Below are positions 1 to 64,000 of a stretch of 64,000 nucleotides of DNA, piece by piece. The stretch's first letter is position 1. The number at the start of each line of letters is the position of its first letter. The notes below the pieces were generated by a model that worked only from the letters and a program-made list of their open reading frames with translations, did not search any database and was not told the DNA's origin. Origin of the DNA: Asaia krungthepensis NRIC 0535 (GTDB lineage Bacteria > Pseudomonadota > Alphaproteobacteria > Acetobacterales > Acetobacteraceae); NCBI RefSeq assembly GCF_025995175.1, contig NZ_BAPV01000002.1:62001-126000 (forward strand), given 5' to 3'. Both the position numbers and the translations under genes were made by a program.

Positions 1-83
1 AGGTTCTGTGGAGCAGGGCTGGCAGCCGCCATCCCCATTCCCAGAACGCTTCCTATCGCCAAGGCTCCAAAACCATGTTTCAT
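1..83 (-). CDS. Partial exported protein (N-terminus only)
   Basis: Reading leftwards from an ATG at 83, the frame stays open to the window edge and encodes 27 residues that look like a signal peptide: a Lys at position 2, a hydrophobic run of Gly, Ala, Leu and Val, and an Ala-Ala-Ala-Ser region where signal peptidase I could cut. It faces away from the gene starting at 138, so the 54-base gap would hold both promoters. No clear ribosome site is visible before the ATG. The function cannot be read from so little sequence, and the frame could be accidental. Confidence 0.4.
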   Translation of the reverse strand, partial: MKHGFGALAIGSVLGMGMAAASPAPQN

Positions 84-137
84 ACAGTGTGATTGGCGCG
101 CCACCGCGTCAGCGGTCAAGCGCGAATGGGAGCTTTC

Positions 138-1031
138 ATGCCACCTCACCTTGTTATTCTGGGTCAGGGCTATTCAGCATCCGCCGTCGTACCGCTTGCC
201 AGAGCCCAAGGCTGGCACGTGACCGGCACAAAGCGCGTGCCTGAAGAGGGATCGGGACTGATCGCTTTCGATGAGGCGGGTTCTGCGCTTGGTGAGGCAA
301 CCCATCTTATGATCAGCGCGCCGCCATCGGAGTCGGGCGATCCCGCCTTTCTCCGATACGCCGCCCTTCTGTCGAAAAGCCCTAAATTGCGATGGATTGG
401 CTATTACTCGACCACCGGCGTTTACGGAGACCGTCAGGGCGCGCATGTGGATGAGACGACGCCAGTCTCACCCGGCCAGACGCGCAGCCGCGCGCGCGTC
501 GAGGCCGAGCAGGCATGGCAGGAACTGGCCCGTCGCAAATCCATCGCCTGCGATATCATGCGCCTGGGGGGGATCTATGGGCCCGGCCGCTCGGCGCTCG
601 ATACGCTGCGCTCCGGCAAGGCCCGGCTGATCGACGCGCCAGACCATCTGTTCAGCCGCATCCATCGAGACGATATCGCCGAGGGCACCATGGCTGCCAT
701 TTCCACTGCCTCAGGATGCCGCATTCTGCACTTCGTCGATGACACGCCAAGCCCGCAGGCCGCGGTGTTTGAGGAAGCCGCCCGACTGGGAAAATTTGCT
801 CTGCCACCGCGACTGTCTCTGGATGAGGCCTGGGAAAGCCTGAGCCCCATGGCACGCAGCTTCTGGTCAGAGCGCCGCGTGGTCGAAAGCCGCCTGACCC
901 AGCAGAGCCTCGACCGTCGCTGGCGCTTTCCGAGCTATCGTGAAGGTCTGGCCGCTATTCTGGCCGCAGAGCAGGCGCCCAATCAGGTCGCGCCAGAAGC
1001 AGCCCTGAAACAAGCGGAGCCCAAGCCCTGA
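138..1031 (+). CDS. SDR-type NAD(P)-dependent epimerase-like protein (YeeZ-like)
   Basis: The 297-residue product opens with a Rossmann nucleotide-binding loop (LGQGYSA) right after the start, typical of extended short-chain dehydrogenases of the YeeZ/nucleoside-diphosphate-sugar epimerase group. A YxxTGVYG stretch follows a conserved strand (residues about 93-103), as in that group. The start at 138 is chosen over the ATG at 93 because GGGAG lies five bases upstream and because the nucleotide-binding strand then begins at once. The natural substrate is not known for this family; a cytoplasmic oxidoreductase or epimerase is the safest reading. It stands alone, 140 bases before a lipoprotein gene. 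Confidence 0.75.
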   Translation: MPPHLVILGQGYSASAVVPLARAQGWHVTGTKRVPEEGSGLIAFDEAGSALGEATHLMISAPPSESGDPAFLRYAALLSKSPKLRWIGYYSTTGVYGDRQGAHVDETTPVSPGQTRSRARVEAEQAWQELARRKSIACDIMRLGGIYGPGRSALDTLRSGKARLIDAPDHLFSRIHRDDIAEGTMAAISTASGCRILHFVDDTPSPQAAVFEEAARLGKFALPPRLSLDEAWESLSPMARSFWSERRVVESRLTQQSLDRRWRFPSYREGLAAILAAEQAPNQVAPEAALKQAEPKP

Positions 1032-1171
1032 AGAGGAAGAGATACAGTGCGCCAGCTCTGCGACCCGATCGGCTCCGTGCTTCAGCTTTCCCCTCCCCCG
1101 GCCCGAGAAACGCGAAACGATCATTACGGGCTGGCAACCCTCTCCAAGGATACGCTAAGCCAGAGACACCC

Positions 1172-2317
1172 ATGATCACGCTTCGTTTTTCCTGCCCTCT
1201 GCCCAGGGTGTTCCGCGCGCTGCTGCCCAGCCTCCTGCCCCTGTTATTGTCAGGCTGCATCACGATTGGCCCCACGCGCCTGTCGCATGACCAGCTCGAT
1301 TACTCGCGTGCGCTGGGCGAGGCGGAAAAACATGCGATGCTGCTCAACATCATTCGTATCCGCTATGCCGATCCACCGACCTTCCTCGATACAACACAGG
1401 TCATTGCGGGCTATCAGCTCAATCGCTCGATCAATGGCGGATTCAACGCGTTCCCTTCAGGTGTCGGCAGCTATCTCTTCGGCAGCGGCACTGCCACTCT
1501 GCAGGAGAGCCCGACCTTCACCTATCAGCCAGAGACCGGGCAGCAATACGCCGAGAACGTCATCCGGCCCATCTCACCGGTTGTCATCATGCCGCTCAGC
1601 CTCGGTGGTCTGCCTATCGACACACTCCTGCGCCTGACGGCGCAGTCGATCGACGGATTGTCCAATGTCCGTGCTCTTGGTGCAGGACCGACTGGCGGCG
1701 GTTCGGTTCGTTTCTATCTGCTGCTGCATGATCTGCGCCAGTTGCAGGTACAGGGCGCCATGACCATCCGCATCTCTACCGACGCCCCTAAACCCACAGG
1801 GGACCAGCCGCCTTCCGGCTCGGCCAACAAGCCATCGGGAACGCAGCCCGAACACGCCTATCTGGTGCTCACCGCCACCTCCGACCCCGCCCTGACAACC
1901 ATCCAGGCAGAGGTACGTCGTCTGCTGCATCTCGACCCGCATGCCGAGGAAGCCGAAATCGTTTATGGCCCCTACCCGAAAGTGCCGGGACAGATTGCCA
2001 TTCTCACGCGCTCCATGTTCGCCATGCTCTCCCAGATCGCCTATGAGATGGACGTACCCGAGGAGGACGTCAGAGCCACGCGGACACTGCCCACCATTAG
2101 TCCTGTCGGCATTGAGACGCGCCCCGATGTGGTGATCCATTCCGGCAAATCCGCGCCCGAACATAATTATGACGAGGTGCGCTACAGAGGCCGGTGGTAC
2201 TGGATCAGCGATGATGATTTCCGCAGCAAGCTGAGCTTCACCATGATGCAGATCCTTGCTGCCCTTGCCGCGACCAGCCACTCACCCGGCGCGGTCATCA
2301 CCATCCCCGCAGGCTGA
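1172..2317 (+). CDS. Predicted lipoprotein of unknown function
   Basis: The 381-residue product has basic residues, a leucine-rich core and a lipobox (LLSGC) with Cys29, so it should be a lipid-anchored envelope protein. The mature part starts with a stretch rich in charged residues and conserved-looking helices (about residues 40-70), then a Gly/Ser/Phe-rich region, and later a Pro/Gly/Ser-rich linker near residues 208-225 that probably separates two domains. I do not recognise the family. It is followed by a 318-base gap before sldB and is not obviously part of an operon. The upstream region has only a weak purine-rich ribosome site. Confidence 0.7.
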   Translation: MITLRFSCPLPRVFRALLPSLLPLLLSGCITIGPTRLSHDQLDYSRALGEAEKHAMLLNIIRIRYADPPTFLDTTQVIAGYQLNRSINGGFNAFPSGVGSYLFGSGTATLQESPTFTYQPETGQQYAENVIRPISPVVIMPLSLGGLPIDTLLRLTAQSIDGLSNVRALGAGPTGGGSVRFYLLLHDLRQLQVQGAMTIRISTDAPKPTGDQPPSGSANKPSGTQPEHAYLVLTATSDPALTTIQAEVRRLLHLDPHAEEAEIVYGPYPKVPGQIAILTRSMFAMLSQIAYEMDVPEEDVRATRTLPTISPVGIETRPDVVIHSGKSAPEHNYDEVRYRGRWYWISDDDFRSKLSFTMMQILAALAATSHSPGAVITIPAG

Positions 2318-2635
2318 TCGCCACGGGGATAATCGCCCGGCCTTTGCTATTGGTGCCAGCTTCGCCGTCGGGCAAGGCGCGGCAGATCGGCCACAGTTGC
2401 ATCCCTATGCGCAGGCATAGGCCAGCCTGTCATGATCCTTCTGGCGTCCCGAGCGATAAACCCCGAGAGGATGATCGGCCCCCGCAATTCCGCCGGGACC
2501 GGGCTTTTCAGCCCCGCATGGCAAGGTTCAGCATAAGAGACCAATTCGGTACGGTAACATAATTTTCACTGATATGTGTTATCCTGTTCTCTTTCGAATG
2601 CGGGTAAAGGCTGAAACTCGTCTCAAGGAGGTTTC
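2318..2635 (+). promoter_or_regulatory. Leader region upstream of sldBA
   Basis: The 318-base gap holds no convincing gene. An AT-rich segment at about 2548-2585 stands out from the GC-rich surroundings and is the likely place for the sldBA promoter, but I could not assign clear -35 and -10 hexamers. The strong ribosome site AAGGAGG (2625-2631) sits four bases before the sldB start. Confidence 0.4.
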
Positions 2636-3019
2636 ATGACAGCTCGTACCAGACCCAGACGCGCCGGCGACTGGGCGACTTTGGCTCTCGCCATCTTCAT
2701 CGTCCTGTTCGGACTGATCTTCGTTGGCGGTGGCGGCTATCTGCTCAGCCTCGGTGGCTCCGCCTATTACCTGATCTGCGGCATCGTCCTGCTGGCCTCG
2801 GGCCTCTTCATGGCCATGGGTCGCCTATTGGGTGCCTATCTTTTCCTTCTCGCCTGGGCCGGCACGCTGGTCTGGACCATTGCCGAATGCGGTTTCGACT
2901 GGTGGGGCTGGCTGCCACGCCTCTTCGGCCCGACGCTGATCGCCATTCTCGTCGTGCTCAGCCTGCCTGTCCTGCGTCGTCAGGATACGGTTCGTCCAGT
3001 TTCCCGCGGAGCCGTCTGA
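2636..3019 (+). CDS. sldB: Small membrane-anchor subunit of PQQ polyol dehydrogenase
   Basis: A 127-residue, very hydrophobic protein with four to five predicted membrane helices (roughly residues 14-37, 43-61, 64-83 and 91-113). It matches in size and character the SldB subunit of the Gluconobacter major polyol (glycerol/D-sorbitol/D-arabitol) dehydrogenase, which corresponds to the N-terminal membrane domain of one-piece PQQ glucose dehydrogenases and is needed for SldA activity and ubiquinone reduction. The stop codon overlaps the next start (TGATG), so it is translationally coupled to sldA. A near-perfect ribosome site (AAGGAGG) precedes the ATG. The split into two genes is seen directly; the enzyme name is inferred from family knowledge. 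Confidence 0.85.
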   Translation: MTARTRPRRAGDWATLALAIFIVLFGLIFVGGGGYLLSLGGSAYYLICGIVLLASGLFMAMGRLLGAYLFLLAWAGTLVWTIAECGFDWWGWLPRLFGPTLIAILVVLSLPVLRRQDTVRPVSRGAV

Positions 3020-5220
3020 TGCGTAGACCAGCCCTTCTGACCGCCACCATGCTCGGTGGCCTCCTCTCTGCCTCGGTCGCACTCGCGCAGATCCCGCCCT
3101 CGAACTCGACCCCGGGTGAAGACCATACGTCTCCTGCCGAAGCCCACAGCCAGGGCCCCGGTCGGTTCGGTGGACCGGCGCCATCGGCCCCGCAGGCACC
3201 GGGCGTGAATGCCGCCAACCTCCCGGACATCTCCGAGATCGGCATTGCCGACGTCCCCGCCGCCGTGCCGCAGATCGACAGCACCCCGGCGCGTGAAGAC
3301 TGGCCCGCCTATGGCCGCGATTCCAACCAGAGCCGCTATTCGCCCCTGGAGCAGCTGACACCGGATAATGTGGGCAAGCTCAAGCGCGCCTTCGTGTATC
3401 ATACGGGCAGCAAGCCGGGTCCGGGTCAGGCCAATAAATGGGCCGCCGAAACCACGCCGATCAAGGTGGGCAACTCGCTCTACATGTGTTCGGCCATGAA
3501 CGACATGATGCGTATCGATGCGGCCACCGGCAAGGAAATCTGGCGACATGATGCCGGGGTGAAATACCACTCCATCCCCTACACCGCCGCGTGCAAGGGC
3601 GTCACCTATTACACCTCTTCCACCGTTCCCGAGGGACAGCCCTGCCATAACCGCATCATGGAAGCCACGCTCGACATGCGCCTGATCCAGGTCGATGCCG
3701 AGACGGGCAAGCTGTGCGAGGGCTTCGGCTTTGGCGGTCAGGTCAACCTGATGCAGGGCATGGGTGAATCCGTTCCCGGCTTCGTATCCATGACAACCCC
3801 GCCCCCGGTCATCAATGGCGTCGTGGTGGTCAATCATGAAGTGCTCGACGGACAGCGTCGCTGGGCGCCCTCCGGCGTGATCCGCGGCTATGACGCGGAG
3901 AGCGGCAAGTTCGTCTGGGCCTGGGACGTGAACAATCCCGACAACCACCACCAGCCCGAACCCGGCAAGTTCTACAGCCGTGGTACGCCCAATTCCTGGG
4001 CAGCCATGACGGGCGATAACGAGCTCGGCCTTGTCTATGTCCCGACCGGCAATTCGGCCGCCGACTACTACAGCGCCATGCGCACCGACAAGGAGAACGC
4101 CGTTTCGTCCTCCATCGTCGCGATCGACGTCAAGACCGGTGAGCCGCGCTGGGTATTCCAGACCGCCCACAAGGATGTCTGGGATTACGATATCGGTTCC
4201 CAGGCCACCAAATTCGACTATCATCATGCCGATGGTACCGTGACACCTGCCCTGCTGGTGCCCACCAAGCGTGGCCAGACCTTCGTGCTCGACCGCGCGA
4301 CGGGCAAGCCCCTTCCGGAATTCCCGGTTGTCGAAAAGCCTGCTCCCGCCAGCACCATGGCAGATGATCCGCGCAGTCCGACGCAGCCCTGGTCCGACGC
4401 TTTCCCGCGCCTTGCCTTTCCTGATCTGAAGGAAAGCGACATGTGGGGCATGTCACCCATCGACCAGCTCTATTGCCGCATCATGTACCGCAAGGCCCGT
4501 TATGTCGGCGAGTTCACCCCGCCTTCCACGGACAAGCCGAATATCGAGTATCCCGGCTATAACGGTGGCAGTGACTGGGGCAGCATGGCCTATGACCCTG
4601 AATCGGGCATCGTCATCGCCAACTGGAACTCCACCCCGATGTACGATCAGCTCATCACCCGTAAAAAGGCCGATGCGCTGGGTCTGAAGCCCATCGACAA
4701 CCCCAGCTACAATCCCGCTGGCGGCGGCGCCGAAGGCAATGGCGCCCAGGCCGATACACCTTATGGCATCGTGGTGACTCCGTTCTGGAACCACTACACG
4801 GGCATGATGTGCAACAAGCCGCCCTATGGCATGATCGAGGCCATCGACATCAAGACCAAGAAGGTCCTGTGGTCGCGTCCGCTCGGTACCGCACGCGCCA
4901 ATGGCCCATGGAACATGCCGACGGGTCTGCCGCTCAATATCGGTACCCCCAATAATGGCGGCTCTGTCGTCACAAAGGGCGGGCTGGTTTTCGTGGCAGC
5001 AGCAACCGACAACCAGATCCGCGCCATCGACATCAAGACAGGCAAGGATGTCTGGTCCGATGTGCTGCCGGGTGGCGGTCAGGCCAATCCGATGACCTAT
5101 GAGGTCAACGGCAAGCAGTATGTCGCCATCATGGCCGGGGGCCATCACTTCATGATGACCCCTGTGACCGACCAGCTGGTGGTCTATGCTCTCCCCGATG
5201 AGGCCGACACCAAGCACTGA
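3019..5220 (+). CDS. sldA: PQQ-dependent polyol (glycerol/sorbitol) dehydrogenase, large subunit
   Basis: This 733-residue periplasmic quinoprotein oxidises secondary alcohol groups of polyols and passes electrons to ubiquinone. It has a signal peptide with a likely cut after Ala-Leu-Ala at residue 23, a Pro/Ser/Gly-rich linker to about residue 92, and then the eight-bladed PQQ propeller, starting with the Trp-Pro-Ala-Tyr-Gly-Arg-Asp motif typical of the glucose/quinate/polyol group. Length and the coupled upstream anchor match SldA of Gluconobacter. The start is fixed by the TGATG overlap with sldB; a longer in-frame opening at 2887 would run through sldB. Substrate cannot be set from sequence alone; an inositol or other polyol dehydrogenase of the same split design is the main alternative. 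Confidence 0.88.
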   Translation: MRRPALLTATMLGGLLSASVALAQIPPSNSTPGEDHTSPAEAHSQGPGRFGGPAPSAPQAPGVNAANLPDISEIGIADVPAAVPQIDSTPAREDWPAYGRDSNQSRYSPLEQLTPDNVGKLKRAFVYHTGSKPGPGQANKWAAETTPIKVGNSLYMCSAMNDMMRIDAATGKEIWRHDAGVKYHSIPYTAACKGVTYYTSSTVPEGQPCHNRIMEATLDMRLIQVDAETGKLCEGFGFGGQVNLMQGMGESVPGFVSMTTPPPVINGVVVVNHEVLDGQRRWAPSGVIRGYDAESGKFVWAWDVNNPDNHHQPEPGKFYSRGTPNSWAAMTGDNELGLVYVPTGNSAADYYSAMRTDKENAVSSSIVAIDVKTGEPRWVFQTAHKDVWDYDIGSQATKFDYHHADGTVTPALLVPTKRGQTFVLDRATGKPLPEFPVVEKPAPASTMADDPRSPTQPWSDAFPRLAFPDLKESDMWGMSPIDQLYCRIMYRKARYVGEFTPPSTDKPNIEYPGYNGGSDWGSMAYDPESGIVIANWNSTPMYDQLITRKKADALGLKPIDNPSYNPAGGGAEGNGAQADTPYGIVVTPFWNHYTGMMCNKPPYGMIEAIDIKTKKVLWSRPLGTARANGPWNMPTGLPLNIGTPNNGGSVVTKGGLVFVAAATDNQIRAIDIKTGKDVWSDVLPGGGQANPMTYEVNGKQYVAIMAGGHHFMMTPVTDQLVVYALPDEADTKH

Positions 5221-5258
5221 TAGCGCTTCGCGCCGTATCTCGACCGAAGAATACCGAA

Positions 5259-5293
5259 GGGCCGGGGGTTTTACCCCCGGCCCTTTGTTTTTG
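5259..5293 (+). terminator. Rho-independent terminator after sldBA
   Basis: A perfect 10-bp stem (5259-5268 with 5274-5283), a five-base loop and a T-rich tail (TTTGTTTTT) begin 39 bases after the sldA stop codon. Confidence 0.93.
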
Positions 5294-5681
5294 CCGTCCA
5301 CCAGAAATATACTTCGCGCAACAGCCTGACTGAGTGTCAAGCGGCATGGATATCGTCATCCCAAGCACATTACTCGTATTGCGGCCTCTACCATCGCCCC
5401 TTCAGGCCGGCGCTTGCCCCCCCCGAGCACGTCAACCCGCCCTCTGCGCATGTTCGGCCTCCAAGGCAGACAGAAACCTGCTGCAGAAGCGCAGAAACAG
5501 TGCCTGACCGGTACAGACCGGTTCTGCCATGCCTCCATGAGACAGTGGTGTTCCTGCGCGAGGCAGATCCGTTCGCCCCTCCAGAGGTCACATGAGCATT
5601 TAAGGCACGGGGGCGGGGGTTTTTCGCCATCGGGGGTTCTTTCCTCTCCCTGAGGCGGGCGCTTCATGCTACCGGCAACCT
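5294..5681. other. Gap with no clear gene; direct heptamer repeat
   Basis: No frame here shows coding character. The region contains two copies of GACCGGT separated by three bases (5506-5512 and 5516-5522); each contains the palindrome ACCGGT, so it might be a regulator site, but no regulator gene is adjacent. A G/C-rich run lies at 5610-5622. Confidence 0.45.
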
Positions 5682-6863
5682 ATGTCGCGCCACCGCCCTC
5701 ATATTCTTCAGGTTCTCCCTGCCCTGGGCATGGGGGGGATCGAGCAGGGCACAGTCGAGATGGCCGAGGCTATCGTGGCTGCCGGAGGCCGTGCCTTTGT
5801 GGCGGGAGCGACAGGGGCGCTCCTGCCCCGTCTGCTTTCCGTGGGCGCGATTCATATCGAGTTGCCCCTTGGGCAAAAATCTCCGATTGCCATTTTGCGT
5901 AACAGCCGTGCTCTCGCAGAGATTATCCGTGCCGAGGGGATCGATCTTGTCCATGCGCGCTCTCGCGCCCCTGCATGGGCGGCCTGGCGCGCAACAAGGC
6001 GCACCCGCACCCCCCTCGTGACCACATGGCATGGCGTCCACAAGGCCAGTTTCCCCGGCAAGAAGCGCTATAATTCCGTGCTCGCGCGGGGCGCGCGCGT
6101 GATTGCCATCAGCACTTATATCGCCACGCGCCTGCGTGAGGATTACCGCGTGGGAGAAGACCGGCTCCGTCTGATTCCCCGCGGTGCCGACATGGCACGC
6201 TTCGACCCTGACCTGATCAACGGCGCGCGGATACAGGCTCTGGCAGAAAAATGGCAGGTGGCCCCCGGCACGCCGGTGATCATGTTGCCTGGCCGACTGA
6301 CCCGGTGGAAAGGCCAGTTGCTCCTGCTGCGCGCTATGGCACTCCTCCAAACGATCATGCCCGGCCCATGGCTCGCCGTGCTTGTCGGTCCGGCCGATCC
6401 CGGTGACACCTATGTGCAGGAAATCGAGGCAACCGCCCGGCGCCTGGGCCTGAGCGAGCGCCTGCGCTTTGCCGGGCTCTGTCAGGACATGCCCGCTGCC
6501 TATGCGCTGGCCGACGTCGTCGCCGTGCCCTCTCTGCGCCCGGAACCCTTCGGTCGTGTCGTCATCGAGGCCCAGGCCATGGGACGTCCCGTTGTGGTTT
6601 CAGCGCAGGGCGGTGCGATGGAGACAGTGCTCCCATACCGGACCGGCATCCTGGTCCCACCGGACGATGCCGCTGCCCTCGCCGAGGCGCTCCACCAGAT
6701 TCTGACGCTTTCCGATGGCGCACGCGATCTTCTGGCAGAAACCGCGCGTCATCACATTGCGGAAAACTACACCACCCGGCAGATGCAATCGGCCACCCTC
6801 GCCGTCTATGATGAGCTGCTCGGTACCTGCCTGGCAGACCAGTTTCGGGACCCTGACCAATGA
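5682..6863 (+). CDS. GT4-family glycosyltransferase
   Basis: The 393-residue product has the two-domain layout of GT-B, family 4 retaining glycosyltransferases. The N-terminal domain carries the glycine-rich acceptor loop (LGMGGIEQG, about residues 14-22); the C-terminal domain carries the donor-binding E-x7-E motif, Glu288 and Glu296 (EPFGRVVIE), followed by the usual Gly-Gly loop. Such enzymes build lipopolysaccharide or exopolysaccharide at the cytoplasmic face of the membrane. No other polysaccharide genes are next to it; stand-alone GT4 genes of this kind are often involved in LPS core assembly. There is no strong ribosome site. The stop overlaps the next start (ATGA). Confidence 0.85.
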   Translation: MSRHRPHILQVLPALGMGGIEQGTVEMAEAIVAAGGRAFVAGATGALLPRLLSVGAIHIELPLGQKSPIAILRNSRALAEIIRAEGIDLVHARSRAPAWAAWRATRRTRTPLVTTWHGVHKASFPGKKRYNSVLARGARVIAISTYIATRLREDYRVGEDRLRLIPRGADMARFDPDLINGARIQALAEKWQVAPGTPVIMLPGRLTRWKGQLLLLRAMALLQTIMPGPWLAVLVGPADPGDTYVQEIEATARRLGLSERLRFAGLCQDMPAAYALADVVAVPSLRPEPFGRVVIEAQAMGRPVVVSAQGGAMETVLPYRTGILVPPDDAAALAEALHQILTLSDGARDLLAETARHHIAENYTTRQMQSATLAVYDELLGTCLADQFRDPDQ

Positions 6864-7054
6864 CCACACCGCAACGCCCCGTCCCGACCCTGACCGAGAA
6901 GGCCCAGGCCGATCTCGACAAGCGTCTGGCCCGTGAAGCCGCAGCCCTGCGTGCCAATCTGCTGCGCCGCAAGGCCCAGGTCCGCAACCGGGCGGTCAAG
7001 GCCCCGGAAGACCAGGACTCATCGCCCGTGCGCGAAGAGTCCGCCTCCTCCTGA
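6860..7054 (+). CDS. Small charged helical protein, unknown
   Basis: A 64-residue protein rich in Arg, Lys, Ala and Glu, predicted to be mostly helical between residues 10 and 48, with a Ser/Glu-rich tail. It overlaps the glycosyltransferase stop by four bases (ATGA), which supports real, coupled translation. I do not recognise a family, and no membrane segment or signal peptide is present. Confidence 0.6.
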   Translation: MTTPQRPVPTLTEKAQADLDKRLAREAAALRANLLRRKAQVRNRAVKAPEDQDSSPVREESASS

Positions 7055-7066
7055 AAGGATTATCCA

Positions 7067-7360
7067 ATGTCCAAGGTTCTCTATGCGACCATGCGCGCCC
7101 TGCCCGGCAAGCGTGAGGAAATCGCCCGTCTGCTCACGGCTCTGGCCGACGATGTCCGCAGCGAGCCCGGCAATGAGCGCTTCGTCGTGTATACGCTCGA
7201 GGAAGACCCCGATTTCTTCCATGTTGAAGAAACCTACCGCGATGAAGAGGCCTTCAAGACTCATATCGGCATGGAGCACGGTAAGGTATTCAACAACGCC
7301 ATCAAGACCCTTGTCGAAGGCGGCGGCTCCAAGGTCGTGTTCCTGACCCATATCGCCTGA
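7067..7360 (+). CDS. ABM-domain (antibiotic biosynthesis monooxygenase-like) protein
   Basis: This 97-residue protein has the dimeric ferredoxin-like fold pattern of the ABM family: a first strand right after the start, a helix with a GKREEI turn, the EPGNERFVVY strand region, a central DEEAFKTH helix after a conserved aromatic strand (FFHVEETY), and a last strand. Members act as cofactor-free quinol monooxygenases (YgiN-like) or related small enzymes. A good ribosome site (AAAGGA) lies seven bases before the ATG. It follows the 64-residue gene by 12 bases, so it is probably co-transcribed, though its function looks unrelated to the glycosyltransferase. Confidence 0.8.
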   Translation: MSKVLYATMRALPGKREEIARLLTALADDVRSEPGNERFVVYTLEEDPDFFHVEETYRDEEAFKTHIGMEHGKVFNNAIKTLVEGGGSKVVFLTHIA

Positions 7361-7444
7361 GCCTTCCCTCTCCGGTTTGCAGAGAAACGCCCACACGGCT
7401 AGACCTGCAAACCTCTTTCCCCCTCACCCACCGGAAGTAACGCC

Positions 7445-7996
7445 ATGCCCATCATGCCAGATAGCTGGATCCGTCAGATGGCTCAGGAAAAGGGCATGAT
7501 CGAGCCCTTCGTCGAGGCCCAGAAGCGCGAGGGCGTGATTTCCTACGGTCTGTCTTCCTATGGCTATGACGCCCGTGTCGGCGAGGATTTCAAGATCTTC
7601 ACCGATGTCGACAATGCTGTCGTGGATCCGAAGCAGTTTGCAGCCAACAGCTTCGTGACGCGGACGGGCGACATCACAATCCCACCCAACAGCTTTGCCC
7701 TGGCCCATACGGTCGAGTATTTTCGCATCCCGCGCGATGTCCTGGTAGTCTGCCTGGGCAAGTCGACCTATGCCCGCTGCGGCATCATCGTGAACGTGAC
7801 CCCGCTTGAACCCGAATGGGAGGGTCAGGTCACCATCGAGATCAGCAACACCACCAAACTGCCCGCTCGTATCTATGCCAATGAAGGAATCTGCCAGTTC
7901 CTGTTCTTCCAGGGCGCTTCCCCCTGCGAAGTCAGCTACGCCGATCGCGCGGGCAAATACATGAAGCAGCGCGGCGTTACCACGCCGCGCCTTTGA
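7445..7996 (+). CDS. dcd: dCTP deaminase
   Basis: The 183-residue enzyme deaminates dCTP to dUTP, the first step of the route to dTMP. The sequence shows the conserved Ser-Tyr-Gly-Tyr-Asp-Ala-Arg segment near residues 38-44, the GKST-x-AR-x-G nucleotide-binding stretch at about 107-116, and the catalytic Glu132 in VTIEISN. Length is standard for bacterial Dcd trimers. A GGAAG ribosome site precedes the ATG. It appears to be a single-gene unit followed by a repeat-filled gap. Confidence 0.95.
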
Positions 7997-8027
7997 GAAC
8001 CCGGTTCCGGCCGTTCGGGCACGGTGG

Positions 8028-8281
8028 CATGGGGCTTTGCCCCATACCCCACCAAAGGACGGTCGTCCTTTGGAAACCTGTTTGAACAGGACGGAATCGA
8101 GGAAATTGATCTCTTTCGGGAAGTCGGGCAAAGCCCTGCAAACATTTTTCTCACAAGAAACTATCTGTACAGGGCCTCGCCCGATACCCTTCCTCGGGGT
8201 ATTCGCAAATCGAAGTTCGGCTCGATCAAAGCGGGTTGAAAGGGGCTAGCCCCTTTCCGGGGAGTGGGGCAGCGCCCCGCA
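8028..8281 (+). repeat. Dispersed two-hairpin repeat element, copy 1
   Basis: The head has a GGGGC/GCCCC palindrome followed by a perfect 9-bp hairpin (8052-8060 with 8065-8073, loop GGTC). About 165 bases later the tail has a 9-bp palindrome (8238-8246 with 8249-8257) and a GGGGC-AGC-GCCCC hairpin (8266-8278). Copy 2 at 60263-60473 has the same order and spacing, and part of the head recurs inverted at 11111-11161. Confidence 0.75.
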
Positions 8282-8429
8282 AAGACCCCTCATCGCACTA
8301 CCCTGCGCTGACAAAGCGCATTGAGACACCCGGCCGATGGACAATGCCCTGAGAAACTTAGTCTGATGAGTACGAGACGACGACGGGCTAAGGAGACACC
8401 CAACTCTCGGCACGTGTCCTTTCTCGATT

Positions 8430-8446
8430 TTGAGAAGCATTCTCAA
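8430..8446. promoter_or_regulatory. Fur-box-like palindrome
   Basis: A perfect 17-base palindrome: seven-base arms TTGAGAA and TTCTCAA around GCA. Over the 15-base core it matches 11 of the 14 defined positions of the classical 7-1-7 Fur site. It lies 82 bases before the start of the gluconate dehydrogenase subunit 3-like gene, so iron control of that pair is plausible. Confidence 0.55.
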
Positions 8447-8527
8447 TAACTTGACGGGAGGGGCCGCTTGGCAACTTTCGCCGGTCCGGGCATGTTAGAG
8501 GCGTCATCACGGTTTTGGGAACGCACC

Positions 8528-9169
8528 ATGAGCCAGACATCTCTCCCCCCTGCCATCGACCCGGATTATCTGGCTCTCCTCGACTCCGACCGTATATCGG
8601 GCCGTACCCGACAGATCATGGAAGAGCGGGCCCAGACCAGCGATGCTGATTACAAGCCGCGTCATCTCTCCCCTGAGGCTCACAATGTGCTTGTCGCGCT
8701 CACATCCAGAGTCCTGCCCCAGGGTGCAGTTCTGAGCGATGCCAGCATCAACCTCGCTGCCCGTATCGATGCAAGACTGGGAACGGCAGGAGATGGCTGG
8801 CGATTTGCCTCCTTGCCTCCCGACCGGGAAGCTTACGAGCTCGCCCTGACCGGGCTGGATACACAGGCGCGCCAAAACACAGGAAAGGGCTTCGATGCTC
8901 TGGCACCCGGGGATCAGGACAGCATGATCCACACCATGGCGGAGGGCGGTCTCGCCACCGAAAAGCTTGACGCCACCCAGATGCGCGCCTGGTTTGCCGA
9001 CCTGAGGGCAGATTGTGTGCAGATCTTCATCAGCCATCCTGCCGTTCAGGCCCAGCTTGGCATCGATGCCATTTTCAACGGTGGCGACGGGTTCTTCCAG
9101 GGTTTTTCCGCCATGGGTGAGGGCGTCGAGGAAAGCTGGGAACCTGCTGCAAAAGGGATCAGACCATGA
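8528..9169 (+). CDS. Gluconate 2-dehydrogenase subunit 3-like protein
   Basis: The 213-residue product resembles the small (gamma, subunit 3) partner of membrane-bound FAD dehydrogenases such as gluconate, 2-ketogluconate and fructose dehydrogenases, a family in which this subunit stabilises and usually exports the flavoprotein through a Tat signal. Here no twin-arginine or other signal peptide is visible at the N-terminus, which is odd. The start at 8528 is preferred over 8468 because GGGAACG lies just upstream and the extra residues are not conserved-looking. It overlaps the flavoprotein gene by four bases (ATGA), so the two chains are probably made in equal amounts. No cytochrome c gene follows. 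Confidence 0.75.
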   Translation: MSQTSLPPAIDPDYLALLDSDRISGRTRQIMEERAQTSDADYKPRHLSPEAHNVLVALTSRVLPQGAVLSDASINLAARIDARLGTAGDGWRFASLPPDREAYELALTGLDTQARQNTGKGFDALAPGDQDSMIHTMAEGGLATEKLDATQMRAWFADLRADCVQIFISHPAVQAQLGIDAIFNGGDGFFQGFSAMGEGVEESWEPAAKGIRP

Positions 9170-10686
9170 AAACGCGTCGTTTCGCCGATAACGAGATCGT
9201 CGATGTCGTCGTGGTCGGCACGGGTGCCGGCGGCGCCCCCCTTCTGGCAGAACTTGCACGGTCCGGCATGAAAGTCGTGGCTCTTGAAGCCGGGCCACGC
9301 TTTGACCCGAAACAGCATACACCGGACGAGGCCACGGCTTCCGAAATCTACTGGCTGGAAGAACGCCTCTCCGGCGGCGCGAACCCCATGGCCTTTGGCG
9401 GCAATAATAGCGGCACCGGTGTGGGCGGTTCCATGCTTCATTTTGGAGCTTTCATGCCGCGTATCGACGCACGGGACATGAAGCTCCACACCGAGACAGG
9501 AAAGGGCGTGGACTGGCCGTTCGATTTCGGGACATTATTGCCCTATATCGAGCGCGTCGAACGCGAAATCGGTGTGTCAGGACCGGCATCCTATCCCTGG
9601 GATACTGAGCGCCGCTACGCCTATCCGCCGCCAGAGCGTAATGGCGCAGCCCAGGCCATGGCCCGCGGCTGCGATGCACTCGGCATTCGCAACGCCGATG
9701 GCCCCACAGCGCTGATCACGCGTGATTGGGGTGATCGCAAGGCCTGCACAGGCTGCGGCGCCTGTCATCAGGGATGCCGTAACGGGGCAAAGTCAGGGAC
9801 CGACGTCACCTATCTCCCCCTTGCCGTTTCGGCGGGCGCAGAAATCCGGCCCAATTGCTTTGTCCACGGGATCGAACGAGACAGCGCCGGCCTCGTCACA
9901 GGTGTGGTCTACCGTGAAAACGGACAGGATCGTCTGCAGCGCTGCGCCCATCTCGTGCTGGCGGCAGGCGCGGTCGAGACCGCGAGGCTCCTTCTGCACA
10001 CCGGTCTCGCCAATCGCAGCGGGCAGGTCGGGCGCAATTACATGGCTCACATCTCCACGCAGGTCTGGGGGACCTTCGACGAGATCATCCGCCCGAACAA
10101 GGGCTATCCATCACTCACCATCACCGAAGACATGATGCGCCCGGCAAACGCCGATTTTGCTGGAGGTTATCTGATTCAGTCCCTGGGAATGATGCCACTG
10201 ACCTGGGCGACCGGCGTCGCGCGCGGGCGCGGCCTGTGGGGTGATTCTCTTACAAAATACCTGCGCGGCTACAACTATATGGCGGGTCTCGGCGCCCATG
10301 GCGACTGTCTGCCCAATGACGACAATCTCGTCATCCTGTCCGATGAGAAAGGGCGGGCTGGCGTACCCAAGCCCAAAATAACCTTCAGCTACGGCCCGAA
10401 CGAGCAGGCCATGCACGAGCATATGGCCCGGACCATGACCGCCATCTGGGAAGCTGCGGGGGCCAAGGATATCTGGGCGATGGACCGCGCCGCACACATG
10501 ATCGGCACCTGCCGTATGGGCAGCGATCCCGATCATTCCGTGGTCGATCCCCATGGGCGAAGCCACGATATTGCGAATCTGTGGATCAGCGATCACTCGA
10601 TCTTTCCGAGTGCCACAGCCGCCAACCCGGCCCTTGCCATCATGGCGCTCAGCCTGCGCACCGCTGAGGCCATCAGAGGCCGCTGA
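9166..10686 (+). CDS. GMC-family FAD dehydrogenase with a ferredoxin-like cysteine cluster
   Basis: A 506-residue flavoprotein: the FAD-binding GTGAGGA motif is at about residues 18-24, a second conserved glycine-rich stretch (GTGVGGSMLHFG) follows near 84, and the C-terminal domain has the HMIGTCRMG segment and the catalytic His/Asn pair region (SDHSIFPSATAANP). Cys194, Cys197, Cys200 and Cys204 are spaced C-x2-C-x2-C-x3-C, as in ferredoxins; FAD glucose dehydrogenases of related type carry a 3Fe-4S cluster. The enzyme should oxidise a sugar, sugar acid or alcohol. It is coupled to the subunit 3-like gene, but no cytochrome c subunit is present, so the electron acceptor is unclear. Substrate cannot be assigned. 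Confidence 0.85.
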   Translation: MKTRRFADNEIVDVVVVGTGAGGAPLLAELARSGMKVVALEAGPRFDPKQHTPDEATASEIYWLEERLSGGANPMAFGGNNSGTGVGGSMLHFGAFMPRIDARDMKLHTETGKGVDWPFDFGTLLPYIERVEREIGVSGPASYPWDTERRYAYPPPERNGAAQAMARGCDALGIRNADGPTALITRDWGDRKACTGCGACHQGCRNGAKSGTDVTYLPLAVSAGAEIRPNCFVHGIERDSAGLVTGVVYRENGQDRLQRCAHLVLAAGAVETARLLLHTGLANRSGQVGRNYMAHISTQVWGTFDEIIRPNKGYPSLTITEDMMRPANADFAGGYLIQSLGMMPLTWATGVARGRGLWGDSLTKYLRGYNYMAGLGAHGDCLPNDDNLVILSDEKGRAGVPKPKITFSYGPNEQAMHEHMARTMTAIWEAAGAKDIWAMDRAAHMIGTCRMGSDPDHSVVDPHGRSHDIANLWISDHSIFPSATAANPALAIMALSLRTAEAIRGR

Positions 10687-11183
10687 GCGGAGCCATAGTC
10701 CGTGTTGGGGGGAGATTTATTGGTAAGGGCGCGCTTTCAGCAGCCTCGGTCCATAGAGCTCTTCAAGGAGCGTGGATTGGGGCAACGCCCTACATTCCAG
10801 ACGAAGCCTTGCCCCTCTCCCCCCTCTCACGGGGAATGAAAGCCTCAAGGGCGATAGACCTTGGGGCGGATCATTAAGCGCCAACCCCGCCGATCATGAC
10901 TTGGGTTTGACGGGGATTATACGGGGAAACAGGCTTCATCTTTGGAAGAGGACGAACTCCCCATCCGGACTTTCCGGGCCGGATGGTTATCCGAGGGACT
11001 GAATGTAAGGCCGCTCTTCCATGATGGATTTTACCTTTCGGAAATCCCTCATCAGATTCCGCCTGACATATCTGAGCGGAACGGCGTCCCTTATCCCGCC
11101 TGCGACCAACCGGTTTCCAGAAAACGACCGTCCTTTGGCGGGGCATGGGGCAGAGCCCCAGTCCCTCGCCCACCCGACCAATC
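10687..11183. other. Intergenic region with decayed repeat sequence
   Basis: No supported gene. At 11111-11161 it holds an inverted partial copy of the head of the dispersed repeat seen at 8028. Short GGGGCAACGCCC-type sequence at about 10778-10790 suggests a second, more degraded piece. It separates the convergent GMC dehydrogenase and murA genes. Confidence 0.55.
11111..11161 (-). repeat. Dispersed repeat, partial inverted copy
   Basis: On the minus strand this reads as the head of copy 1: GGGGC-x-x-x-GCCCC, then CCCC-x-CCAAAGGACGGTCGT and the following TGGAAACC. The match to 8030-8079 covers about 50 bases with a few changes; the tail module was not found nearby. Confidence 0.65.
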
Positions 11184-12446
11184 CTACTCGCGTATACGCT
11201 CGATATCGGCGCCAACGGCAGAAAGCTTGCGATCGACAGCCTCGTAACCACGGTCGAGGTGATAGATGCGGCTCAGTGACGTCTCACCCTGCGCGCCGAG
11301 TCCGGCAAGAATCAGCGAGAACGAGGCGCGCAGATCGGTTGCCATGACGGGAGCGCCGGAAAGGTGATCCACGCCGCGAATAATGGCCGACGAGCCGTGA
11401 ACATTGATTCGCGCGCCCATGCGGTTGAGTTCCGGCACATGCATGAATCGGTTCTCGAAAATCGTCTCTGTCACCATCGACGCGCCTTCGGCCACGGCGA
11501 GCATGGCCATGAACTGGGCCTGCATGTCTGTGGGGAAGCCGGGGTAAGGCTCGGTCATGATGTCCACGCCTTTGAGTGCGCCCGTACGACGCACGCGGAT
11601 AGCGTTTTCCTCCTCCAGCACCTCGACACCGGCTTCCTCGAGCGTACGCACAACGGCGCCCAGATCGCGCACGCGGCCCCCGATCAGACGCAGATCGCCT
11701 CCCGTGATACCGGCAGCGCAGGCATAGGTGCCGCATTCGATGCGATCGGCCATGATGGCATGCTGGGCGCCGGTCAGCGCCTCGACACCATCAATGACCA
11801 GAGTCCCTGTCCCTGCCCCGGCGATGCGTGCGCCCATACGATTCAGGCACTCGACCAGATCGCTGATCTCGGGCTCACGCGCCGCATTGACGATCTCGGT
11901 ACGTCCCTTGGCCAGGGTGGCCGCCATGAGCAGGTTCTCGGTCGCGCCAACCGAGGCAAAAGGCAGGACGATACGATCGCCCACCAGACCGCCCGGCGCG
12001 CTGGCATTGATATAGCCATTCTCGAGACGGATGGTCGCCCCAAGCGTCTCGAGCCCCTTCAGATGCAGATCGACAGGGCGCGTTCCGATGGCACAGCCAC
12101 CAGGCAGCGAAACACGCGCTTCATGAGCGCGCGCCAGAAGCGGACCAAGCACGAGAATCGAGGCGCGCATCTTGGAAACGATATCATAAGGCGCTTCGAC
12201 CGAGGTGATCGGGCCACCGATCGACAGGGTCCGCCCTTCTGCATCGACCGGCTCAACCGCAATGCCATGCTGACGCAGCAGGGTCTGCATGGTCTCGATA
12301 TCGGCAATCTTGGGGACATTCGACAGGATGAGACGCTCGGATGTCAGAAGCCCCGCGACCATGAGCTTGAGACCGGCATTCTTGGCGCCGCCGATCACGA
12401 TCTCGCCTTCAAGACGCCTGCCGCCACGTATGATGAAACGGTCCAT
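11184..12446 (-). CDS. murA: UDP-N-acetylglucosamine 1-carboxyvinyltransferase
   Basis: The 420-residue enzyme transfers enolpyruvate from phosphoenolpyruvate to UDP-GlcNAc, the first committed step of peptidoglycan synthesis in the cytoplasm. The start has the conserved GGAKNAGLK motif (Lys and Asn in substrate binding), and the active-site loop carries Cys118 in [11 protein letters not shown], the residue modified by fosfomycin in sensitive enzymes. Length matches the family. AGGAG lies about nine bases before the ATG. It is transcribed leftwards, downstream of the FNR-type regulator gene, 120 bases away. Confidence 0.96.
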
Positions 12447-12566
12447 GATCTCTAGCTCCTGAAGGGTGAGGCTCTCGCGGGAAAGTGTCCTCTCTCCCCC
12501 GTCATCATGGCTTCGTCAAGGCATCAATTGGGCATGATCGGGCAGCGTCTCACACCCGCTGCGCCC

Positions 12567-13295
12567 TCATCCGCCGCGAGCCAGAGTTTCCAGTGCTGGC
12601 AGGTTCAAAAGCGTGATCTGCGTCACCTGGGTGATGGCTATCAGTTTCTCGCGCTGCAGGGCATTGAGCGTACGGCTGACTGTCTCGATCGTGAGACCGA
12701 GATAATCGGCGATCCCGGTGCGGCTCATGGGCAGATTGATGACGATTTCCCTCGTGGGAGAGCGATGATGTTGCTCAAGCAGGAAACTCGCCAGACGTTC
12801 GCGCGCCGTCTTGCGCCCCAAAAGAAGCATGCGCTTCTGGGCCTGCACGAGTTCACGCGACGCTTCCTCCATCAATCGGTGCTCGATATCGGGGAACTCA
12901 CGCTTGAGGATATTCAGACCGGTGCGGGAAAAGCGGCATAAGGCAAGCGGTCCGAGTGCCTCGGCGCTGAAGCCGTAAGTAGCGCCGCTCGCCAGTCCCA
13001 GAAAGTCGCCACTCTGGGCAAAGCCCGTGATCTGACGTCGCCCGTCGGGCATCAGGGCGAAGATCTTGACGTGGCCTGAAGTAACGATGAAGAAATCATT
13101 GGCGGGCTCGCCTTCCTGGATGAACGTCTTGCCCGCCATCACGGCCAGACGATGAGAGTATTGCGCCAGTCGCGACATGTCATCCGGATCGATCACGGAA
13201 CAAATGCTCCGTGGTCGCGCCTCGCAGTGAAGGCATTGTCCGCAATTGCCGCAAGATCCGAGCATGCTGATACTATCCCTGGTCTGAGCATCCAT
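12567..13295 (-). CDS. FNR/Crp-family transcription regulator
   Basis: A 242-residue regulator with an N-terminal cysteine cluster (Cys15, Cys18, Cys21, Cys24, Cys32), a cyclic-nucleotide-binding-type beta-barrel with a central Cys120, a long dimer helix, and a C-terminal helix-turn-helix (TGIADYLGLTIETVSRTL). The cysteines fit an oxygen-sensing Fe-S cluster as in FNR, where three N-terminal cysteines and one central cysteine hold 4Fe-4S. Strictly aerobic acetic acid bacteria do carry FNR-type regulators, for example GoxR of Gluconobacter oxydans. It is divergent from ompW, and an FNR-like site lies between them. An internal ATG at residue 11 is an alternative start. Confidence 0.85.
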   Translation of the reverse strand: MDAQTRDSISMLGSCGNCGQCLHCEARPRSICSVIDPDDMSRLAQYSHRLAVMAGKTFIQEGEPANDFFIVTSGHVKIFALMPDGRRQITGFAQSGDFLGLASGATYGFSAEALGPLALCRFSRTGLNILKREFPDIEHRLMEEASRELVQAQKRMLLLGRKTARERLASFLLEQHHRSPTREIVINLPMSRTGIADYLGLTIETVSRTLNALQREKLIAITQVTQITLLNLPALETLARGG

Positions 13296-13397
13296 GACGA
13301 ACTCGGTCCTCTTTTTTTATTCTTATTCTTGGTTCGTTAACATTAAGTCATATACTGTGGCCAAATCCCCACGGTCGAACACTTCAGTGTCACCGCT

Positions 13398-13426
13398 TTG
13401 ACATGGATCAAGGCGGTGCATCATAA
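13398..13426 (+). promoter_or_regulatory. ompW promoter with overlapping FNR-like site
   Basis: TTGAC-ATGG-ATCAA (13398-13411) differs from the FNR consensus (TTGAT-N4-ATCAA) by one base. The same bases form a perfect -35 hexamer TTGACA (13398-13403), followed after 17-18 bases by a weak -10 (CATAAC or TCATAA, 13421-13427). The overlap means the FNR match could be partly coincidental, or that FNR represses from this site. Confidence 0.5.
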
Positions 13427-13469
13427 CGCATGGTGAGAGAACGTCACTGTTTAATAACGGATGACGTCG

Positions 13470-14276
13470 ATGAAGACTTCTTTCAAAATCTCAAGCGCGC
13501 TGCTGACCGGCTTTGTCGCCGCCGCCGTTGCGGCTCCTGCCGCTCAGGCGCAGAACGCTCCGGTCGTGAATGCGCCCGTTTCCACCAACATGGTTCTGGC
13601 CCCTCAGGCCCAGGCCATGGCGGCACCCCGCGCTCCCGCAAGCGATGATTGCGGCCTGTTCAAGACCTGCTCGAGCACCAAGATCGGTCTTGGCAAGGGC
13701 GATTTCATCGTGCGTCTGTCGGCTCTCGGCGTCATTCCGGAAGATCGTGACAGCAAGCTCTGGCTGAATGGCTCGGCTATTCCGGGTCACGTGAAGACCA
13801 CCAACCAGGTCATGCCGGAACTGACGTTCGAGTATTTCTTCACCGATAATATCTCGATCGACCTGATTGCAGCCAGCACCCGCCATGAAGTGGCTGCCAA
13901 GGGTACGCCGCTTGGCAATATCGATGTCGGTAGCGCCTGGGCTCTGCCCCCCACCATCACGCTGGCCTGGCATTTCCGCCCGCATAAGCGCTTCAACCCC
14001 TATGTGGGCGTGGGTGCAACGCTGGCATGGTTCCATAACGTGTCCCCCGCCGGTGGCCTTGTGCAGAAGCTCAATGTCGGCGTGACGGGCGGCCCGTCGG
14101 TCAATGTCGGCTTCGATTATCAGCTGGTCGGCAACTGGTTCTTCAACATGGATGCCAAGCAGATGTTCCTGCGCATGCATGCATGGGCGAATGACCGTGG
14201 GTCGGGCGCCTTCATCAAGGCCCATGACTCGCTCGACCCGACCGTGGTCGGTGCCGGTATCGAATACCGCTTCTGA
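13470..14276 (+). CDS. ompW: OmpW-family outer membrane protein
   Basis: The 268-residue product has a typical signal peptide (Met-Lys-Thr-Ser start, hydrophobic core, likely cut after Ala-Gln-Ala at residue 27), a linker with a Cys pair, and then the eight-stranded OmpW beta-barrel, ending in an aromatic C-terminal residue (EYRF) that marks outer membrane barrels. OmpW proteins form a hydrophobic channel for small molecules and respond to stress and oxygen. The ATG at 13470 is preferred to the in-frame ATG at 13461 because it gives the normal signal-peptide start. It is divergent from the FNR-type gene and closed by a strong terminator. Confidence 0.9.
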   Translation: MKTSFKISSALLTGFVAAAVAAPAAQAQNAPVVNAPVSTNMVLAPQAQAMAAPRAPASDDCGLFKTCSSTKIGLGKGDFIVRLSALGVIPEDRDSKLWLNGSAIPGHVKTTNQVMPELTFEYFFTDNISIDLIAASTRHEVAAKGTPLGNIDVGSAWALPPTITLAWHFRPHKRFNPYVGVGATLAWFHNVSPAGGLVQKLNVGVTGGPSVNVGFDYQLVGNWFFNMDAKQMFLRMHAWANDRGSGAFIKAHDSLDPTVVGAGIEYRF

Positions 14277-14305
14277 TTTCCCCTCCCCGGGACAATCAGT
14301 AAACG

Positions 14306-14336
14306 AGGCCGCCCGGTATCCGGGCGGCCTTTTTTA
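14306..14336 (+). terminator. Rho-independent terminator after ompW
   Basis: A perfect 11-bp stem (14306-14316 with 14320-14330), a three-base loop TAT and a run of six T, starting 30 bases after the ompW stop. Confidence 0.95.
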
Positions 14337-14453
14337 TTACCGGCCACAGGATATGACCTGCTCTCGACGTCTCTTCGGGAAGTTACGCTCCCGGAGGCAT
14401 CTCCAGCCCGCTTGCCCGGCTCGAGCTTCATGATCGAGCCATGGCCGGGGTGC

Positions 14454-14663
14454 TTACAGAAGCCTCAGCAGCCCCACCCGACCGAAGCTCATAACGCCCA
14501 GCGTCGGCAAGGAAAGCATCACCGCTCCGATGACGCGCGGCCAAGCCTTTGCAACGGACGCGATTTCAACGCCAAGACCCAATGCCGCCATGGACATGAT
14601 CGCGCGGACGGCTGAACCCGGTGCAAGGGAAGCCCGCGCTACGTGACCGCTTTTTCCAAGACG
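14454..14663 (-). pseudogene. C-terminal remnant of a YeiH-type (UPF0324) membrane protein
   Basis: Reading leftwards from 14663, about 69 codons up to a TAA at 14454-14456 encode a hydrophobic sequence with MAALGLGVEIASVAKAWPRV in the middle and a Gly-Val-Met-Ser-Phe...Leu-Leu end, matching the pattern of the last two helices of YeiH-family putative sulfate/anion exporters. It is cut by an in-frame TGA at 14664-14666 and has no start or N-terminal half nearby, so it is a decayed gene end. A further open stretch of about 55 codons on the same strand (about 14639-14809, another frame) may be debris of a neighbouring gene; I do not recognise it. Confidence 0.55.
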
Positions 14664-14804
14664 TCACGCTTGTGGGCATCGGAAAAAAAGAGCGGCGCCA
14701 CTACCCTGCGAGAAGCAAGAGGCAACAGTATCGGCTTCACCGCTCTCAAGTAACGAACACAGATCGCCTCCACGCGATATCGCCCCAGATGCTTCGTGTG
14801 AGCT

Positions 14805-14819
14805 TTGATATTTCATCAA
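14805..14819. promoter_or_regulatory. Palindrome upstream of TonB receptor gene
   Basis: TTGAT-ATTTC-ATCAA has perfect five-base arms but a five-base spacer, one more than an FNR site. It is 96 bases before the receptor start and may be an operator of unknown identity. Confidence 0.3.
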
Positions 14820-14915
14820 TCCTTCACAACTCGATCATGGAAGATTCACACACCGTAACGAACTCTCCGAATAGGGTGCGCCGCGTTCCAGCCCGCCTTA
14901 AAGGAAAATTCACTG

Positions 14916-17333
14916 ATGAAGCTTCGCAAGCAGCGCCGCGCTCTCACGCTGTCTCTCTTCTGCTCCCCCCTTGCCCTGATGAGCGCCACCGTCCAGGCCG
15001 CAGAAGCGAAGCTTCCCGTCCATCAGAATACAGCGCCCGCCTCACAAGTTCAGGCGCACGGCCCATCACGCAAGGCGAAGGCTCTGGTCTCCAACGCCCC
15101 GGCCGAAGAAGTCATCGCCACTGCGCGCCGTACTCGCTCTGAGCAGAGCGTGGGCCATACTCAGCTCCAGCGCATCCTGCCCGGGGTCAGCCCCCTCAAG
15201 GCGCTGCAGATTTTGCCGGGCGTCGTGTTCAACAATGCCGATCCCTGGGGCAATAACGAGCAGAATTCCTCGCTCTTTATCCATGGCTTCAACCAGAACC
15301 AGCTGGGCTATACGCTCGATGGCATTCCGCTGGGCGATCAGGCCTATGGCAATTACAACGGTCTCTCGCCCCAGCGCGCCGTGATCAGTGAAAACGTGGG
15401 CAATGCCACGGTCGCAACCGGCTCCGGCGCCCTTGGCACGGCCTCGACCTCCAATCTCGGCGGCACGCTGCTGTTCTCCTCGCTCGATCCCAAGCAGAAA
15501 ATGGGCGGTCAGCTCGACCAGACCTTCGGCAGTTTCTCGACCTTCCGTACCTTTGCCCGCTTCGATACCGGCAATTTCGGCAACGGCAATTCGGCCTATA
15601 TCTCATGGGCCCGTCAGGATGCCCGTGCCTGGGATTTCGCCGGTCATCAGGGCGGCAATCAGGTCAATGCGAAATTCGTGCACAAGGGCAGCAAGGACAA
15701 AATCACCTATTTCTTCGACTGGTCCGACAAGGTCGAACCCAATGAAGACGGCATCGTGCTGCCCAATGGCTACGGCACCTATGTGCGTCCCTTCACCTAC
15801 CCCGATTTCAACTACGCCAAATCCTATCTGAACTCTGCCGCCTACAAGAATGCCGGGCTGAATTACCGCAATTACTACTCCGCAGCGCAGCGTGAGGATT
15901 TCCTGACCTATCTGGGCTGGCAGCATGATTTCAACGCCAACCTGCATTGGGACAACAAGTTCTATTATCATCACAATCTGGGTGAGGGCGTGGTGGCCGG
16001 GCCGATCACGGCGGCAGGTCTGCCCACGCTATTCGGCGCGTATTTCCCGAACCAGAGCGCCAGCCAGCTCAGCAATGTATTCGGCGGCTCGGGTTATGCC
16101 ACACGCACGACCGAATACTGGGATAACCGCGGCGGCCTGCTCACGACGCTGCGCTACAAGCTCGGCCATCACGACCTCGAGGTCGGGGGCTGGTACGAGC
16201 GCAACAATAACACCCAGGCCCGTCGCTGGTATCCGCTGGATGCAAACAACCCGACCACGCCCTATGACCGCCAGCAGGACGCACTGATCAAGCAGTACAC
16301 GAACTATTTCTATACCAACACCTTTACCACTCATCTGCAGGATAGCTGGCGGGTGACGAAAAACTTTACCCTCTCGGCAGGCTTCAAATCCGAGCTGGTC
16401 TACACAAACGGCACCCTGCCCGTAGCTGGCAAGCCAGGATCGCTTTCACCGGCAACAGCCGTGACCGTACCGGGCGGCACGATCGCCGCGGTCAAGCCGT
16501 TCCTGCCCTCTTTCGGCGCTTTGTGGAATATCACGCCCAACGAGCAGTGGTTCGCCAATATCCAGGAAAACATGCGCTCGTATCAGGACGCTGGCTATGG
16601 CAACGCCACACCTTGGGGCGCCACCAGCCAGGCTGCGTTCGAGGATTTCAAGAAGCATGGCAAGGTCGAGACCTCATGGACCTATGAAACCGGCCTGCGT
16701 ACCCATCACCATGTGAATCTCGGACCACTCACCGATATCTCCGCACAGGCCGAATACTACCACGTGCATTTCTCGAACCGTCTGGTCGCCATCGCCACCA
16801 CGCAGTCGTTGTCTTCCATCATCGGCTCGGCCACTACGCTTGCCAATGTGGGTTCGGTCACGACAGACGGTATGGATTTCTCCTTCACCGCGCAGTTCGG
16901 ACCGCATTTCTCGCTCTATAACGGGCTGAGCTATAACAAGTCGGTCTATAACGACAATTACAACTCCGGCACCTCCACCATCCGCATCGCCGGACGCAAC
17001 GTCGCCGGTCAGCCGGACTGGACCGAAAAATTCGTTGCCACCACCAACTGGGGCAATTTCTACGGCCAGTTCATCGGTGACGTGATGGGCAAGCGCTACA
17101 CCACCTATACCAACGACCTCTGGGCCTCGCCCACCGCACAGTTCAGCATGAATGCGGGCTATACCATTCACGGCATTCCCCATATTCCGGCCTTGCGCGT
17201 TCAGGGTAATATCACCAACCTGACCAACACCAAGGGCTGGTCCACGGTCAATGTGAACCAGGTCTCCAACCAGTTCACCGCCTTCCCCATCGCGCCGCGC
17301 ATGTATTTCCTGACCCTGAGCGCCACCTGGTAA
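14916..17333 (+). CDS. TonB-dependent outer membrane receptor
   Basis: The 805-residue product has a basic signal peptide (likely cut near residue 28), a plug domain beginning with the QLQRILPGVSPLKALQILPG region (about residues 83-102), and a long beta-barrel with many Tyr/Asn/Gly-rich strands that ends in Trp (SATW), as required for outer membrane insertion. Such receptors import iron chelates, vitamins or sugars with TonB-ExbBD energy. The typical siderophore-receptor signature seen in the 24.9-27.1 kb receptor is missing, and the ligand is unknown. A good ribosome site (AAAGGAAAA) precedes the ATG. It is alone between a decayed region and glpQ; co-localisation with glpQ may be incidental. 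Confidence 0.88.
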   Translation: MKLRKQRRALTLSLFCSPLALMSATVQAAEAKLPVHQNTAPASQVQAHGPSRKAKALVSNAPAEEVIATARRTRSEQSVGHTQLQRILPGVSPLKALQILPGVVFNNADPWGNNEQNSSLFIHGFNQNQLGYTLDGIPLGDQAYGNYNGLSPQRAVISENVGNATVATGSGALGTASTSNLGGTLLFSSLDPKQKMGGQLDQTFGSFSTFRTFARFDTGNFGNGNSAYISWARQDARAWDFAGHQGGNQVNAKFVHKGSKDKITYFFDWSDKVEPNEDGIVLPNGYGTYVRPFTYPDFNYAKSYLNSAAYKNAGLNYRNYYSAAQREDFLTYLGWQHDFNANLHWDNKFYYHHNLGEGVVAGPITAAGLPTLFGAYFPNQSASQLSNVFGGSGYATRTTEYWDNRGGLLTTLRYKLGHHDLEVGGWYERNNNTQARRWYPLDANNPTTPYDRQQDALIKQYTNYFYTNTFTTHLQDSWRVTKNFTLSAGFKSELVYTNGTLPVAGKPGSLSPATAVTVPGGTIAAVKPFLPSFGALWNITPNEQWFANIQENMRSYQDAGYGNATPWGATSQAAFEDFKKHGKVETSWTYETGLRTHHHVNLGPLTDISAQAEYYHVHFSNRLVAIATTQSLSSIIGSATTLANVGSVTTDGMDFSFTAQFGPHFSLYNGLSYNKSVYNDNYNSGTSTIRIAGRNVAGQPDWTEKFVATTNWGNFYGQFIGDVMGKRYTTYTNDLWASPTAQFSMNAGYTIHGIPHIPALRVQGNITNLTNTKGWSTVNVNQVSNQFTAFPIAPRMYFLTLSATW

Positions 17334-17374
17334 TCCGGTTCGGTCCGAAGGCGGCATAAAGCCGCGACCAGAAA

Positions 17375-17418
17375 ACAGGAGCGCCATCTGCCACCCGGTC
17401 GGGCAGCATCGCTCCTGT
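17375..17418. other. Interrupted hairpin between receptor gene and glpQ
   Basis: Nine-base arms ACAGGAGCG and CGCTCCTGT (17375-17383 and 17410-17418) enclose a second small stem (CTGCC with GGCAG). There is no T-run, so it is not a standard terminator; it may stop or stabilise the receptor transcript. Confidence 0.45.
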
Positions 17419-17476
17419 CGTCACACCGCCTCTTCCCGGCCGGGTCATGACGGGGACAGGCTTCAGGAGAGCTGAT

Positions 17477-18589
17477 TTGCTGTCACGTCGTCACACCCTC
17501 TTTCTCGGCCTCGCCGGGATCTGCGCCCCTGCTCTGACACCGCGCGCTTTCGCTGCCCCCTCTCTGGCGCCCAAGCCGCTTGTTTTCGCGCATCGCGGCG
17601 CCTCCGCCCTGCGCCCCGAACACACCCTGGCCTCCTACGCCAAGGCCATGGAAGACGGTGCCGATTACATCGAGCCTGATCTGGTCGTGACAAAGGACGG
17701 CGTGCTGATCGTGCGTCATGAGAGCAATATCGCCGATACTACTGATGTCGCTTCCCGTCCGGAATTTGCCGCCCGCAAGCGCAGCCTGACCATAGATGGC
17801 CAGAAAGAGACGGGCTGGTTCACCACCGATTTCACCCTGGCGGAACTCAAGACTCTGAGGGCAAAAGAGCGCCTGCCCCAGCTTCGCCCTCATAACACGC
17901 GCTATGACGGGCATTTCGATGTGCCGACCTTTGAGGAGGTCATCGATTTTGTGGCCGGTGAGTCTGCCGCGCGCGGCAAGGTGTTCGGGCTTATTCCCGA
18001 AATCAAGAATTCCACCCATTTCCACAGCCTCGGTCTGGACCCGGAAACCGCGTTCCTGCGCACCATCGCGGCGCATGAATACACCCGTCAGGCCCCTCTG
18101 GAGCTTCAGTCTTTCGAAACAACCAATCTGAAGGCGATCGGCGACAAGACGCGCGCGATCAACCCGCAGGCACGAATCATGTTCCTGATGGGCGAGCCCG
18201 GCCAGACACCGCCCGATCTGCTGGGCAAGAATGACGCCCAAACCTTCGGCGATTTCATGAAGCCGGAAGGTCTACGCGCCATACGCCGGTTTGCCGATGT
18301 GATCGGCCCTTCCAATACGGATCTGATCCCGCGCAAGCCCGATGGCTCATGGGGCACACCCACGACACTGATCATCGACGCGCATGAGGCAGGGCTTCTC
18401 GTGCACTCCTATACGGCACGTCCGGAAAACTACTGTCTGCCGAAGGAGCTGCGCGATGGCGGGGCACTCAACGCCCGCAACCCGCAAGGCATGATTGCCG
18501 AGGTCAAACGCTATCTCGATATGGGGCTGGACGGGTTCTTCACCGATGATCCGGCTTTGGGTCGTCTGGCCGTCGATACAGCGGGGTAA
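17477..18589 (+). CDS. glpQ: Glycerophosphodiester phosphodiesterase (periplasmic type)
   Basis: The 370-residue enzyme hydrolyses glycerophosphodiesters to glycerol 3-phosphate and an alcohol. It shows the family start HRGASALRPEHTL with the catalytic His and metal-binding Glu, then the EPDLVVTKDGVLIVRHE stretch, and a long form with the IPEIKN motif as in GlpQ. I choose the TTG at 17477, six bases after AGGAGA, over the ATG at 17447; it gives a signal peptide starting Leu-Ser-Arg-Arg-His-Thr-Leu-Phe, which resembles a twin-arginine (Tat) signal, ending near Arg-Ala-Phe-Ala. It is followed by a HAD phosphatase gene 94 bases later. Confidence 0.88.
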   Translation: MLSRRHTLFLGLAGICAPALTPRAFAAPSLAPKPLVFAHRGASALRPEHTLASYAKAMEDGADYIEPDLVVTKDGVLIVRHESNIADTTDVASRPEFAARKRSLTIDGQKETGWFTTDFTLAELKTLRAKERLPQLRPHNTRYDGHFDVPTFEEVIDFVAGESAARGKVFGLIPEIKNSTHFHSLGLDPETAFLRTIAAHEYTRQAPLELQSFETTNLKAIGDKTRAINPQARIMFLMGEPGQTPPDLLGKNDAQTFGDFMKPEGLRAIRRFADVIGPSNTDLIPRKPDGSWGTPTTLIIDAHEAGLLVHSYTARPENYCLPKELRDGGALNARNPQGMIAEVKRYLDMGLDGFFTDDPALGRLAVDTAG

Positions 18590-18683
18590 CCGTATAATTT
18601 GATCCGACGCAAACTTGCCTGCGTTGGACAGGTCATGCAGGGTCTGCGCCCTGTGTGACCTGTTCTCATGACGGAGATTTCTC

Positions 18684-19361
18684 TTGGCCGAGCATGATTT
18701 GTTTCCCGGTAAAGCCTTCGATGCCTTCCTGTTCGATATGGATGGCACGATCCTCACCTCCATCATCGCGGCAGAGCGCGTCTGGACCCTCTGGGCGCAA
18801 AAGCATGGCCTCGATGTCGAGACATTTCTCCCCACCATCCATGGCGTTCAGACCGTAGAGACCATACGCCGTCAGAAATTGCCGGGCGTCGATCCGGTGG
18901 CTGAAGCGCATTGGATCACCAGCCGTGAGCTGGAGGATACGCATGGCATCGACCCGATCCCCGGTGCCACGGCCTTTCTGAACAGCCTGCCCGCTGATCG
19001 CTGGGCCATCGTCACCTCGGCCTCACGCGAGCTTGCGCTCAAGCGCATCGAAATTGCCGGGCTGCCTCTGCCGACAATCCTGATCACGGCGGAAGATGCG
19101 CCGAATGGCAAACCTGCGCCCGATTGCTTCCTGCTGGGCGCAGAGCGTCTGGGCTTCGAGGCGGAGAATTGCGCGGTGTTCGAGGACGCCCCTGCAGGGA
19201 TCAAGGCCGGAGAAGCCGCCGGTGCCAGCGTGGTGGTGATTACAGCCACCCATACCCACGAAGTCGAGGTGCCCCATCCCACCGTGCCGGGTTACGAGGC
19301 GCTCAAGGCGCATCGCCTGCCCGATGGCCGTCTGTCCATTCTGGGCGACACGCCTCGCTGA
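18684..19361 (+). CDS. HAD-superfamily sugar-phosphate-type phosphatase
   Basis: A 225-residue haloacid dehalogenase-type hydrolase with the nucleophile motif FDMDGTI (first Asp nucleophile, second acid/base), motif II Ser in VTSAS, motif III Lys in NGKPAPD, and the metal-binding EDAPAGIKAG. A helical cap lies between motifs I and II, as in beta-phosphoglucomutase-like and sugar or glycerol 3-phosphate phosphatases (YfbT/GPP type). The start is a TTG with GGAG about eight bases upstream. It may act on the product of the upstream GlpQ, but that is a guess from position only. Confidence 0.83.
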   Translation: MAEHDLFPGKAFDAFLFDMDGTILTSIIAAERVWTLWAQKHGLDVETFLPTIHGVQTVETIRRQKLPGVDPVAEAHWITSRELEDTHGIDPIPGATAFLNSLPADRWAIVTSASRELALKRIEIAGLPLPTILITAEDAPNGKPAPDCFLLGAERLGFEAENCAVFEDAPAGIKAGEAAGASVVVITATHTHEVEVPHPTVPGYEALKAHRLPDGRLSILGDTPR

Positions 19362-19379
19362 GGCAGTCCGAGGCCGATT

Positions 19380-19778
19380 ATGTCTGTCATCACCATCGCC
19401 GCCGCCCTGTTGCATGACGGGGCGGGCAGGCTTCTGCTGGTACGCAAATGCGGCACCCTGGCCTTCATGCAGCCCGGCGGCAAGATCGAGCCGGGCGAGA
19501 CCCCGCAGGCCGCGCTGTTGCGCGAAATCGGCGAAGAACTCGGCATTCAGCCAGATGAAACGTCGTGCCGTTTCCTCGGGAAGATCGAGGCCCCGGCGGC
19601 CAATGAGCCCGGCCATATCGTGCGGGCCGATCTCTTCGCTCTGCTCTGGCCCGGCCCCGTCTCTATTGCCGCCGAAATCGAAGAAGCGCTCTGGGTGACG
19701 CCCGAAGAGGCACAGGTCCTGCCTCTTGCCCCGCTCACCCGTGATTGCGTTCTGCCCCTGTATCCCCTGATTTCCTGA
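19380..19778 (+). CDS. Nudix hydrolase
   Basis: The 132-residue protein contains a complete Nudix box, starting at the Gly-Gly-Lys-Ile-Glu-Pro-Gly-Glu segment (about residues 38-45) and ending with REIGEELGI, so it binds a divalent metal and cleaves a nucleoside diphosphate linked to another group. The substrate cannot be assigned; small enzymes of this size often act on oxidised or non-standard nucleotides. It starts 18 bases after the HAD phosphatase stop, suggesting co-transcription. Confidence 0.85.
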   Translation: MSVITIAAALLHDGAGRLLLVRKCGTLAFMQPGGKIEPGETPQAALLREIGEELGIQPDETSCRFLGKIEAPAANEPGHIVRADLFALLWPGPVSIAAEIEEALWVTPEEAQVLPLAPLTRDCVLPLYPLIS

Positions 19779-19871
19779 GCCGCCGCCTCTCTTGAAAAAT
19801 CAGGGACGCATTTCTACTTTCCCATGCAAATCGGTGCTTTTGTGGCACCAACACAGTCTTGAGGGATCTCC

Positions 19872-21740
19872 ATGACCGAAAACACCGAAAAAGATCAGGT
19901 CCAGGGCGCCGAAAGCCATGAATTCAGCGCAGAAGTCGGGCGCCTGCTCGACCTTGTGGTTCATGCTCTTTATTCCGAGCGCGAGATCTTTTTGCGTGAG
20001 CTGGTGGCCAACGCCGCCGATGCTTCCGACAAGCGTCGTTTCGAGGCGCTGACCGACGCTGCCAAGGCACTGCCCGCAGATGCCGCGATTCGCATCAATC
20101 CCGACAAGGATGCCCGCCTGCTGACCATCAGCGATAATGGCGCGGGCATGAGCCGTGAGGATCTGGCAAGCAATCTCGGCACCATTGCACGCTCGGGCAC
20201 GCGCGCTTTCGGCGAGAAGCTGAACAGCGCAAAGCCGGAAGACCGCCCCAGCCTGATCGGCCAGTTTGGCGTCGGCTTTTACGCCGCCTTCATGGTGGCC
20301 GACAAGGTGGACGTGATCTCGCGCCAGCCCGGCTCCGACCAGGCCTGGCAATGGTCGTCCGATGGCAAGGGTGCCTACACCATTGCGCCCGCCACACGTG
20401 AACAGCCCGGCACAGACATTATCCTGCACGTCAAAACCGATGCCGATGAATTCCTCGATGCGTGGCGTCTGCGCTCGATCGTCCGCAAATGGGCCGATCA
20501 TATTTCCTGGCCGATCACGCTGCGTGAAGGTGAGGAAGACAAATCGGCCAATGAGGGTACGGCGCTGTGGCGCAAGTCGAAATCCGACATCACGCCAGAG
20601 CAGTACACCGAGTTCTACCGCCACGTCGCCCATCAGTTCGACGAGCCCTACGCGACCCTGCACTGGAGTGCGGAAGGCACGACCGAATTTACGGCGCTGC
20701 TGTTCATTCCCGGTGCCCGTCCGTTCGACTTCATGGAGCAGTCGCGTGAGAGCAAGGTGCATCTCCATGTGCGCCGCATGTTCATCACCGATGAAGCCGA
20801 GCTTCTGCCGGCCTGGCTGCGCTTCGTGAAGGGCGTTGTCGACACCGAAGACCTGCCTCTGAACGTCTCGCGCGAAATGCTGCAATCGACCCCCGTGTTG
20901 CAGCGTATCCGCAAGGCCGTGACCAAGCGCGTGATGACCGAAATCAAGAACCGCGCCAAGGATACGGAAAATGCCGTGTTCTTCGGGACGTTCTGGGAAA
21001 ATTTCGGCCCGATTATCAAGGAAGGCATCTGGGAGGATTCCGAGCACCGCCAGGAGCTCGCTGCCCTGTCGCGCTTCCGTTCCACGGCGTCTGACGATCC
21101 GACCACGCTCGATGCCTATCTGACGCGCATGAAGCCGGGTCAGGAATCGATCTATTACCTGACGGGTGAAAACGCTGAGGCCCTCGCCGCCTCGCCGCAG
21201 CTCGAAGGCTTCCGTGCCCGTGGCATCGAGGTGCTGCTGCTTTCCGATCAGGTAGATGGCTTCTGGCCCGATCGCCTGTCTTCCTATGAAGACAAGACAC
21301 TGAAATCCATCAATCAGGCTCATGGCGATCTGGAGAAATTCGAAGCCCCCACGCCGGAAGGCGAGGCTGCGGATCTCGAGAAGCTGATCCCTGCGCTCAA
21401 GGAAGCCCTTGGCGACGACGTGAAGGACGTGCGCGGCACTGTGCGTCTGGTCGGCAGCGCCGTGGTCATCACGAGCGAGGGCGGTCCCGATCTGATGATG
21501 CAGCGTCTCATGCGCCGCTCGGGTCAGGGCATGCCCCCCGCAGCCCCGATCATGGAAATCAACCCGCATCATCCGCTCATTCGTGATCTCGCAGCGCGGG
21601 TGGAAAAAGGTGAGAGCGTGGCCGATTTCGCCCGCGTTCTACTGGATGTCGCCCGTATTCAGGATGGCGAGACCCTGCCCGATGCCGCAGGTTTCGCGCA
21701 GCGCCTGACCGCCATGCTGACGAGCGCCGCCAGCGCGTGA
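19872..21740 (+). CDS. htpG: Molecular chaperone HtpG (bacterial Hsp90)
   Basis: The 622-residue ATP-dependent chaperone has the Hsp90 N-terminal ATPase domain with [17 protein letters not shown] (about residues 37-53; Glu and Asn in ATP binding), the DNGAGM loop near residue 95 and the GQFGVGFY lid glycine motif near 133, then the middle domain and the dimerisation domain. Length is normal for HtpG. It helps fold and remodel client proteins in the cytosol, mostly under heat or oxidative stress. It starts 93 bases after the Nudix gene; I could not identify a heat-shock sigma promoter or CIRCE element there. Confidence 0.96.
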
Positions 21741-22105
21741 TTGATCGGTGCCTGTCGGTGCGCGTTGCACGCCATGACGGTGCCTGGGGCAGCGTTCAGC
21801 GCGCGCGTCGAGCCCCCGAACTGGCACCAAGGTCGACAGAGACGTCATTCTGCCTTGGAGAAGGCCCGTACCGCGAGGTACGGGCCTTTTTCATGTCAGC
21901 ATCCCGGACACGCCTCCCTGCCCGACCAACCGACCGACCGACCGCCCGATACGAAGATCATGCTTTTTCCTGATCCGAGACCTCGCCTTTGCGTGATCAT
22001 GGACCATCGTCGGGCGCGAAATCTCCGCAACTTCCCCCCAACCGGATGAGTTCTTCTTTCCCACCGGGCAGGCCCCTCGGCCGCCCTGCATAAGGATGTC
22101 GGATC
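21741..22105. other. Gap with terminator and short tandem CCGA repeat
   Basis: Besides the terminator at 21861, this 365-base gap has a run of CGAC/CCGA units (about 21922-21945, at least four units, some imperfect). No gene is supported. Confidence 0.55.
21861..21893 (+). terminator. Rho-independent terminator after htpG
   Basis: A perfect 12-bp stem (21861-21872 with 21877-21888), a GCGA tetraloop and a T-run, 121 bases after the htpG stop. Confidence 0.92.
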
Positions 22106-22423
22106 ATGACGCAGAGCAGCTTTCATCCCACCAAGGAAATGGCCTCGGCAGCACGCCACGGTCTGAAATTGCGTGAGAAATTCAACCGGGGCGGCACTGA
22201 GGCAGGCGTGAAACGGGCCGAACAGCTGGCAGAGCAGAGAGATCTGGATGAAAGCGATCTCAAATCGATGCACAGCTTTTTCGCCCGTCATAAATCCGAC
22301 CAGCACACCAAGACTCATGAATGGGGATCGGACAGCGATCCCTCCGCAGGCTATATCGCCTGGCTCCTATGGGGCGGAGACCCGGCACGGGACTGGGTCG
22401 AGCGCAAGCTTGAGTCGCTCTGA
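22106..22423 (+). CDS. Small protein resembling a phage-associated C-terminal domain
   Basis: The 105-residue protein shows the pattern of a domain I know from tailed-phage and prophage proteins, where it often forms the C-terminal part of portal- or protease-linked polypeptides: an early Arg-Gly-Gly-Thr-x2-Gly segment (about residues 30-36), a Met-His-Ser-Phe-Phe-Ala-Arg-His core (about 55-62), and a Pro-Ser-Ala-Gly...Trp-Leu-Leu-Trp-Gly-Gly-Asp end. Here it stands alone with no phage genes around. GC content is like the neighbours, so any transfer is old. Its cellular role is unknown. No catalytic residues can be pointed out. The next gene is convergent. Confidence 0.65.
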   Translation: MTQSSFHPTKEMASAARHGLKLREKFNRGGTEAGVKRAEQLAEQRDLDESDLKSMHSFFARHKSDQHTKTHEWGSDSDPSAGYIAWLLWGGDPARDWVERKLESL

Positions 22424-22446
22424 ACACCGTCTATCTGCGCGGGCGC

Positions 22447-24258
22447 TCAAGCGGCGTATGGTTTGCTCATGCGCCGCGCGAGATAGATCAAACTGACAGC
22501 AAGGCCCAAGGCAATCAGCACCACGCTCCAGGTGACAAAATCTGTGCCACCGCCTCTGTACAGCACGATGATCGCCAGAAGGGCATGAAGCGCCCCGGTG
22601 AACCGGAGCAGGACACCCTCCATGCGTGTGTGCAGGAAAGAGAGTACCATGAGCAGCCAGAATACGCCCTGATACAGCCGATATGTTCCTTGCTCATCCA
22701 GCAAACCGGGCGCCACCAGTCCTGCGCCGAGAATGAGGGCGATGCCAGCCATGCACCCCGTACAGCATCCCGTTGTCAGGCGGGAAAGTACGAGTGTCCC
22801 ACGCGTATCGACCCGTTGACCTGAAGCCTTTTCGCGACGGCGGCGCACAGCAATCCAGAGCCTGCTCCCGGTATAGAACAGAAATGCTCCCGCAAAGCCG
22901 AGAATGAGGTAGGCCCAGCGTATGGGAGCACCGCCATAACTTCCGAAATGCAGCGCGAAGAAGCTCGTCAGCGCAGCAAACCCGGCGGATTGCTGACCGG
23001 GTAGATAGTCTTTCCACAACAGGGCACCCGTTATCGGATCGAGCGTTGCAAATCCACTATTCGGGCCACGCATGACATGCGCCGCATCATGACCCGACAC
23101 TCGCAATGTCAGAGACCCTCCAGGCGCCGAAGGTGCTGCACCGCCACGTTCACGTGACCTGCGCTGCGCATAATCCAGCGTATCCGGAACAAAACCGGGG
23201 GCTATCTCGGCAATACGCGCAAGAATGCGATCGGGCGGCATTACACGGGAAGCCTCCGCTGTCGGTCCTTTCCCATGAGAGACGGTTCCATCCATAGCGG
23301 GTCTATCATCCTCATCATGAGGTGACAGATGTGACTTGCTTTCCCGCCGGTCGCCTTCTGCCGCCTTGTGATGAATGCTATCTCCGTTTCGTAAAACAGG
23401 ATCTTTCCCGGCAGAACCGATGACGATCCGGTCCCCTACGGCCCTCCCCGCGCTGCCCTGATCCGCCGTTGCGCTGTGTACGGCTTCTCGACTGGAGCGT
23501 GCATGCCCCTGGCCAACAGTCCCCTGAAGGGCACCGTGCTCGGCGCCTCGGTGCTCCCCCGCCAGAAATCCCGCTTGCACTGAGAAGATCACGTCGTGGA
23601 ACGCGAAAACCACGGAAGTCAGCGCCATGACGATGTGAAAAGGCAGGGAGCAGAAGCCGAGCAGATTATGCAGATCGAGCCATTTGCGCCGCGCACCGCC
23701 CACCAGCCTGACGGCAAAGAGACCTCGCGCCAGAGCGGGCAGGAAAACGAGCGTACCGGAAACCAGCGCCAGAGCATAACCGAGCGCAATGAACCCCATG
23801 ACGATCATGGCCGTCTCATGCGGCAGAGGCAGACCCATGCGCTGATGAATCACATCGATCACCTGCGCGACGGGAGAAGGCCGGCGCGTCACGGTCACGA
23901 GCTGACCCTGCGCATCGAGCGCCGCCATCATAACCGTCGCCGAACCGTGCCCATGCCGCCCCTCGCTCAAAGGCCATACAAGTCTGGCGGGATGCGCGGC
24001 ATCAGGCGCCACCACGATCGAGTATTGGCGGCGCGCCTGGGGAAACGCCATGAAAGCCTTCTCGAGAAGCTCCGGTGTCCGTTCCAGAGAAACCGGCTGA
24101 GGCAGTGCAGGGCGTGGTGTCATCCAGGATTCAAGCGCAGGCTCGAACATGGTGATGGCCCCGGCATAAAAGGCGATGAACAGAAAGAGCCCGGCCACCA
24201 CGCCTACCCAGCTATGAACCTCGCGATAGACCGCAACGATATCGGCGCGCAGCTTCAT
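22447..24258 (-). CDS. PepSY-associated transmembrane protein (siderophore-iron reductase type)
   Basis: A 603-residue inner membrane protein with an N-terminal helix (about residues 12-38), a PepSY region facing the periplasm, helices near 148-176 and 198-230, and several more at the C-terminus. PepSY-TM proteins such as FoxB next to siderophore receptors help release iron, probably by reduction in the periplasm. Residues about 234-336 are an unusual polar, Gly/Ser/His-rich insertion before the second PepSY-like region. The C-terminal part has a CCTGC cysteine motif. The start at 24258 is fixed by GGGAGG upstream and by a four-base overlap with the previous gene; a longer frame to 24408 has no such support. 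Confidence 0.8.
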   Translation of the reverse strand: MKLRADIVAVYREVHSWVGVVAGLFLFIAFYAGAITMFEPALESWMTPRPALPQPVSLERTPELLEKAFMAFPQARRQYSIVVAPDAAHPARLVWPLSEGRHGHGSATVMMAALDAQGQLVTVTRRPSPVAQVIDVIHQRMGLPLPHETAMIVMGFIALGYALALVSGTLVFLPALARGLFAVRLVGGARRKWLDLHNLLGFCSLPFHIVMALTSVVFAFHDVIFSVQAGFLAGEHRGAEHGALQGTVGQGHARSSREAVHSATADQGSAGRAVGDRIVIGSAGKDPVLRNGDSIHHKAAEGDRRESKSHLSPHDEDDRPAMDGTVSHGKGPTAEASRVMPPDRILARIAEIAPGFVPDTLDYAQRRSRERGGAAPSAPGGSLTLRVSGHDAAHVMRGPNSGFATLDPITGALLWKDYLPGQQSAGFAALTSFFALHFGSYGGAPIRWAYLILGFAGAFLFYTGSRLWIAVRRRREKASGQRVDTRGTLVLSRLTTGCCTGCMAGIALILGAGLVAPGLLDEQGTYRLYQGVFWLLMVLSFLHTRMEGVLLRFTGALHALLAIIVLYRGGGTDFVTWSVVLIALGLAVSLIYLARRMSKPYAA

Positions 24259-24563
24259 GGACTGCCTCCCGCGGCAAAACCGGCCAGCAGCGTATTGGCA
24301 AGCCAGACGAGGCAGGCGAGCCAGCCAAAGCCGAACCAGGCCCCAAGCCCGGAGCGAAACAGGAAGCACAGGCTGAGGCAGAGCACCCAGATCAGCGCTG
24401 CCCCCCACATCAGGAACTGGGCGGACAGGGTCATCGGATTGCCCGTGCTGCCGCAGAGATGCCCGATCAGCACCATGACCCCCAGAGCGAGCGCGGCACC
24501 CGGGATCAGGGCCGCAAGCGTCTTTGACAGCCAGTGTCGTGTGGTGAGGGGCGCGGCTTTCAT
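24255..24563 (-). CDS. Small inner membrane protein of the siderophore operon
   Basis: A 102-residue protein with three predicted helices (about 15-36, 45-69 and 73-96). It overlaps the PepSY gene by four bases and follows the 94-residue gene by ten, so it belongs to the operon. Its placement and size fit the DUF3649-type proteins found next to PepSY proteins in iron-uptake loci of other Proteobacteria, but I am not certain of the family. A supporting role for iron release is inferred from context. Confidence 0.7.
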   Translation of the reverse strand: MKAAPLTTRHWLSKTLAALIPGAALALGVMVLIGHLCGSTGNPMTLSAQFLMWGAALIWVLCLSLCFLFRSGLGAWFGFGWLACLVWLANTLLAGFAAGGSP

Positions 24564-24573
24564 GATTGTGCCC

Positions 24574-24858
24574 TCATGACCTGCTTCGCTCGCGCCGAAA
24601 GACCGCCACGGCGACGGGCAACAGGCTGAGCACGACCATCAACCCGACCGCACTTGAGAAAACTCCCACAAGGGGGCTCGTGGCCGTCGCGAGGCCGATC
24701 ATGGACAGAACCAGAAGAAGCATCCCGGCGAAAACCGCGGGCCGCAGGGGCAGCCGACGCGCCAGAAGAAGCTGCTGATGGGCCGCCAGGTAGAATGCCA
24801 TACCCGCCATCACGACCAGCACACCTCCGGCAACGGCAAAAAGCAGATGCCCGCTCAC
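24574..24858 (-). CDS. Small inner membrane protein of the siderophore operon (DUF3325-like)
   Basis: A 94-residue protein with three hydrophobic segments (about 5-26, 40-58 and 62-85) and a basic tail. It overlaps the receptor stop by four bases, which indicates coupled translation. Size, topology and position resemble DUF3325 proteins of siderophore-utilisation operons; the role is unknown in the family. Confidence 0.7.
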   Translation of the reverse strand: MSGHLLFAVAGGVLVVMAGMAFYLAAHQQLLLARRLPLRPAVFAGMLLLVLSMIGLATATSPLVGVFSSAVGLMVVLSLLPVAVAVFRRERSRS

Positions 24859-27137
24859 CAGCGATATTCCAGCCGCATGGTCAGGCTGCGACCCTGCCCA
24901 TAATAACAGGCAGAAACGGCCGTACAGGTCGCCACGAAGCGCTTGTTCGCGATGTTTCGCATATTGAGCGAGAAGGAGAGACCGTTATATCGGGGCCGCG
25001 CCACGCCGAAATCATAGCGCAGGAACATGTCATACAGCGTGTAGCCGGGGATGGAGAGCGTATTGGCCGTATCGCCATAGGAATGGCCCGTATAGCGCAC
25101 ACCACCGCCGAAACCCGCACCACGCATGGGCCCATGCAGCAGGCGCTGATCGACAAAAAGCGAGGCCATCCATTTCGGGGCCTGAGGCATATAATTGCCA
25201 ATCTGCGAAGCCGTATTGGATTCCGTGATTTTCGCAGCACTACGCGTCCCGGTGAAAATGACCGCCATATCCCAGGGCAGCGTCGCCCGGCCTTCGAGTT
25301 CGAGACCCCGCACGCGCATTTCGCCCGTCTGCACAAGGCAGGTGGCTGTGCCGCAAAGCTGGCCGTTCGGCGCCGGTGTCGTCACATTCTGCTGGGTGAT
25401 CTGATACCCGCCAAAGGTCACATAAATGCTCTTGCCATACTGATAGCGCAGCCCTGCTTCGTACTGGTCACCCGTGGTTGGCTTGAAAGGCTTGTTATCG
25501 AGCGCGGTCGAAGGATCGGACACCTGAGGCTGGAATGATGTAGCGTAACTGAAATACGGCGCCAGACCGATCCGGGTGCGATAGACGGCACCCGCACGCC
25601 AGGTGAAACGGTCATTATCGTTTAGATAGCGTTTCTTGGTCAGGATATTGAGCGTGTTGTCACGCGCCCAGTCCTGACGCCCCCCGACTGTGATGTAGAG
25701 ATTCTCGATCTTCATCTGGTCCTGGAAATAAAGACCATTCTGCTGTGATTCCGTAGCACCATAAACCTGTGGTGCCAGACCGGCCGAATAACCGGTTGTG
25801 CCACGCGCCACCGGATCGAAGATATTCAGCAGGGGCAGCACAAGCGCCGAATTGACCAGATCGCGCGAGCTTTCCCAATTGGTGTAGAAATAATCCGTGC
25901 CGAACAGCAGGGTATGGCGCACCATGCCCGTTCTGGCCCTGACCTCGAGCTGGGTATCTGTCGCGACACCCTGGGAACGCCCGCGCCCTTCGACTGCACG
26001 ACGATTGACGGTCTGATAGGGTACGCAGCCCTTGATGCTGGCCGTGCATTTTGTGAGCGTATCTCCCGAAAGCACGGTCGAGCGGTAGAGATTATCGAGA
26101 TAGGTATAACGCGTGTTGTTGCGCAGCGTGACGATATTGCTGAACTTGTGCTCGAGGAACGAGCCCGTCAGCACCTGTGTCCGATCGAAATTGTTCCAGT
26201 CCGGCTCACCGATATTTTCATCATTGCGGATATAGCGTCCCTTGGACGGCACAAGTGTGCCAGTCATCGGCAGGAACTGGAAAGTCGATCCACCCGTATC
26301 GCGCTGATATTGCGCCAGCAGCGTCCAGCTCGACCCTTTGGCGTAATTCCATGTCAGGCTGGGCGACACGTAATAGCGCCCGCTATTCACATCATTGACC
26401 TGCGTTCCGCCATAACGCGCCACGGCAACGATACGCCCCTGTACCGTTCCCGATTTATTGAGCTTGCCGGAAACATCCCCCGAAGCCTGGCCCTGCCAGT
26501 TGCCGAGCTTGGTATAGCCGATGGTCTGGAGAAAGAATTCACCATGCGACTTTTCAGTTGGCCGCTTGGTGGTAAGATTGACGATACCGCCCGGTGCCGT
26601 CTGGCCATAAAGCGCGCCTGAGGGCCCCTTCAGGACCTCGATCTGCTGCAATGCAAAAGGATCGAAGGAGGTACGCGTCCACTGGCCGCCGGATGGGAGA
26701 CGCAGCCCATCGACGAAATTATTATTCGACGAGAACCCCCCGGCGCCGAACCCACGCACCGAGACCTCATCCACGCGATTATCGACACCGGATGGCTCGG
26801 CCTGCACGCCCGCCATATAGGAGAGCGCATCTGCAATGGTCGGTGACGCGCGCAACTCGATCTCTTCACGCGTCACGATCGAGATCGTCTGCGGGGAGTC
26901 GATGATCGGTGTCCGCGTTTTTGTCGTGGCCCCTGCTTGGGAAAGACCCGTGGCCGACACCACGATGATCTCATCTGCTTTTTCCCGGCGGGGGGAATTT
27001 TTCTTCTCTGTTTCATGCCCGATCGCGGGCGGTTTTTTGCGCAGAATGGACTCAGGCTGACTGGCCTGCGCCATGGCTGAAGGAAGAGACGTCGCGCCTG
27101 CAGTGGCAAGAACGACAAGACCGATAATCCTGCGCAT
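24855..27137 (-). CDS. TonB-dependent siderophore receptor
   Basis: The 760-residue outer membrane receptor has a signal peptide cut near Ala-Met-Ala-Gln (about residue 24), a TonB box candidate in the EIIVVSATG stretch (about 55-63), a plug domain with SPQTISIVTREEIELR and the typical RGFGAGG...NNNFVDGLR segment, and a barrel ending in YRW. The SPQTISIVT plug start is characteristic of ferric-siderophore receptors such as FhuA and FpvA types. With the three coupled downstream membrane proteins it forms a complete siderophore-iron uptake and release unit. A Fur-like palindrome lies about 55 bases upstream, consistent with iron repression. The ligand cannot be named from sequence. Confidence 0.92.
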   Translation of the reverse strand: MRRIIGLVVLATAGATSLPSAMAQASQPESILRKKPPAIGHETEKKNSPRREKADEIIVVSATGLSQAGATTKTRTPIIDSPQTISIVTREEIELRASPTIADALSYMAGVQAEPSGVDNRVDEVSVRGFGAGGFSSNNNFVDGLRLPSGGQWTRTSFDPFALQQIEVLKGPSGALYGQTAPGGIVNLTTKRPTEKSHGEFFLQTIGYTKLGNWQGQASGDVSGKLNKSGTVQGRIVAVARYGGTQVNDVNSGRYYVSPSLTWNYAKGSSWTLLAQYQRDTGGSTFQFLPMTGTLVPSKGRYIRNDENIGEPDWNNFDRTQVLTGSFLEHKFSNIVTLRNNTRYTYLDNLYRSTVLSGDTLTKCTASIKGCVPYQTVNRRAVEGRGRSQGVATDTQLEVRARTGMVRHTLLFGTDYFYTNWESSRDLVNSALVLPLLNIFDPVARGTTGYSAGLAPQVYGATESQQNGLYFQDQMKIENLYITVGGRQDWARDNTLNILTKKRYLNDNDRFTWRAGAVYRTRIGLAPYFSYATSFQPQVSDPSTALDNKPFKPTTGDQYEAGLRYQYGKSIYVTFGGYQITQQNVTTPAPNGQLCGTATCLVQTGEMRVRGLELEGRATLPWDMAVIFTGTRSAAKITESNTASQIGNYMPQAPKWMASLFVDQRLLHGPMRGAGFGGGVRYTGHSYGDTANTLSIPGYTLYDMFLRYDFGVARPRYNGLSFSLNMRNIANKRFVATCTAVSACYYGQGRSLTMRLEYRW

Positions 27138-27191
27138 TGTTTTGAATTCACATCATCTGGAAACGAAAACCTGAGTCGCCAATCTTGCAAT

Positions 27192-27222
27192 TGCGAGTCA
27201 TTGTCAATTGGTTAATGACTCG
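27192..27222. promoter_or_regulatory. Nested Fur-like site and inverted repeat between receptor and MarR-GNAT genes
   Basis: TGCGAGTCATTGTCA (27192-27206) matches 10 of 14 defined positions of the 7-1-7 Fur site. It overlaps a perfect nine-base inverted repeat CGAGTCATT/AATGACTCG (27194-27202 and 27214-27222, 11-base spacer). Two CAATTG hexamers (27188-27193 and 27205-27210) add further symmetry. Fur and the divergent MarR-type regulator are both possible binders. Confidence 0.55.
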
Positions 27223-27425
27223 GAAGTCAGGTTTTGAGCATTCGGTGACACACAGATGTCACACCTCCGCTCCCACAACATGCTGCCGCGCATTCGTCCC
27301 GCATCCGTTTCCCGGACCCCTTAATTGCCCGAAATCCGCCCTGTTCGGAGCGCAGTAAGGTTCCCGGTTTCAGCACTTGACGTTCGAAACGTCATGAAAA
27401 TCACGCGAGGAACAGACGCTTCAAC

Positions 27426-28346
27426 ATGGATGATATGATCGAGGCCGTACGGCGCTATAACCGTTTCTATGTGAAGCATATCGGAGCCATCGACATCCAT
27501 TTCCTCGGCGAGGAAATCAGCATGGCCGAAGCGCGCGTCCTGCTAGAAATTGCACGTCATGAGCCGATACGTGCCTCGACCTTGCAGGAGATTCTCCAGA
27601 TCGATCGCGGTTATCTGAGCCGCATCATTACCCGTCTGGGTCGCAGGGCTCTTGTAGCGCGTGATGATGCCTCTCAGGACCGGCGGAGCCGCCCCGTGAG
27701 CCTCACGCCCGAGGGTAAGCTCTTTGTCGCCCAACTCGACAGGCGTATGAATGACGCCATACGCGCGTCTCTCAACGGGCTCGACCCTGTCGAGAGGCGC
27801 GATCTGGTTACCTCTCTCCGACAGGTTCAGAGCCTTCTGTCGCCAGGGGACAAGGCAGCCTTGTCTCTACGGGCACCCCGACCCGGGGAAATCAGCCTCA
27901 TCGCCGCGCGTCAATCGGCTCTCTATGCAGAGAGCCATGGCTGGGGGGAGAAACTCGAATGTCTGATTGCCGAGACCGTCGCGCAGTTCATGCGTCACTT
28001 TACCCCGGAGCGTGAAGCCTGCTGGGTGGCCGATCTGGGTGGCATCATGGCAGGTGCCGTTTTTCTGACTGACGAGACCCGCCTGGGCGCACCCGGAACG
28101 GCAAGGCTCCGGCTGCTCCATGTCGAGCCTTTCGCCCGACGGCAGGGCGTAGGCGATGCTCTGGTTCAGCAATGCGTCGCTTTCGCCGCCGATAGAGGCT
28201 TCGAGCGGGTCATCCTGTGGACCCATACCGTACTGGATACGGCGCGCCGCCTTTATGCCCGCAATGGATTCAGCTGTATCTCCACAGCACCTCATGACCT
28301 GTTCGGCGTCACGTTACAGGGTGAGGACTGGGAGAAGCGTCTTTAA
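27426..28346 (+). CDS. MarR-family regulator fused to a GNAT acetyltransferase domain
   Basis: A 306-residue fusion. Residues about 1-145 form a MarR winged helix (recognition helix in LQIDRGYLSRIITRLGRR, wing with the DRRSRPVSLTPEG stretch). Residues about 155-306 form a GNAT fold with the acetyl-CoA loop RRQGVGDALV and a C-terminal TARRLYARNGF motif. The ATG at 27426 has the weak purine site AGGAAC upstream. The gene faces away from the siderophore operon, with 288 bases and nested palindromes between them, so it may control that operon and itself. What it acetylates, and whether acetylation changes DNA binding, is unknown. Confidence 0.88.
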   Translation: MDDMIEAVRRYNRFYVKHIGAIDIHFLGEEISMAEARVLLEIARHEPIRASTLQEILQIDRGYLSRIITRLGRRALVARDDASQDRRSRPVSLTPEGKLFVAQLDRRMNDAIRASLNGLDPVERRDLVTSLRQVQSLLSPGDKAALSLRAPRPGEISLIAARQSALYAESHGWGEKLECLIAETVAQFMRHFTPEREACWVADLGGIMAGAVFLTDETRLGAPGTARLRLLHVEPFARRQGVGDALVQQCVAFAADRGFERVILWTHTVLDTARRLYARNGFSCISTAPHDLFGVTLQGEDWEKRL

Positions 28347-28400
28347 TTGCCCTGCGCCCCATGGCCGAAAGGGTGATCTAGAACACCGCAGACATCAGCC

Positions 28401-29264
28401 TCACCCACTTTCCCTCATACGCAGCACCAGAATACCCGGCTTGCCCTTCATGTAGGCCGCAAGCTCGGTATCGACCACTTTCCTGTTGGCCTTGAGTGAG
28501 GACGCGTTGCGAAAATAAAGCGTGCCGTCCTTCCAGATGGCAAGTCCGGTATGGGTGACATCAAGCCCATCCAGAGCGGTGTAGATACCGATCACATCGC
28601 CAGTATGGATCCTGGCAGCCACTTCAGGCGTGAGAGCCTCTGGCGGCAAATAGGCGATGTCGCGTGCATGGGGAGATAGCTCCCTGATATAGACCCCACC
28701 ATCCTTGCGCTGGTTAAGGATTTTATGCGTGACGCGTACCTCAGGAGACAGGCTGCGCGTGATATCGCGCGCATTATGCGGGGCATAGGCGACCCAATCC
28801 GTCAGGAAGTGACGCCGATCCAGATAGGCGACATGCCCGTCCCGATAGCGGGTCGCAGCCAATGCCTCGAGAAATCCCTGCCGATCATGGCCAAGCGCCA
28901 GAGCACGTACCTGATCGATGAAGGTGTAGCAATCGACGCCCTCGAGGCGGACCACGAGTTTCTCCGAGGTGTCTGCGCTACCGATCAGCGTATCAGCCTG
29001 ATAGGGGGTCCCCAGAAACCGGGCCGATATCTGGTCAAGCCGTTTGGTGAAGTCGTGAACCGGCGCCATCTCTTGCTCAATCCGATCGACACGCGCCTGA
29101 TCGGCAGGAGAGAAAACGCGCTCTGCTGGCAGAGTAAAACCGATGCTGGCAGCTGACACTTGGCCGGGCGCTGCCATGACAGGAGGAGCGCCCGGCCCAA
29201 ACCCTGCGAACAGCAGCGCGCCGATTCCGAAAGTGCCCCAAGGGGCGACGCGACGCTTTTCCAT
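28401..29264 (-). CDS. DUF1460 family exported protein (NlpC/P60-like amidase fold)
   Basis: The 287-residue protein has a signal peptide (basic start, hydrophobic stretch, Pro-Val-Met-Ala-Ala) and a domain typical of DUF1460: Cys112 in GVDCYTFID as probable nucleophile, and a His in DVTHTGLAIW as partner. The family is related to NlpC/P60 papain-like enzymes and includes N-acetylmuramyl-L-alanine amidases, so a cell-wall recycling or remodelling role in the periplasm is likely. It runs towards the MarR-GNAT gene and ends 54 bases from it; it is not in an obvious operon. Confidence 0.82.
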   Translation of the reverse strand: MEKRRVAPWGTFGIGALLFAGFGPGAPPVMAAPGQVSAASIGFTLPAERVFSPADQARVDRIEQEMAPVHDFTKRLDQISARFLGTPYQADTLIGSADTSEKLVVRLEGVDCYTFIDQVRALALGHDRQGFLEALAATRYRDGHVAYLDRRHFLTDWVAYAPHNARDITRSLSPEVRVTHKILNQRKDGGVYIRELSPHARDIAYLPPEALTPEVAARIHTGDVIGIYTALDGLDVTHTGLAIWKDGTLYFRNASSLKANRKVVDTELAAYMKGKPGILVLRMRESG

Positions 29265-29334
29265 CTTTCTCTCCCATTCACACCAATCGGGAGAGAGTAG
29301 AATTTCTGCGCCGCGAGGAAAACCGGCCTGACAC

Positions 29335-30858
29335 TCAACTCTGCAGCACGGTTTCCCGACCCTGGTGCGTATGGGTCTGACGCGTGCTCATCTTGCGTAT
29401 GGCGCGCGGCGTGAAGCTGCCAGCCCGGAGATTCCCCTCGATATCCTCAAGCGACAATCCAGCCGTTTCAGGCACGTAGCGATATACGAACAGAAAGGAG
29501 AGGAAATTGATCTCCGCATAGATCCACATGGTCGGCCCGATCCCCGCTGCCTGAACCAGGGTAAGTGCGGTGCCCGTCACTAGCAGATTGCTTCCCCAGA
29601 GCATGGCTGCGTGCAGCGCCGTGGCCATGCCACGCATACCCAGAGGAAAAAGTTCAGCACCCAGCAACCAACCACAGATCTGGATACCGCCTGAATTGAA
29701 CATCATGAACAGCAGCAGGAAAGCGACCGTCGCCAGAGCGCCTACCCCCTGATGGATACCCGACATGAAGCTCAGCCCGAGCCCGATCAGGCTGAGAACG
29801 GAACCGGGGATCATGATCAGCATCAGGCGTCGGCGGCCGATACGATCCACCAGAAAACACCCGGCCAGCGTGACGACCGCATAAACCAGCGCCACCCCGA
29901 CACTGGCCAGAAGAGCGGCATTCTTGCCGAAGCCCGCATCGGACAGGAAGGTCGGAGAGTAGTAGATCATCATTTCCAGCCCGCCGCACTGGGTGAAAAA
30001 GGCTACGCCAAGCGCCGCCACCAGAGCCGGACGGGCCCAGGGCTGTCGGATACCCGCCCAACCGGAATCCGCCTTGTCTGTCGATTGCCTGATCCGGTCG
30101 ATCTGGGTCAGTTCCTGGTGAATATCGAGCCGCGTGCGCCGCACGCGCTCAAGGATACGGGCTGCCGCCACAAGACCGCGTTTCTCGGCCACCCAACGCG
30201 GGCTCGCAGGCATGAACAGCATGATGACGAAAACAAGACCGGCAGGCACCGCCGCCACGCTGACCATGCGCCGCCACGACCAGACATCGTGATAATAATA
30301 CCCGACGATATTGGCCAGAACGATACCGATACCGATCGCCACATTGAACGTCGTTACCAGCGTGCCGCGATAACGACTGGGCGAGAGTTCCGAAATATAC
30401 ATCGGCACGACCTGGGTCGATCCGCCGACAGCGATACCAAGCAGGAAACGCGCGGCAATCAGGCTGCCCACGCTTGGCGCAACCGAACAGAGAATGGCTC
30501 CGGTCGCGAAGAGGGACAGGACGATCAGCACGGTTTTCTTGCGCCCGAACCGCTCGGAAGCCCAGCTGGTCATCAGCGCCCCGGCAACCGCACCAGCCAG
30601 AATGGAGGCTGTCACGATTTCCTGCTGGGTGTGGGACAAACCGAATTCGCGCGTCATGAGCAGAAGAGCGCCGGAAATCACCCCCGTATCATAACCGTAT
30701 AACCCGCCGCAGACCGCCGCCGCGAAGGACGCCATGGCGAGTATCAGCCATGAATGCCGCATGGGAGAGGCTTCGCTCGCAATCGTCTCGATGGACTCCT
30801 GTGCTCCCCTCGGTGCCCCTCCGTTCTGACGGATGGCGGAGTGGTCACGTTCATTCAT
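29335..30858 (-). CDS. MFS sugar/polyol transporter (sugar porter family)
   Basis: A 507-residue protein with 12 predicted membrane helices. Sugar-porter signatures are clear: GGLYGYDTGVISGALL in helix 1, SERFGRKK in the loop between helices 2 and 3, SPSRYRGTL after helix 4, the VDRIGRRR loop, and PETAGLSLEDIE after helix 12. It is probably a proton symporter for a hexose, pentose or polyol. It lies downstream of the galactitol/tagatose-type operon, but a 327-base gap with a hairpin separates them, so it may have its own promoter. AAGGGG lies before the ATG at 30858; a later Met at 30762 starts nearer the first helix. Confidence 0.9.
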   Translation of the reverse strand: MNERDHSAIRQNGGAPRGAQESIETIASEASPMRHSWLILAMASFAAAVCGGLYGYDTGVISGALLLMTREFGLSHTQQEIVTASILAGAVAGALMTSWASERFGRKKTVLIVLSLFATGAILCSVAPSVGSLIAARFLLGIAVGGSTQVVPMYISELSPSRYRGTLVTTFNVAIGIGIVLANIVGYYYHDVWSWRRMVSVAAVPAGLVFVIMLFMPASPRWVAEKRGLVAAARILERVRRTRLDIHQELTQIDRIRQSTDKADSGWAGIRQPWARPALVAALGVAFFTQCGGLEMMIYYSPTFLSDAGFGKNAALLASVGVALVYAVVTLAGCFLVDRIGRRRLMLIMIPGSVLSLIGLGLSFMSGIHQGVGALATVAFLLLFMMFNSGGIQICGWLLGAELFPLGMRGMATALHAAMLWGSNLLVTGTALTLVQAAGIGPTMWIYAEINFLSFLFVYRYVPETAGLSLEDIEGNLRAGSFTPRAIRKMSTRQTHTHQGRETVLQS

Positions 30859-31185
30859 GTGTTTCCCCTTCTTCAGGCAAGGCGGGATCGGCGACGCCCC
30901 GGTGGAAACCGATGGCGAAGGCGCGGGACGGCCCTCTCCGCCCTGTGATGCGACGGAAAAGACGGTGTTTCGGGTTACGAGGCACGAGGGCGGGGGGCAG
31001 TCAGCATCTCCCCACCCCTGTCAGGGCGGTCCCGTCAACGAAGCCGGAACGAGATCCTGAACGCCCGCGCATGGCGGCGCTGTCATAGAGGCCTCTTCAT
31101 TCAGGCACTCCCATGAGGGAAGTTCGGAAGCGCCTCCGATCGGACAGGCGCTTTCTTGACCCCCTGATGCGCTGGGCCCTGAGGC
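30859..31185. other. Gap between transporter and polyol operon
   Basis: No gene is supported in these 327 bases. The region must hold the transporter promoter (read leftwards), but no clear hexamers were found. Its right end carries the hairpin at 31128. Confidence 0.5.
31128..31153. terminator. Hairpin downstream of the polyol operon
   Basis: Eight-base arms AAGCGCCT and AGGCGCTT (31128-31135 and 31146-31153) with an inner CCGA/TCGG stem. It lies 33 bases past the SDR stop. The T-rich side is on the plus strand, so as a terminator for the minus-strand operon it is imperfect. Confidence 0.5.
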
Positions 31186-31968
31186 TCAGCTCATCCAGTT
31201 ACCGCCATCGATGTTGTAGGTTTGCGAGACGATGTAATCCGCATCCTTCGAGGCGAGGAAGACGGCCAGACCGCCGATTTCATCAGGGCGGGCCATGCGC
31301 CCGAAGGGCACGGAGGCACCGACGATACGCTTCTTTTCACCCAGAGGCAGATTCTCGTACTGCGCAAAGCGACGATCCACATCGTCCCAATGCTCGTTAT
31401 CGACCACACCAGGCGCGATGGCATTGACGTTGATGCCGTGTTTGATCAGATCGAGCCCGGTGCTTTGGGTGAGAGAAATCACCGCAGCCTTGGAGGCACA
31501 ATAGATGCCAACCAATGGCTCGCCGCGGCGTCCTGCCTGCGAGGCGAAATTGATGATCTTGCCACCATGGCCCTGGGCAATCATCTGACGCGCCACGGCC
31601 TGAAGGGTGAACAGCAGCCCCTCGACATTGACGGCGAACACGCGGTGATAGCTCTCACGCGTGATCTCGACCGTAGGGGCCAGATCGAACAGCCCGGCAT
31701 TATTGACCAGAATATCGATCTGCCCATAGCGCGCGATGATTGCAGCCAGGGCCGCGTCGATGGAGTCCTGCTGCGTCACATCGAGCTTTACGCCCATATG
31801 CGCCTCACCGAGGGCAGCTGCCGCGCTGGTGGCGCCAGCCTCGTTCAGATCGCCGATCACGACCTTCGCGCCTTCCTGCGCATAGCGCTCGGCAATGGCG
31901 CGCCCGATACCGCGCGCGGCACCGGTGATCAGGGCAACACGGTTCTGCAGGGGTTTATTGGTGCTCAT
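31186..31968 (-). CDS. SDR polyol dehydrogenase (sorbitol/galactitol 2-dehydrogenase type)
   Basis: A 260-residue classical short-chain dehydrogenase: NAD-binding TGAARGIG (residues 15-22), NNAG, catalytic Ser in NFASQAG, and YCASK with catalytic Tyr and Lys. The late part (GINVNAIAPGVVDNEHWDDV and the end YNIDGGNWMS) closely follows the pattern of the Rhodobacter sorbitol/galactitol dehydrogenase (SmoS), which oxidises D-sorbitol to fructose and galactitol to tagatose. It is the last gene of a four-gene unit with a kinase and a GatZ-like protein, 27 bases after the latter, so galactitol to D-tagatose is the best guess here. Confidence 0.87.
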   Translation of the reverse strand: MSTNKPLQNRVALITGAARGIGRAIAERYAQEGAKVVIGDLNEAGATSAAAALGEAHMGVKLDVTQQDSIDAALAAIIARYGQIDILVNNAGLFDLAPTVEITRESYHRVFAVNVEGLLFTLQAVARQMIAQGHGGKIINFASQAGRRGEPLVGIYCASKAAVISLTQSTGLDLIKHGINVNAIAPGVVDNEHWDDVDRRFAQYENLPLGEKKRIVGASVPFGRMARPDEIGGLAVFLASKDADYIVSQTYNIDGGNWMS

Positions 31969-31995
31969 CTGTCATGTATCCCGTTGCCGTGAGGG

Positions 31996-33246
31996 TCACA
32001 GCGTTTCATAGCGATCCAGGACATCCCGGACCGACTGGAGCAGAAGGGTTTTCGGATCGGCGGCCAGTGCGCCTGATTTGACCCGCTCGAACAGGCGCGG
32101 CAGGTACTGGCTGATCATCGTCTCGGGCAAGGCAACCCCGTCCAGAGACTGCATGAGCGCCGTGACGGCCTTTTCGGCCTCAGATGCGGGCCAGTAATAG
32201 CGAATGCGATCGCTATAGCTGAAATGGCGCAGGATACGCTGCGTGTGCGCGTCGCCCGGATAATGACTCTGCCAGTTCCCGGGCGATTGCAGCATGACCT
32301 GCTCCATCACCGCGATCAGAGGAACAGCTTCGGGGTCAAGAAAACAGCGTATCGCATCGAGCCCATAAAGCGCTTCGCGCAGCGCAAAACTCAGCTCAGG
32401 TCCGACCTTGAGAATACGGAACCCATCCCGGCGCAACTGGGCAAGGGCCTCTCCCGGCTGGTAGTCGGTCGAATGCGCCTCAAAGACCAGTCCCGGCAGG
32501 TCACCCAGCGTCGCAACCAGCGCACGGGCAGCCTGAGGCGCATAGACCGCCACATCCTCATGGCCGAACTCGACACCGGGCTGGACCACAATCCCGATGA
32601 CCCGTGACCACGCATCGGGCAGGGCCGCCCTGAAAGCCTGTTCATGCACCTGATAGGTGTCGCGCACGGCATCGGGGGTGGTGGGTACAACATGATCGAG
32701 TGCCTCGGTCGCGCCACCGGGTGTCGGGATCTCGGTACCGATCACATAAACGGCCTGACCCGCCGCCACGCTCTCGGCCCTTCGCGCCAAGGTCACTGCA
32801 CGCTCGGCCACGACGGAGTCTGAAAGATGGGCAGGCTCGCCCTTGCACCCCATGCTGGCGTCCAGATGCAGCTTCACGAAGCCTGCTGCAGCGAAGGCCG
32901 CAATCATGTCCGAAGCTTTCTGCATCGCCTCATCGGCTGGGAGCGATTTCCACGGATTGGGGCCGAGATGATCCCCCCCCAGAATGATTTGTGCACGATC
33001 GAACCCTACACGGTCGGCAATGGCGAACACGTAATCGCGGAAATCGGCCGGGGTCATACCCGTATAGCCACCCTCCTGATTGACCTGATTGCAGGTCGCC
33101 TCGATCAGAACGAGTTGCTGGCGCGCAGCCCCGTGGAGCAAGGCCGCCTCGATCACCATTGGGTGAGCCGAACAGACCGAAACCAGAGCGTCCGTTCCGC
33201 CCTTGTCGTGGCGCGTGCGCAGGGATGTGAGAAAATCGGATGTCAT
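31996..33246 (-). CDS. GatZ/KbaZ-family protein, probable D-tagatose 6-phosphate 4-epimerase
   Basis: The 416-residue TIM-barrel protein belongs to the GatZ/KbaZ group, once described only as the chaperone-like subunit of class II tagatose-bisphosphate aldolase. Visible markers are SVCSAHP, EATCNQVNQEGGYTGM, GGDHLGP and KLHLDASM near the N-terminus, and EAHSTDYQ and KVGPELSFALREAL later. No GatY/KbaY aldolase gene is in the window. In Agrobacterium a GatZ homologue in a galactitol pathway epimerises tagatose 6-phosphate to fructose 6-phosphate, which fits this operon. The start at 33246 is set by a four-base overlap with the kinase gene; an open frame further upstream runs into the kinase. 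Confidence 0.82.
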   Translation of the reverse strand: MTSDFLTSLRTRHDKGGTDALVSVCSAHPMVIEAALLHGAARQQLVLIEATCNQVNQEGGYTGMTPADFRDYVFAIADRVGFDRAQIILGGDHLGPNPWKSLPADEAMQKASDMIAAFAAAGFVKLHLDASMGCKGEPAHLSDSVVAERAVTLARRAESVAAGQAVYVIGTEIPTPGGATEALDHVVPTTPDAVRDTYQVHEQAFRAALPDAWSRVIGIVVQPGVEFGHEDVAVYAPQAARALVATLGDLPGLVFEAHSTDYQPGEALAQLRRDGFRILKVGPELSFALREALYGLDAIRCFLDPEAVPLIAVMEQVMLQSPGNWQSHYPGDAHTQRILRHFSYSDRIRYYWPASEAEKAVTALMQSLDGVALPETMISQYLPRLFERVKSGALAADPKTLLLQSVRDVLDRYETL

Positions 33247-34235
33247 GCAGGGATTCCTTTTTTCTGCGCCGCGATCAGGGCATCGAGCTCGGCAAAGCTC
33301 GACGTCCCTTCCATCGGACCGAACACTGAAACGGCGCGCGCGCCAGAGGCACAGGCGTAAAGCAGTGAGTCCTCGCGGGTCTTGCCCGAGAGACGGCAGG
33401 TCACATAGGTCGCACCGAAACAATCTCCTGCGCCGGTGGGATCGCACTCCTCGACGGCAAAGGCATCATGATGAACCGTCTTGTCGGCACAAAAGCAGCT
33501 CGCGCCCTCATGGCCTTTCTTAAGCACAATCTCGGACACGCCCATGTCAAGAATCTCGCGGATAGCTTCTTCCTGACTCGTGCCACTGCTGAACAAAAGC
33601 AGCTCCGGCCCGCTGGGGAGGAAGATATCGCATTCCTGAAGCATCAGCTCGAGCGCCGCGCGCATATCGGGAATATCGAGCATTTCCTTGCGTATATTCG
33701 GATCGAAGGAGATCGTGCCGCCCTGCGCCTTGACCTGATGCACTGCGGTCGTCACCGCATCGATGATCGGGAAGGAAAAGAGCGACGACCCCATGATATG
33801 CAGATGGGTAGCGCGCTTGAGCAGGGCGCGCGACGTTTCATGCAGCCCCACCTGCGAACAGGCAGATTGACGGATATTATAGACAAAATCCCGGCTGCCA
33901 TCGGGGCGATACCGCACAAAGGCCGAGCCCGTCGAATAGGAATCGACGCTGAGAATGGCGGACACATCCACCCTGTCGCGCTTCAGACGCTCGATATTCA
34001 GCGTGCCGAAATCATCGCGACCGACTGCGGAGATGATTCCGCAATCGACGCCGAGACGAGCGACCTGATCGATGAAGATGGCTGGCGCGCCGGAGGGATA
34101 CGGCCCCTTGAGCGCCATGGGTTCGAGGAAACCCACCCCCTGCGTCTGGGCCATGATCTCGACCACGATCTCCCCGATCGTGACGATGCAGCGGGGTGAA
34201 TCGGCGGTCTGATCCATCAGAAAACTGGATGCCAT
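33243..34235 (-). CDS. PfkB-family sugar kinase (probable tagatose kinase)
   Basis: A 330-residue ribokinase-family enzyme. It has the N-terminal substrate loop (GPYPSGAPAIF with the following Asp), the GRDDFGT segment, and the C-terminal DPTGAGDCFGA motif with the catalytic Asp and anion hole. It should phosphorylate a ketohexose with ATP. Between a DeoR-type regulator and a GatZ-like epimerase, D-tagatose to tagatose 6-phosphate is the most likely reaction; fructokinase activity cannot be excluded. Translation is coupled to the next gene by an ATGA overlap. Confidence 0.84.
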   Translation of the reverse strand: MASSFLMDQTADSPRCIVTIGEIVVEIMAQTQGVGFLEPMALKGPYPSGAPAIFIDQVARLGVDCGIISAVGRDDFGTLNIERLKRDRVDVSAILSVDSYSTGSAFVRYRPDGSRDFVYNIRQSACSQVGLHETSRALLKRATHLHIMGSSLFSFPIIDAVTTAVHQVKAQGGTISFDPNIRKEMLDIPDMRAALELMLQECDIFLPSGPELLLFSSGTSQEEAIREILDMGVSEIVLKKGHEGASCFCADKTVHHDAFAVEECDPTGAGDCFGATYVTCRLSGKTREDSLLYACASGARAVSVFGPMEGTSSFAELDALIAAQKKGIPA

Positions 34236-34319
34236 GATCGGTAATCCATCAGGTAAGAATCGAGGAAAGAAGGCTCGGGAAAAAACGCAGACAAGCGTTG
34301 GACGAGGTATCGCGCCCCC

Positions 34320-35090
34320 TCATCCCGGCGGCGCTGGCGGCTCGGCAAAAACGGTCCAGTCCTGACACAGAACAGCGCCATCGGGCGGCATGCCTCCATG
34401 CAGGACCGACATGGTGTTGCGCCACTTCATCACGCGACCATCCTCATCGACACGGTCCAGACGGTCGGTCAGCAGATAGACCTGCTTTGCACGATACAGG
34501 GCGGTCTCGAGGCAGTTTCCCGTCTGGTCGAGACAGGTGAAGCCCGTCTTGCCGATCTGACAGGCCGAAATGACGGCCAGATCGATATCGTAAAACGACA
34601 GGGCATGATCGGCGGCCGGGCTCAGCATGGGGTAACCGAGCCGGTCATACTCCCCCCCGAGAAGCGACACGGCGGCATCGCTCGTCCGACAGGCAAGATG
34701 ATAATTCTCGAAGCTGTTGACAACGAAGCGCAGGTTCTCTGCCGTTGCGTGAACCGGCACGAAAGAGGCTGCCTGGCTATTATCCAGAAACACGCATTGC
34801 CCCGGTTTGAGCCGGAACGCCACGGCTCGGGCCAGGGCCCGCGCCTCGAACAGGGTCGGACTCTCATCGAGCGGCGCATTGACCGCGTAATCATGCGCGG
34901 GCTGTGCGCCGCCATTGGTGCGGATGACGAGATTCTGACTTTGCAAATAGGCGAGGTCGGATCGTATGGTGACCATGGAGACATCGAACTGCTCGGCCAG
35001 CGCCTCCGTACGCAGGAACCCCGCCCGCCTGACGGCATCGATAATGCCGAGACGCCGTTTCAGGGTCGCGCTGTTGACACCCATGGACAT
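34320..35090 (-). CDS. DeoR-family transcription regulator of the polyol operon
   Basis: A 256-residue DeoR/GlpR-type regulator: an N-terminal helix-turn-helix (about residues 12-60, with TEALAEQFDVSMVTIRSDL) and a C-terminal sugar-phosphate sensing domain, normally an isomerase-like fold, with the VFLDNS and FVVNSFEN-type strands. Such proteins usually repress their operon until a sugar phosphate binds; tagatose 6-phosphate or a related compound is a fair guess. It is the first gene of the unit, 84 bases before the kinase. A perfect inverted repeat lies just upstream of the start. Confidence 0.87.
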   Translation of the reverse strand: MSMGVNSATLKRRLGIIDAVRRAGFLRTEALAEQFDVSMVTIRSDLAYLQSQNLVIRTNGGAQPAHDYAVNAPLDESPTLFEARALARAVAFRLKPGQCVFLDNSQAASFVPVHATAENLRFVVNSFENYHLACRTSDAAVSLLGGEYDRLGYPMLSPAADHALSFYDIDLAVISACQIGKTGFTCLDQTGNCLETALYRAKQVYLLTDRLDRVDEDGRVMKWRNTMSVLHGGMPPDGAVLCQDWTVFAEPPAPPG

Positions 35091-35104
35091 CGAAAGAGAG
35101 CTTT

Positions 35105-35131
35105 CAAAACGAAAATACGACTTTCGTTTTG
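35105..35131. promoter_or_regulatory. Probable DeoR operator
   Basis: A perfect ten-base inverted repeat, CAAAACGAAA and TTTCGTTTTG (35105-35114 and 35122-35131), with a seven-base spacer, begins 15 bases upstream of the DeoR gene start. The A/T-rich arms contrast with the local GC content and fit an autoregulated operator. Confidence 0.68.
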
Positions 35132-35209
35132 TAAGATGGTTTTCGCTCCTCTGTCATCCCCCCAGTGTGAGGATCACAGCCTTGTGTTAGACTTCGCACA
35201 GAGAAGCGT

Positions 35210-35827
35210 TCAGTCCCGGTCGAACAGGTTTTTGAGTGCAGCGTGCTGAAGCAGCATGATCGTCTTGGCATCGATAATGCGCCCGTCATCGACCATGGCC
35301 AGTGCCTCGTCGAAATCGAGTTCGAGCACCTCGATTTCCTCACCCTCCTCCTGCAGCCCCCCTCCCGCGGCGCGACGCATGGAGGAATCATAGGCCCCGA
35401 TGAAGAAATGGATCCGCTCGGTCACCGATCCGGGGCTCATGTAATAGCAGCCGATCTTGCGCACGGCGTCGATGGTGACGCCCATCTCCTCCTCGACCTC
35501 GCGTCTGATGGCGGCGGCAGGGTCATGGTCGTCGAGCATACCGCCGCAGACCTCGATCAGATCGTCGCGATGTCCGCTGACATAGGCAGGCAGACGAAAC
35601 TGCCGGGTGAGGAGGACCGTGTGGGTCGCGACGTTGATCAGCAGAATGGCCGCCCCGTCACCCCGGTCATAGGTTTCTCGGGTGAGTTGCTGTGCTACCC
35701 CATCACGCCGTTGATAGGTTATTGTGTATTTCGTCAGCACCCCCCAGTCATTGGCCAGAAGCCGGGTCTGTCCGATCGTCACACGCTCGGGTTCTCCCGG
35801 GGAGCCCGGGCCTTTCTCGTCGGTCAT
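35210..35827 (-). CDS. Nudix hydrolase, NudK/ADP-sugar pyrophosphatase type
   Basis: The 205-residue protein matches the NudK/ADP-ribose pyrophosphatase group: the early ETYDRGDGAAILLIN strand pair, TRQFRLPAY, and a Nudix box ending in REVEEEMGV. In that box the first Glu position is His (GGMLDDHDPAAAIRREVEE), a relaxed form also seen in NudK, which cleaves GDP-mannose. It probably hydrolyses a nucleoside diphosphate sugar in the cytoplasm. Its stop is 119 bases from the DeoR start and it reads in the same direction, so the operator at 35105 lies between them. Confidence 0.83.
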   Translation of the reverse strand: MTDEKGPGSPGEPERVTIGQTRLLANDWGVLTKYTITYQRRDGVAQQLTRETYDRGDGAAILLINVATHTVLLTRQFRLPAYVSGHRDDLIEVCGGMLDDHDPAAAIRREVEEEMGVTIDAVRKIGCYYMSPGSVTERIHFFIGAYDSSMRRAAGGGLQEEGEEIEVLELDFDEALAMVDDGRIIDAKTIMLLQHAALKNLFDRD

Positions 35828-35946
35828 CCTGGCCTCGCCGCGGGCATGGTCTGATTCATGGCCGGGGTGCGCTTCCCCGCCTCGTCAGGATCACCCTGCC
35901 ACGCCCCCTCGGAACAGGACAGATATTCCGGACAGAATAACCCGAC

Positions 35947-36540
35947 TCAGGCGGCGCCGATGCTCGTATCCTGCCCACCCGTCCCGGTTGTGCCTCTCGC
36001 TGCGGTGTGATGTCCCGGTTCTGCATGGGAGGCACTCACAAAAACCCCCTTGGGCAGAGAAGCACCCGGTGAGGCAACTTCCTGACCAGCGATGTCGGCG
36101 CCTGGCTTGCGGCTGCGCACCAACCAGTAGCAGATGCCCAGAGCCAGCACCGAGGCAGAAAGGGCCAGCACCTGCAGAACATCGACCGAACTCAGATCGA
36201 GCACGATGAATTTGCGTACGGTCGCCATCATGCCGATCAGCAGCACCGAGCGCATACGCACGAGACTATGCGAGGGCGTATCGGGCGCCACCAGAATGGA
36301 GTGCTTGAATTCAAGGGCGATCAGAACCGTGAAGCACAGGCCGAACAGGGATTGGAGCACAGCCGGGTTCGACGGGGTCAGTGTGGTCGTGCGGATCATG
36401 TCGAACACAGCATAAATAACGTGAACAAGCCCCAGCGCGGCCACGACCATGACGCAGAGCGTCAGGATCAGCATCGCGCATTCCTCGAACAGGTCGAAAA
36501 GGGAGGATACCTTGAAGAATCCGGGGAAGCTCTTGATCAT
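35947..36540 (-). CDS. PsiE-like membrane protein
   Basis: A 197-residue protein with four predicted helices (about residues 22-46, 62-82, 94-113 and 121-142) and a long polar Gly/Ser/His-rich tail. The pattern (LFEECAMLILTLCVM, then LFGLCFTVLIALEF, then MRSVLLIGMMATVRKFIVLD) fits the phosphate-starvation-inducible PsiE family, whose biochemical function is unknown. No PHO box was found upstream. It is monocistronic as far as can be seen. Confidence 0.78.
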   Translation of the reverse strand: MIKSFPGFFKVSSLFDLFEECAMLILTLCVMVVAALGLVHVIYAVFDMIRTTTLTPSNPAVLQSLFGLCFTVLIALEFKHSILVAPDTPSHSLVRMRSVLLIGMMATVRKFIVLDLSSVDVLQVLALSASVLALGICYWLVRSRKPGADIAGQEVASPGASLPKGVFVSASHAEPGHHTAARGTTGTGGQDTSIGAA

Positions 36541-37055
36541 GAAAACGCGCTATCTCGCTGGGTGAAGACTGCGTCCATTATAACGAAATCGTGAGGTCAT
36601 ATCATCCCTCGGCGTATTGGCTTTTCGTAATCTCGCACCCCCCGTCTTCGCGATCATAGCCTAACGAGATTAGCGTAGCTGTCCCAGTTCCTGCGATGCT
36701 CTTCGTTGTTACTCCACGCGCTGCCGGCTTCCCTCTGCCTGCGCGCTGGGTCGATCTGGCAACGGGTCATTTCTCCTGTCTCATCGCCTGTTGCCCTTTG
36801 TGCTACACAAGGGAAGGCCTGATGCACTGTCTGGCATCACTTCTCTCCCGAGAAACCTGAAGACGGGCCGTTCCTGGACCGGTTTCGGAGGGGAGGCCGC
36901 ACCATCGCGCACTATCCCGCCAGGGCGCTCGGCCGCGACCCGGAAGGAAGAACCGCTCCTTGTGTCAGCCGATTCCTTCCTCGACCTCCGAATTACAGGA
37001 GGCGGGTCGCACGCCCTCTTGCCAAATGGGGTGATTGCGGTGGAAATCCCTCCCC
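36541..37055. other. Long gap with no supported gene
   Basis: This 515-base region separates the divergent PsiE-like and YfeH-like genes. Open frames that enter it from the right belong to other frames of the transporter gene. I saw no RNA gene, repeat or clear operator; an AT-richer stretch at about 36575-36690 probably contains the two promoters. Confidence 0.45.
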
Positions 37056-38006
37056 ATGCGCAAACTCGACCCCTTCCTGCTCAGCCTGATCGCCGCCATC
37101 GCCCTGGCCACCTTTCTGCCCTGCTCGGGGCTATGGGCCGATGTCTTTTCGAAGCTCACGACTTTCCTGATCGCGCTGATGTTTTTCCTGCAAGGGGCCC
37201 GTCTCAAGCCGGAAGCCGTTCTGGAGAGCGTGCGCGACTGGCGGCTTCAGGGCAGCGTGCTCACCTGCACGTTCCTGCTCTTTCCACTACTGGGCCTCGC
37301 CCTGCGCGCGGCCGTCCCGGGATTGCTCAAACCGGATATGTGGCATGGCATTCTCTTTCTGTGCTGCCTGCCCTCCACGGTTCAGAGTTCGATTGCCCTG
37401 ACCTCCATCGCGAGAGGCAATGTCCCGGCCTCGATCTGCGCGGCCACATTATCCAACCTGATCGGCATTCTGGCCACGCCCATTCTGGCGGGGCTTATCG
37501 TGCAGAAGGGCAATATCTGGTCGGCCCACGCCATTCTCGATATCGCCACCCAGCTTCTGCTGCCCTTCGGTGCGGGGCAATTGCTGCATAAGCGTCTGGG
37601 CGCCTGGGCGCATCGCAACAAGAAACTGCTCTCCCTGAGCGACCGAGGCTCCATCGTGCTCGTGGTTTATACCGCCTTCAGTCATGCTGTCGTGGAGGGA
37701 ATCTGGCACCGGGTTTCCGTGCCCGATCTGGCGCTCATGGCGGGACTCGATATCGTACTGCTGGGCCTTGTTCTGGTGTTGTCGCGTCTGCTGGGCCGCG
37801 TGCTTGGCTTCTCGGAAGAGAGCAGCATTTCGCTCATGCTCTGCGGGTCGAAGAAATCACTCGCCACAGGCGTTCCGATGGCCAATATCCTCTTCCCGGT
37901 CTCGGTGGTCGGAACCGTGGTACTGCCACTCATGATGTATCATCAGATCCAGCTTTTCGTGTGCACCCTTCTGGCCCGACGTCTGGCGGCACGACCAGAG
38001 GCCTGA
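37056..38006 (+). CDS. Bile acid:sodium symporter-family transporter (YfeH-like)
   Basis: A 316-residue protein with about ten hydrophobic segments. It fits the SBF-like/YfeH group: an N-terminal MRKLDPFLLSLI start, the FLQGARLKPEA loop after helix 2, the CCLPSTVQSSIALTSIARGN crossover region, and SKKSLATGVPMANILFP in the second crossover. These proteins export or import organic anions with sodium; the substrate of the YfeH branch is not known. The ATG at 37056 is preferred over a GTG at 37035 because it matches the family start. A terminator follows. Confidence 0.86.
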   Translation: MRKLDPFLLSLIAAIALATFLPCSGLWADVFSKLTTFLIALMFFLQGARLKPEAVLESVRDWRLQGSVLTCTFLLFPLLGLALRAAVPGLLKPDMWHGILFLCCLPSTVQSSIALTSIARGNVPASICAATLSNLIGILATPILAGLIVQKGNIWSAHAILDIATQLLLPFGAGQLLHKRLGAWAHRNKKLLSLSDRGSIVLVVYTAFSHAVVEGIWHRVSVPDLALMAGLDIVLLGLVLVLSRLLGRVLGFSEESSISLMLCGSKKSLATGVPMANILFPVSVVGTVVLPLMMYHQIQLFVCTLLARRLAARPEA

Positions 38007-38048
38007 TCACCCCGCACCAAAAGATCACGGGCGCTTTCAAGAGCCTAT

Positions 38049-38070
38049 ACGGGCTCGGGCCCGTTTCTTA
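38049..38070 (+). terminator. Rho-independent terminator after YfeH-like gene
   Basis: A six-base stem (ACGGGC with GCCCGT, 38049-38054 and 38059-38064), tetraloop TCGG and a T-rich tail (TTCTTA). Confidence 0.75.
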
Positions 38071-38133
38071 CCGCTCTTTCATGGGAAACGCAGGCGGCAT
38101 CAGGGGTTAACCCTCTTATGCAACGGTTTTGTT

Positions 38134-38153
38134 CTATCACGTCAAAGTGATAG
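38134..38153. promoter_or_regulatory. Inverted repeat upstream of MscS gene
   Basis: Perfect seven-base arms CTATCAC and GTGATAG with a six-base spacer, 37 bases before the start. It is probably an operator or a leader hairpin; the binder is unknown. Confidence 0.4.
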
Positions 38154-38190
38154 CAGAGCCCCTGTCATCCGGAGAGACGAAGGAAAACTC

Positions 38191-39393
38191 GTGATCAAGC
38201 AAGACTATGTGCACTCCATGTCGAGGCTTCTCGCCTGGTTCGACTGGCTCCCCCCCGCAATGGCCTCGGCGCTTTTGCTGGTGGCCGCTGCGCTCATTGC
38301 CCTGCTTTTCAGCCGACTGATCACCGAGGCCCTGCCGCGCCTGCCGGGGCTGAGGCGCATTGCATTCATTCATGAAACGATCGGGCGGCTGCAGAACCAT
38401 GTGCGTCTGCTGCTGATGATCGTGGCCGCCAGTGCCGCCCTGCCCGCCACGACCGGCTTTGCACCGACCACCATCCAGTTTCTGGCGCATTTCTTTGCCT
38501 TCGCGGTGATCATCACCATCGGTTTCGGGCTGATCAGGGCGTTTCGTTTCGGGACGGATAAATATCTCGACCGCATCGCCAATCGCGAACATGTCGATGA
38601 CATCACGGTACGGTCGCACCAGACCCAGATCCGCATTCTGCGCCGTCTGATCGAGATCACCTGCGGGGTGATCACGGTCGGAGCGGCCCTGATGGTGTTC
38701 GAATCCGTACGGCAATACGGGGTATCGCTCTTTGCCTCGGCGGGCGCGGCCTCTCTCGTTGTCGGTCTTTCCGCACGGCCCGCCTTGTCCAACCTCATTG
38801 CCGGCATCCAGATCGCTATTACCCAGCCAATCCGCATGGAGGACATGCTGATCCTCAATGGTGACTGGGCCTATGTGGAGGAGATCAATGCCACCTATGT
38901 GGTGCTGCGCACCTGGGACCGCCGACGCTATATCGTGCCTATCGCCTATTTTCTCGAAAATCCGTTCCAGAACTGGACACACAGCTCACCTTCGCTCATC
39001 GGCTCGCTCTTTCTCTGGCTCGACTATCAGACGCCCGTGGATGAGGTGCGCCGTATTTTCCATGAAGAGCTCGAAAAATCGGCCAATTGGGATCGAGACA
39101 TGAGTTCTGTCGGGTGCCAGGTTGCTGACAGCAACGCTCAGGTGATTTCCATCCGACTGATCGCGGGAGCCGCCGATGCCAATGGCATGTGGAATCTGTG
39201 CTGCGACCTGCGTGAGCGCATGCTCAAGCGTTTGCGTGAAGAGCTGCCGCAATCCCTGCCACGCGGCCGCACCGCCATTGTCCCCGGTGCCAGCGACGAA
39301 CCCGCCTGGCCGGACTCTCTGGTCTCCCCGCCGGTCAATCGTCCGATGGCCGGAGGGCAGTATAACGGCCCCGATATCAGGTCGCGCCCCTGA
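38191..39393 (+). CDS. MscS-family mechanosensitive channel
   Basis: The 400-residue protein has about five membrane helices (near residues 23-47, 68-86, 96-118, 151-172 and 176-196) followed by the conserved pore-lining and beta-domain start GLSARPALSNLIAGIQIAI...QPIRMEDML, and a soluble C-terminal vestibule ending in a polar tail. Such channels open under membrane tension to release solutes on osmotic downshock. The start is a GTG with AAGGA seven bases upstream. It is monocistronic and sits between two hairpins. Confidence 0.9.
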   Translation: MIKQDYVHSMSRLLAWFDWLPPAMASALLLVAAALIALLFSRLITEALPRLPGLRRIAFIHETIGRLQNHVRLLLMIVAASAALPATTGFAPTTIQFLAHFFAFAVIITIGFGLIRAFRFGTDKYLDRIANREHVDDITVRSHQTQIRILRRLIEITCGVITVGAALMVFESVRQYGVSLFASAGAASLVVGLSARPALSNLIAGIQIAITQPIRMEDMLILNGDWAYVEEINATYVVLRTWDRRRYIVPIAYFLENPFQNWTHSSPSLIGSLFLWLDYQTPVDEVRRIFHEELEKSANWDRDMSSVGCQVADSNAQVISIRLIAGAADANGMWNLCCDLRERMLKRLREELPQSLPRGRTAIVPGASDEPAWPDSLVSPPVNRPMAGGQYNGPDIRSRP

Positions 39394-39587
39394 AACACGC
39401 CACTGACACAGGACCCTCCGTTTCGAGAGGGCATCCTCAGATGCCCCTCAGAAGCTGACCCTCTCTTCGGGTGCTTTGACACCTATCTGTGATCGAATCA
39501 TATCGTTCCGGCGTTATCCCTGATGTGATTCGATCAGTTTTCTTCGCTTGAAGTGATCGGCCCCTCCGTAAAATCCCCCTCAGCGCC

Positions 39588-39613
39588 CCGCCACGGCCTT
39601 TAGGCCGTGGCGG
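39588..39613. repeat. Perfect 12-bp hairpin upstream of isomerase-like gene
   Basis: Arms 39588-39599 and 39602-39613 pair without mismatch around a two-base loop. It has no T-run on either side, and it ends 17 bases before the ribosome site of the next gene. It could be a leader structure, or the end hairpin of a lost IS200/IS605-type element. Confidence 0.6.
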
Positions 39614-39646
39614 AACGGAAAGTCCCCTGTGGGAGGAATTTTTACG

Positions 39647-40546
39647 GTGAAACTGGTTCTCGACCCTTACATGCAGCGTCATCTGTCCCTGCCTGAAATC
39701 GCCCATGCAACCGCTGGCTATGGCTTTGACGGAATCGAACTCTCCCCACGCCCAGATTTTCTCGACTGGTGGGTCATGCCACGCGCGACGTCGCAACGCG
39801 TCAGCGATTTCAAGAAAGCCCTTCGCGCCAACAATACCGAGTTGACGACTCTGCAACCCATGTATCGCTGGGCCAGCCCCATTGAAGAAGAGCGTCTCGC
39901 TGCCATGCGTTACTGGCGCCGCGCCATCGAGATTGCCTCGGAAATGGAGTGCAAGGTCATGGTCTCCGAATTCGGCCGCGGCACGTCACCGGAACGCTCA
40001 TCCGGGCTGCCACCCGGTGTCGCCACGCCGGAAACCTGCGAGGCTGCTTTCTGGCGATCGATGGATGACCTGGTCCCGCAGCTGGAGCGTGCGGGCATTA
40101 CCCTCTCGCTCGAACCCCATCCCGAAGACTGGGTAGAGACCTTTCATCCCGCCATCGATATCATCCGCAGTATCGGCTCGGACGCCGTGAAGATGTCGTA
40201 TATCGTGCCGCATACCTTTTTCTACGGGGAGGATATGGCTGCGATGCTGCGCGAAGCTGCCGATATCCTCGTGCATATCCGTGTTGCAGACACTTATGAC
40301 CACCGCAAATCCTCAGAGCTGCGCTACATCGTCAATCCGCCGGGCTCGAAGGTCCGCGTGCATCAGCATCTTGATATCGGGCAGGGCGAGATCGACTGGA
40401 AACTCTTCTTCGATACCCTTGCCGAGATACGCTTCGACGGCATTCTCTCTTCCTGCGTTTTCGCCTGGGAAGACCGTGCGGAAGCCTCGACTCGCTTCAT
40501 GCTCGAGACCATGCGCCACGAACTCCGCCAGCGTGACCTGCTCTGA
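39647..40546 (+). CDS. Sugar phosphate isomerase/epimerase-like TIM-barrel protein
   Basis: A 299-residue xylose-isomerase-like (IolE/IolI-type) barrel. Probable metal-binding acids and histidines appear in GFDGIELSPRP, in LSLEPHPEDW, in YIVPHTFF, in HIRVADTYDH and in HQHLDIGQGEIDW, the order expected for this family. It likely isomerises or epimerises a sugar or keto-inositol, or dehydrates such a compound; the substrate is unknown. The start is the GTG at 39647, eight bases after GGGAGGAA; the GTG at 39629 lies inside the ribosome-site region. No sugar genes are adjacent. Confidence 0.83.
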   Translation: MKLVLDPYMQRHLSLPEIAHATAGYGFDGIELSPRPDFLDWWVMPRATSQRVSDFKKALRANNTELTTLQPMYRWASPIEEERLAAMRYWRRAIEIASEMECKVMVSEFGRGTSPERSSGLPPGVATPETCEAAFWRSMDDLVPQLERAGITLSLEPHPEDWVETFHPAIDIIRSIGSDAVKMSYIVPHTFFYGEDMAAMLREAADILVHIRVADTYDHRKSSELRYIVNPPGSKVRVHQHLDIGQGEIDWKLFFDTLAEIRFDGILSSCVFAWEDRAEASTRFMLETMRHELRQRDLL

Positions 40547-40622
40547 GTGCAGCGCAGGGGAGGCTTTTCTCTCCCCTGCCTTCAGGGCAGCCATTCGACG
40601 ATCCTCGAGAACGTCGCGTACG

Positions 40623-42308
40623 CTATCCGATATCTTTCGGCAGACGCGCTACGCGCGCTCTCAATAGCTGCTCCTCGAAATCGAGCTCCTGCTGCAATTC
40701 CCATTCGGTCTGGTCGTTGATACCCCGGCCTACAAAAAGCCGATGCAGGGTGTCGCGCTGGGCACGCAGCAGGAGCAGTCGCGTCGCCAGTTCCAGCCGC
40801 TCGCGACGCAGCGATACGCTACGCCCCATGAGCGATGTCTGAGGCGTCTCATCGATCTGGCTGAGGCGGTTCTCGTAAGTCTGTTCCAGACGGTCGAGCA
40901 CATCGCGTTTGACCATGTCCTCCTGACCGGCCGCCGCGTGACTCTCATTCCCGCGCAATTTCTCCTCGCGGATCAGGGCAATTGCCGTGTGGAGGAGTTC
41001 TTGCCGTGCTTTCGTCTCCTCCGCCGCATGGCGTTCCATGCCGGCAACCGGCAGGAAACGCAGACAGAGCGGCATGAAAAGACCGGCGCCCATGAGCGAG
41101 ATCACGATCACACCAGCAGCGATGGTGATCAGCAGGTCACGTGACGGAAAAGCGCCCATCTCGCTGCCGGCGGCAGGAAGGGAAAGCACGGCAGCAAGCG
41201 TGACCGCCCCCCGTACCCCGGCAAAAGTGAGCAGAACCGATCCGAGGAAGTCGGGCCAGACAAAAGGCGTGTGGGTCCAGCGCGCAACGAGCCATCGCCT
41301 GAGAATGGAAAACCACACCCCGACAAAACGCAGCAGGGTCATGATCAGATAGATGGCTGCGATCAACCCGGCGAGCGCCAGCAGCGACACCTGGCGCTCA
41401 TGAGCCATAGCCACGCCGCTGCGCATGAGAGCTGGCATCTGCAAACCCAGAAGCAGGAAGATAAGTGCGTTGAAGATATAGGTCACCATGCCCCAGATCG
41501 TGGTTGCCTGAAGCCGTGTTGCCGTATCGGTTTCCTCGAGCATGCCCATCATCTTGATGACCATGCAAGCCGAGACGGCCGCCAGTATTCCGGAACATCG
41601 CAAATGCTCCGCCACGATATAGGTCACGAAGGGAAGCAGGATCATCAGCGTGATCTGCAGCGGAGGATCATTGAAACCCCGGCGCAAGAGGATTCTGTTG
41701 ATCCGCGCCGAGACATAGGCAATGAGCGCGCCCACGGCCAGACCGCCAAACGCCACCAGCAGGAAATCGCCGAAGGCCTGCCGGTAGGAAAACTCGCCCG
41801 TCATCGCGGCAGCGGTCGCAAACCGGAAGCATACCAGCCCCGATGCGTCATTGAAGAGAGCCTCACCCGACAGCACATGAAGCATTCGCTCCGGGACGCG
41901 ACGTCCCGCCAGCAGACCTGTGACAGCCACCGTATCGGTCGGAGAGAGCGCCGCGGAGAGCGCGAAGCAGCATGGCAGATCGAGAGCGGGGATCAGCCAG
42001 TGAATGGCATAACCGCAGAGCACAGTACTGAATACGACGAGGCCGAAGGCCAGAAAGAAAATCGTGCCGCGCAATTCATGAAATTCGCGCAGCGGCATAC
42101 GAAATGCGTCCGCGAAGAGCAGCGGCGGCATGAAGACGAGCATGAACAGATCGGGGCGCAGCCCGATGGAAATGCCTGCCAGCGCCGCGATAATCCCGAG
42201 ACCGATCTGGATCAGAGGTAGCGGTACGCTGTTACGTACCACGCGGACGATCAGGCTGCTTGCGGCTGCCAGAACCAGAAGAAGCAGGATATTATCGGCG
42301 GGGATCAT
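40623..42308 (-). CDS. Na+/H+ antiporter, CPA1 (NhaP) family
   Basis: A 561-residue protein with 11-12 membrane helices in its first 420 residues and a soluble, charged helical tail of about 130 residues. CPA1 signatures are present: PPLLFADAF, the ALSPTDTVAV unwound helix region, SGEALFNDASGLV with the ion-binding Asn-Asp pair, and FAGVRGAVTLAAVLSLP. It exchanges sodium or potassium for protons to control pH and salt, which fits an acid-forming organism. The ATG at 42308 is chosen; a GTG at 42332 is possible. It faces away from the YhaO-like gene, 94 bases apart. Confidence 0.9.
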   Translation of the reverse strand: MIPADNILLLLVLAAASSLIVRVVRNSVPLPLIQIGLGIIAALAGISIGLRPDLFMLVFMPPLLFADAFRMPLREFHELRGTIFFLAFGLVVFSTVLCGYAIHWLIPALDLPCCFALSAALSPTDTVAVTGLLAGRRVPERMLHVLSGEALFNDASGLVCFRFATAAAMTGEFSYRQAFGDFLLVAFGGLAVGALIAYVSARINRILLRRGFNDPPLQITLMILLPFVTYIVAEHLRCSGILAAVSACMVIKMMGMLEETDTATRLQATTIWGMVTYIFNALIFLLLGLQMPALMRSGVAMAHERQVSLLALAGLIAAIYLIMTLLRFVGVWFSILRRWLVARWTHTPFVWPDFLGSVLLTFAGVRGAVTLAAVLSLPAAGSEMGAFPSRDLLITIAAGVIVISLMGAGLFMPLCLRFLPVAGMERHAAEETKARQELLHTAIALIREEKLRGNESHAAAGQEDMVKRDVLDRLEQTYENRLSQIDETPQTSLMGRSVSLRRERLELATRLLLLRAQRDTLHRLFVGRGINDQTEWELQQELDFEEQLLRARVARLPKDIG

Positions 42309-42402
42309 GGCACGACCGAGGATCGACGGCACGGCATAACAAGAAGTCCTTCTCCCTTTTTCTTTCGATGCGCCGGATCAGAGCATGCGATAGAACGAGC
42401 CC

Positions 42403-43677
42403 ATGAGTTCGTTCCGTTTCATCCACGCCGCCGATCTCCATCTCGATAGCCCCCTTCGGGGTCTTGAACGCCATGACGGTTTGTCCATGGAACGTATCCG
42501 CGATGCCTCGCGCCGGGCATTGGACAGGATGGTGGATGCTGCCATCGCCCACGACGTGGCTTTTGTCGTGATTGCCGGCGACCTGTATGACGGGAACTGG
42601 AAAACTGTCAGCACGGGGCGGTACATGGCCAATGCCCTTGGCAGGCTGATCCGGCACGGGATCGGCGTCTATCTCCTTCAGGGCAATCACGACGCCGCCT
42701 CGATCCTGACACGCGATCTGCCTCTGCCCCAGGGGGTCCAGAGATTTCCCTCGCGCAAACCGGGCAGTTTCACAATCGAGCCTCTCGGCGTAGCGCTGCA
42801 CGGGCAGAGCTTTGCCGAGCGCCATGTGCCTGACGACATGACCCCCTCCTATCCGAAACCGATGGAGGGATATTTCAATATCGGGGTGCTGCACACCTCA
42901 CTTTCCGGTCATGGTCAGCACGAGGTCTATGCGCCATGTTCCGTACAGGGGCTGCGTGCCAGGGGATATGATTACTGGGCACTGGGACACGTGCATGAAC
43001 GCATGATCGACAAAGATGGAACGCCCATCGTCTATCCCGGTGTTCTGCAGGGACGCCATATCCACGAAACGGGTGAGAAAGGCGTCGTTCTGGTCACGGT
43101 CGATAACCGTACGGTCACGTCGATAGACCCCCTTCCCTGCGACGTGGTACGCTGGCGGACCCTGCATTTCGACTGCACGGGAATGACTCAGGAGGCCGAG
43201 TTGCACCAGCGCCTCGGGGCTGAATTTGTCCGGCTTGCCGAGGCCCATCCTGACCATCTCTGTGTCACGCGGCTCATTCTCGAGGGGAAGACCACCCTGC
43301 ATGATCTGCTCCGCCGTCAGGGTATCGCCCTCAGAGAGACAGTCCAGCATCTGGCGGCCATGAGCGGTGGAGAAATCGAGCTCGAGAAGCTGCAGATCCA
43401 GACCCGCGCTCAGGAGCAGGCTGGAGAGAACGAGGCATCGCCCGGCATGGCGACAGACAGCGCCCTTGCAGGACTGATACAGGAAGCCACTCGGGACCCT
43501 GCGCTCCTGGCCGAGATCGGCGCCGAGCTCGATCTCTGTCTGCGGACCCTGAATCTCGGCGATGTCCAACCCGGATCCCTGCTGGATCGCATCGATCAGC
43601 GCGCCTGGGAGACGATTCTCCCCGCACTTGGCGAGAGCCTGTGCGACAGGCTCGCTTCGGGGGGTGACACGCCATGA
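42403..43677 (+). CDS. YhaO-type DNA repair nuclease (SbcD/Mre11-like metallophosphatase)
   Basis: The 424-residue protein shows the calcineurin-like phosphatase motifs: DLHLDSPL, GDLYDGNW, GNHDAAS, LHTS and GHVHE. These hold two metal ions in SbcD/Mre11-type nucleases. The C-terminal quarter is a helical part expected to bind the partner ATPase. The next gene, a large SMC-like ATPase, overlaps by four bases (ATGA), as in the yhaO-yhaN pair of Bacillus. Together they should form an SbcCD-like complex that processes DNA ends or hairpins, but the exact substrate of YhaON proteins is not established. Confidence 0.86.
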   Translation: MSSFRFIHAADLHLDSPLRGLERHDGLSMERIRDASRRALDRMVDAAIAHDVAFVVIAGDLYDGNWKTVSTGRYMANALGRLIRHGIGVYLLQGNHDAASILTRDLPLPQGVQRFPSRKPGSFTIEPLGVALHGQSFAERHVPDDMTPSYPKPMEGYFNIGVLHTSLSGHGQHEVYAPCSVQGLRARGYDYWALGHVHERMIDKDGTPIVYPGVLQGRHIHETGEKGVVLVTVDNRTVTSIDPLPCDVVRWRTLHFDCTGMTQEAELHQRLGAEFVRLAEAHPDHLCVTRLILEGKTTLHDLLRRQGIALRETVQHLAAMSGGEIELEKLQIQTRAQEQAGENEASPGMATDSALAGLIQEATRDPALLAEIGAELDLCLRTLNLGDVQPGSLLDRIDQRAWETILPALGESLCDRLASGGDTP

Positions 43678-46600
43678 GGCTTGCCCGTCTGGATCTGCTG
43701 CGTTACGGCGGATTTGCTGATCGCTCCTACATTTTCGAGGCGCATGGCTCCGATCTGCATGTGCTTTACGGGGCGAACGAAGCAGGCAAATCGACTACGC
43801 TTCAGGCCATCAGTGACCTGCTTTTCGGCTTCCCCCACAACAAGGCGCAGGACTGGCGCTACGATGCCGCCCAGTTGCGCATTGGCGCCGTGGTCGAACA
43901 GGACAACAACGCCCCGCTCGGCATGATCCGCAAGCGCGGCACCAAACAGACCCTTCTGGCATCCGATGGCACGACTCCACTCGATGAAAACAGGCTGATC
44001 AGCCTGCTCGGTGGTGTGGATCGCACGGGGTTCGAACGTCTATGGAGTCTCGATCACGCGCGCCTGCGTCAGGGTGGCCATGCAATGGCCCAGTTCGAGG
44101 ATGATCTGGGCCAGCAGCTTCTCGCAGCAGGATTCGGGCTCGGGAATGTCCAGAGCGTGCTCGCGTCACTCGATGCCGAAGCCGGGGCGCTCTGGAAGAA
44201 GAATGGCCGTGGCACACGGCTCAACGACCTCAGAAACCGTCTGAACGAGGCCCGTACGCGGCTCATCGCCGCGGAGAAGGACAGCCAACGCTGGAACAGC
44301 CTCAACCGCGAGGCCGGAGAAATCGACGAAGCCCTTGTCACGCTCCAGGCCGGTCTGCGCGACAATGCGAGCGAAAGGCAGTCTCTGGAGCGGCTCAGGC
44401 GCGTGCGCCGCGATCTTGATCGCCATGAGCAGATTCTGGCCACGCTCAGAACCGACATGCCTCCACGCTTTTCGGTGCAGGATCACGCAGCGTTCGACGA
44501 GACCATTGCAAGGCACGTTGCCTGCCAGCACCGGATTGACCGGCAGACCGACCACCATGACGGTCTTCTCGCCCTGCGCCGCGCCTGTCATCCCGATGCA
44601 CTCCTGTTGGCGCATGAAACAACGATCGACTCCCTTCAGGCCCGTGCCGCCCATCTCGACCCGCTTCTGGCAACCAGCCAGGAGCAATCCAAGATGCTGG
44701 AGGCGCTCGATCTCAAGCTGCGTATCGCCGGGCACGAGGGGCCGTATGGCACGATCCTGGCCGCCCTGCCTGACCCGGAAACCCTGACCCGGCTGCGCCC
44801 GCTCACGCTCGAAAACGACACCCTGACGCGACGGGAGCAGGACAACAGGGATGCCATTGCCCACGCGAAAGACCGTCTCGCGGCAGCGACATCGCGCCTC
44901 GATCATCGTGAGCCGCCCCCGCTGGCAGCGCTCCTCCTCGCCCTGCAGCAGGCCGAAAAGCGTGACACACTCGATCGCGACCTCGCAGGCCTCGGGCGAG
45001 ACCTTCACCAGGCAGAACAGCGCCTTGCCCGTGCCCTGAACGATCTTCACCCCTGGCAGGGCGAGCTCGACAACCTGCATCGGATGGCCATCCCGGATCC
45101 TGACTTCGTCGACCGTGAAATGACGATCTGGCGTGACCGCGACACCCAGTGCGCGGTTCAACGTACCGAGCTGGTCGCCGTGACAGAGGCGAAAGCACGA
45201 CAGGAACTCTCCAAAGCCCATCTGGAGCAGCGTCAGATAGTTTCTTTCGCCGCCCTTTTCGAGGCGCGTGCCCATCGTGATGCCCTCCTCGACAGGCTCG
45301 ACCCTCGGGAAGAGAATGGCCGTGCGCTTTATCTGGACGCCCTGCGCCACGCGGATTCTCTGGCAGACCGTCGTTTCGACGAGGCAGAGGAGTCAGCGCG
45401 CCTGACCCAGATCGAGCAGGAAATCGACCATCTCACGCTGAAACAGGATCAACAGCGCCAACGAATTGCCGGGCTCGATCAAGCCCGGGAAGCTGCCAGA
45501 AAACAGTGGCAGGAAGAACTGACCCGTCGCACCCTGCCCTGTCTCGACCCCGAACGCCTGCGGGGCTGGCTGACGCTTCGGGAACAGGCGCTCGAAGCAG
45601 CCGACGCACATGCGCTGATCATCTCGCGACAGAAAGATGCGGAAAGCCTCCGCCGCCGGGCATTCGAGTCCCTGCGCGCAGCCCTGCCCGATATGCCCGT
45701 CTTCCCTGCTCTGGGTGAAGCCGTTCTCTGGGCGCAGTCCCGCCGGACGGCGTGGCAGAGAGAGGCCGATCTGGCCAGTCAGCTGAGAGCCGATATCGAT
45801 CAGGAACAGCGCAGCCTGGATGTCGAATTGCGGAGAAAGGAAGACCTCTCTGCCGAGCGCGCGATATTATCCGATCGCTGGGCATCTCTCGGCGCCTCCT
45901 GCCCCGCGCTCGACCTCGCGCCGACGAGCACCATCGATGCCCTTACCGCCCAACATAAAGCGGCCACCGAAGCCTTGGCGCTGAAGAACCGCCTCGATAT
46001 CCAGAAGGCCGAGGCTGAGTCTCTGGAGAGCGAGATCGCCCGGTTTATCGCGCAATTGCAGAGACAGGACGGACTCGCCTCTCGCCCCCCGAGGCAGGCC
46101 CTCGATCTCCTGGCGAATGAACTCCGTCAGGCCCGTCTCGACCGGGACAGGGCTCAAAGCTATGACGCCGATCTGGAAAAAACCGCCGCGTCACTCGATG
46201 AGGCCCGGCGTGAACAGGAAAGCATCACCCGGGTATTTGCGGATTTCGCCTCCCGCCTCGCCGGAGCCGAAACGCCGGATCCGGTTGTCGATCCTGCTGT
46301 CATAGAGGGGCTTCGCGCTGCCTTCACCCGTGAAAAGACCTATCGTACCCTGCAGGAGGAAGCCGCCGCCATCGAGCGCAGGCTGGCAGACGAGGAGAAT
46401 GTCCCCGATCTTGCGGCGCTTTTGACGCAGGCGCAGGAATGGTCTGCCGAAGCCGTAGAGAAACGCCTTGACGATCTGGCTCTCGCCCGCGAGGCAATGG
46501 AGCGCGAGCGTGACGACAAGCTCGGACGGCGCGGCGAGATCGGCACGGATCTGCGCCAGATCGAACAGGCTCATGACGCCCGCGACGCCGCCCTCGCCAT

Positions 46601-47102
46601 CGAAACCTGCCGCACTGAAATGGCCGCTGCGGCCGAGGCCTGGGCTTCCTCACGCATCCAGTCGCTGATTCTCAATCACGTGGCGCGACGACAGCGTGAC
46701 GAGAACACAAATCCTCTGCTTAAATCGGCCGAGCGCTATTTCGAGGCCCTGACCTGCCAGCGTTACGGGCGTCTGGTCATTGCAGAGGATGGCAAATCGC
46801 CCGAACTCGCCGCCCTGACCCGGGACGAAACACTGATACGCCCCGGATCCATGAGCGAAGGCACACGCGACCAGCTTTTCCTGAGTCTTCGTCTTGCCGC
46901 TCTCGATCAGTCGCGCGCGCGCGGTATTCGCCTGCCCTTTATCGTCGATGATCTGTTCATGACGTTCGACGAGGCTCGAGCCGGGGCCGGTCTCGCAACG
47001 CTCGCGGGCATTGCTGCACAAAACCAGATCCTGTTTTTCACGCATCACGCCCATCTTGCTGATCTGGCAGAGGGATTTGGCGCAAGACGGCACAACGTTT
47101 AA
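43674..47102 (+). CDS. YhaN-type SMC-like ATPase (SbcC/Rad50-like)
   Basis: A 1142-residue protein with an N-terminal P-loop (GANEAGKST, residues 33-41), long charged coiled-coil stretches rich in Glu, Arg, Leu, Ala and Gln over most of the middle, and a C-terminal ATPase lobe with the signature SEGTRDQLFLSLRLA and Walker B/D-loop FIVDDLFMTFDE, then the switch His in FFTHHAHL. This is the architecture of Rad50/SbcC/YhaN proteins. I see no clear zinc-hook CxxC near the centre, which fits YhaN rather than SbcC. It is coupled to the YhaO-like gene. Confidence 0.88.
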   Translation: MRLARLDLLRYGGFADRSYIFEAHGSDLHVLYGANEAGKSTTLQAISDLLFGFPHNKAQDWRYDAAQLRIGAVVEQDNNAPLGMIRKRGTKQTLLASDGTTPLDENRLISLLGGVDRTGFERLWSLDHARLRQGGHAMAQFEDDLGQQLLAAGFGLGNVQSVLASLDAEAGALWKKNGRGTRLNDLRNRLNEARTRLIAAEKDSQRWNSLNREAGEIDEALVTLQAGLRDNASERQSLERLRRVRRDLDRHEQILATLRTDMPPRFSVQDHAAFDETIARHVACQHRIDRQTDHHDGLLALRRACHPDALLLAHETTIDSLQARAAHLDPLLATSQEQSKMLEALDLKLRIAGHEGPYGTILAALPDPETLTRLRPLTLENDTLTRREQDNRDAIAHAKDRLAAATSRLDHREPPPLAALLLALQQAEKRDTLDRDLAGLGRDLHQAEQRLARALNDLHPWQGELDNLHRMAIPDPDFVDREMTIWRDRDTQCAVQRTELVAVTEAKARQELSKAHLEQRQIVSFAALFEARAHRDALLDRLDPREENGRALYLDALRHADSLADRRFDEAEESARLTQIEQEIDHLTLKQDQQRQRIAGLDQAREAARKQWQEELTRRTLPCLDPERLRGWLTLREQALEAADAHALIISRQKDAESLRRRAFESLRAALPDMPVFPALGEAVLWAQSRRTAWQREADLASQLRADIDQEQRSLDVELRRKEDLSAERAILSDRWASLGASCPALDLAPTSTIDALTAQHKAATEALALKNRLDIQKAEAESLESEIARFIAQLQRQDGLASRPPRQALDLLANELRQARLDRDRAQSYDADLEKTAASLDEARREQESITRVFADFASRLAGAETPDPVVDPAVIEGLRAAFTREKTYRTLQEEAAAIERRLADEENVPDLAALLTQAQEWSAEAVEKRLDDLALAREAMERERDDKLGRRGEIGTDLRQIEQAHDARDAALAIETCRTEMAAAAEAWASSRIQSLILNHVARRQRDENTNPLLKSAERYFEALTCQRYGRLVIAEDGKSPELAALTRDETLIRPGSMSEGTRDQLFLSLRLAALDQSRARGIRLPFIVDDLFMTFDEARAGAGLATLAGIAAQNQILFFTHHAHLADLAEGFGARRHNV

Positions 47103-47112
47103 TGTTCGGTTC

Positions 47113-48003
47113 ATGAATTATCAGACGATCTTCATCACCGGCGCCGCCTCGGGAATCGGTCGCGCCCTCGCCCTCGCCTTGTCGGAACCGGGACGCCATC
47201 TTTATCTGGCCGACTGCAACGCCACGGGGCTGGAGGCCACGCGAGCGAGTTGCCATGAGCGTGGAGCAACAGCCCGCACCACCTGTCTTGATGTGACCGA
47301 TCGTCAGGCCATGACCGAATGGTGTGCCGAAGGCCCGGACAGGGCGATCGATTTGCTTCTGGTCTGCGCCGGGGTGACCGGTGGTGTGGATGCGCTCGAT
47401 GAAGAAGGCGCCGCCTTTGAAACGCCAAGCCAGATCAGGCGTATGATGGCGGTCAATCTGGAGGGGGCCTTCAATGCCATCCTGCCAGTGATGACACGCA
47501 TGCGTCGCCAGCCCCTTGTCAGGACAGGCCGGTTGCGCAGCCAGCGAGGTCAGATATGCGCCATTGCATCGGTAGCCGGGCTCGTATCCTATCCCGGCAC
47601 CCCGTCCTATTCCGCCTCGAAAGCGGCACTTGACCGCTTTCTGGTCGCGAGCGGCGCCTATAGCCGCCGCGCCGGAATCCATCTCTCGAGTGTGTGCTGC
47701 AGTTTTGTGGCCACCCCGATGGTGGCGCAGAACCGATTCCCGATGCCCGGTCTGATGAGCGTGGAAAATGCGACAGCGCATATCCTGCGCGGACTGGCCC
47801 GCCGCAAGAGGAGAATCATCTTCCCGAACTGGCTGGTGCTCGGCTCGCGCTTCATGGACATCCTGCCGATCCAGCTGGCCGAACTTTATTACACACGTCA
47901 GCCTACGGGTCGTCCGGGCTCGATGCCCGGGATAGAGAACCCGGCCTGCAAGGACGTTTCCGGAGCAGCAACAGACACGGACGCAGCAGCTCTCACCGTG
48001 TAG
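47113..48003 (+). CDS. SDR-family oxidoreductase, membrane-type tail
   Basis: A 296-residue short-chain dehydrogenase: TGAASGIG (residues 9-16), catalytic Ser in AIASVAG and YSASK with Tyr and Lys. The second half carries a SSVCCSFVATPMV segment and a hydrophobic IIFPNWLVLGSRFMDILPIQL, as in SDRs that act on lipids or other membrane substrates. The start at 47113 is 11 bases after the YhaN stop, so it may be co-transcribed with the DNA-repair pair, although a functional link is not obvious. A longer in-frame opening from 47011 would overlap YhaN by about 90 bases and is less likely. Confidence 0.8.
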   Translation: MNYQTIFITGAASGIGRALALALSEPGRHLYLADCNATGLEATRASCHERGATARTTCLDVTDRQAMTEWCAEGPDRAIDLLLVCAGVTGGVDALDEEGAAFETPSQIRRMMAVNLEGAFNAILPVMTRMRRQPLVRTGRLRSQRGQICAIASVAGLVSYPGTPSYSASKAALDRFLVASGAYSRRAGIHLSSVCCSFVATPMVAQNRFPMPGLMSVENATAHILRGLARRKRRIIFPNWLVLGSRFMDILPIQLAELYYTRQPTGRPGSMPGIENPACKDVSGAATDTDAAALTV

Positions 48004-48164
48004 CCCACAGGGTCACGCGGCTCCAAGGATCCGATTGCCGCGACCCTGTGCGGCGAGATGCGAGACAGCCATGCTCCCTGTTTGACAGGCGGCATGTGAG
48101 AATGATGATCCGCCGTCCCGCGGTGATGCCGCATCAAGCCCTGTCCTCTGCGTACGAAGCAGGA

Positions 48165-48905
48165 TCAGACGATGCCGCCATTGGCGCGCAGGGTCTGCCC
48201 GTTGATCCACGCTCCGTCCGGTCCTGCCAGAAAGGCAACACTGGCGGCGATGTCCTCAGGTTCACCCAGCCTTTCCAGAGGCGCCATTCTGGCCAGCCTG
48301 TCGATCTGTTCGGATGATTTGCCGTCCAAGAACAGCGACGTGGCTGTCGGACCCGGCGCTACCGCATTGACGGTAATCCCGCGACCGCGCAACTCCCTGG
48401 TCAGAATGGCCGTCATCGCCTCGACGGCGGCCTTGGTTGCGGCATACACGCCATAACCCGGCAAAAGCAGCCCAACGACGCTCGAGGAGAAATTGATGAT
48501 CCGCCCTCCATCTCGCAAGCGTCTGGACGCCTCGCGGAGCGTGTTGAATGTCCCTTTCAGATTGACGGCAATCTGCTGATCGAAATCCTCGTCCTGCGTG
48601 TCTGCGATGGGTGACAGCTTCATGATCCCGGCATTATTGACCAGAACATCCACCCCTCCAAAAGCCGCCTCAGCCGCATCGAACAGGCCTCGCACGGCAT
48701 CGGCGTTGCTGATATCGGCCTGGGCAGTCATGGCACGCCCACCCTGCTGCTGAATTTTCTGCGCCAGCGCCTCTGCAGGGGCAACGCTGCCGGAATAGTT
48801 GATCACAACGGTGAAACCGTCTCTGGCCAGGCGCTCGGCAATGGCTGCGCCGATGCCGCGCGAAGCCCCTGTGACAAGAGCGATCTTCTGGGTGTTCTGG
48901 GTCAT
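48165..48905 (-). CDS. SDR-family oxidoreductase (3-oxoacyl-ACP-reductase-like)
   Basis: A 246-residue classical SDR with TGASRGIG (residues 12-19), NNAGIMKLSP, catalytic Ser in FSSSVVG, YAATK with Tyr and Lys, and a C-terminal INGQTLRANGGI end. The substrate is not predictable. It is divergent from a LysR-type gene 113 bases away, a common arrangement in which the regulator controls the SDR. The start at 48905 is preferred because the TGASRGIG motif then begins at residue 12, as normal; the longer frame to 49019 would cross the regulator start. Confidence 0.83.
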   Translation of the reverse strand: MTQNTQKIALVTGASRGIGAAIAERLARDGFTVVINYSGSVAPAEALAQKIQQQGGRAMTAQADISNADAVRGLFDAAEAAFGGVDVLVNNAGIMKLSPIADTQDEDFDQQIAVNLKGTFNTLREASRRLRDGGRIINFSSSVVGLLLPGYGVYAATKAAVEAMTAILTRELRGRGITVNAVAPGPTATSLFLDGKSSEQIDRLARMAPLERLGEPEDIAASVAFLAGPDGAWINGQTLRANGGIV

Positions 48906-48982
48906 GGCTGATCTCCTGACTGATCTCTCTGATGAGGATGAGCGGAGTATGGTGCTTTTCCGGGGGCAGATAATCGCGCATG

Positions 48983-49003
48983 ATCCGGTATCACTTTCCG
49001 GAT
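48983..49003. promoter_or_regulatory. Probable LysR operator between SDR and regulator genes
   Basis: A perfect inverted repeat ATCCGG-N9-CCGGAT lies 15 bases before the regulator start and about 80 bases from the divergent SDR, with the dyad size expected of a LysR autoregulatory site. Confidence 0.5.
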
Positions 49004-49018
49004 ATGGCGAACAAAGCA

Positions 49019-49924
49019 ATGGACCGATTTGACGCCATGCGGGTCTTCACCCGGGTCGTGGAACGGCGCAGCTTCACTGGCGCCGCCAGCGATCTTGGAC
49101 TGCCACGCTCCACGGTCACCGACGCTATCAGGCAAATGGAGGAGCGGCTCGGAGTCCGGCTTCTCCAGCGTACGACACGCCATGTCAGCCCGACGCTCGA
49201 TGGCGAGGCCTTTCACCGACGCTGTCTCTCGATTATCGCCGATCTTGAGGACGCTGAGGCTGGCTTCCGGGGCGCACAGCCCCGTGGCCCCTTGCGTGTC
49301 GATGTCCATGGTACCCTGGCACGACATTTCATTCTGCCGCATCTGCCCGGTTTCATGGCAACATATCCCGAGATCGACCTCACGCTGACCGAGGGCGATC
49401 GGCTCGTGGATCTGATTCGTGAGGGGATCGATTGTGTCCTTCGCGTCGGCGACCTGCAGGATAGCGATATGGTCGCACGTCGGGTGGCCATGCTCAGGGA
49501 AGTGACCTGCGCGTCGCCACCCTATATCGAACGCCATGGTATGCCCCATACGATCGAGGCGCTGGAAGGACACCGGATGATCGGGTTCAGCTCTTCGGCT
49601 ACCGGCGGGATCCTGCCTCTCGAATTCATGCAGGACGGGGCTTTGCGCCATATGACCTTGCCGAGCCCGATGGTCGTCAACGGTGCCGAAAGTCTTGTTG
49701 CGGCAGCCAGGCTGGGTCTCGGGCTGGTCCAGGTGCCGCGTTACCATATCGAACAGGATCTGGCGCAGGGGAGCCTGCTCGAAATCCTGCCCGCTCATCC
49801 CCCCTCAGCAACGCCCGTATCCCTGCTTTATCCTCAGAGCAGGCAGCTTTCCCCACGGGTGCGCGTGTTCATCGACTGGGTCGTCATGCAGTTCAGGAAC
49901 AGCGAAACCCAGGTCATGGACTGA
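49019..49924 (+). CDS. LysR-family transcription regulator
   Basis: A 301-residue regulator with the N-terminal LysR helix-turn-helix (MRVFTRVVERRSFTGAASDL then LPRSTVTDAIRQMEERLGVR) and a periplasmic-binding-type effector domain. It belongs to the common AaeR/DsdC-like branch beside SDR genes, and often senses an aromatic or aldehyde compound, but the ligand cannot be read here. The start at 49019 (Met-Asp-Arg-Phe) gives the family's usual N-terminus; the Met at 48980 lies inside the operator-like palindrome region. Confidence 0.87.
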   Translation: MDRFDAMRVFTRVVERRSFTGAASDLGLPRSTVTDAIRQMEERLGVRLLQRTTRHVSPTLDGEAFHRRCLSIIADLEDAEAGFRGAQPRGPLRVDVHGTLARHFILPHLPGFMATYPEIDLTLTEGDRLVDLIREGIDCVLRVGDLQDSDMVARRVAMLREVTCASPPYIERHGMPHTIEALEGHRMIGFSSSATGGILPLEFMQDGALRHMTLPSPMVVNGAESLVAAARLGLGLVQVPRYHIEQDLAQGSLLEILPAHPPSATPVSLLYPQSRQLSPRVRVFIDWVVMQFRNSETQVMD

Positions 49925-50131
49925 TCGGAAAACCGGTGCTGCCCGGGCAATCATGCCGAAACCTGTTGGCCATAGAGTATCGGGCGCGCCCTGCAAGAAA
50001 CCTTCACCTCCGAGAGGCGGGGCGGACAGGACAGACGCATTTGCTTACTGTTTGTGACAAGATGACGAAAACATAATCGGCTGCCCGCAGGCGCATGGGT
50101 ATTTTCACGAAATCTTTGCTATGAAGTCGAA

Positions 50132-53100
50132 ATGAATTTCTGTCGTCTCTTCATCATGCGTCCTGTGGCGACGATTCTGCTCGCCCTTTCGCTGCTCGCG
50201 GCAGGGGCGATCTGCTACCCGCTGATGCCGGTCGCCAGCCTGCCCGATATCGGGTCGTCGACGATCAATGTCGAGATCGAGCAGCCCGGCGCGAGCCCCG
50301 AGCAAATGGTGAGCTCCGTCACCACACCTCTGGAGCGTTATCTCGGCCAGATTGCCGGGGTGAAGCAGATCGAATCAGACAGCGAAAACAGCTTCGCCTA
50401 TATTCGCATCGACTTTGTGGAGTCGCGCAATATCGACGGAGCGCTCCGAGACGTGCAGGCCGCGCTGAGGGCAGCGCGGGCCGATCTGCCCCAGGGCACA
50501 CTCGATCGCGACCCCTACGCCTACAAGGAAGACCCGACGTCGCAGCCCGTCTATCTGCTGTCGCTGACCTCGGATGTGATGACCCTGCCCAAGCTGTTCG
50601 ATCTGGCGCAGATCCGGGTCAAGCCGCTTCTCGCGCAGATCAAGGGTGTGGGTCACGTGCAGGCCGTAGGCTCTGCCGACCCTGCCGTGCGCGTGGATGT
50701 GAATCCCTATGCGCTTTACAAATGGGGTGTGGGTTTCGAGGACGTGCGTCAGGCGCTTGCTTCGGCCAATGCCAACACGCCCAAGGGTTTCATCGATTCA
50801 GGCGGCCAGCGCATGATGCTGGAGACGAATGACCAGGCTGAAAAAGCGGCGCAATACCGCGATCTGATCATCGGCTATCGCAATAACATCAACCCCATCA
50901 AGCTGTCCTCTGTCGCCACGGTGGAAGACAGCGTGCAGGACCTCTATCAGGCCGGATACTTCAACAACAAACCGGCCATCACACTGATCGTGCGGGGACA
51001 GCCCAAGGCCAACACGGTCAAGATCGTCGATGCGGTCAAGGAGCGCATGGCGATGCTGCGCTCCGTGCTGCCTCCCGGTGTCGAGATGGATACGGCCATC
51101 GATCTTTCCTCAAGCATACGCGCCTCCCTGGAAGATACGCAGCTCACCCTGGCCATCTCGATCATTCTGGTGATCGGGGTCATTCTGGTGTTCCTGCGCC
51201 GCCTGCGCTCGACCATCATCCCCGCTGTAACGGTGCCGATCGCCCTTGTCGGCACGATTGCCGTCATGAAATGGCAGCATTTCACCCTCGATATCATGTC
51301 GCTCATGGCGCTCACGATCTCGGTCGGCTTTGTGGTCGATGATGCCATCGTGGTGCTCGAAAACATCGCCCGACATATGGAATCGGGCATGGACCGCATG
51401 AGCGCCAGTCTTCGTGGCTCCTCGGAAATCGGCTTCACGGTACTCTCGATCACGGCCTCGCTGATCGCCGTATTCATCCCGCTCCTGTTCATCCCCGGTC
51501 AGGTGGGAGCGATCTTCTACGAATTCTCGATGACCATCGTCTCGGCGCTGCTCATCTCGCTTGTGCTTTCGCTCACCCTCACCCCCATGATGTGTGCGTA
51601 CTGGCTGGATGTCGAACATGAGAGGCCGGATGGCCGTCGCCTGAGCGACCGGGTCATCCTTGTGATCGATTTCGTGCTCGACGGCATCATCGCCCTTTAT
51701 GGCCGGACGCTGCGCGTCGCCCTGCGCCATCACGTCCTGACCTTCCTCACCCTGCCTCTCAGCTTCATCGTCCTGGTGGGCTCGATCGTGCTCATGCCGA
51801 AAACCGGTGTGCCCGCGCAGGATATTGCGCTGGTTGGAGGGTCGATCAGCGGCGACGACACGATGTCATTCAGCGAGATTACCAAGCGCATCCACTATGT
51901 CGGTGCGGTGATGAAGGCCGATCCCGATGTGCTCTCGGTCACGAGCTGGAACAACAGCAGCAGTGACGGACAGCTCTTTGCCCGCCTGAGCGACAAACGT
52001 ACCCGCACACGCACCGACGTTCAGGTGGTGGACAGCATCCGCAAGAAGCTGGGCGACATGCCGGGCCTGCGCACCTCCTTCTTCTCCGCGGGTGACCCCA
52101 ATGGCGGCGGCGGCCAGCATCGCAGCGGTGCGTTCCGCTATGTGCTGCGCGATCAGGACCCGGCGGAACTCAAACTCTGGGTGCCCCGCCTCGTCGCGCG
52201 GCTGCGCAAAGAAAAGATGATGACCTCGGTTACGACCAATATCGAAGGTCACGGCGCGTCGGTTCATGTCAGGCTGCGCCGCGATACCGAAGCCCGTTAT
52301 CTGGTCACTCCGCAGCTCGTGGGCAATGTGCTCTACGATGCCTATGGCCAGACTGTCGCATCGCGCATCCACACCGAAATCACCACCCATTCCGTGGTGA
52401 TGGAGGTTGCCCGGGCCTATCGCGAGTCACCGGAAGAACTCCGCAGCACCTGGATATCGACAGCCTCGGGCACACCGGCTGGCGCAGTGCGGTCAAACCA
52501 GATCCGCGTACGCGCCGATAACAGCGCCACCGCCTCGACCGCGACCCAGCTCAGTCAGGCCTCGCTCCGCAATGCCATCGCCAACCAGATTACGGGCAAC
52601 AATTCCAATGGCTCGGCCGTGGCTTCCTCGGTCGAGACCATGATCCCGCTGATCAATGTCGCCGATCTCGCCATGGAACCGACCCCGATGGAGATCGACC
52701 ATCAGGACGGCATGACCTCCACCGCTGTGAGTTTCGATCTGGTCGAGGGCAAGACCTATGAAGACGCCCGCAAACTGATCGAACAGACGCTGCAGGATAT
52801 GGGCGCCCCGCCCGGCCTTGGAGGCGAGTTCTCCGGGCTGGCCGGTGAGACAAAGGACATGCTCGTCAACGAGCTTCTGGCCTTCGTGGCGGCCCTGTTT
52901 GCCATGTATATCGTGCTGGGGGTGCTCTATGAGAGCCTGATTCACCCCTTCACCATTCTCTCCACGCTGCCCTCGGCAGGTATCGGCGCTATTCTGGGTT
53001 TGTGGATCGGCGGAGAGTCCTTCAGTCTTATTGCCATGATCGGCATGATCCTGCTCACCGGCATCGTGAAGAAGAACGCGATCCTGATGATCGATTTTGC

Positions 53101-53467
53101 GCTCTATGCCGAGAAAGAGCTGGGCCATACTCCGCGCGAAGCCATCTATGAGGCCTGCCTCACGCGATTCCGGCCCATTCTCATGACCACCCTGGCAGCG
53201 GCTCTTGGAGCCGTACCGCTCATGACCGGTCACGGTTATGGCTCCGAGATGCGCCGCCCGCTGGGTATTGCCATTGTCGGCGGCATGCTGATCAGCCAGC
53301 TGCTGACGCTGTATACGACCCCGGTCGTCTATCTTTACATGGACGCCATCGGCCGCTTTGGCACCCGGCTCTGGCATCGCATCTTTCCGACACGCGAGCC
53401 CCACCGCCCGGGCACGAACCCCAACTCTCCCCCTCCGGGCTCCGCGCCCCTGACGACCCAATCATAA
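50132..53467 (+). CDS. RND efflux pump, inner membrane transporter (MdtB/MdtC-like)
   Basis: A 1111-residue RND transporter with two repeats of membrane helices and large periplasmic loops. The RND signatures are present: FIMRPVATILLAL at the start, the proton-relay pair in GFVVDDAIVVLENIARH (Asp-Asp), and the second-half GMILLTGIVKKNAILMIDFA region with a conserved Lys. It should form a trimer and pump drugs, dyes or lipophilic acids. No membrane-fusion protein gene is next to it, so its periplasmic partner must come from elsewhere. It ends with a Pro-rich tail. The S9 peptidase starts eight bases after its stop codon. Confidence 0.9.
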   Translation: MNFCRLFIMRPVATILLALSLLAAGAICYPLMPVASLPDIGSSTINVEIEQPGASPEQMVSSVTTPLERYLGQIAGVKQIESDSENSFAYIRIDFVESRNIDGALRDVQAALRAARADLPQGTLDRDPYAYKEDPTSQPVYLLSLTSDVMTLPKLFDLAQIRVKPLLAQIKGVGHVQAVGSADPAVRVDVNPYALYKWGVGFEDVRQALASANANTPKGFIDSGGQRMMLETNDQAEKAAQYRDLIIGYRNNINPIKLSSVATVEDSVQDLYQAGYFNNKPAITLIVRGQPKANTVKIVDAVKERMAMLRSVLPPGVEMDTAIDLSSSIRASLEDTQLTLAISIILVIGVILVFLRRLRSTIIPAVTVPIALVGTIAVMKWQHFTLDIMSLMALTISVGFVVDDAIVVLENIARHMESGMDRMSASLRGSSEIGFTVLSITASLIAVFIPLLFIPGQVGAIFYEFSMTIVSALLISLVLSLTLTPMMCAYWLDVEHERPDGRRLSDRVILVIDFVLDGIIALYGRTLRVALRHHVLTFLTLPLSFIVLVGSIVLMPKTGVPAQDIALVGGSISGDDTMSFSEITKRIHYVGAVMKADPDVLSVTSWNNSSSDGQLFARLSDKRTRTRTDVQVVDSIRKKLGDMPGLRTSFFSAGDPNGGGGQHRSGAFRYVLRDQDPAELKLWVPRLVARLRKEKMMTSVTTNIEGHGASVHVRLRRDTEARYLVTPQLVGNVLYDAYGQTVASRIHTEITTHSVVMEVARAYRESPEELRSTWISTASGTPAGAVRSNQIRVRADNSATASTATQLSQASLRNAIANQITGNNSNGSAVASSVETMIPLINVADLAMEPTPMEIDHQDGMTSTAVSFDLVEGKTYEDARKLIEQTLQDMGAPPGLGGEFSGLAGETKDMLVNELLAFVAALFAMYIVLGVLYESLIHPFTILSTLPSAGIGAILGLWIGGESFSLIAMIGMILLTGIVKKNAILMIDFALYAEKELGHTPREAIYEACLTRFRPILMTTLAAALGAVPLMTGHGYGSEMRRPLGIAIVGGMLISQLLTLYTTPVVYLYMDAIGRFGTRLWHRIFPTREPHRPGTNPNSPPPGSAPLTTQS

Positions 53468-53475
53468 GGCCGGTC

Positions 53476-55443
53476 ATGACACGTGATTTTCTGAAACTGG
53501 CCGGATTGCTCGGCACCTCTTTCCTTGCTTTAGGCACCGCCGCGGCCGAACCGCTCCATCTCTTCTCCTCGCCGGCGCTTTCGCCCGATGGCCGGCTCGT
53601 GGCGAGCCTCGATACGCTCGAGCATCCTGAGTCAGACGAGACACCGGTTCCCTCTCTCGTCCTGCGCTCCCTGCCTGGCGGTAAAGCCACGACAATTTCC
53701 CTGCCCTGCAGCGACTGCGTTCCCTCCAGTCCGAGCTGGAGCCCGGACGGGCAGCATCTGGCCTTCATCCTGCGACAGAAGAAAACGCAGAACCGCCAGA
53801 TCGTGAGCGTGACGCCGGATGGCCGTGGGTTTACCACGCTACTGAAGTTCACAGGGTCCCTGCAGGACCTGCGTTATGGTCCAGACGGGACTCTGGCCGT
53901 GCTGGCCATTGCCGATGCGCGACGCGATCCCGGCGCCCTCCAGGCAGGCGCCCCTGAAACGGGCGAGATCGATGCGAAGGAAGACGAGCAGCGCATTGCG
54001 ACGGTAGAGAAGGATGGCCTGCACTGGCAGTCGCCCGATGATCTCTATGTCTATGAATATGACTGGCAGAAGGCCCCCGAGCCCGCCTTCATCGGCACGG
54101 CAGCGAAGGGCAACGGCGATGCCAATTGGTGGCAGGCTCATCTGTCACGCTTTGCCCATGGTCAGGAAACGGTGCTCTATACCCACCCGCTTTCCCAGCA
54201 GATCGGGCTTCCCCTGGTCGCACCGGATGGCAGGAGCGTGAGCTTCGTGGCCGGACTGATGAGCGATTTCGGCTTTTTTGGCGGCGACCCGATGCAGCTC
54301 GACCTGACCCGCCCGAAAGCCGCCCCGGTTGCCCTCACCCGCAACGCCCATAGCACAGTCACCGGGCTGAGCTGGTGTGGCGGACGTCTGATCGCTTCGG
54401 CCATCGCGAGCCCGAAAACCCTGTTTCAGGCCCTTGATGACAAATCTCCCCTGATGGTCCTCGATGACGATCTGCTTTCCGATGGCGGGGGCGAACCCCG
54501 ACTGGTCTGCGCGGGCACGCAGAGCGTGATCGTCCGGCAGAATTTCACCAAGGCCCCTGAGCTCTGGGCGGGGCCCATCGGGTCCTGGCGCGCCGTGACC
54601 CATGACAATGAGGGTCAGACCGCGCCCTTCACCGCCACCAGTATCAGCTGGACCAGCGATGGCTACACGGTACAGGGCTGGCATCTGGCCCCAAAGGAGC
54701 GTCCTGCCCCCCAGACGCGTCATGGCAAGGTACCGATGATCACCATGATCCATGGCGGGCCCTCCTCAGCGGTCACGCCGCGCTTTCTGCGGGCGACCGG
54801 GGATTCGGCCGTGCTGCTCAAGGCCGGATATGATCTGTTCATGCCCAATCCGCGCGGCAGCTACGGCCAGGGCGAGGCCTTCACGATGGCGAACCGTCGC
54901 GATTTCGGCCATGGCGATCTGCGCGATATCCATCGTGGCATCGATGCGCTCGAAAAACAGGCCCCCATCGATGAGCACCGCCTCGGCGTGACCGGCTATT
55001 CCTATGGCGGCTACATGACCATGTGGATCGTGACGCAGACGAACCGCTTCAAGGCCGCCGCAGCAGGGGGCGGTATTGCCAACTGGCAATCCTATTACGG
55101 ACAGAACGGCATCGATGCCTGGATGCCTCCCTTCTTCGGCGCCACAGTCTATGACGATCCCGCCATCTACGCGCATTCCTCGCCGATGACATTCATCAAG
55201 CAGGTCAGGACGCCGACCTTCATCTATGTCGGGGCCAATGACGTGGAATGCCCGCCTGCACAAAGTCTTGAATTCTATCATGCCTTGCGCGCGCTCGGGA
55301 TTCCGACCAGCCTTGTGATCTATCCCGGTGAAGGCCACGGAATGAGGGGGCGGGACCATGCAATCGATGCCCAGAAGCGCATGATTGCCTGGTTCGACCG
55401 CTTTCTGAGCGGCTCGGGCCCCAAGCCCGGTCCGACAAACTGA
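53476..55443 (+). CDS. S9-family (prolyl oligopeptidase-type) exported peptidase
   Basis: The 655-residue protein has a signal peptide (cut near Thr-Ala-Ala-Ala, about residue 25), an N-terminal beta-propeller with WD-like SPSWSPDGQHLAF repeats, and a C-terminal alpha/beta hydrolase domain. The catalytic triad is Ser509 (GYSYGG), Asp589 (GANDVECPP) and His621 (GEGHGM). It should cleave small peptides, perhaps dipeptidyl or acylaminoacyl, in the periplasm. It is tightly linked to the RND gene before it and to the L,D-transpeptidase gene 42 bases after it, which suggests an envelope-related unit. Confidence 0.88.
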   Translation: MTRDFLKLAGLLGTSFLALGTAAAEPLHLFSSPALSPDGRLVASLDTLEHPESDETPVPSLVLRSLPGGKATTISLPCSDCVPSSPSWSPDGQHLAFILRQKKTQNRQIVSVTPDGRGFTTLLKFTGSLQDLRYGPDGTLAVLAIADARRDPGALQAGAPETGEIDAKEDEQRIATVEKDGLHWQSPDDLYVYEYDWQKAPEPAFIGTAAKGNGDANWWQAHLSRFAHGQETVLYTHPLSQQIGLPLVAPDGRSVSFVAGLMSDFGFFGGDPMQLDLTRPKAAPVALTRNAHSTVTGLSWCGGRLIASAIASPKTLFQALDDKSPLMVLDDDLLSDGGGEPRLVCAGTQSVIVRQNFTKAPELWAGPIGSWRAVTHDNEGQTAPFTATSISWTSDGYTVQGWHLAPKERPAPQTRHGKVPMITMIHGGPSSAVTPRFLRATGDSAVLLKAGYDLFMPNPRGSYGQGEAFTMANRRDFGHGDLRDIHRGIDALEKQAPIDEHRLGVTGYSYGGYMTMWIVTQTNRFKAAAAGGGIANWQSYYGQNGIDAWMPPFFGATVYDDPAIYAHSSPMTFIKQVRTPTFIYVGANDVECPPAQSLEFYHALRALGIPTSLVIYPGEGHGMRGRDHAIDAQKRMIAWFDRFLSGSGPKPGPTN

Positions 55444-55485
55444 ATCCGGCCTGCAACGTTTGGCCGACGGAGCTTTGGAGTTGAG

Positions 55486-56505
55486 ATGCAGAACAGATAC
55501 CGGGCCAGTTCGTCAGGCGTGATGACCCCGATCAGGAGGACCCTGCAGGGAATATTCCTGAGCTGTCTTGTCTCGGCCACAGCGCTGTCAGGCTGCGCTC
55601 AGGCGCAGAATCTCAATGCTCCCCCGCTTCCGTCATCCATCAGCGGAGCACCAGGCGCTTCCGGTGCGGTTTCTTCCGTGCCCGATCATGCGGCAACACC
55701 GCCTATCGTCATCCCGCCTCTGCCGGTACTGTCCGAGGCTCAGGCCCGGGTAGAGGCGAGCCGCCTTACTCTTCTCATGAAGAAATCGGTCTCCCGCTTC
55801 ACCACCTACACGCCGGAGCAGCGTCAACGATTCATCCGGCTGGCGCGCGCGGCCATCGCCAGTTCCAACACGCCTATCGACAGGCCGCAGCTTCTGATGG
55901 TGGTTGATCGCAACCCCAAGGTGCAGCGGCTGTGCTATGTTCTCGCCATGCCCGGCGCAGCCGAATGGGAGACGCTCGGCGGCACCCCGGTCTCCACCGG
56001 TAAGGCAGGGCGGAAATTCTATTATATCACCCCCACCGGCGTATTCATCAATTCGCCTGACCGTCTGGGCTACCGCGCACTCGGGACCAAGAACGAGAAT
56101 GGCATTCGTGGCATTGGCGCCAAGGGTATGCGCGTCTGGGACATGGGCTGGCATAATGCCGTCAAAGGCTGGCGTCCTGATCACGAAACCGGGGATATCC
56201 GTCTGGAGATTCATGCCACCGACCCGGATTTCCTCGAGCAGCGTCTCGGCCATCCGGCCTCGGAAGGCTGTATTCGCATTCCCGCCACCATGAATGTGTT
56301 CATGGACAAGAACGGCCTGCTCGACGCGCAGTACGAGCAGGCTGCGAGCTATGACGGGCGCTTCCGTGCCTTGTTGCCCAAGGATCGCACCCCCACCCCG
56401 ATCGCGGGCGATGCGTTGGTGGTGGTCGATTCAACCGAGGCGGTCCAGGCCATCTCCTCGGCCAGCGTGGGCCATCAACCGCTCCTCAACCATCACGAGG
56501 GATAA
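55486..56505 (+). CDS. L,D-transpeptidase (lipoprotein form)
   Basis: A 339-residue protein with a long N-region, a lipobox-like ALSGC stretch, a Pro/Ser/Gly-rich linker, and a YkuD-type catalytic domain. The active-site stretch is HATDPDF...HPASEGCIRIP with Cys262; the usual Ser-His-Gly-Cys is Ser-Glu-Gly-Cys here. Such enzymes make 3-3 or other peptidoglycan cross-links or attach proteins to the wall. Acetobacteraceae are known to make unusual 1-3 cross-links by a special L,D-transpeptidase (LdtGo); whether this is that enzyme is uncertain. GGAG lies before the ATG. Confidence 0.82.
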   Translation: MQNRYRASSSGVMTPIRRTLQGIFLSCLVSATALSGCAQAQNLNAPPLPSSISGAPGASGAVSSVPDHAATPPIVIPPLPVLSEAQARVEASRLTLLMKKSVSRFTTYTPEQRQRFIRLARAAIASSNTPIDRPQLLMVVDRNPKVQRLCYVLAMPGAAEWETLGGTPVSTGKAGRKFYYITPTGVFINSPDRLGYRALGTKNENGIRGIGAKGMRVWDMGWHNAVKGWRPDHETGDIRLEIHATDPDFLEQRLGHPASEGCIRIPATMNVFMDKNGLLDAQYEQAASYDGRFRALLPKDRTPTPIAGDALVVVDSTEAVQAISSASVGHQPLLNHHEG

Positions 56506-56520
56506 GCCTCTCCGATGCAT

Positions 56521-57480
56521 TCATGCACCGGGTGGCGCCTCACGCGCCGCGGGTTCCGGATCTGGGGGCGGCGCAAGGCCCTGTTTGTCGCTGATTGCCT
56601 TGTCGAGCGCAGCCGCCACCAGACGCACAGCGACGGGCAGAGATCGTGCCTGATCCACGCAGAATGAAAGACTGAACGGTCGCAGCTTCGGATGGGCGAG
56701 ACCAATGAAGGCGAGCGCGCCTGACTCGACCTCCTCGATCACATCCACATAGCTCATGACGCTGATCCCGACGCCATGACGAACAAGCGACTTCAGGGTT
56801 TCGATATCATCCGATTCACATACCGGCGTGATCCTCACCCCTGTTTCCGCAGCAAGCCAGTCCAGCTTCTCAGCCAGTGCGAGCGGTGCGGCAGGCATGA
56901 TGAGCGGCCATGAGGCGCAATCACTGAAGCGGGCATGGGTTTCCCTCGTCAGGGGGTGACCGGGCACGGTGACAATCCCAAGCGGAAAATCCATATGCCC
57001 GCGCAGCGTCAGACGGCTCGACGCCACCGCATCGAACATGAAGGCAAGGTCACCACGTCCCTCGATCAGCGCCGGACCGATCTCGTGATTGCCGAGAACC
57101 TTCACCGACAGGGTGATCCCGGGATGAGAGCGGCGTATTCCGGCGAGAATGCGCGGCACAAAACCGCGCGCCAACGCCTCAGGAATGAGGAGCGTGACAT
57201 GACCGCGCTTCATGCCCTTGAGATCATCCACATGCCCCCGATAGGACTCCAGATCGCGGTGCCATTGCACTGACTGCGCCAGAAGCAGTTCACCCGCCGC
57301 CGTCATCCTCAGTCCTGTCGGCAGACGCTCGAATAACGCGACACCGAGCCTTTCCTCACCGAGCAGGATCTGCCTGTCGATGGACGAGGCCGATATACCC
57401 AGCGTTTCGGCGGCGCGCCGGATCGAACCGTGACGCGCCACAGCCGAGAAATAGGTCAGAAAGCGTGAGAAGACAGGCAT
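56521..57480 (-). CDS. LysR-family transcription regulator
   Basis: A 319-residue regulator with the N-terminal helix-turn-helix (FLTYFSAVARHGSIRRAAETL, SASSIDRQILLGEERLGVALFER) and a substrate-binding domain. The Met at 57480 has GAGGA upstream and gives the standard LysR N-terminus; the longer frame from 57528 has no such support. It faces away from the Rieske oxygenase gene with a 129-base gap, so it probably controls that gene. The tail is Pro-rich. The stop is 15 bases from the convergent L,D-transpeptidase stop. Confidence 0.86.
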   Translation of the reverse strand: MPVFSRFLTYFSAVARHGSIRRAAETLGISASSIDRQILLGEERLGVALFERLPTGLRMTAAGELLLAQSVQWHRDLESYRGHVDDLKGMKRGHVTLLIPEALARGFVPRILAGIRRSHPGITLSVKVLGNHEIGPALIEGRGDLAFMFDAVASSRLTLRGHMDFPLGIVTVPGHPLTRETHARFSDCASWPLIMPAAPLALAEKLDWLAAETGVRITPVCESDDIETLKSLVRHGVGISVMSYVDVIEEVESGALAFIGLAHPKLRPFSLSFCVDQARSLPVAVRLVAAALDKAISDKQGLAPPPDPEPAAREAPPGA

Positions 57481-57512
57481 GAGGGCGTCCTCGCACCCTT
57501 CAGGGCGCTCTG

Positions 57513-57548
57513 TTTTTTCGAACGGCAAAAAGCGTTTTTCGATATATC
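57513..57548. promoter_or_regulatory. A/T-rich palindromic segment between LysR and Rieske genes
   Basis: TTTTTT...AAAAA and AAAAA-GCG-TTTTT runs give several overlapping dyads in an otherwise GC-rich region. It is the likely LysR operator and promoter area; exact half-sites could not be fixed. Confidence 0.4.
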
Positions 57549-57609
57549 GCCGAACACTCAGGACATGGAAGACTCTCTCCTGTTATTCCCCTCCTTCGCA
57601 GGAAGCGCC

Positions 57610-58650
57610 ATGTCAGAAACTCTCGACCGCCCGGTCCAGCTTCCGCGCCAGTGCAGCTTTGACGCTGCCGACTGGGCCATTCTCTCGACTTTCTGGTATC
57701 CCATCGCCCTCAGCCGCGATGTCGATACAGCGCCCGTCGCGGCCACATTGCTCGATGAGACTCTCGTGATCTATCGCGCTGGCGATGCGCTGGTCGTGGC
57801 TCAGGATATCTGCCCTCATCGCGGCGTGCCGCTCAGTCTCGGCTCGGGCAATGGCGAGAGTATCGCCTGCGCCTATCATGGCTTTCGCTTCGGCGCGTCA
57901 GGCCGCTGCGTGAAAGTCCCTGCACATCCCGCCTCCGCCATTCCGGGCAAGCTGCACCTGAAAACCTATCCCGTAAAAGAGCGCTATGGGCTGATCTGGA
58001 CCTGCCTTGCAGGTGAAACGCCCCATGATGTGCCCTACATGCCGCATTGGGACGAACCAGCCTATCAGCAGATCACCTGCCCCTCCATCGACATTGCCGG
58101 GTTTGCCGGACGGCAGGTCGAGGGATTTCTGGATGTCGCCCATTTTGCCTTCGTGCATACGGATACCTTTGCCGACCCCGAAAACCCGGTCGTGCCTCCC
58201 TATATGCCCCGTCGAACGGCCGAGGGCTTCGAAGTCGAATATCGGAGCACCGTCGGCAATTACCCGATCGGGGTCGAAGGCCGCGCCCCGGCCGGGTTCG
58301 AGTGGCTGCGTCATTTCCGCACCTCGCTTCCCTTCACCGCAACGCTGGAAATCCACTTCCCGGATGCAGGACGCCTCGTGATCATGAACGCGGCCTCGCC
58401 CGTCTCGGCACGCAAAACCCGCATGTTCGCGCCCATATGTCGCAATTTCGATACGGATATCCCGGTCGAAGCGGTTTACGCGTTCAATCGCCGCGTTTTC
58501 GAGGAGGATCGACTGCTCGTCGAAGCCCAGAAGCCCGAATGCCTGCCGCTGGACCCGACTCTCGAAGCTCATGTCATGGCCGATCGCAGTTCGATTGCCT
58601 ATCGCAAGGGGTTGCGCGATCTGGGGCTGAGCCGTTTTTTCACCGCCTGA
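57610..58650 (+). CDS. Rieske-type non-heme iron oxygenase, catalytic component
   Basis: A 346-residue oxygenase. The N-terminal Rieske domain has CPHRGVPLSLG and CAYHGFRF (two Cys, two His for 2Fe-2S). The catalytic domain has DVAHFAFVH, giving the two iron-binding His, with an Asp expected later. This is like O-demethylases (vanillate type) and other ring-hydroxylating oxygenases; the substrate is unknown. A reductase partner is not seen in the window. The start at 57610 (AGGAAG upstream) is preferred over 57565. It is divergent from a LysR gene, and aspA follows 167 bases later. Confidence 0.85.
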   Translation: MSETLDRPVQLPRQCSFDAADWAILSTFWYPIALSRDVDTAPVAATLLDETLVIYRAGDALVVAQDICPHRGVPLSLGSGNGESIACAYHGFRFGASGRCVKVPAHPASAIPGKLHLKTYPVKERYGLIWTCLAGETPHDVPYMPHWDEPAYQQITCPSIDIAGFAGRQVEGFLDVAHFAFVHTDTFADPENPVVPPYMPRRTAEGFEVEYRSTVGNYPIGVEGRAPAGFEWLRHFRTSLPFTATLEIHFPDAGRLVIMNAASPVSARKTRMFAPICRNFDTDIPVEAVYAFNRRVFEEDRLLVEAQKPECLPLDPTLEAHVMADRSSIAYRKGLRDLGLSRFFTA

Positions 58651-58817
58651 GAGGCGTCCCGCGGAAGCGCTGCGCTAGCAGCAGTCCTGCCCGAAGTCAT
58701 GTGCTGTCAGTGCATGGCTCCTGCGGTGAGAAACCATATCCCCGCGCCCGTCATCGTCTTGCGTCCAGACCACTTCTCTTTTCCATTGGCAGAAGGAAAG
58801 AGGGAGACACCCGGATC

Positions 58818-60218
58818 ATGGCGATGACCAGAACAGAGCACGATCTGCTTGGCACACGCGAAGTCCCGTCCGATGCCTATTACGGTATTCATACCCTGCG
58901 CGCCGTCGAGAATTTCCCCATCACGGGGCGCCGCATCGACGCCTATCCTGAGCTGATCAATGCGCTGGCCGCCATCAAGCAGGCCGCAGCCCTGAGCAAT
59001 CGCGATCTCGGTCTGCTCGATGCCCCTCGCGCCCGCGCCATCATCGCTGCCTGCGAGGATATCCGCTCGGGCAAGCTGCATGATCAGTTCGTGGTCGATG
59101 TCATTCAGGGCGGGGCCGGTACCTCGACCAACATGAACGCCAATGAGGTCATCGCCAATCGCGCCCTCGAACATCTCGGGCGCGTACGCGGCGAATACAG
59201 CGCGCTCCATCCCATCGATCACGTCAATATGGGCCAGAGCACCAACGACGTTTATCCCACCGCCCTGCGTATTGCCGCCATTCATGGCGTGAATCATCTG
59301 AGCGATGCCATGACGGTGCTGCGCAAGGCGTTCATGGCCAAGGCGCGGGAATTTCATGACATTCTGAAGATGGGCCGGACCCAGCTCCAGGATGCCGTGC
59401 CCATGACGCTGGGTCAGGAATTTCATACCTATGCCGTGATGCTCGATGAAGACCAGAAGCGCCTCAGGGAGGCGATCCTGCTGATCAGCGAGATCAATCT
59501 GGGCGGCACCGCCATTGGCACGGGAATCGCCGGACACTCCGGTTTTCCGAAGATCGTGTGCGGCCATCTGAACATGATCACCAATCTGCATCTCCTGACC
59601 GCCACGGACCTGATCGAGGCGACACAGGATTGCGGGGCTTTCGTCCAGATATCCGGCGTTCTCAAACGTTTTGCCGTGAAGCTCTCGAAGATCTGCAATG
59701 ACCTGCGGCTGCTGTCTTCCGGCCCGCGCGCCGGGCTGAACGAGATCAATCTGCCCCCCATGCAATCAGGCTCCTCCATCATGCCGGGCAAGATCAATCC
59801 GGTCATTCCCGAGGTGGTGAATCAGGTTGCGTTCGAGGTGATCGGCAATGACCTGACTGTGACCATGGCCGCCGAGGCGGGGCAGCTTCAGCTCAATGCC
59901 TTCGAGCCCATCATCGCGCACAGCCTGTTCAAGAGCCTCACCCATCTTCACGCCGCCTGTCTGACGCTCGAATCGCGCTGCATCCGCGGTATCACGGCCA
60001 ATACCGCCCAGCTCGAAGCCATGGTCACCCATTCCATCGGCCTTGTAACCGTGCTCAACCCCTATATCGGCTACGAAACCGCCACGGCCATCGCCCTCGA
60101 GGCCCATCGCACCGGCCGTGGCGTGATCGAGATCGTACGCGAACGCCATCTGGTGCCGGAGGAGACGCTCGCCCGTATTCTCTCGCCTGAAGGGCTGTGC
60201 CGCCCCAATAGTTTCTGA
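58818..60218 (+). CDS. aspA: Aspartate ammonia-lyase
   Basis: The 466-residue enzyme of the fumarase/aspartase superfamily converts L-aspartate to fumarate and ammonia. It shows the superfamily signature GSSIMPGKINP (about residues 316-326), the TSTNMNANEVIANRA and GQSTNDVYPTA motifs in the substrate site, and a HSGFPKIVC segment. Length fits AspA (E. coli 478). A GGGAGA purine tract lies upstream. The ATG at 58818 is preferred to the later Met at 58824; a much longer open frame that enters from the Rieske gene is in the wrong frame for that gene and is not real coding sequence. Confidence 0.93.
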   Translation: MAMTRTEHDLLGTREVPSDAYYGIHTLRAVENFPITGRRIDAYPELINALAAIKQAAALSNRDLGLLDAPRARAIIAACEDIRSGKLHDQFVVDVIQGGAGTSTNMNANEVIANRALEHLGRVRGEYSALHPIDHVNMGQSTNDVYPTALRIAAIHGVNHLSDAMTVLRKAFMAKAREFHDILKMGRTQLQDAVPMTLGQEFHTYAVMLDEDQKRLREAILLISEINLGGTAIGTGIAGHSGFPKIVCGHLNMITNLHLLTATDLIEATQDCGAFVQISGVLKRFAVKLSKICNDLRLLSSGPRAGLNEINLPPMQSGSSIMPGKINPVIPEVVNQVAFEVIGNDLTVTMAAEAGQLQLNAFEPIIAHSLFKSLTHLHAACLTLESRCIRGITANTAQLEAMVTHSIGLVTVLNPYIGYETATAIALEAHRTGRGVIEIVRERHLVPEETLARILSPEGLCRPNSF

Positions 60219-60521
60219 ACCCGGATCGCCGGTTGCCCGGCACTCCGCTGTGGACCCAAGCAAAAGGGCCGTCGCCCTTTGCCCAGATCTAGGAAATGAG
60301 ACAGGGGCGCTGCACGATGCCGAGAAGCGGGGCGATACATCGCAGTGGCGCCAGAGAGTGAGGGATGTGTGCGATCGGTTCCCCCCGCTGCAAAGGCAGT
60401 TTACCGCTGCAAACCTACTTCCAGGGGATGAAAGGGGTGCGCCCCTTTCCGGGGAGCGGGGCAGCGCCCCGCAGAAGCTTGGCGCAATTGGGGGTAGTGC
60501 CTTTCGCGCTTTGCCCCAGAA
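60219..60521. other. Repeat-containing gap between aspA and MgtC-like gene
   Basis: The gap is almost filled by copy 2 of the dispersed repeat. No gene or RNA is supported beyond it. Confidence 0.6.
60263..60473 (+). repeat. Dispersed two-hairpin repeat element, copy 2
   Basis: The head hairpin AAAGGGC-CGTC-GCCCTTT (60263-60280) is followed after about 150 bases by the tail GAAAGGGG-x3-GCCCCTTTCCGG and GGGGC-AGC-GCCCC (60430-60473). The tail differs from copy 1 (8238-8281) at only a few bases, while the middle parts are clearly diverged. Confidence 0.75.
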
Positions 60522-61241
60522 TTAATCCGCAGCTTCGTCAGGCTTCTCGCTCCCCGCGGCCTGAACGCCCGGAATGCGCATGAGCGCCGAGATGACCTCT
60601 TCGGCGGGCTTGATACCGTGCACATGCAGACGAAGCAGCTGGACGGAATCCTCCTCCTTGCGCTCCTGCCAGACGTGACCGAGCGTAAAACCCAGTCGGG
60701 TCAGAGTCTGGTAGACCGTGTCCACGAAATCGACATCCGAATCCCCGCGGATGATCACCTTGAACCCATGGCGCGGTGCGCGTGGCAGGCGCAGCAGCCA
60801 GGCAGGGGTGAGAAACATGATGAGCAGATAGCCAAGCGTTGTCAGCACAGCGATACCGGCCATGCCGGCGCCACAGGCCATGCCGATGGCGGCGGTCAGC
60901 CAGACCGAGGCTGCTGTCGTCAGGCCACGCACCGTATCGCGCCGCATGAAAATGACGCCACCGCCGATGAATCCGAGCCCGGAGACGATCTGGGCAGCAA
61001 CACGCGAAGGGTCCACCACCACCCGATCGGGGAGCAGTACGTCTTCGAACCCGTATTTGGAAATCAGCATGAACAGGGCGGCGGAAACCCCAACAAGGGT
61101 GTAGGTGCGAAATCCTGCGGCCTTCTGGCGATATTCCCGCTCGAGTCCGATCAGGGCGGAGAGAAAGAAGGCGAGGCCGAGTTCCTTGATCTGGAGCATG
61201 CCCTCACCGGGAATGGGGGTGAACAGGCCCGAAAGATGCAT
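60522..61241 (-). CDS. MgtC/SapB-family membrane protein
   Basis: A 239-residue protein with about four to five helices in its first 145 residues, followed by a soluble ACT-like C-terminal domain. MgtC signatures are present: SALIGLEREYRQKAAGFRTY (residues about 29-48), LGFIGGGVIFMRR and GLTTAASVWLTAAIGMACG. In pathogens MgtC promotes growth in low magnesium and modulates the F-type ATP synthase; in free-living bacteria its role is unclear. A perfect AGGAGG ribosome site sits seven bases before the ATG, which fixes the start. It is divergent from dnaB. Confidence 0.88.
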   Translation of the reverse strand: MHLSGLFTPIPGEGMLQIKELGLAFFLSALIGLEREYRQKAAGFRTYTLVGVSAALFMLISKYGFEDVLLPDRVVVDPSRVAAQIVSGLGFIGGGVIFMRRDTVRGLTTAASVWLTAAIGMACGAGMAGIAVLTTLGYLLIMFLTPAWLLRLPRAPRHGFKVIIRGDSDVDFVDTVYQTLTRLGFTLGHVWQERKEEDSVQLLRLHVHGIKPAEEVISALMRIPGVQAAGSEKPDEAAD

Positions 61242-61362
61242 GACGAAACCTCCTGACAGCGCGGCGCCTTTTCGGCACTCTCGCCGTTATCGCCGATCCG
61301 GCGCTTCGTGCCACCCCTCGATCTCTTGATCGAATCGGGGGCGGTCATGATAGAGGGTCGCT

Positions 61363-62868
61363 GTGACCATGACCGACACCCCCAATTCCCCTGCGGCCGA
61401 TGATGGCCTGACGGCGCTTCTGCGGCGCACCCCTCCGGCCAATCCCGAGGCTGAGCGCGCGCTTCTGGGTGCGCTGCTGACCAATAACAAAGCCTATGAG
61501 CGCGTCTCCGATTTTCTTGTGGCGGCGCATTTTGCCGACCCGCTTCACGGACGCATTTTCGAGGCCATTGCGCGACGCATCGATCGCGGCATGCTTGCAG
61601 ACCCCATCACCATGCGCGCCGAATTCGAGCATTCGGGTCTGCTCGATGAGGTCGGCGGCCCGCAATATCTGGGCCAGTTGCTGATGGCGATGGTGGGTAT
61701 CGTCAATGCAGGCGATTACGGTCGCGCCATTCACGATGCATGGATACGCCGCCAGCTGATCGATATCGGCGAGACGGTGGTCAATAACGCCTATGGTGCG
61801 CGCGCCGACCTCGAAGGGGGCGATCAGATTGCCGCAGCGGAAGAAACGCTGTTCAAGCTCGCCACGGACAAGGGTCAGGATGGTGGATTTGTAAGCTTCG
61901 AGCGCGCCCTGACAGGGGCACTTCAAGTGGCCGAGCAGGCGTTCCAGCGTACGGGCGATGTGAGCGGCCTGACCTCGGGTCTGCGCGATTTCGACAAGAA
62001 GACAGGTGGGCTGCATCCCTCCGACCTCCTGATTCTGGCGGGACGTCCCGCCATGGGTAAAACGGCGCTGGCGACGAAGATCGCCTTCTCGGCGGCACAG
62101 GCGCTGCTGCGTGAGGCCGAAGACAAGAACATCAAGCCGCGTGGCGCCGTGGCCATCTTCTCGCTCGAAATGTCGGCCGAGCAGCTGGCCACACGTATCC
62201 TTTCCGAGCAATCGGAGGTTTCGGGCGAAAAGATCCGCCGTGGCGATATCGGCCAACGCGAATTCGATCGCTTCGTGCGTGTCTCACGCGAGTTGTCGGA
62301 GTTGCCGCTGCACATCGACGATACACCGGCTATTTCCCTCTCCGCGATGCGAACGCGCTGCCGCCGCCTCGCCCGCACGAAGGGGCTGAGCCTTGTGGTG
62401 GTGGATTATCTTCAGCTCATGCGGCCCGCCATCGGGACCAAACCCGAAAGCCGCGTGCTCGAAATCTCGATGATCACCCAGGGATTGAAGGCGATCGCCA
62501 AGGAGCTGTCAGTGCCGGTCATCGCGCTGTCCCAGCTCTCGCGTCAGGTCGAATCGCGTGAAGACAAGCGGCCAATGCTCTCTGATCTCCGTGAGTCCGG
62601 CTCGATCGAGCAGGACGCCGATGCCGTGATGTTCGTGTATCGCGATGAGTATTACCTGCAGCAGCGCATGCCCAAGGACAGCGCCTATGAAAGCATGGAC
62701 AAATATCAGGTTGCCATGGAGGAATGGCAGCGCAAGATGGCGCTCGTGCATAACAAGGCGGAACTGATTCTGGAAAAGCAGCGTCACGGACCGACCGGCA
62801 CGATCTCGCTCTTCTTCGAAGGCGAATTCACGCGGTTCGGCGATCTGGACACTGTTCACGATGTCTGA
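61363..62868 (+). CDS. dnaB: Replicative DNA helicase DnaB
   Basis: The 501-residue hexameric helicase unwinds DNA ahead of the replisome. It has the N-terminal primase-binding helical domain (NPEAERALLGALL start), the RecA-like core with Walker A GRPAMGKTA (about residue 227), the FSLEMSAEQLATR H2 region, Walker B VVVDYLQLM, and the arginine-finger region near LSQLSRQVESREDKRP. The start is the GTG at 61363, five bases after GAGGG, with an ATG at 61369 as alternative. Length is normal. No intein was seen. It is probably monocistronic. Confidence 0.95.
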   Translation: MTMTDTPNSPAADDGLTALLRRTPPANPEAERALLGALLTNNKAYERVSDFLVAAHFADPLHGRIFEAIARRIDRGMLADPITMRAEFEHSGLLDEVGGPQYLGQLLMAMVGIVNAGDYGRAIHDAWIRRQLIDIGETVVNNAYGARADLEGGDQIAAAEETLFKLATDKGQDGGFVSFERALTGALQVAEQAFQRTGDVSGLTSGLRDFDKKTGGLHPSDLLILAGRPAMGKTALATKIAFSAAQALLREAEDKNIKPRGAVAIFSLEMSAEQLATRILSEQSEVSGEKIRRGDIGQREFDRFVRVSRELSELPLHIDDTPAISLSAMRTRCRRLARTKGLSLVVVDYLQLMRPAIGTKPESRVLEISMITQGLKAIAKELSVPVIALSQLSRQVESREDKRPMLSDLRESGSIEQDADAVMFVYRDEYYLQQRMPKDSAYESMDKYQVAMEEWQRKMALVHNKAELILEKQRHGPTGTISLFFEGEFTRFGDLDTVHDV

Positions 62869-62945
62869 GCGTTTCGCTCGCGCCCGGTTAGAACACCTGC
62901 CCAACGGCTTCGAGGAGAGGATCTACTCGGGCCCAACCGAGGATC

Positions 62946-63416
62946 TTACCAGCGGAACCTGATTCCTCCCGTCACCGCCGCCGAACCTGGAGGAGCGCCC
63001 AGGCGCGTGTCACGATGACCGGCGAAGAAACTGGCTGTCAGATCGAGGCCGGGGACGCCTACCACAGGTAAGGCGAATATGGTCGTCACGCCTTTCTCAA
63101 GAGCAATCGACGAGTCGTGATTTTGTTCCACCCTGATGGGTGTATTCTTGCGCAGAATAGAAGAGAGATCCGGCGCGGCAAAGGGTCTCGGCACAGCTAC
63201 CGCCCTGACACTGAACGCTTCTGACTGAGGCGTGATCGACAGGGGTTTGACGGAGGCAGCCAATGACGGGTCTGGCCTTCTCAAGGGAATAAAGTAGCCG
63301 GTCGAGGGAGGTGTGGCACGTGCTGTGGCGCCGTCAGCGCGTTCTGTTGGCCCGAAAGGGAATGTCACCGCGCAGAAACAGGTCAGCCGGGTCAAGGTCT
63401 TGATGCTGCTCATCAT
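62946..63416 (-). CDS. Small exported protein of unknown function
   Basis: A 156-residue protein with an N-terminal hydrophobic signal-like stretch (about residues 7-20, Met-Met-Ser-Ser-Ile-Lys start) and a Pro/Ser-rich mature part. The end (AAVTGGIRFRW) is an amphipathic strand closing in an aromatic residue, like the final strand of an outer membrane barrel, but the protein is too short for a standard barrel. I do not recognise a family. The ATG at 63416 is chosen for the signal peptide; a longer frame starts at 63446. It lies 58 bases from the end of the aldo-keto reductase gene and may be co-transcribed. Confidence 0.55.
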   Translation of the reverse strand: MMSSIKTLTRLTCFCAVTFPFGPTERADGATARATPPSTGYFIPLRRPDPSLAASVKPLSITPQSEAFSVRAVAVPRPFAAPDLSSILRKNTPIRVEQNHDSSIALEKGVTTIFALPVVGVPGLDLTASFFAGHRDTRLGAPPGSAAVTGGIRFRW

Positions 63417-63474
63417 GGCAGCATTGCACGACCAAGACCCGGCCATCCGTCACATTTCGAGACGATCCGTCACA

Positions 63475-64000
63475 TCAGGAGAAATCTGCCGTATCCGGAT
63501 GAGGCCCGGTGCGGCCGTCCTTGCGGTCGAGAGTCGCAATGCGTGCCATATCGTCTTCGTCGAGCGTGAAGTCGAAGACATCGAAATTTTCATCAATCCG
63601 CTTCTGATGGGCTGATTTGGGGATGACAATATTGCCCTGATCCAGGTGCCAGCGGATCGTGACCTGTCCGGGCGTTTTGCCGTGCTTTCGGGCGATGCTT
63701 GTGATGATCTCGCCATCCAGCCCTGTCCCACGTCCGAGTGGGCTCCAGGCTTCTGTCCGGATATCGAGCGACTCGTTGAAGGCGCGCAATTCCTTTTGCT
63801 GGAAGGCCGGATGCAGTTCGATCTGGTTGAGCACGGGCTTGACCCCCGTTTCCTCGATCAGACGGGTCAGATGCTCGGGCTGGAAATTGCAAACGCCAAT
63901 CGAGCGGATGCGACCCTCGTTTTTGAGTTGAATCATCGCTTTCCAGCTTTCGACGAAAAGGTCCGTTTTCGGCATCGGCCAGTGGATCAGATACAGGTCG
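63475..64000 (-). CDS. Aldo/keto reductase (5' end beyond the window)
   Basis: About 175 codons of the C-terminal part of an aldo-keto reductase are present; the frame continues past the right edge (DLYLIHWP is read at the edge, the classic family motif after the catalytic Tyr/Lys region). IGVCNFQPEHL, NQIELHPAF, and the cofactor-binding IPKSAHQKRIDEN stretch are clear. It is like 2,5-diketogluconate reductase (DkgA/DkgB) and other NADPH-dependent reductases, which fits a ketogluconate-making organism. The ending Asp-Thr-Ala-Asp-Phe-Ser is intact. Confidence 0.88.
   Translation of the reverse strand, partial: DLYLIHWPMPKTDLFVESWKAMIQLKNEGRIRSIGVCNFQPEHLTRLIEETGVKPVLNQIELHPAFQQKELRAFNESLDIRTEAWSPLGRGTGLDGEIITSIARKHGKTPGQVTIRWHLDQGNIVIPKSAHQKRIDENFDVFDFTLDEDDMARIATLDRKDGRTGPHPDTADFS

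Follow-up and report, generated by a model that had tools for sequence, protein, structure and literature searches.

A pathway for D-altritol and galactitol that includes a tagatose kinase step, reportedly described by Wichelecki in 2015, is known from Agrobacterium tumefaciens C58. There, the polyol is converted to D-tagatose, GatZ serves as a D-tagatose 6-phosphate 4-epimerase (PMC11907403, PMC12193009) and uptake is described as ABC transport (PMC12193009). In Sinorhizobium meliloti, a tagatose operon on pSymB (L124) has TagK placed immediately upstream of GatZ, with the dehydrogenase encoded on the chromosome; SmoS and this operon are the subject of Kohlmeier 2019, a paper whose title is cited in PMC10433430. 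Among acetic acid bacteria, a gene cluster near sldAB1 of Novacetimonas hansenii SI1 is reported to be upregulated in glycerol medium (PMC12405394). Finally, the E. coli gat and aga/kba clusters contain GatZ or KbaZ together with GatY or KbaY. A 2025 report describes C4-epimerase activity for E. coli GatZ and KbaZ, which make tagatose 6-phosphate from fructose 6-phosphate, and states that fbaA, kbaY and gatY could not substitute for them in the strain tested (PMC11907403). With this activity published, a GatZ lacking GatY is no longer puzzling.

The window analysed here, a stretch of 64,000 nucleotides from Asaia krungthepensis NRIC 0535, contains four consecutive intact reading frames on the minus strand. 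The first gene encodes a DeoR-family regulator of 256 aa (34320..35090; PF08220 at 53.3 bits and PF00455 at 50.6 bits, both above cut-off), followed after 84 nt by a PfkB-family tagatose kinase of 330 aa (33243..34235; NF049991 TagKinase, 461.1 bits against a curated NCBIfam cut-off of 420). The gene of the GatZ/KbaZ-like protein, a proposed D-tagatose 6-phosphate 4-epimerase of 416 aa, overlaps the kinase stop by 4 nt (31996..33246; PF08013 at 559.5 bits, cut-off 26.7; TIGR02810 at 580.4 bits, cut-off 568.8). After another 27 nt comes a SmoS-type polyol 2-dehydrogenase (SDR) of 260 aa (31186..31968), which also passes its curated NCBIfam cut-off (L-iditol 2-dehydrogenase NF005472, 423.2 bits; cut-off 338). 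A GTG frame extending up to 33447 was discarded as the beginning of GatZ, being merely the mechanical longest ORF; the start is the ATG at 33246.

The sequence-only reading of this DNA had named these four linked genes, and the intact frames and the Pfam and NCBIfam family matches bear it out; it overlooked a fifth gene, a sugar-porter MFS transporter (29335..30858, minus strand; PF00083 at 308.9 bits; TIGR00879 at 297.7 bits, cut-off 237.8). The porter gene begins 327 nt downstream of the SDR gene, a gap that may mean a transcript of its own. No terminator-like site is listed on the minus strand within this gap; the region as a whole has nine such sites, against 4.7 expected. The porter probably carries the polyol or the ketose of the route. 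It keeps the same position in the related loci L032–L034 and L125. The cognate transporter is missing from A. siamensis, for which two open papers conflict over acid formation from dulcitol.

Compared with the described systems, the Asaia kinase and GatZ are 54% and 56% identical to their S. meliloti counterparts, and the dehydrogenase gene is adjacent to them rather than on another replicon. Unlike A. tumefaciens C58, Asaia has an MFS sugar porter and a SmoS-type SDR beside the kinase and GatZ. The N. hansenii SI1 cluster has the same gene set, with these functions predicted for it, but also PQQ dehydrogenase genes close by, whereas the PQQ gene of Asaia is about 24 kb off (PMC12405394). E. 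coli GatZ and KbaZ are roughly 50% identical to the Asaia protein, whose operon includes neither GatY nor KbaY. Since Agrobacterium and Sinorhizobium already provide precedents for the GatZ epimerase route, and N. hansenii for the gene set, we regard Asaia as a well-supported further example.

We have good confidence that the operon, with its own DeoR-family regulator, converts galactitol or tagatose to fructose 6-phosphate via a free-standing GatZ epimerase. Directly observed are the genes with their order and families, the conserved active site, the lack of enzymes for the alternative route and the gene neighbourhoods of related loci. In the proposed scheme, the regulator would repress the catabolic operon and the transporter would import a polyol, most likely galactitol, or D-tagatose. 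The SmoS-type dehydrogenase would oxidize the polyol to D-tagatose, which the PfkB kinase would phosphorylate to D-tagatose 6-phosphate. GatZ, working alone and not as an aldolase subunit, would then invert carbon 4 by a metal-assisted retro-aldol/aldol reaction, and the resulting D-fructose 6-phosphate would join central metabolism.

The dehydrogenase shares 180 of 256 residues (70%) with the solved structure 4e6p, a probable sorbitol dehydrogenase that we take to be S. meliloti SmoS. In that species, smoS is reported to be required for the use of both galactitol and sorbitol (PMC10433430). Dulcitol is reported to support growth of Asaia isolates, and acid from dulcitol is tabled as positive for Asaia and negative for Acetobacter and Gluconobacter. 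The 70% identity and the growth on dulcitol both favour galactitol as the entering polyol. The enantiomer of the product matters here: a galactitol dehydrogenase of R. sphaeroides is reported to yield L-tagatose (PMC12193009), which would not enter the proposed route.

GatZ is encoded by the only PF08013 gene in the genome (64 contigs totalling 3.5 Mb, completeness 99.99%). In an alignment, its residues C25, E49, D92, H93, E172, H258 and K280 correspond to all seven active-site positions of E. coli GatZ, a list that comes from a docking model (PMC11907403); by this sequence match, the protein carries the metal-ligand and catalytic residues proposed for the E. coli enzyme. The AlphaFold2 model (pLDDT 91.9) has structural matches to 3txv and 2fiq; apart from these two, almost every one of the 50 fold matches listed is a class II aldolase, and a tagatose 4-epimerase ranks 13th. 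A sequence fragment of 3txv occurs exactly in the S. meliloti tagatose locus. We also built a quick tree, with SH-aLRT as its sole support measure and the E. coli GatZ and KbaZ serving as outgroup, from 87 rows of which none was dropped: 80 named loci of relatives, L124, three further loci (L003, L021, L027), the window and the E. coli pair. Asaia GatZ clusters with kinase-linked relatives, separate from the aldolase-linked E. coli GatZ and KbaZ.

A Pfam and NCBIfam profile search of all 64 contigs found no GatY or KbaY. The sole PF01116 gene encodes a class II fructose-bisphosphate aldolase (TIGR01520, 439.3 bits; cut-off 347.7), scoring just 90.9 bits with the tagatose model TIGR01858 (cut-off 443.55). 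Of the two PF01791 genes, one encodes a class I fructose-bisphosphate aldolase and the other a DhnA-like aldolase; the LacD model is absent among the listed matches of both. The genome has no match to PF00365, the PfkA-type phosphofructokinase, and none above cut-off to the 1-PFK/LacC family TIGR03168, where seven weaker matches reach at best 91.6 against 216.4 bits and a weak or promiscuous kinase is conceivable. Neither the catalytic subunit nor the PfkA/LacC-type kinase of a GatYZ/KbaYZ aldolase system was thus found, leaving an aldolase route for tagatose 6-phosphate without visible enzymes. In vitro, FbaA of E. coli converts fructose 6-phosphate and tagatose 6-phosphate into each other, and the aldolase of the Asaia cell might in principle take over part of the work in the same way. 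The sequence-only reading had noted the lack of GatY within 64 kb and asked for a genome-wide check and a tree: its claim extends to the entire genome, where the one PF01116 gene is of the fructose type, and the tree sets GatZ beside kinase-linked relatives. Together with the missing kinases and the published E. coli activity, this supports its view of GatZ as a free-standing epimerase.

Among 299 Acetobacteraceae genomes, 40 have PF08013; TIGR01858 is above cut-off in none of these 40 and PF00365 in three. The tagatose kinase (E<=1e-90) is found in 43 of the 299; 29 of these also belong to the 40 with GatZ, an overlap with a hypergeometric p of 6e-21, and in 24 of these 29 both genes lie within 1 kb on one contig. 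Eleven GatZ genomes have no tagatose kinase at this threshold, and in 14 others the kinase occurs but GatZ does not. Across the class, a profile search of 385 Alphaproteobacteria genomes gave PF08013 in 5, a number too small to build on. Within about 8 kb around GatZ in the 80 named loci, TagK occurs in 41 and an AgaS-type isomerase in 34, with both in one locus and neither in six. As both enzymes produce tagatose 6-phosphate, GatZ usually stands beside such a producer. No class II aldolase was found near GatZ in any of the 80 loci at E<=1e-3; these are nearest relatives only, a sample in which GatZ proteins linked to an aldolase, like the one in E. coli, are under-represented.

The same epimerase might serve a compound other than galactitol, either D-tagatose that a PQQ-dependent polyol dehydrogenase forms in the periplasm and that is then imported, or another polyol, for instance sorbitol or D-altritol, taken through the SDR; we find this possible yet rather unlikely. 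A PQQ enzyme of acetic acid bacteria is reported to turn galactitol into D-tagatose (Xu 2021, cited by PMC9171043), and the locus L125, from the Novacetimonas genus group, has the order TagK-GatZ-SDR-MFS-SldB-SldA, where SldA shares 63% identity with the window's PQQ dehydrogenase. In Asaia, however, that PQQ gene is distant from the operon, and the SmoS-type dehydrogenase adjoining GatZ would be superfluous were tagatose alone to enter. Sorbitol is also reported as a SmoS substrate (PMC10433430), but its oxidation gives fructose, for which no epimerase is needed; an Agrobacterium enzyme is described as converting D-altritol to D-tagatose (PMC12193009). This reading overlaps with our preferred one, which allows tagatose as well. 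Further PQQ dehydrogenases are encoded on contigs C4 and C1 (L114, L115).

Two other roles for GatZ were rejected. The original naming of GatZ/KbaZ, like the present description of TIGR02810, would make it a non-catalytic subunit partnering another aldolase of the cell, with tagatose 6-phosphate phosphorylated and then split; given the missing partner enzymes here and the lack of a TIGR01858 match above cut-off in all 40 GatZ-bearing Acetobacteraceae genomes, we hold this highly improbable. Even less credible is that GatZ/AgaZ is itself the tagatose 6-phosphate kinase, as the titles of 2fiq and 3txv have it and as a 2025 review restates for AgaZ (PMC12118421): apart from these two names, the fold matches point to class II aldolases, the active-site residues agree with the proposed metal epimerase, and the E. 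coli proteins are reported to make tagatose 6-phosphate from fructose 6-phosphate (PMC11907403).

The proposed free-standing epimerase in Asaia ties a concrete operon to a trait used to recognize the genus, the use of dulcitol (galactitol), and offers a clear natural example where GatZ would be expected to function without an aldolase partner. We argue that the database names of PF08013, aldolase subunit and tagatose 6-phosphate kinase, are misleading. The AgaS-GatZ clusters hint that amino sugars in relatives may leave as fructose 6-phosphate, a testable prediction about their breakdown. More broadly, we lean slightly towards the view that GatZ/AgaZ proteins throughout Acetobacteraceae and rhizobia are free-standing tagatose 6-phosphate 4-epimerases, with one entry for tagatose and galactitol (tagatose kinase) and another for amino sugars (AgaS-type isomerase and BadF-type kinase, joined in some loci by NagA). 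If true, galactosamine would exit as fructose 6-phosphate, bypassing the textbook tagatose-bisphosphate step, and the disputed role of AgaZ would be settled.

As for regulation, the best NCBIfam match of the DeoR protein is AgaR, at 68.7 bits well below the cut-off of 260. A sigma-70 scan gave nothing beyond chance (one found, 2.0 expected), and two inverted repeats lie upstream of the regulator gene. The farther one, TCACA-N4-TGTGT (35174..35187), belongs to a conserved block in the Asaia alignment, with both arms changed in L035, and may be a further regulatory site; it is the single match in the window to a pattern picked after being noticed. The nearer one, the palindrome AAACGAAA-N7-TTTCGTTT (35107..35129), is a candidate DeoR operator: it is the sole match in the window allowing up to three mismatches (0.06 expected from shuffles), and its 21-base core has one exact site and one with a single mismatch genome-wide. 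In four of five other Asaia loci its arms are conserved and its spacer varies, one arm being changed in L036.

The operon consists of five intact frames on the minus strand: a DeoR regulator (34320-35090), a PfkB-family tagatose kinase (TagK, 33243-34235; 461.1 bits with the NCBIfam tagatose kinase model, cut-off 420), GatZ (31996-33246; TIGR02810, 580.4 bits, cut-off 568.8), an SDR (31186-31968; NCBIfam L-iditol 2-dehydrogenase, 423.2 bits, cut-off 338) and a sugar-porter MFS transporter (29335-30858). The linkage of the first four genes and the tight coupling of GatZ to the kinase, both claimed in the sequence-only reading, hold: all four are intact on the same strand, with a 4-nt overlap between the end of the kinase gene and the beginning of GatZ. 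The gap between GatZ and SDR measures 27 nt and that between SDR and the transporter 327 nt; no terminator-like site is listed on the minus strand inside the latter gap. GatZ is 94% identical to that of its nearest named relative, Asaia sp. W19, and the TIGR02810 model that it passes is still labelled with the old non-catalytic subunit name. Among solved structures, 3txv and 2fiq come closest to GatZ and 3iq0 to the kinase; the SDR is nearest to two sorbitol dehydrogenases, 4e6p (180 of 256 residues identical) and 6pei, both of which we take to be S. meliloti SmoS. 3txv comes from S. meliloti 1021; a fragment of it matches pSymB exactly, where TagK lies directly upstream of GatZ (L124).

A perfect palindrome, AAACGAAA-N7-TTTCGTTT, occupies 35107-35129, 16 nt ahead of DeoR. 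Even with up to 3 mismatches allowed, the window has no further copy (0.06 matches expected), and its 21-base core occurs in the genome at one exact site and one with a mismatch. As the pattern was taken from the window sequence itself, conservation of the arms across Asaia is better evidence: ACGAAA and TTTCGT are kept, with varying spacer, in four of five other Asaia loci, while one arm is altered in A. prunellae (L036). Both arms of a second inverted repeat (35174-35187) are altered in A. siamensis (L035). The two repeats are candidate regulatory sites only.

The lack of a GatY/KbaY partner, noted earlier for the window, extends to the whole Asaia genome (99.99% complete). It contains a single PF08013 gene and a single PF01116 gene. 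The latter encodes a class II fructose-bisphosphate aldolase, scoring 439.3 bits with TIGR01520, above cut-off, and 90.9 with the tagatose model TIGR01858, against a cut-off of 443.55. PF00365 phosphofructokinase is absent from the genome, and no 1-PFK/LacC-family gene exceeds its cut-off there; seven weaker matches, the tagatose kinase itself among them, reach at best 91.6 of 216.4. Of the two PF01791 genes, one encodes a class I fructose-bisphosphate aldolase and the other a DhnA-like aldolase; at E<=1e-10 neither has a LacD model among its listed matches. With these aldolase and phosphofructokinase genes not found in the genome, no path from tagatose 6-phosphate to the bisphosphate is visible, and 4-epimerisation is the step that, judged from gene content, would fit this substrate in Asaia. 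The DhnA-like gene (G000, contig C4, 292933-293592; L133) adjoins a zinc-type dehydrogenase gene.

E. coli GatZ and KbaZ are reported to convert fructose 6-phosphate to tagatose 6-phosphate, and according to the same paper tagatose formation in the strain used could not be rescued by fbaA, kbaY or gatY (PMC11907403). The active-site residues proposed there from a docked model, D87, H88, E171 and H257 with C20, E44 and K279, correspond in our alignment to D92, H93, E172, H258, C25, E49 and K280 of the window protein. The lysine is conserved in 86 of the 87 aligned sequences and the other six residues in all of them. The AlphaFold2 model of GatZ (pLDDT 91.9) closely matches 3txv and 2fiq; class II aldolases follow, with the tagatose 4-epimerase 9kcs at rank 13. 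Counting against the exclusiveness of GatZ, E. coli FbaA is described as likewise epimerising fructose 6-phosphate in vitro (PMC5434028).

Among 299 Acetobacteraceae genomes, 40 carry PF08013; in none of these does TIGR01858 exceed its cut-off (23 show class II aldolase matches of lower score), and PF00365 does so in three. Tagatose kinase is found at E<=1e-90 in 43 of the 299, above its cut-off in 26. The two genes co-occur in 29 genomes (p 6e-21), with the kinase alone in 14 and GatZ alone in 11. We further inspected 80 named loci of the nearest relatives (GatZ 53-94% identical), fetching up to 8 kb on each side, several ending early at contig ends. TagK lies near GatZ in 41 and an AgaS-type isomerase in 34, some several kb away or on the opposite strand; one locus has both and six have neither. 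TagK is always on the GatZ strand, within 60 nt in 36 cases by match ends. With GatY, KbaY and the Asaia aldolase as tblastn queries (E<=1e-3), none of the 80 loci gave a class II aldolase match, while the source genes of the queries and their cross-matches were recovered; since the loci are those of the nearest relatives, this says nothing on enterobacterial GatZ. In a quickly built tree of the 87 sequences, for which the two E. coli proteins GatZ and KbaZ served as outgroup, the window protein falls inside the Asaia set (support 100), itself within an 11-member Acetobacteraceae group (support 90) of which ten are TagK-linked and one is truncated at the edge of its contig. Loci with the same type of partner cluster on this tree (TagK 11 changes versus 29.4 in shuffles, AgaS 7 versus 26.7), and none of 500 shuffles gave as few changes. 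In the A. prunellae draft (L036; G259, contig C29), the coding sequences of GatZ and TagK are split over different frames, by decay or draft sequencing error.

The second context, in which GatZ is accompanied by an AgaS-type isomerase and in most cases by a BadF-type kinase, accounts for 12 of the 22 Acetobacteraceae loci among the 80 (L040, L043, L045, L051, L056, L063, L066, L067, L081, L083, L085 and L098) and at least ten rhizobial ones. NagA is also near GatZ in six of the 80, and some AgaS-GatZ loci include a NagP-like transporter; the fetched stretches of AgaS-GatZ loci hold no class II aldolase. For AgaZ/KbaZ, a 2025 review still gives the proposed roles of tagatose 6-phosphate kinase or aldolase subunit (PMC12118421). 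On the simplest reading, AgaZ acts as a 4-epimerase here too, yielding fructose 6-phosphate directly, and the context suggests that amino sugars may leave as fructose 6-phosphate. The isomerase owes its name to weak matches (glucosamine-6-phosphate deaminase, 137.6 bits of 580; agaS_fam, 77.9 of 529.2) and the kinase, assigned to the BadF type by reading, has no NCBIfam match at E<=1e-20, so the substrates of both are only presumed. The Gluconobacter potus cluster contains a PLP-dependent aldolase-like gene (L083, 9224-10267; GntG family, 75.1 bits, below the cut-off of 230), which the frame after GatZ in Brytella acorum (L067) resembles by eye.

Dulcitol (galactitol) supported growth of all Asaia isolates covered by one study, which also tabulates acid from dulcitol as positive for Asaia and negative for Acetobacter and Gluconobacter (PMC6022440). 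A. siamensis is said not to acidify dulcitol, unlike A. bogorensis (PMC11449687); in the conflicting account both do (PMC6022440). Four of seven same-genus genomes carry the cognate transporter (86-100% identical), namely the window's own (G000), G149 and those matched to A. lannensis (G085, L034) and A. bogorensis (G228, L033). It is absent from the remaining three, matched to A. siamensis (G192) and A. prunellae (G259) or listed as G286; their closest match is a ~60% paralogue that the first four also have. G286 lacks GatZ as well. A. siamensis retains DeoR, TagK, GatZ and SDR, and in the transporter's place has an 883-aa frame (L035, 10277-12928) whose first 70 residues, judged by eye, resemble an adhesin. 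This fits a dependence of galactitol use on the transporter, in one species and with a disputed phenotype. Counting against this, a galactitol dehydrogenase of R. sphaeroides is reported to form L-tagatose (PMC12193009), so that D-tagatose is only the presumed product of the Asaia SDR; moreover, acetic acid bacteria are reported to reach D-tagatose through a PQQ enzyme (Xu 2021, cited in PMC9171043).

The same pathway is reportedly already known in Agrobacterium, in work ascribed to Wichelecki in 2015, and is said to be known in Sinorhizobium, ascribed to Kohlmeier in 2019; the Asaia operon is a further example. No paper on the operon in Asaia was found in the open-access literature, among the matches listed. 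In a locus of the Novacetimonas genus group (L125, genome G226) the order is TagK-GatZ-SDR-MFS-SldB-SldA, the last two named by similarity to window genes that were themselves named by reading. For N. hansenii SI1, upregulation of the corresponding cluster in glycerol medium has been described (PMC12405394).

Elsewhere in the window, the plus-strand stretch 2636-5220 contains a gene for a PQQ-dependent membrane dehydrogenase (681.8 bits with PF01011, a family represented three times in the genome); the start of this large subunit is probably at 3019. The 127-aa frame ahead of it, without a Pfam match, is SldB anchor-like by place and size. A GMC oxidoreductase (8468-10686, plus strand) directly follows a gluconate 2-dehydrogenase subunit 3-like small subunit, and at 27426-28346 (plus strand) a MarR-type DNA-binding domain is fused to a GNAT acetyltransferase domain.
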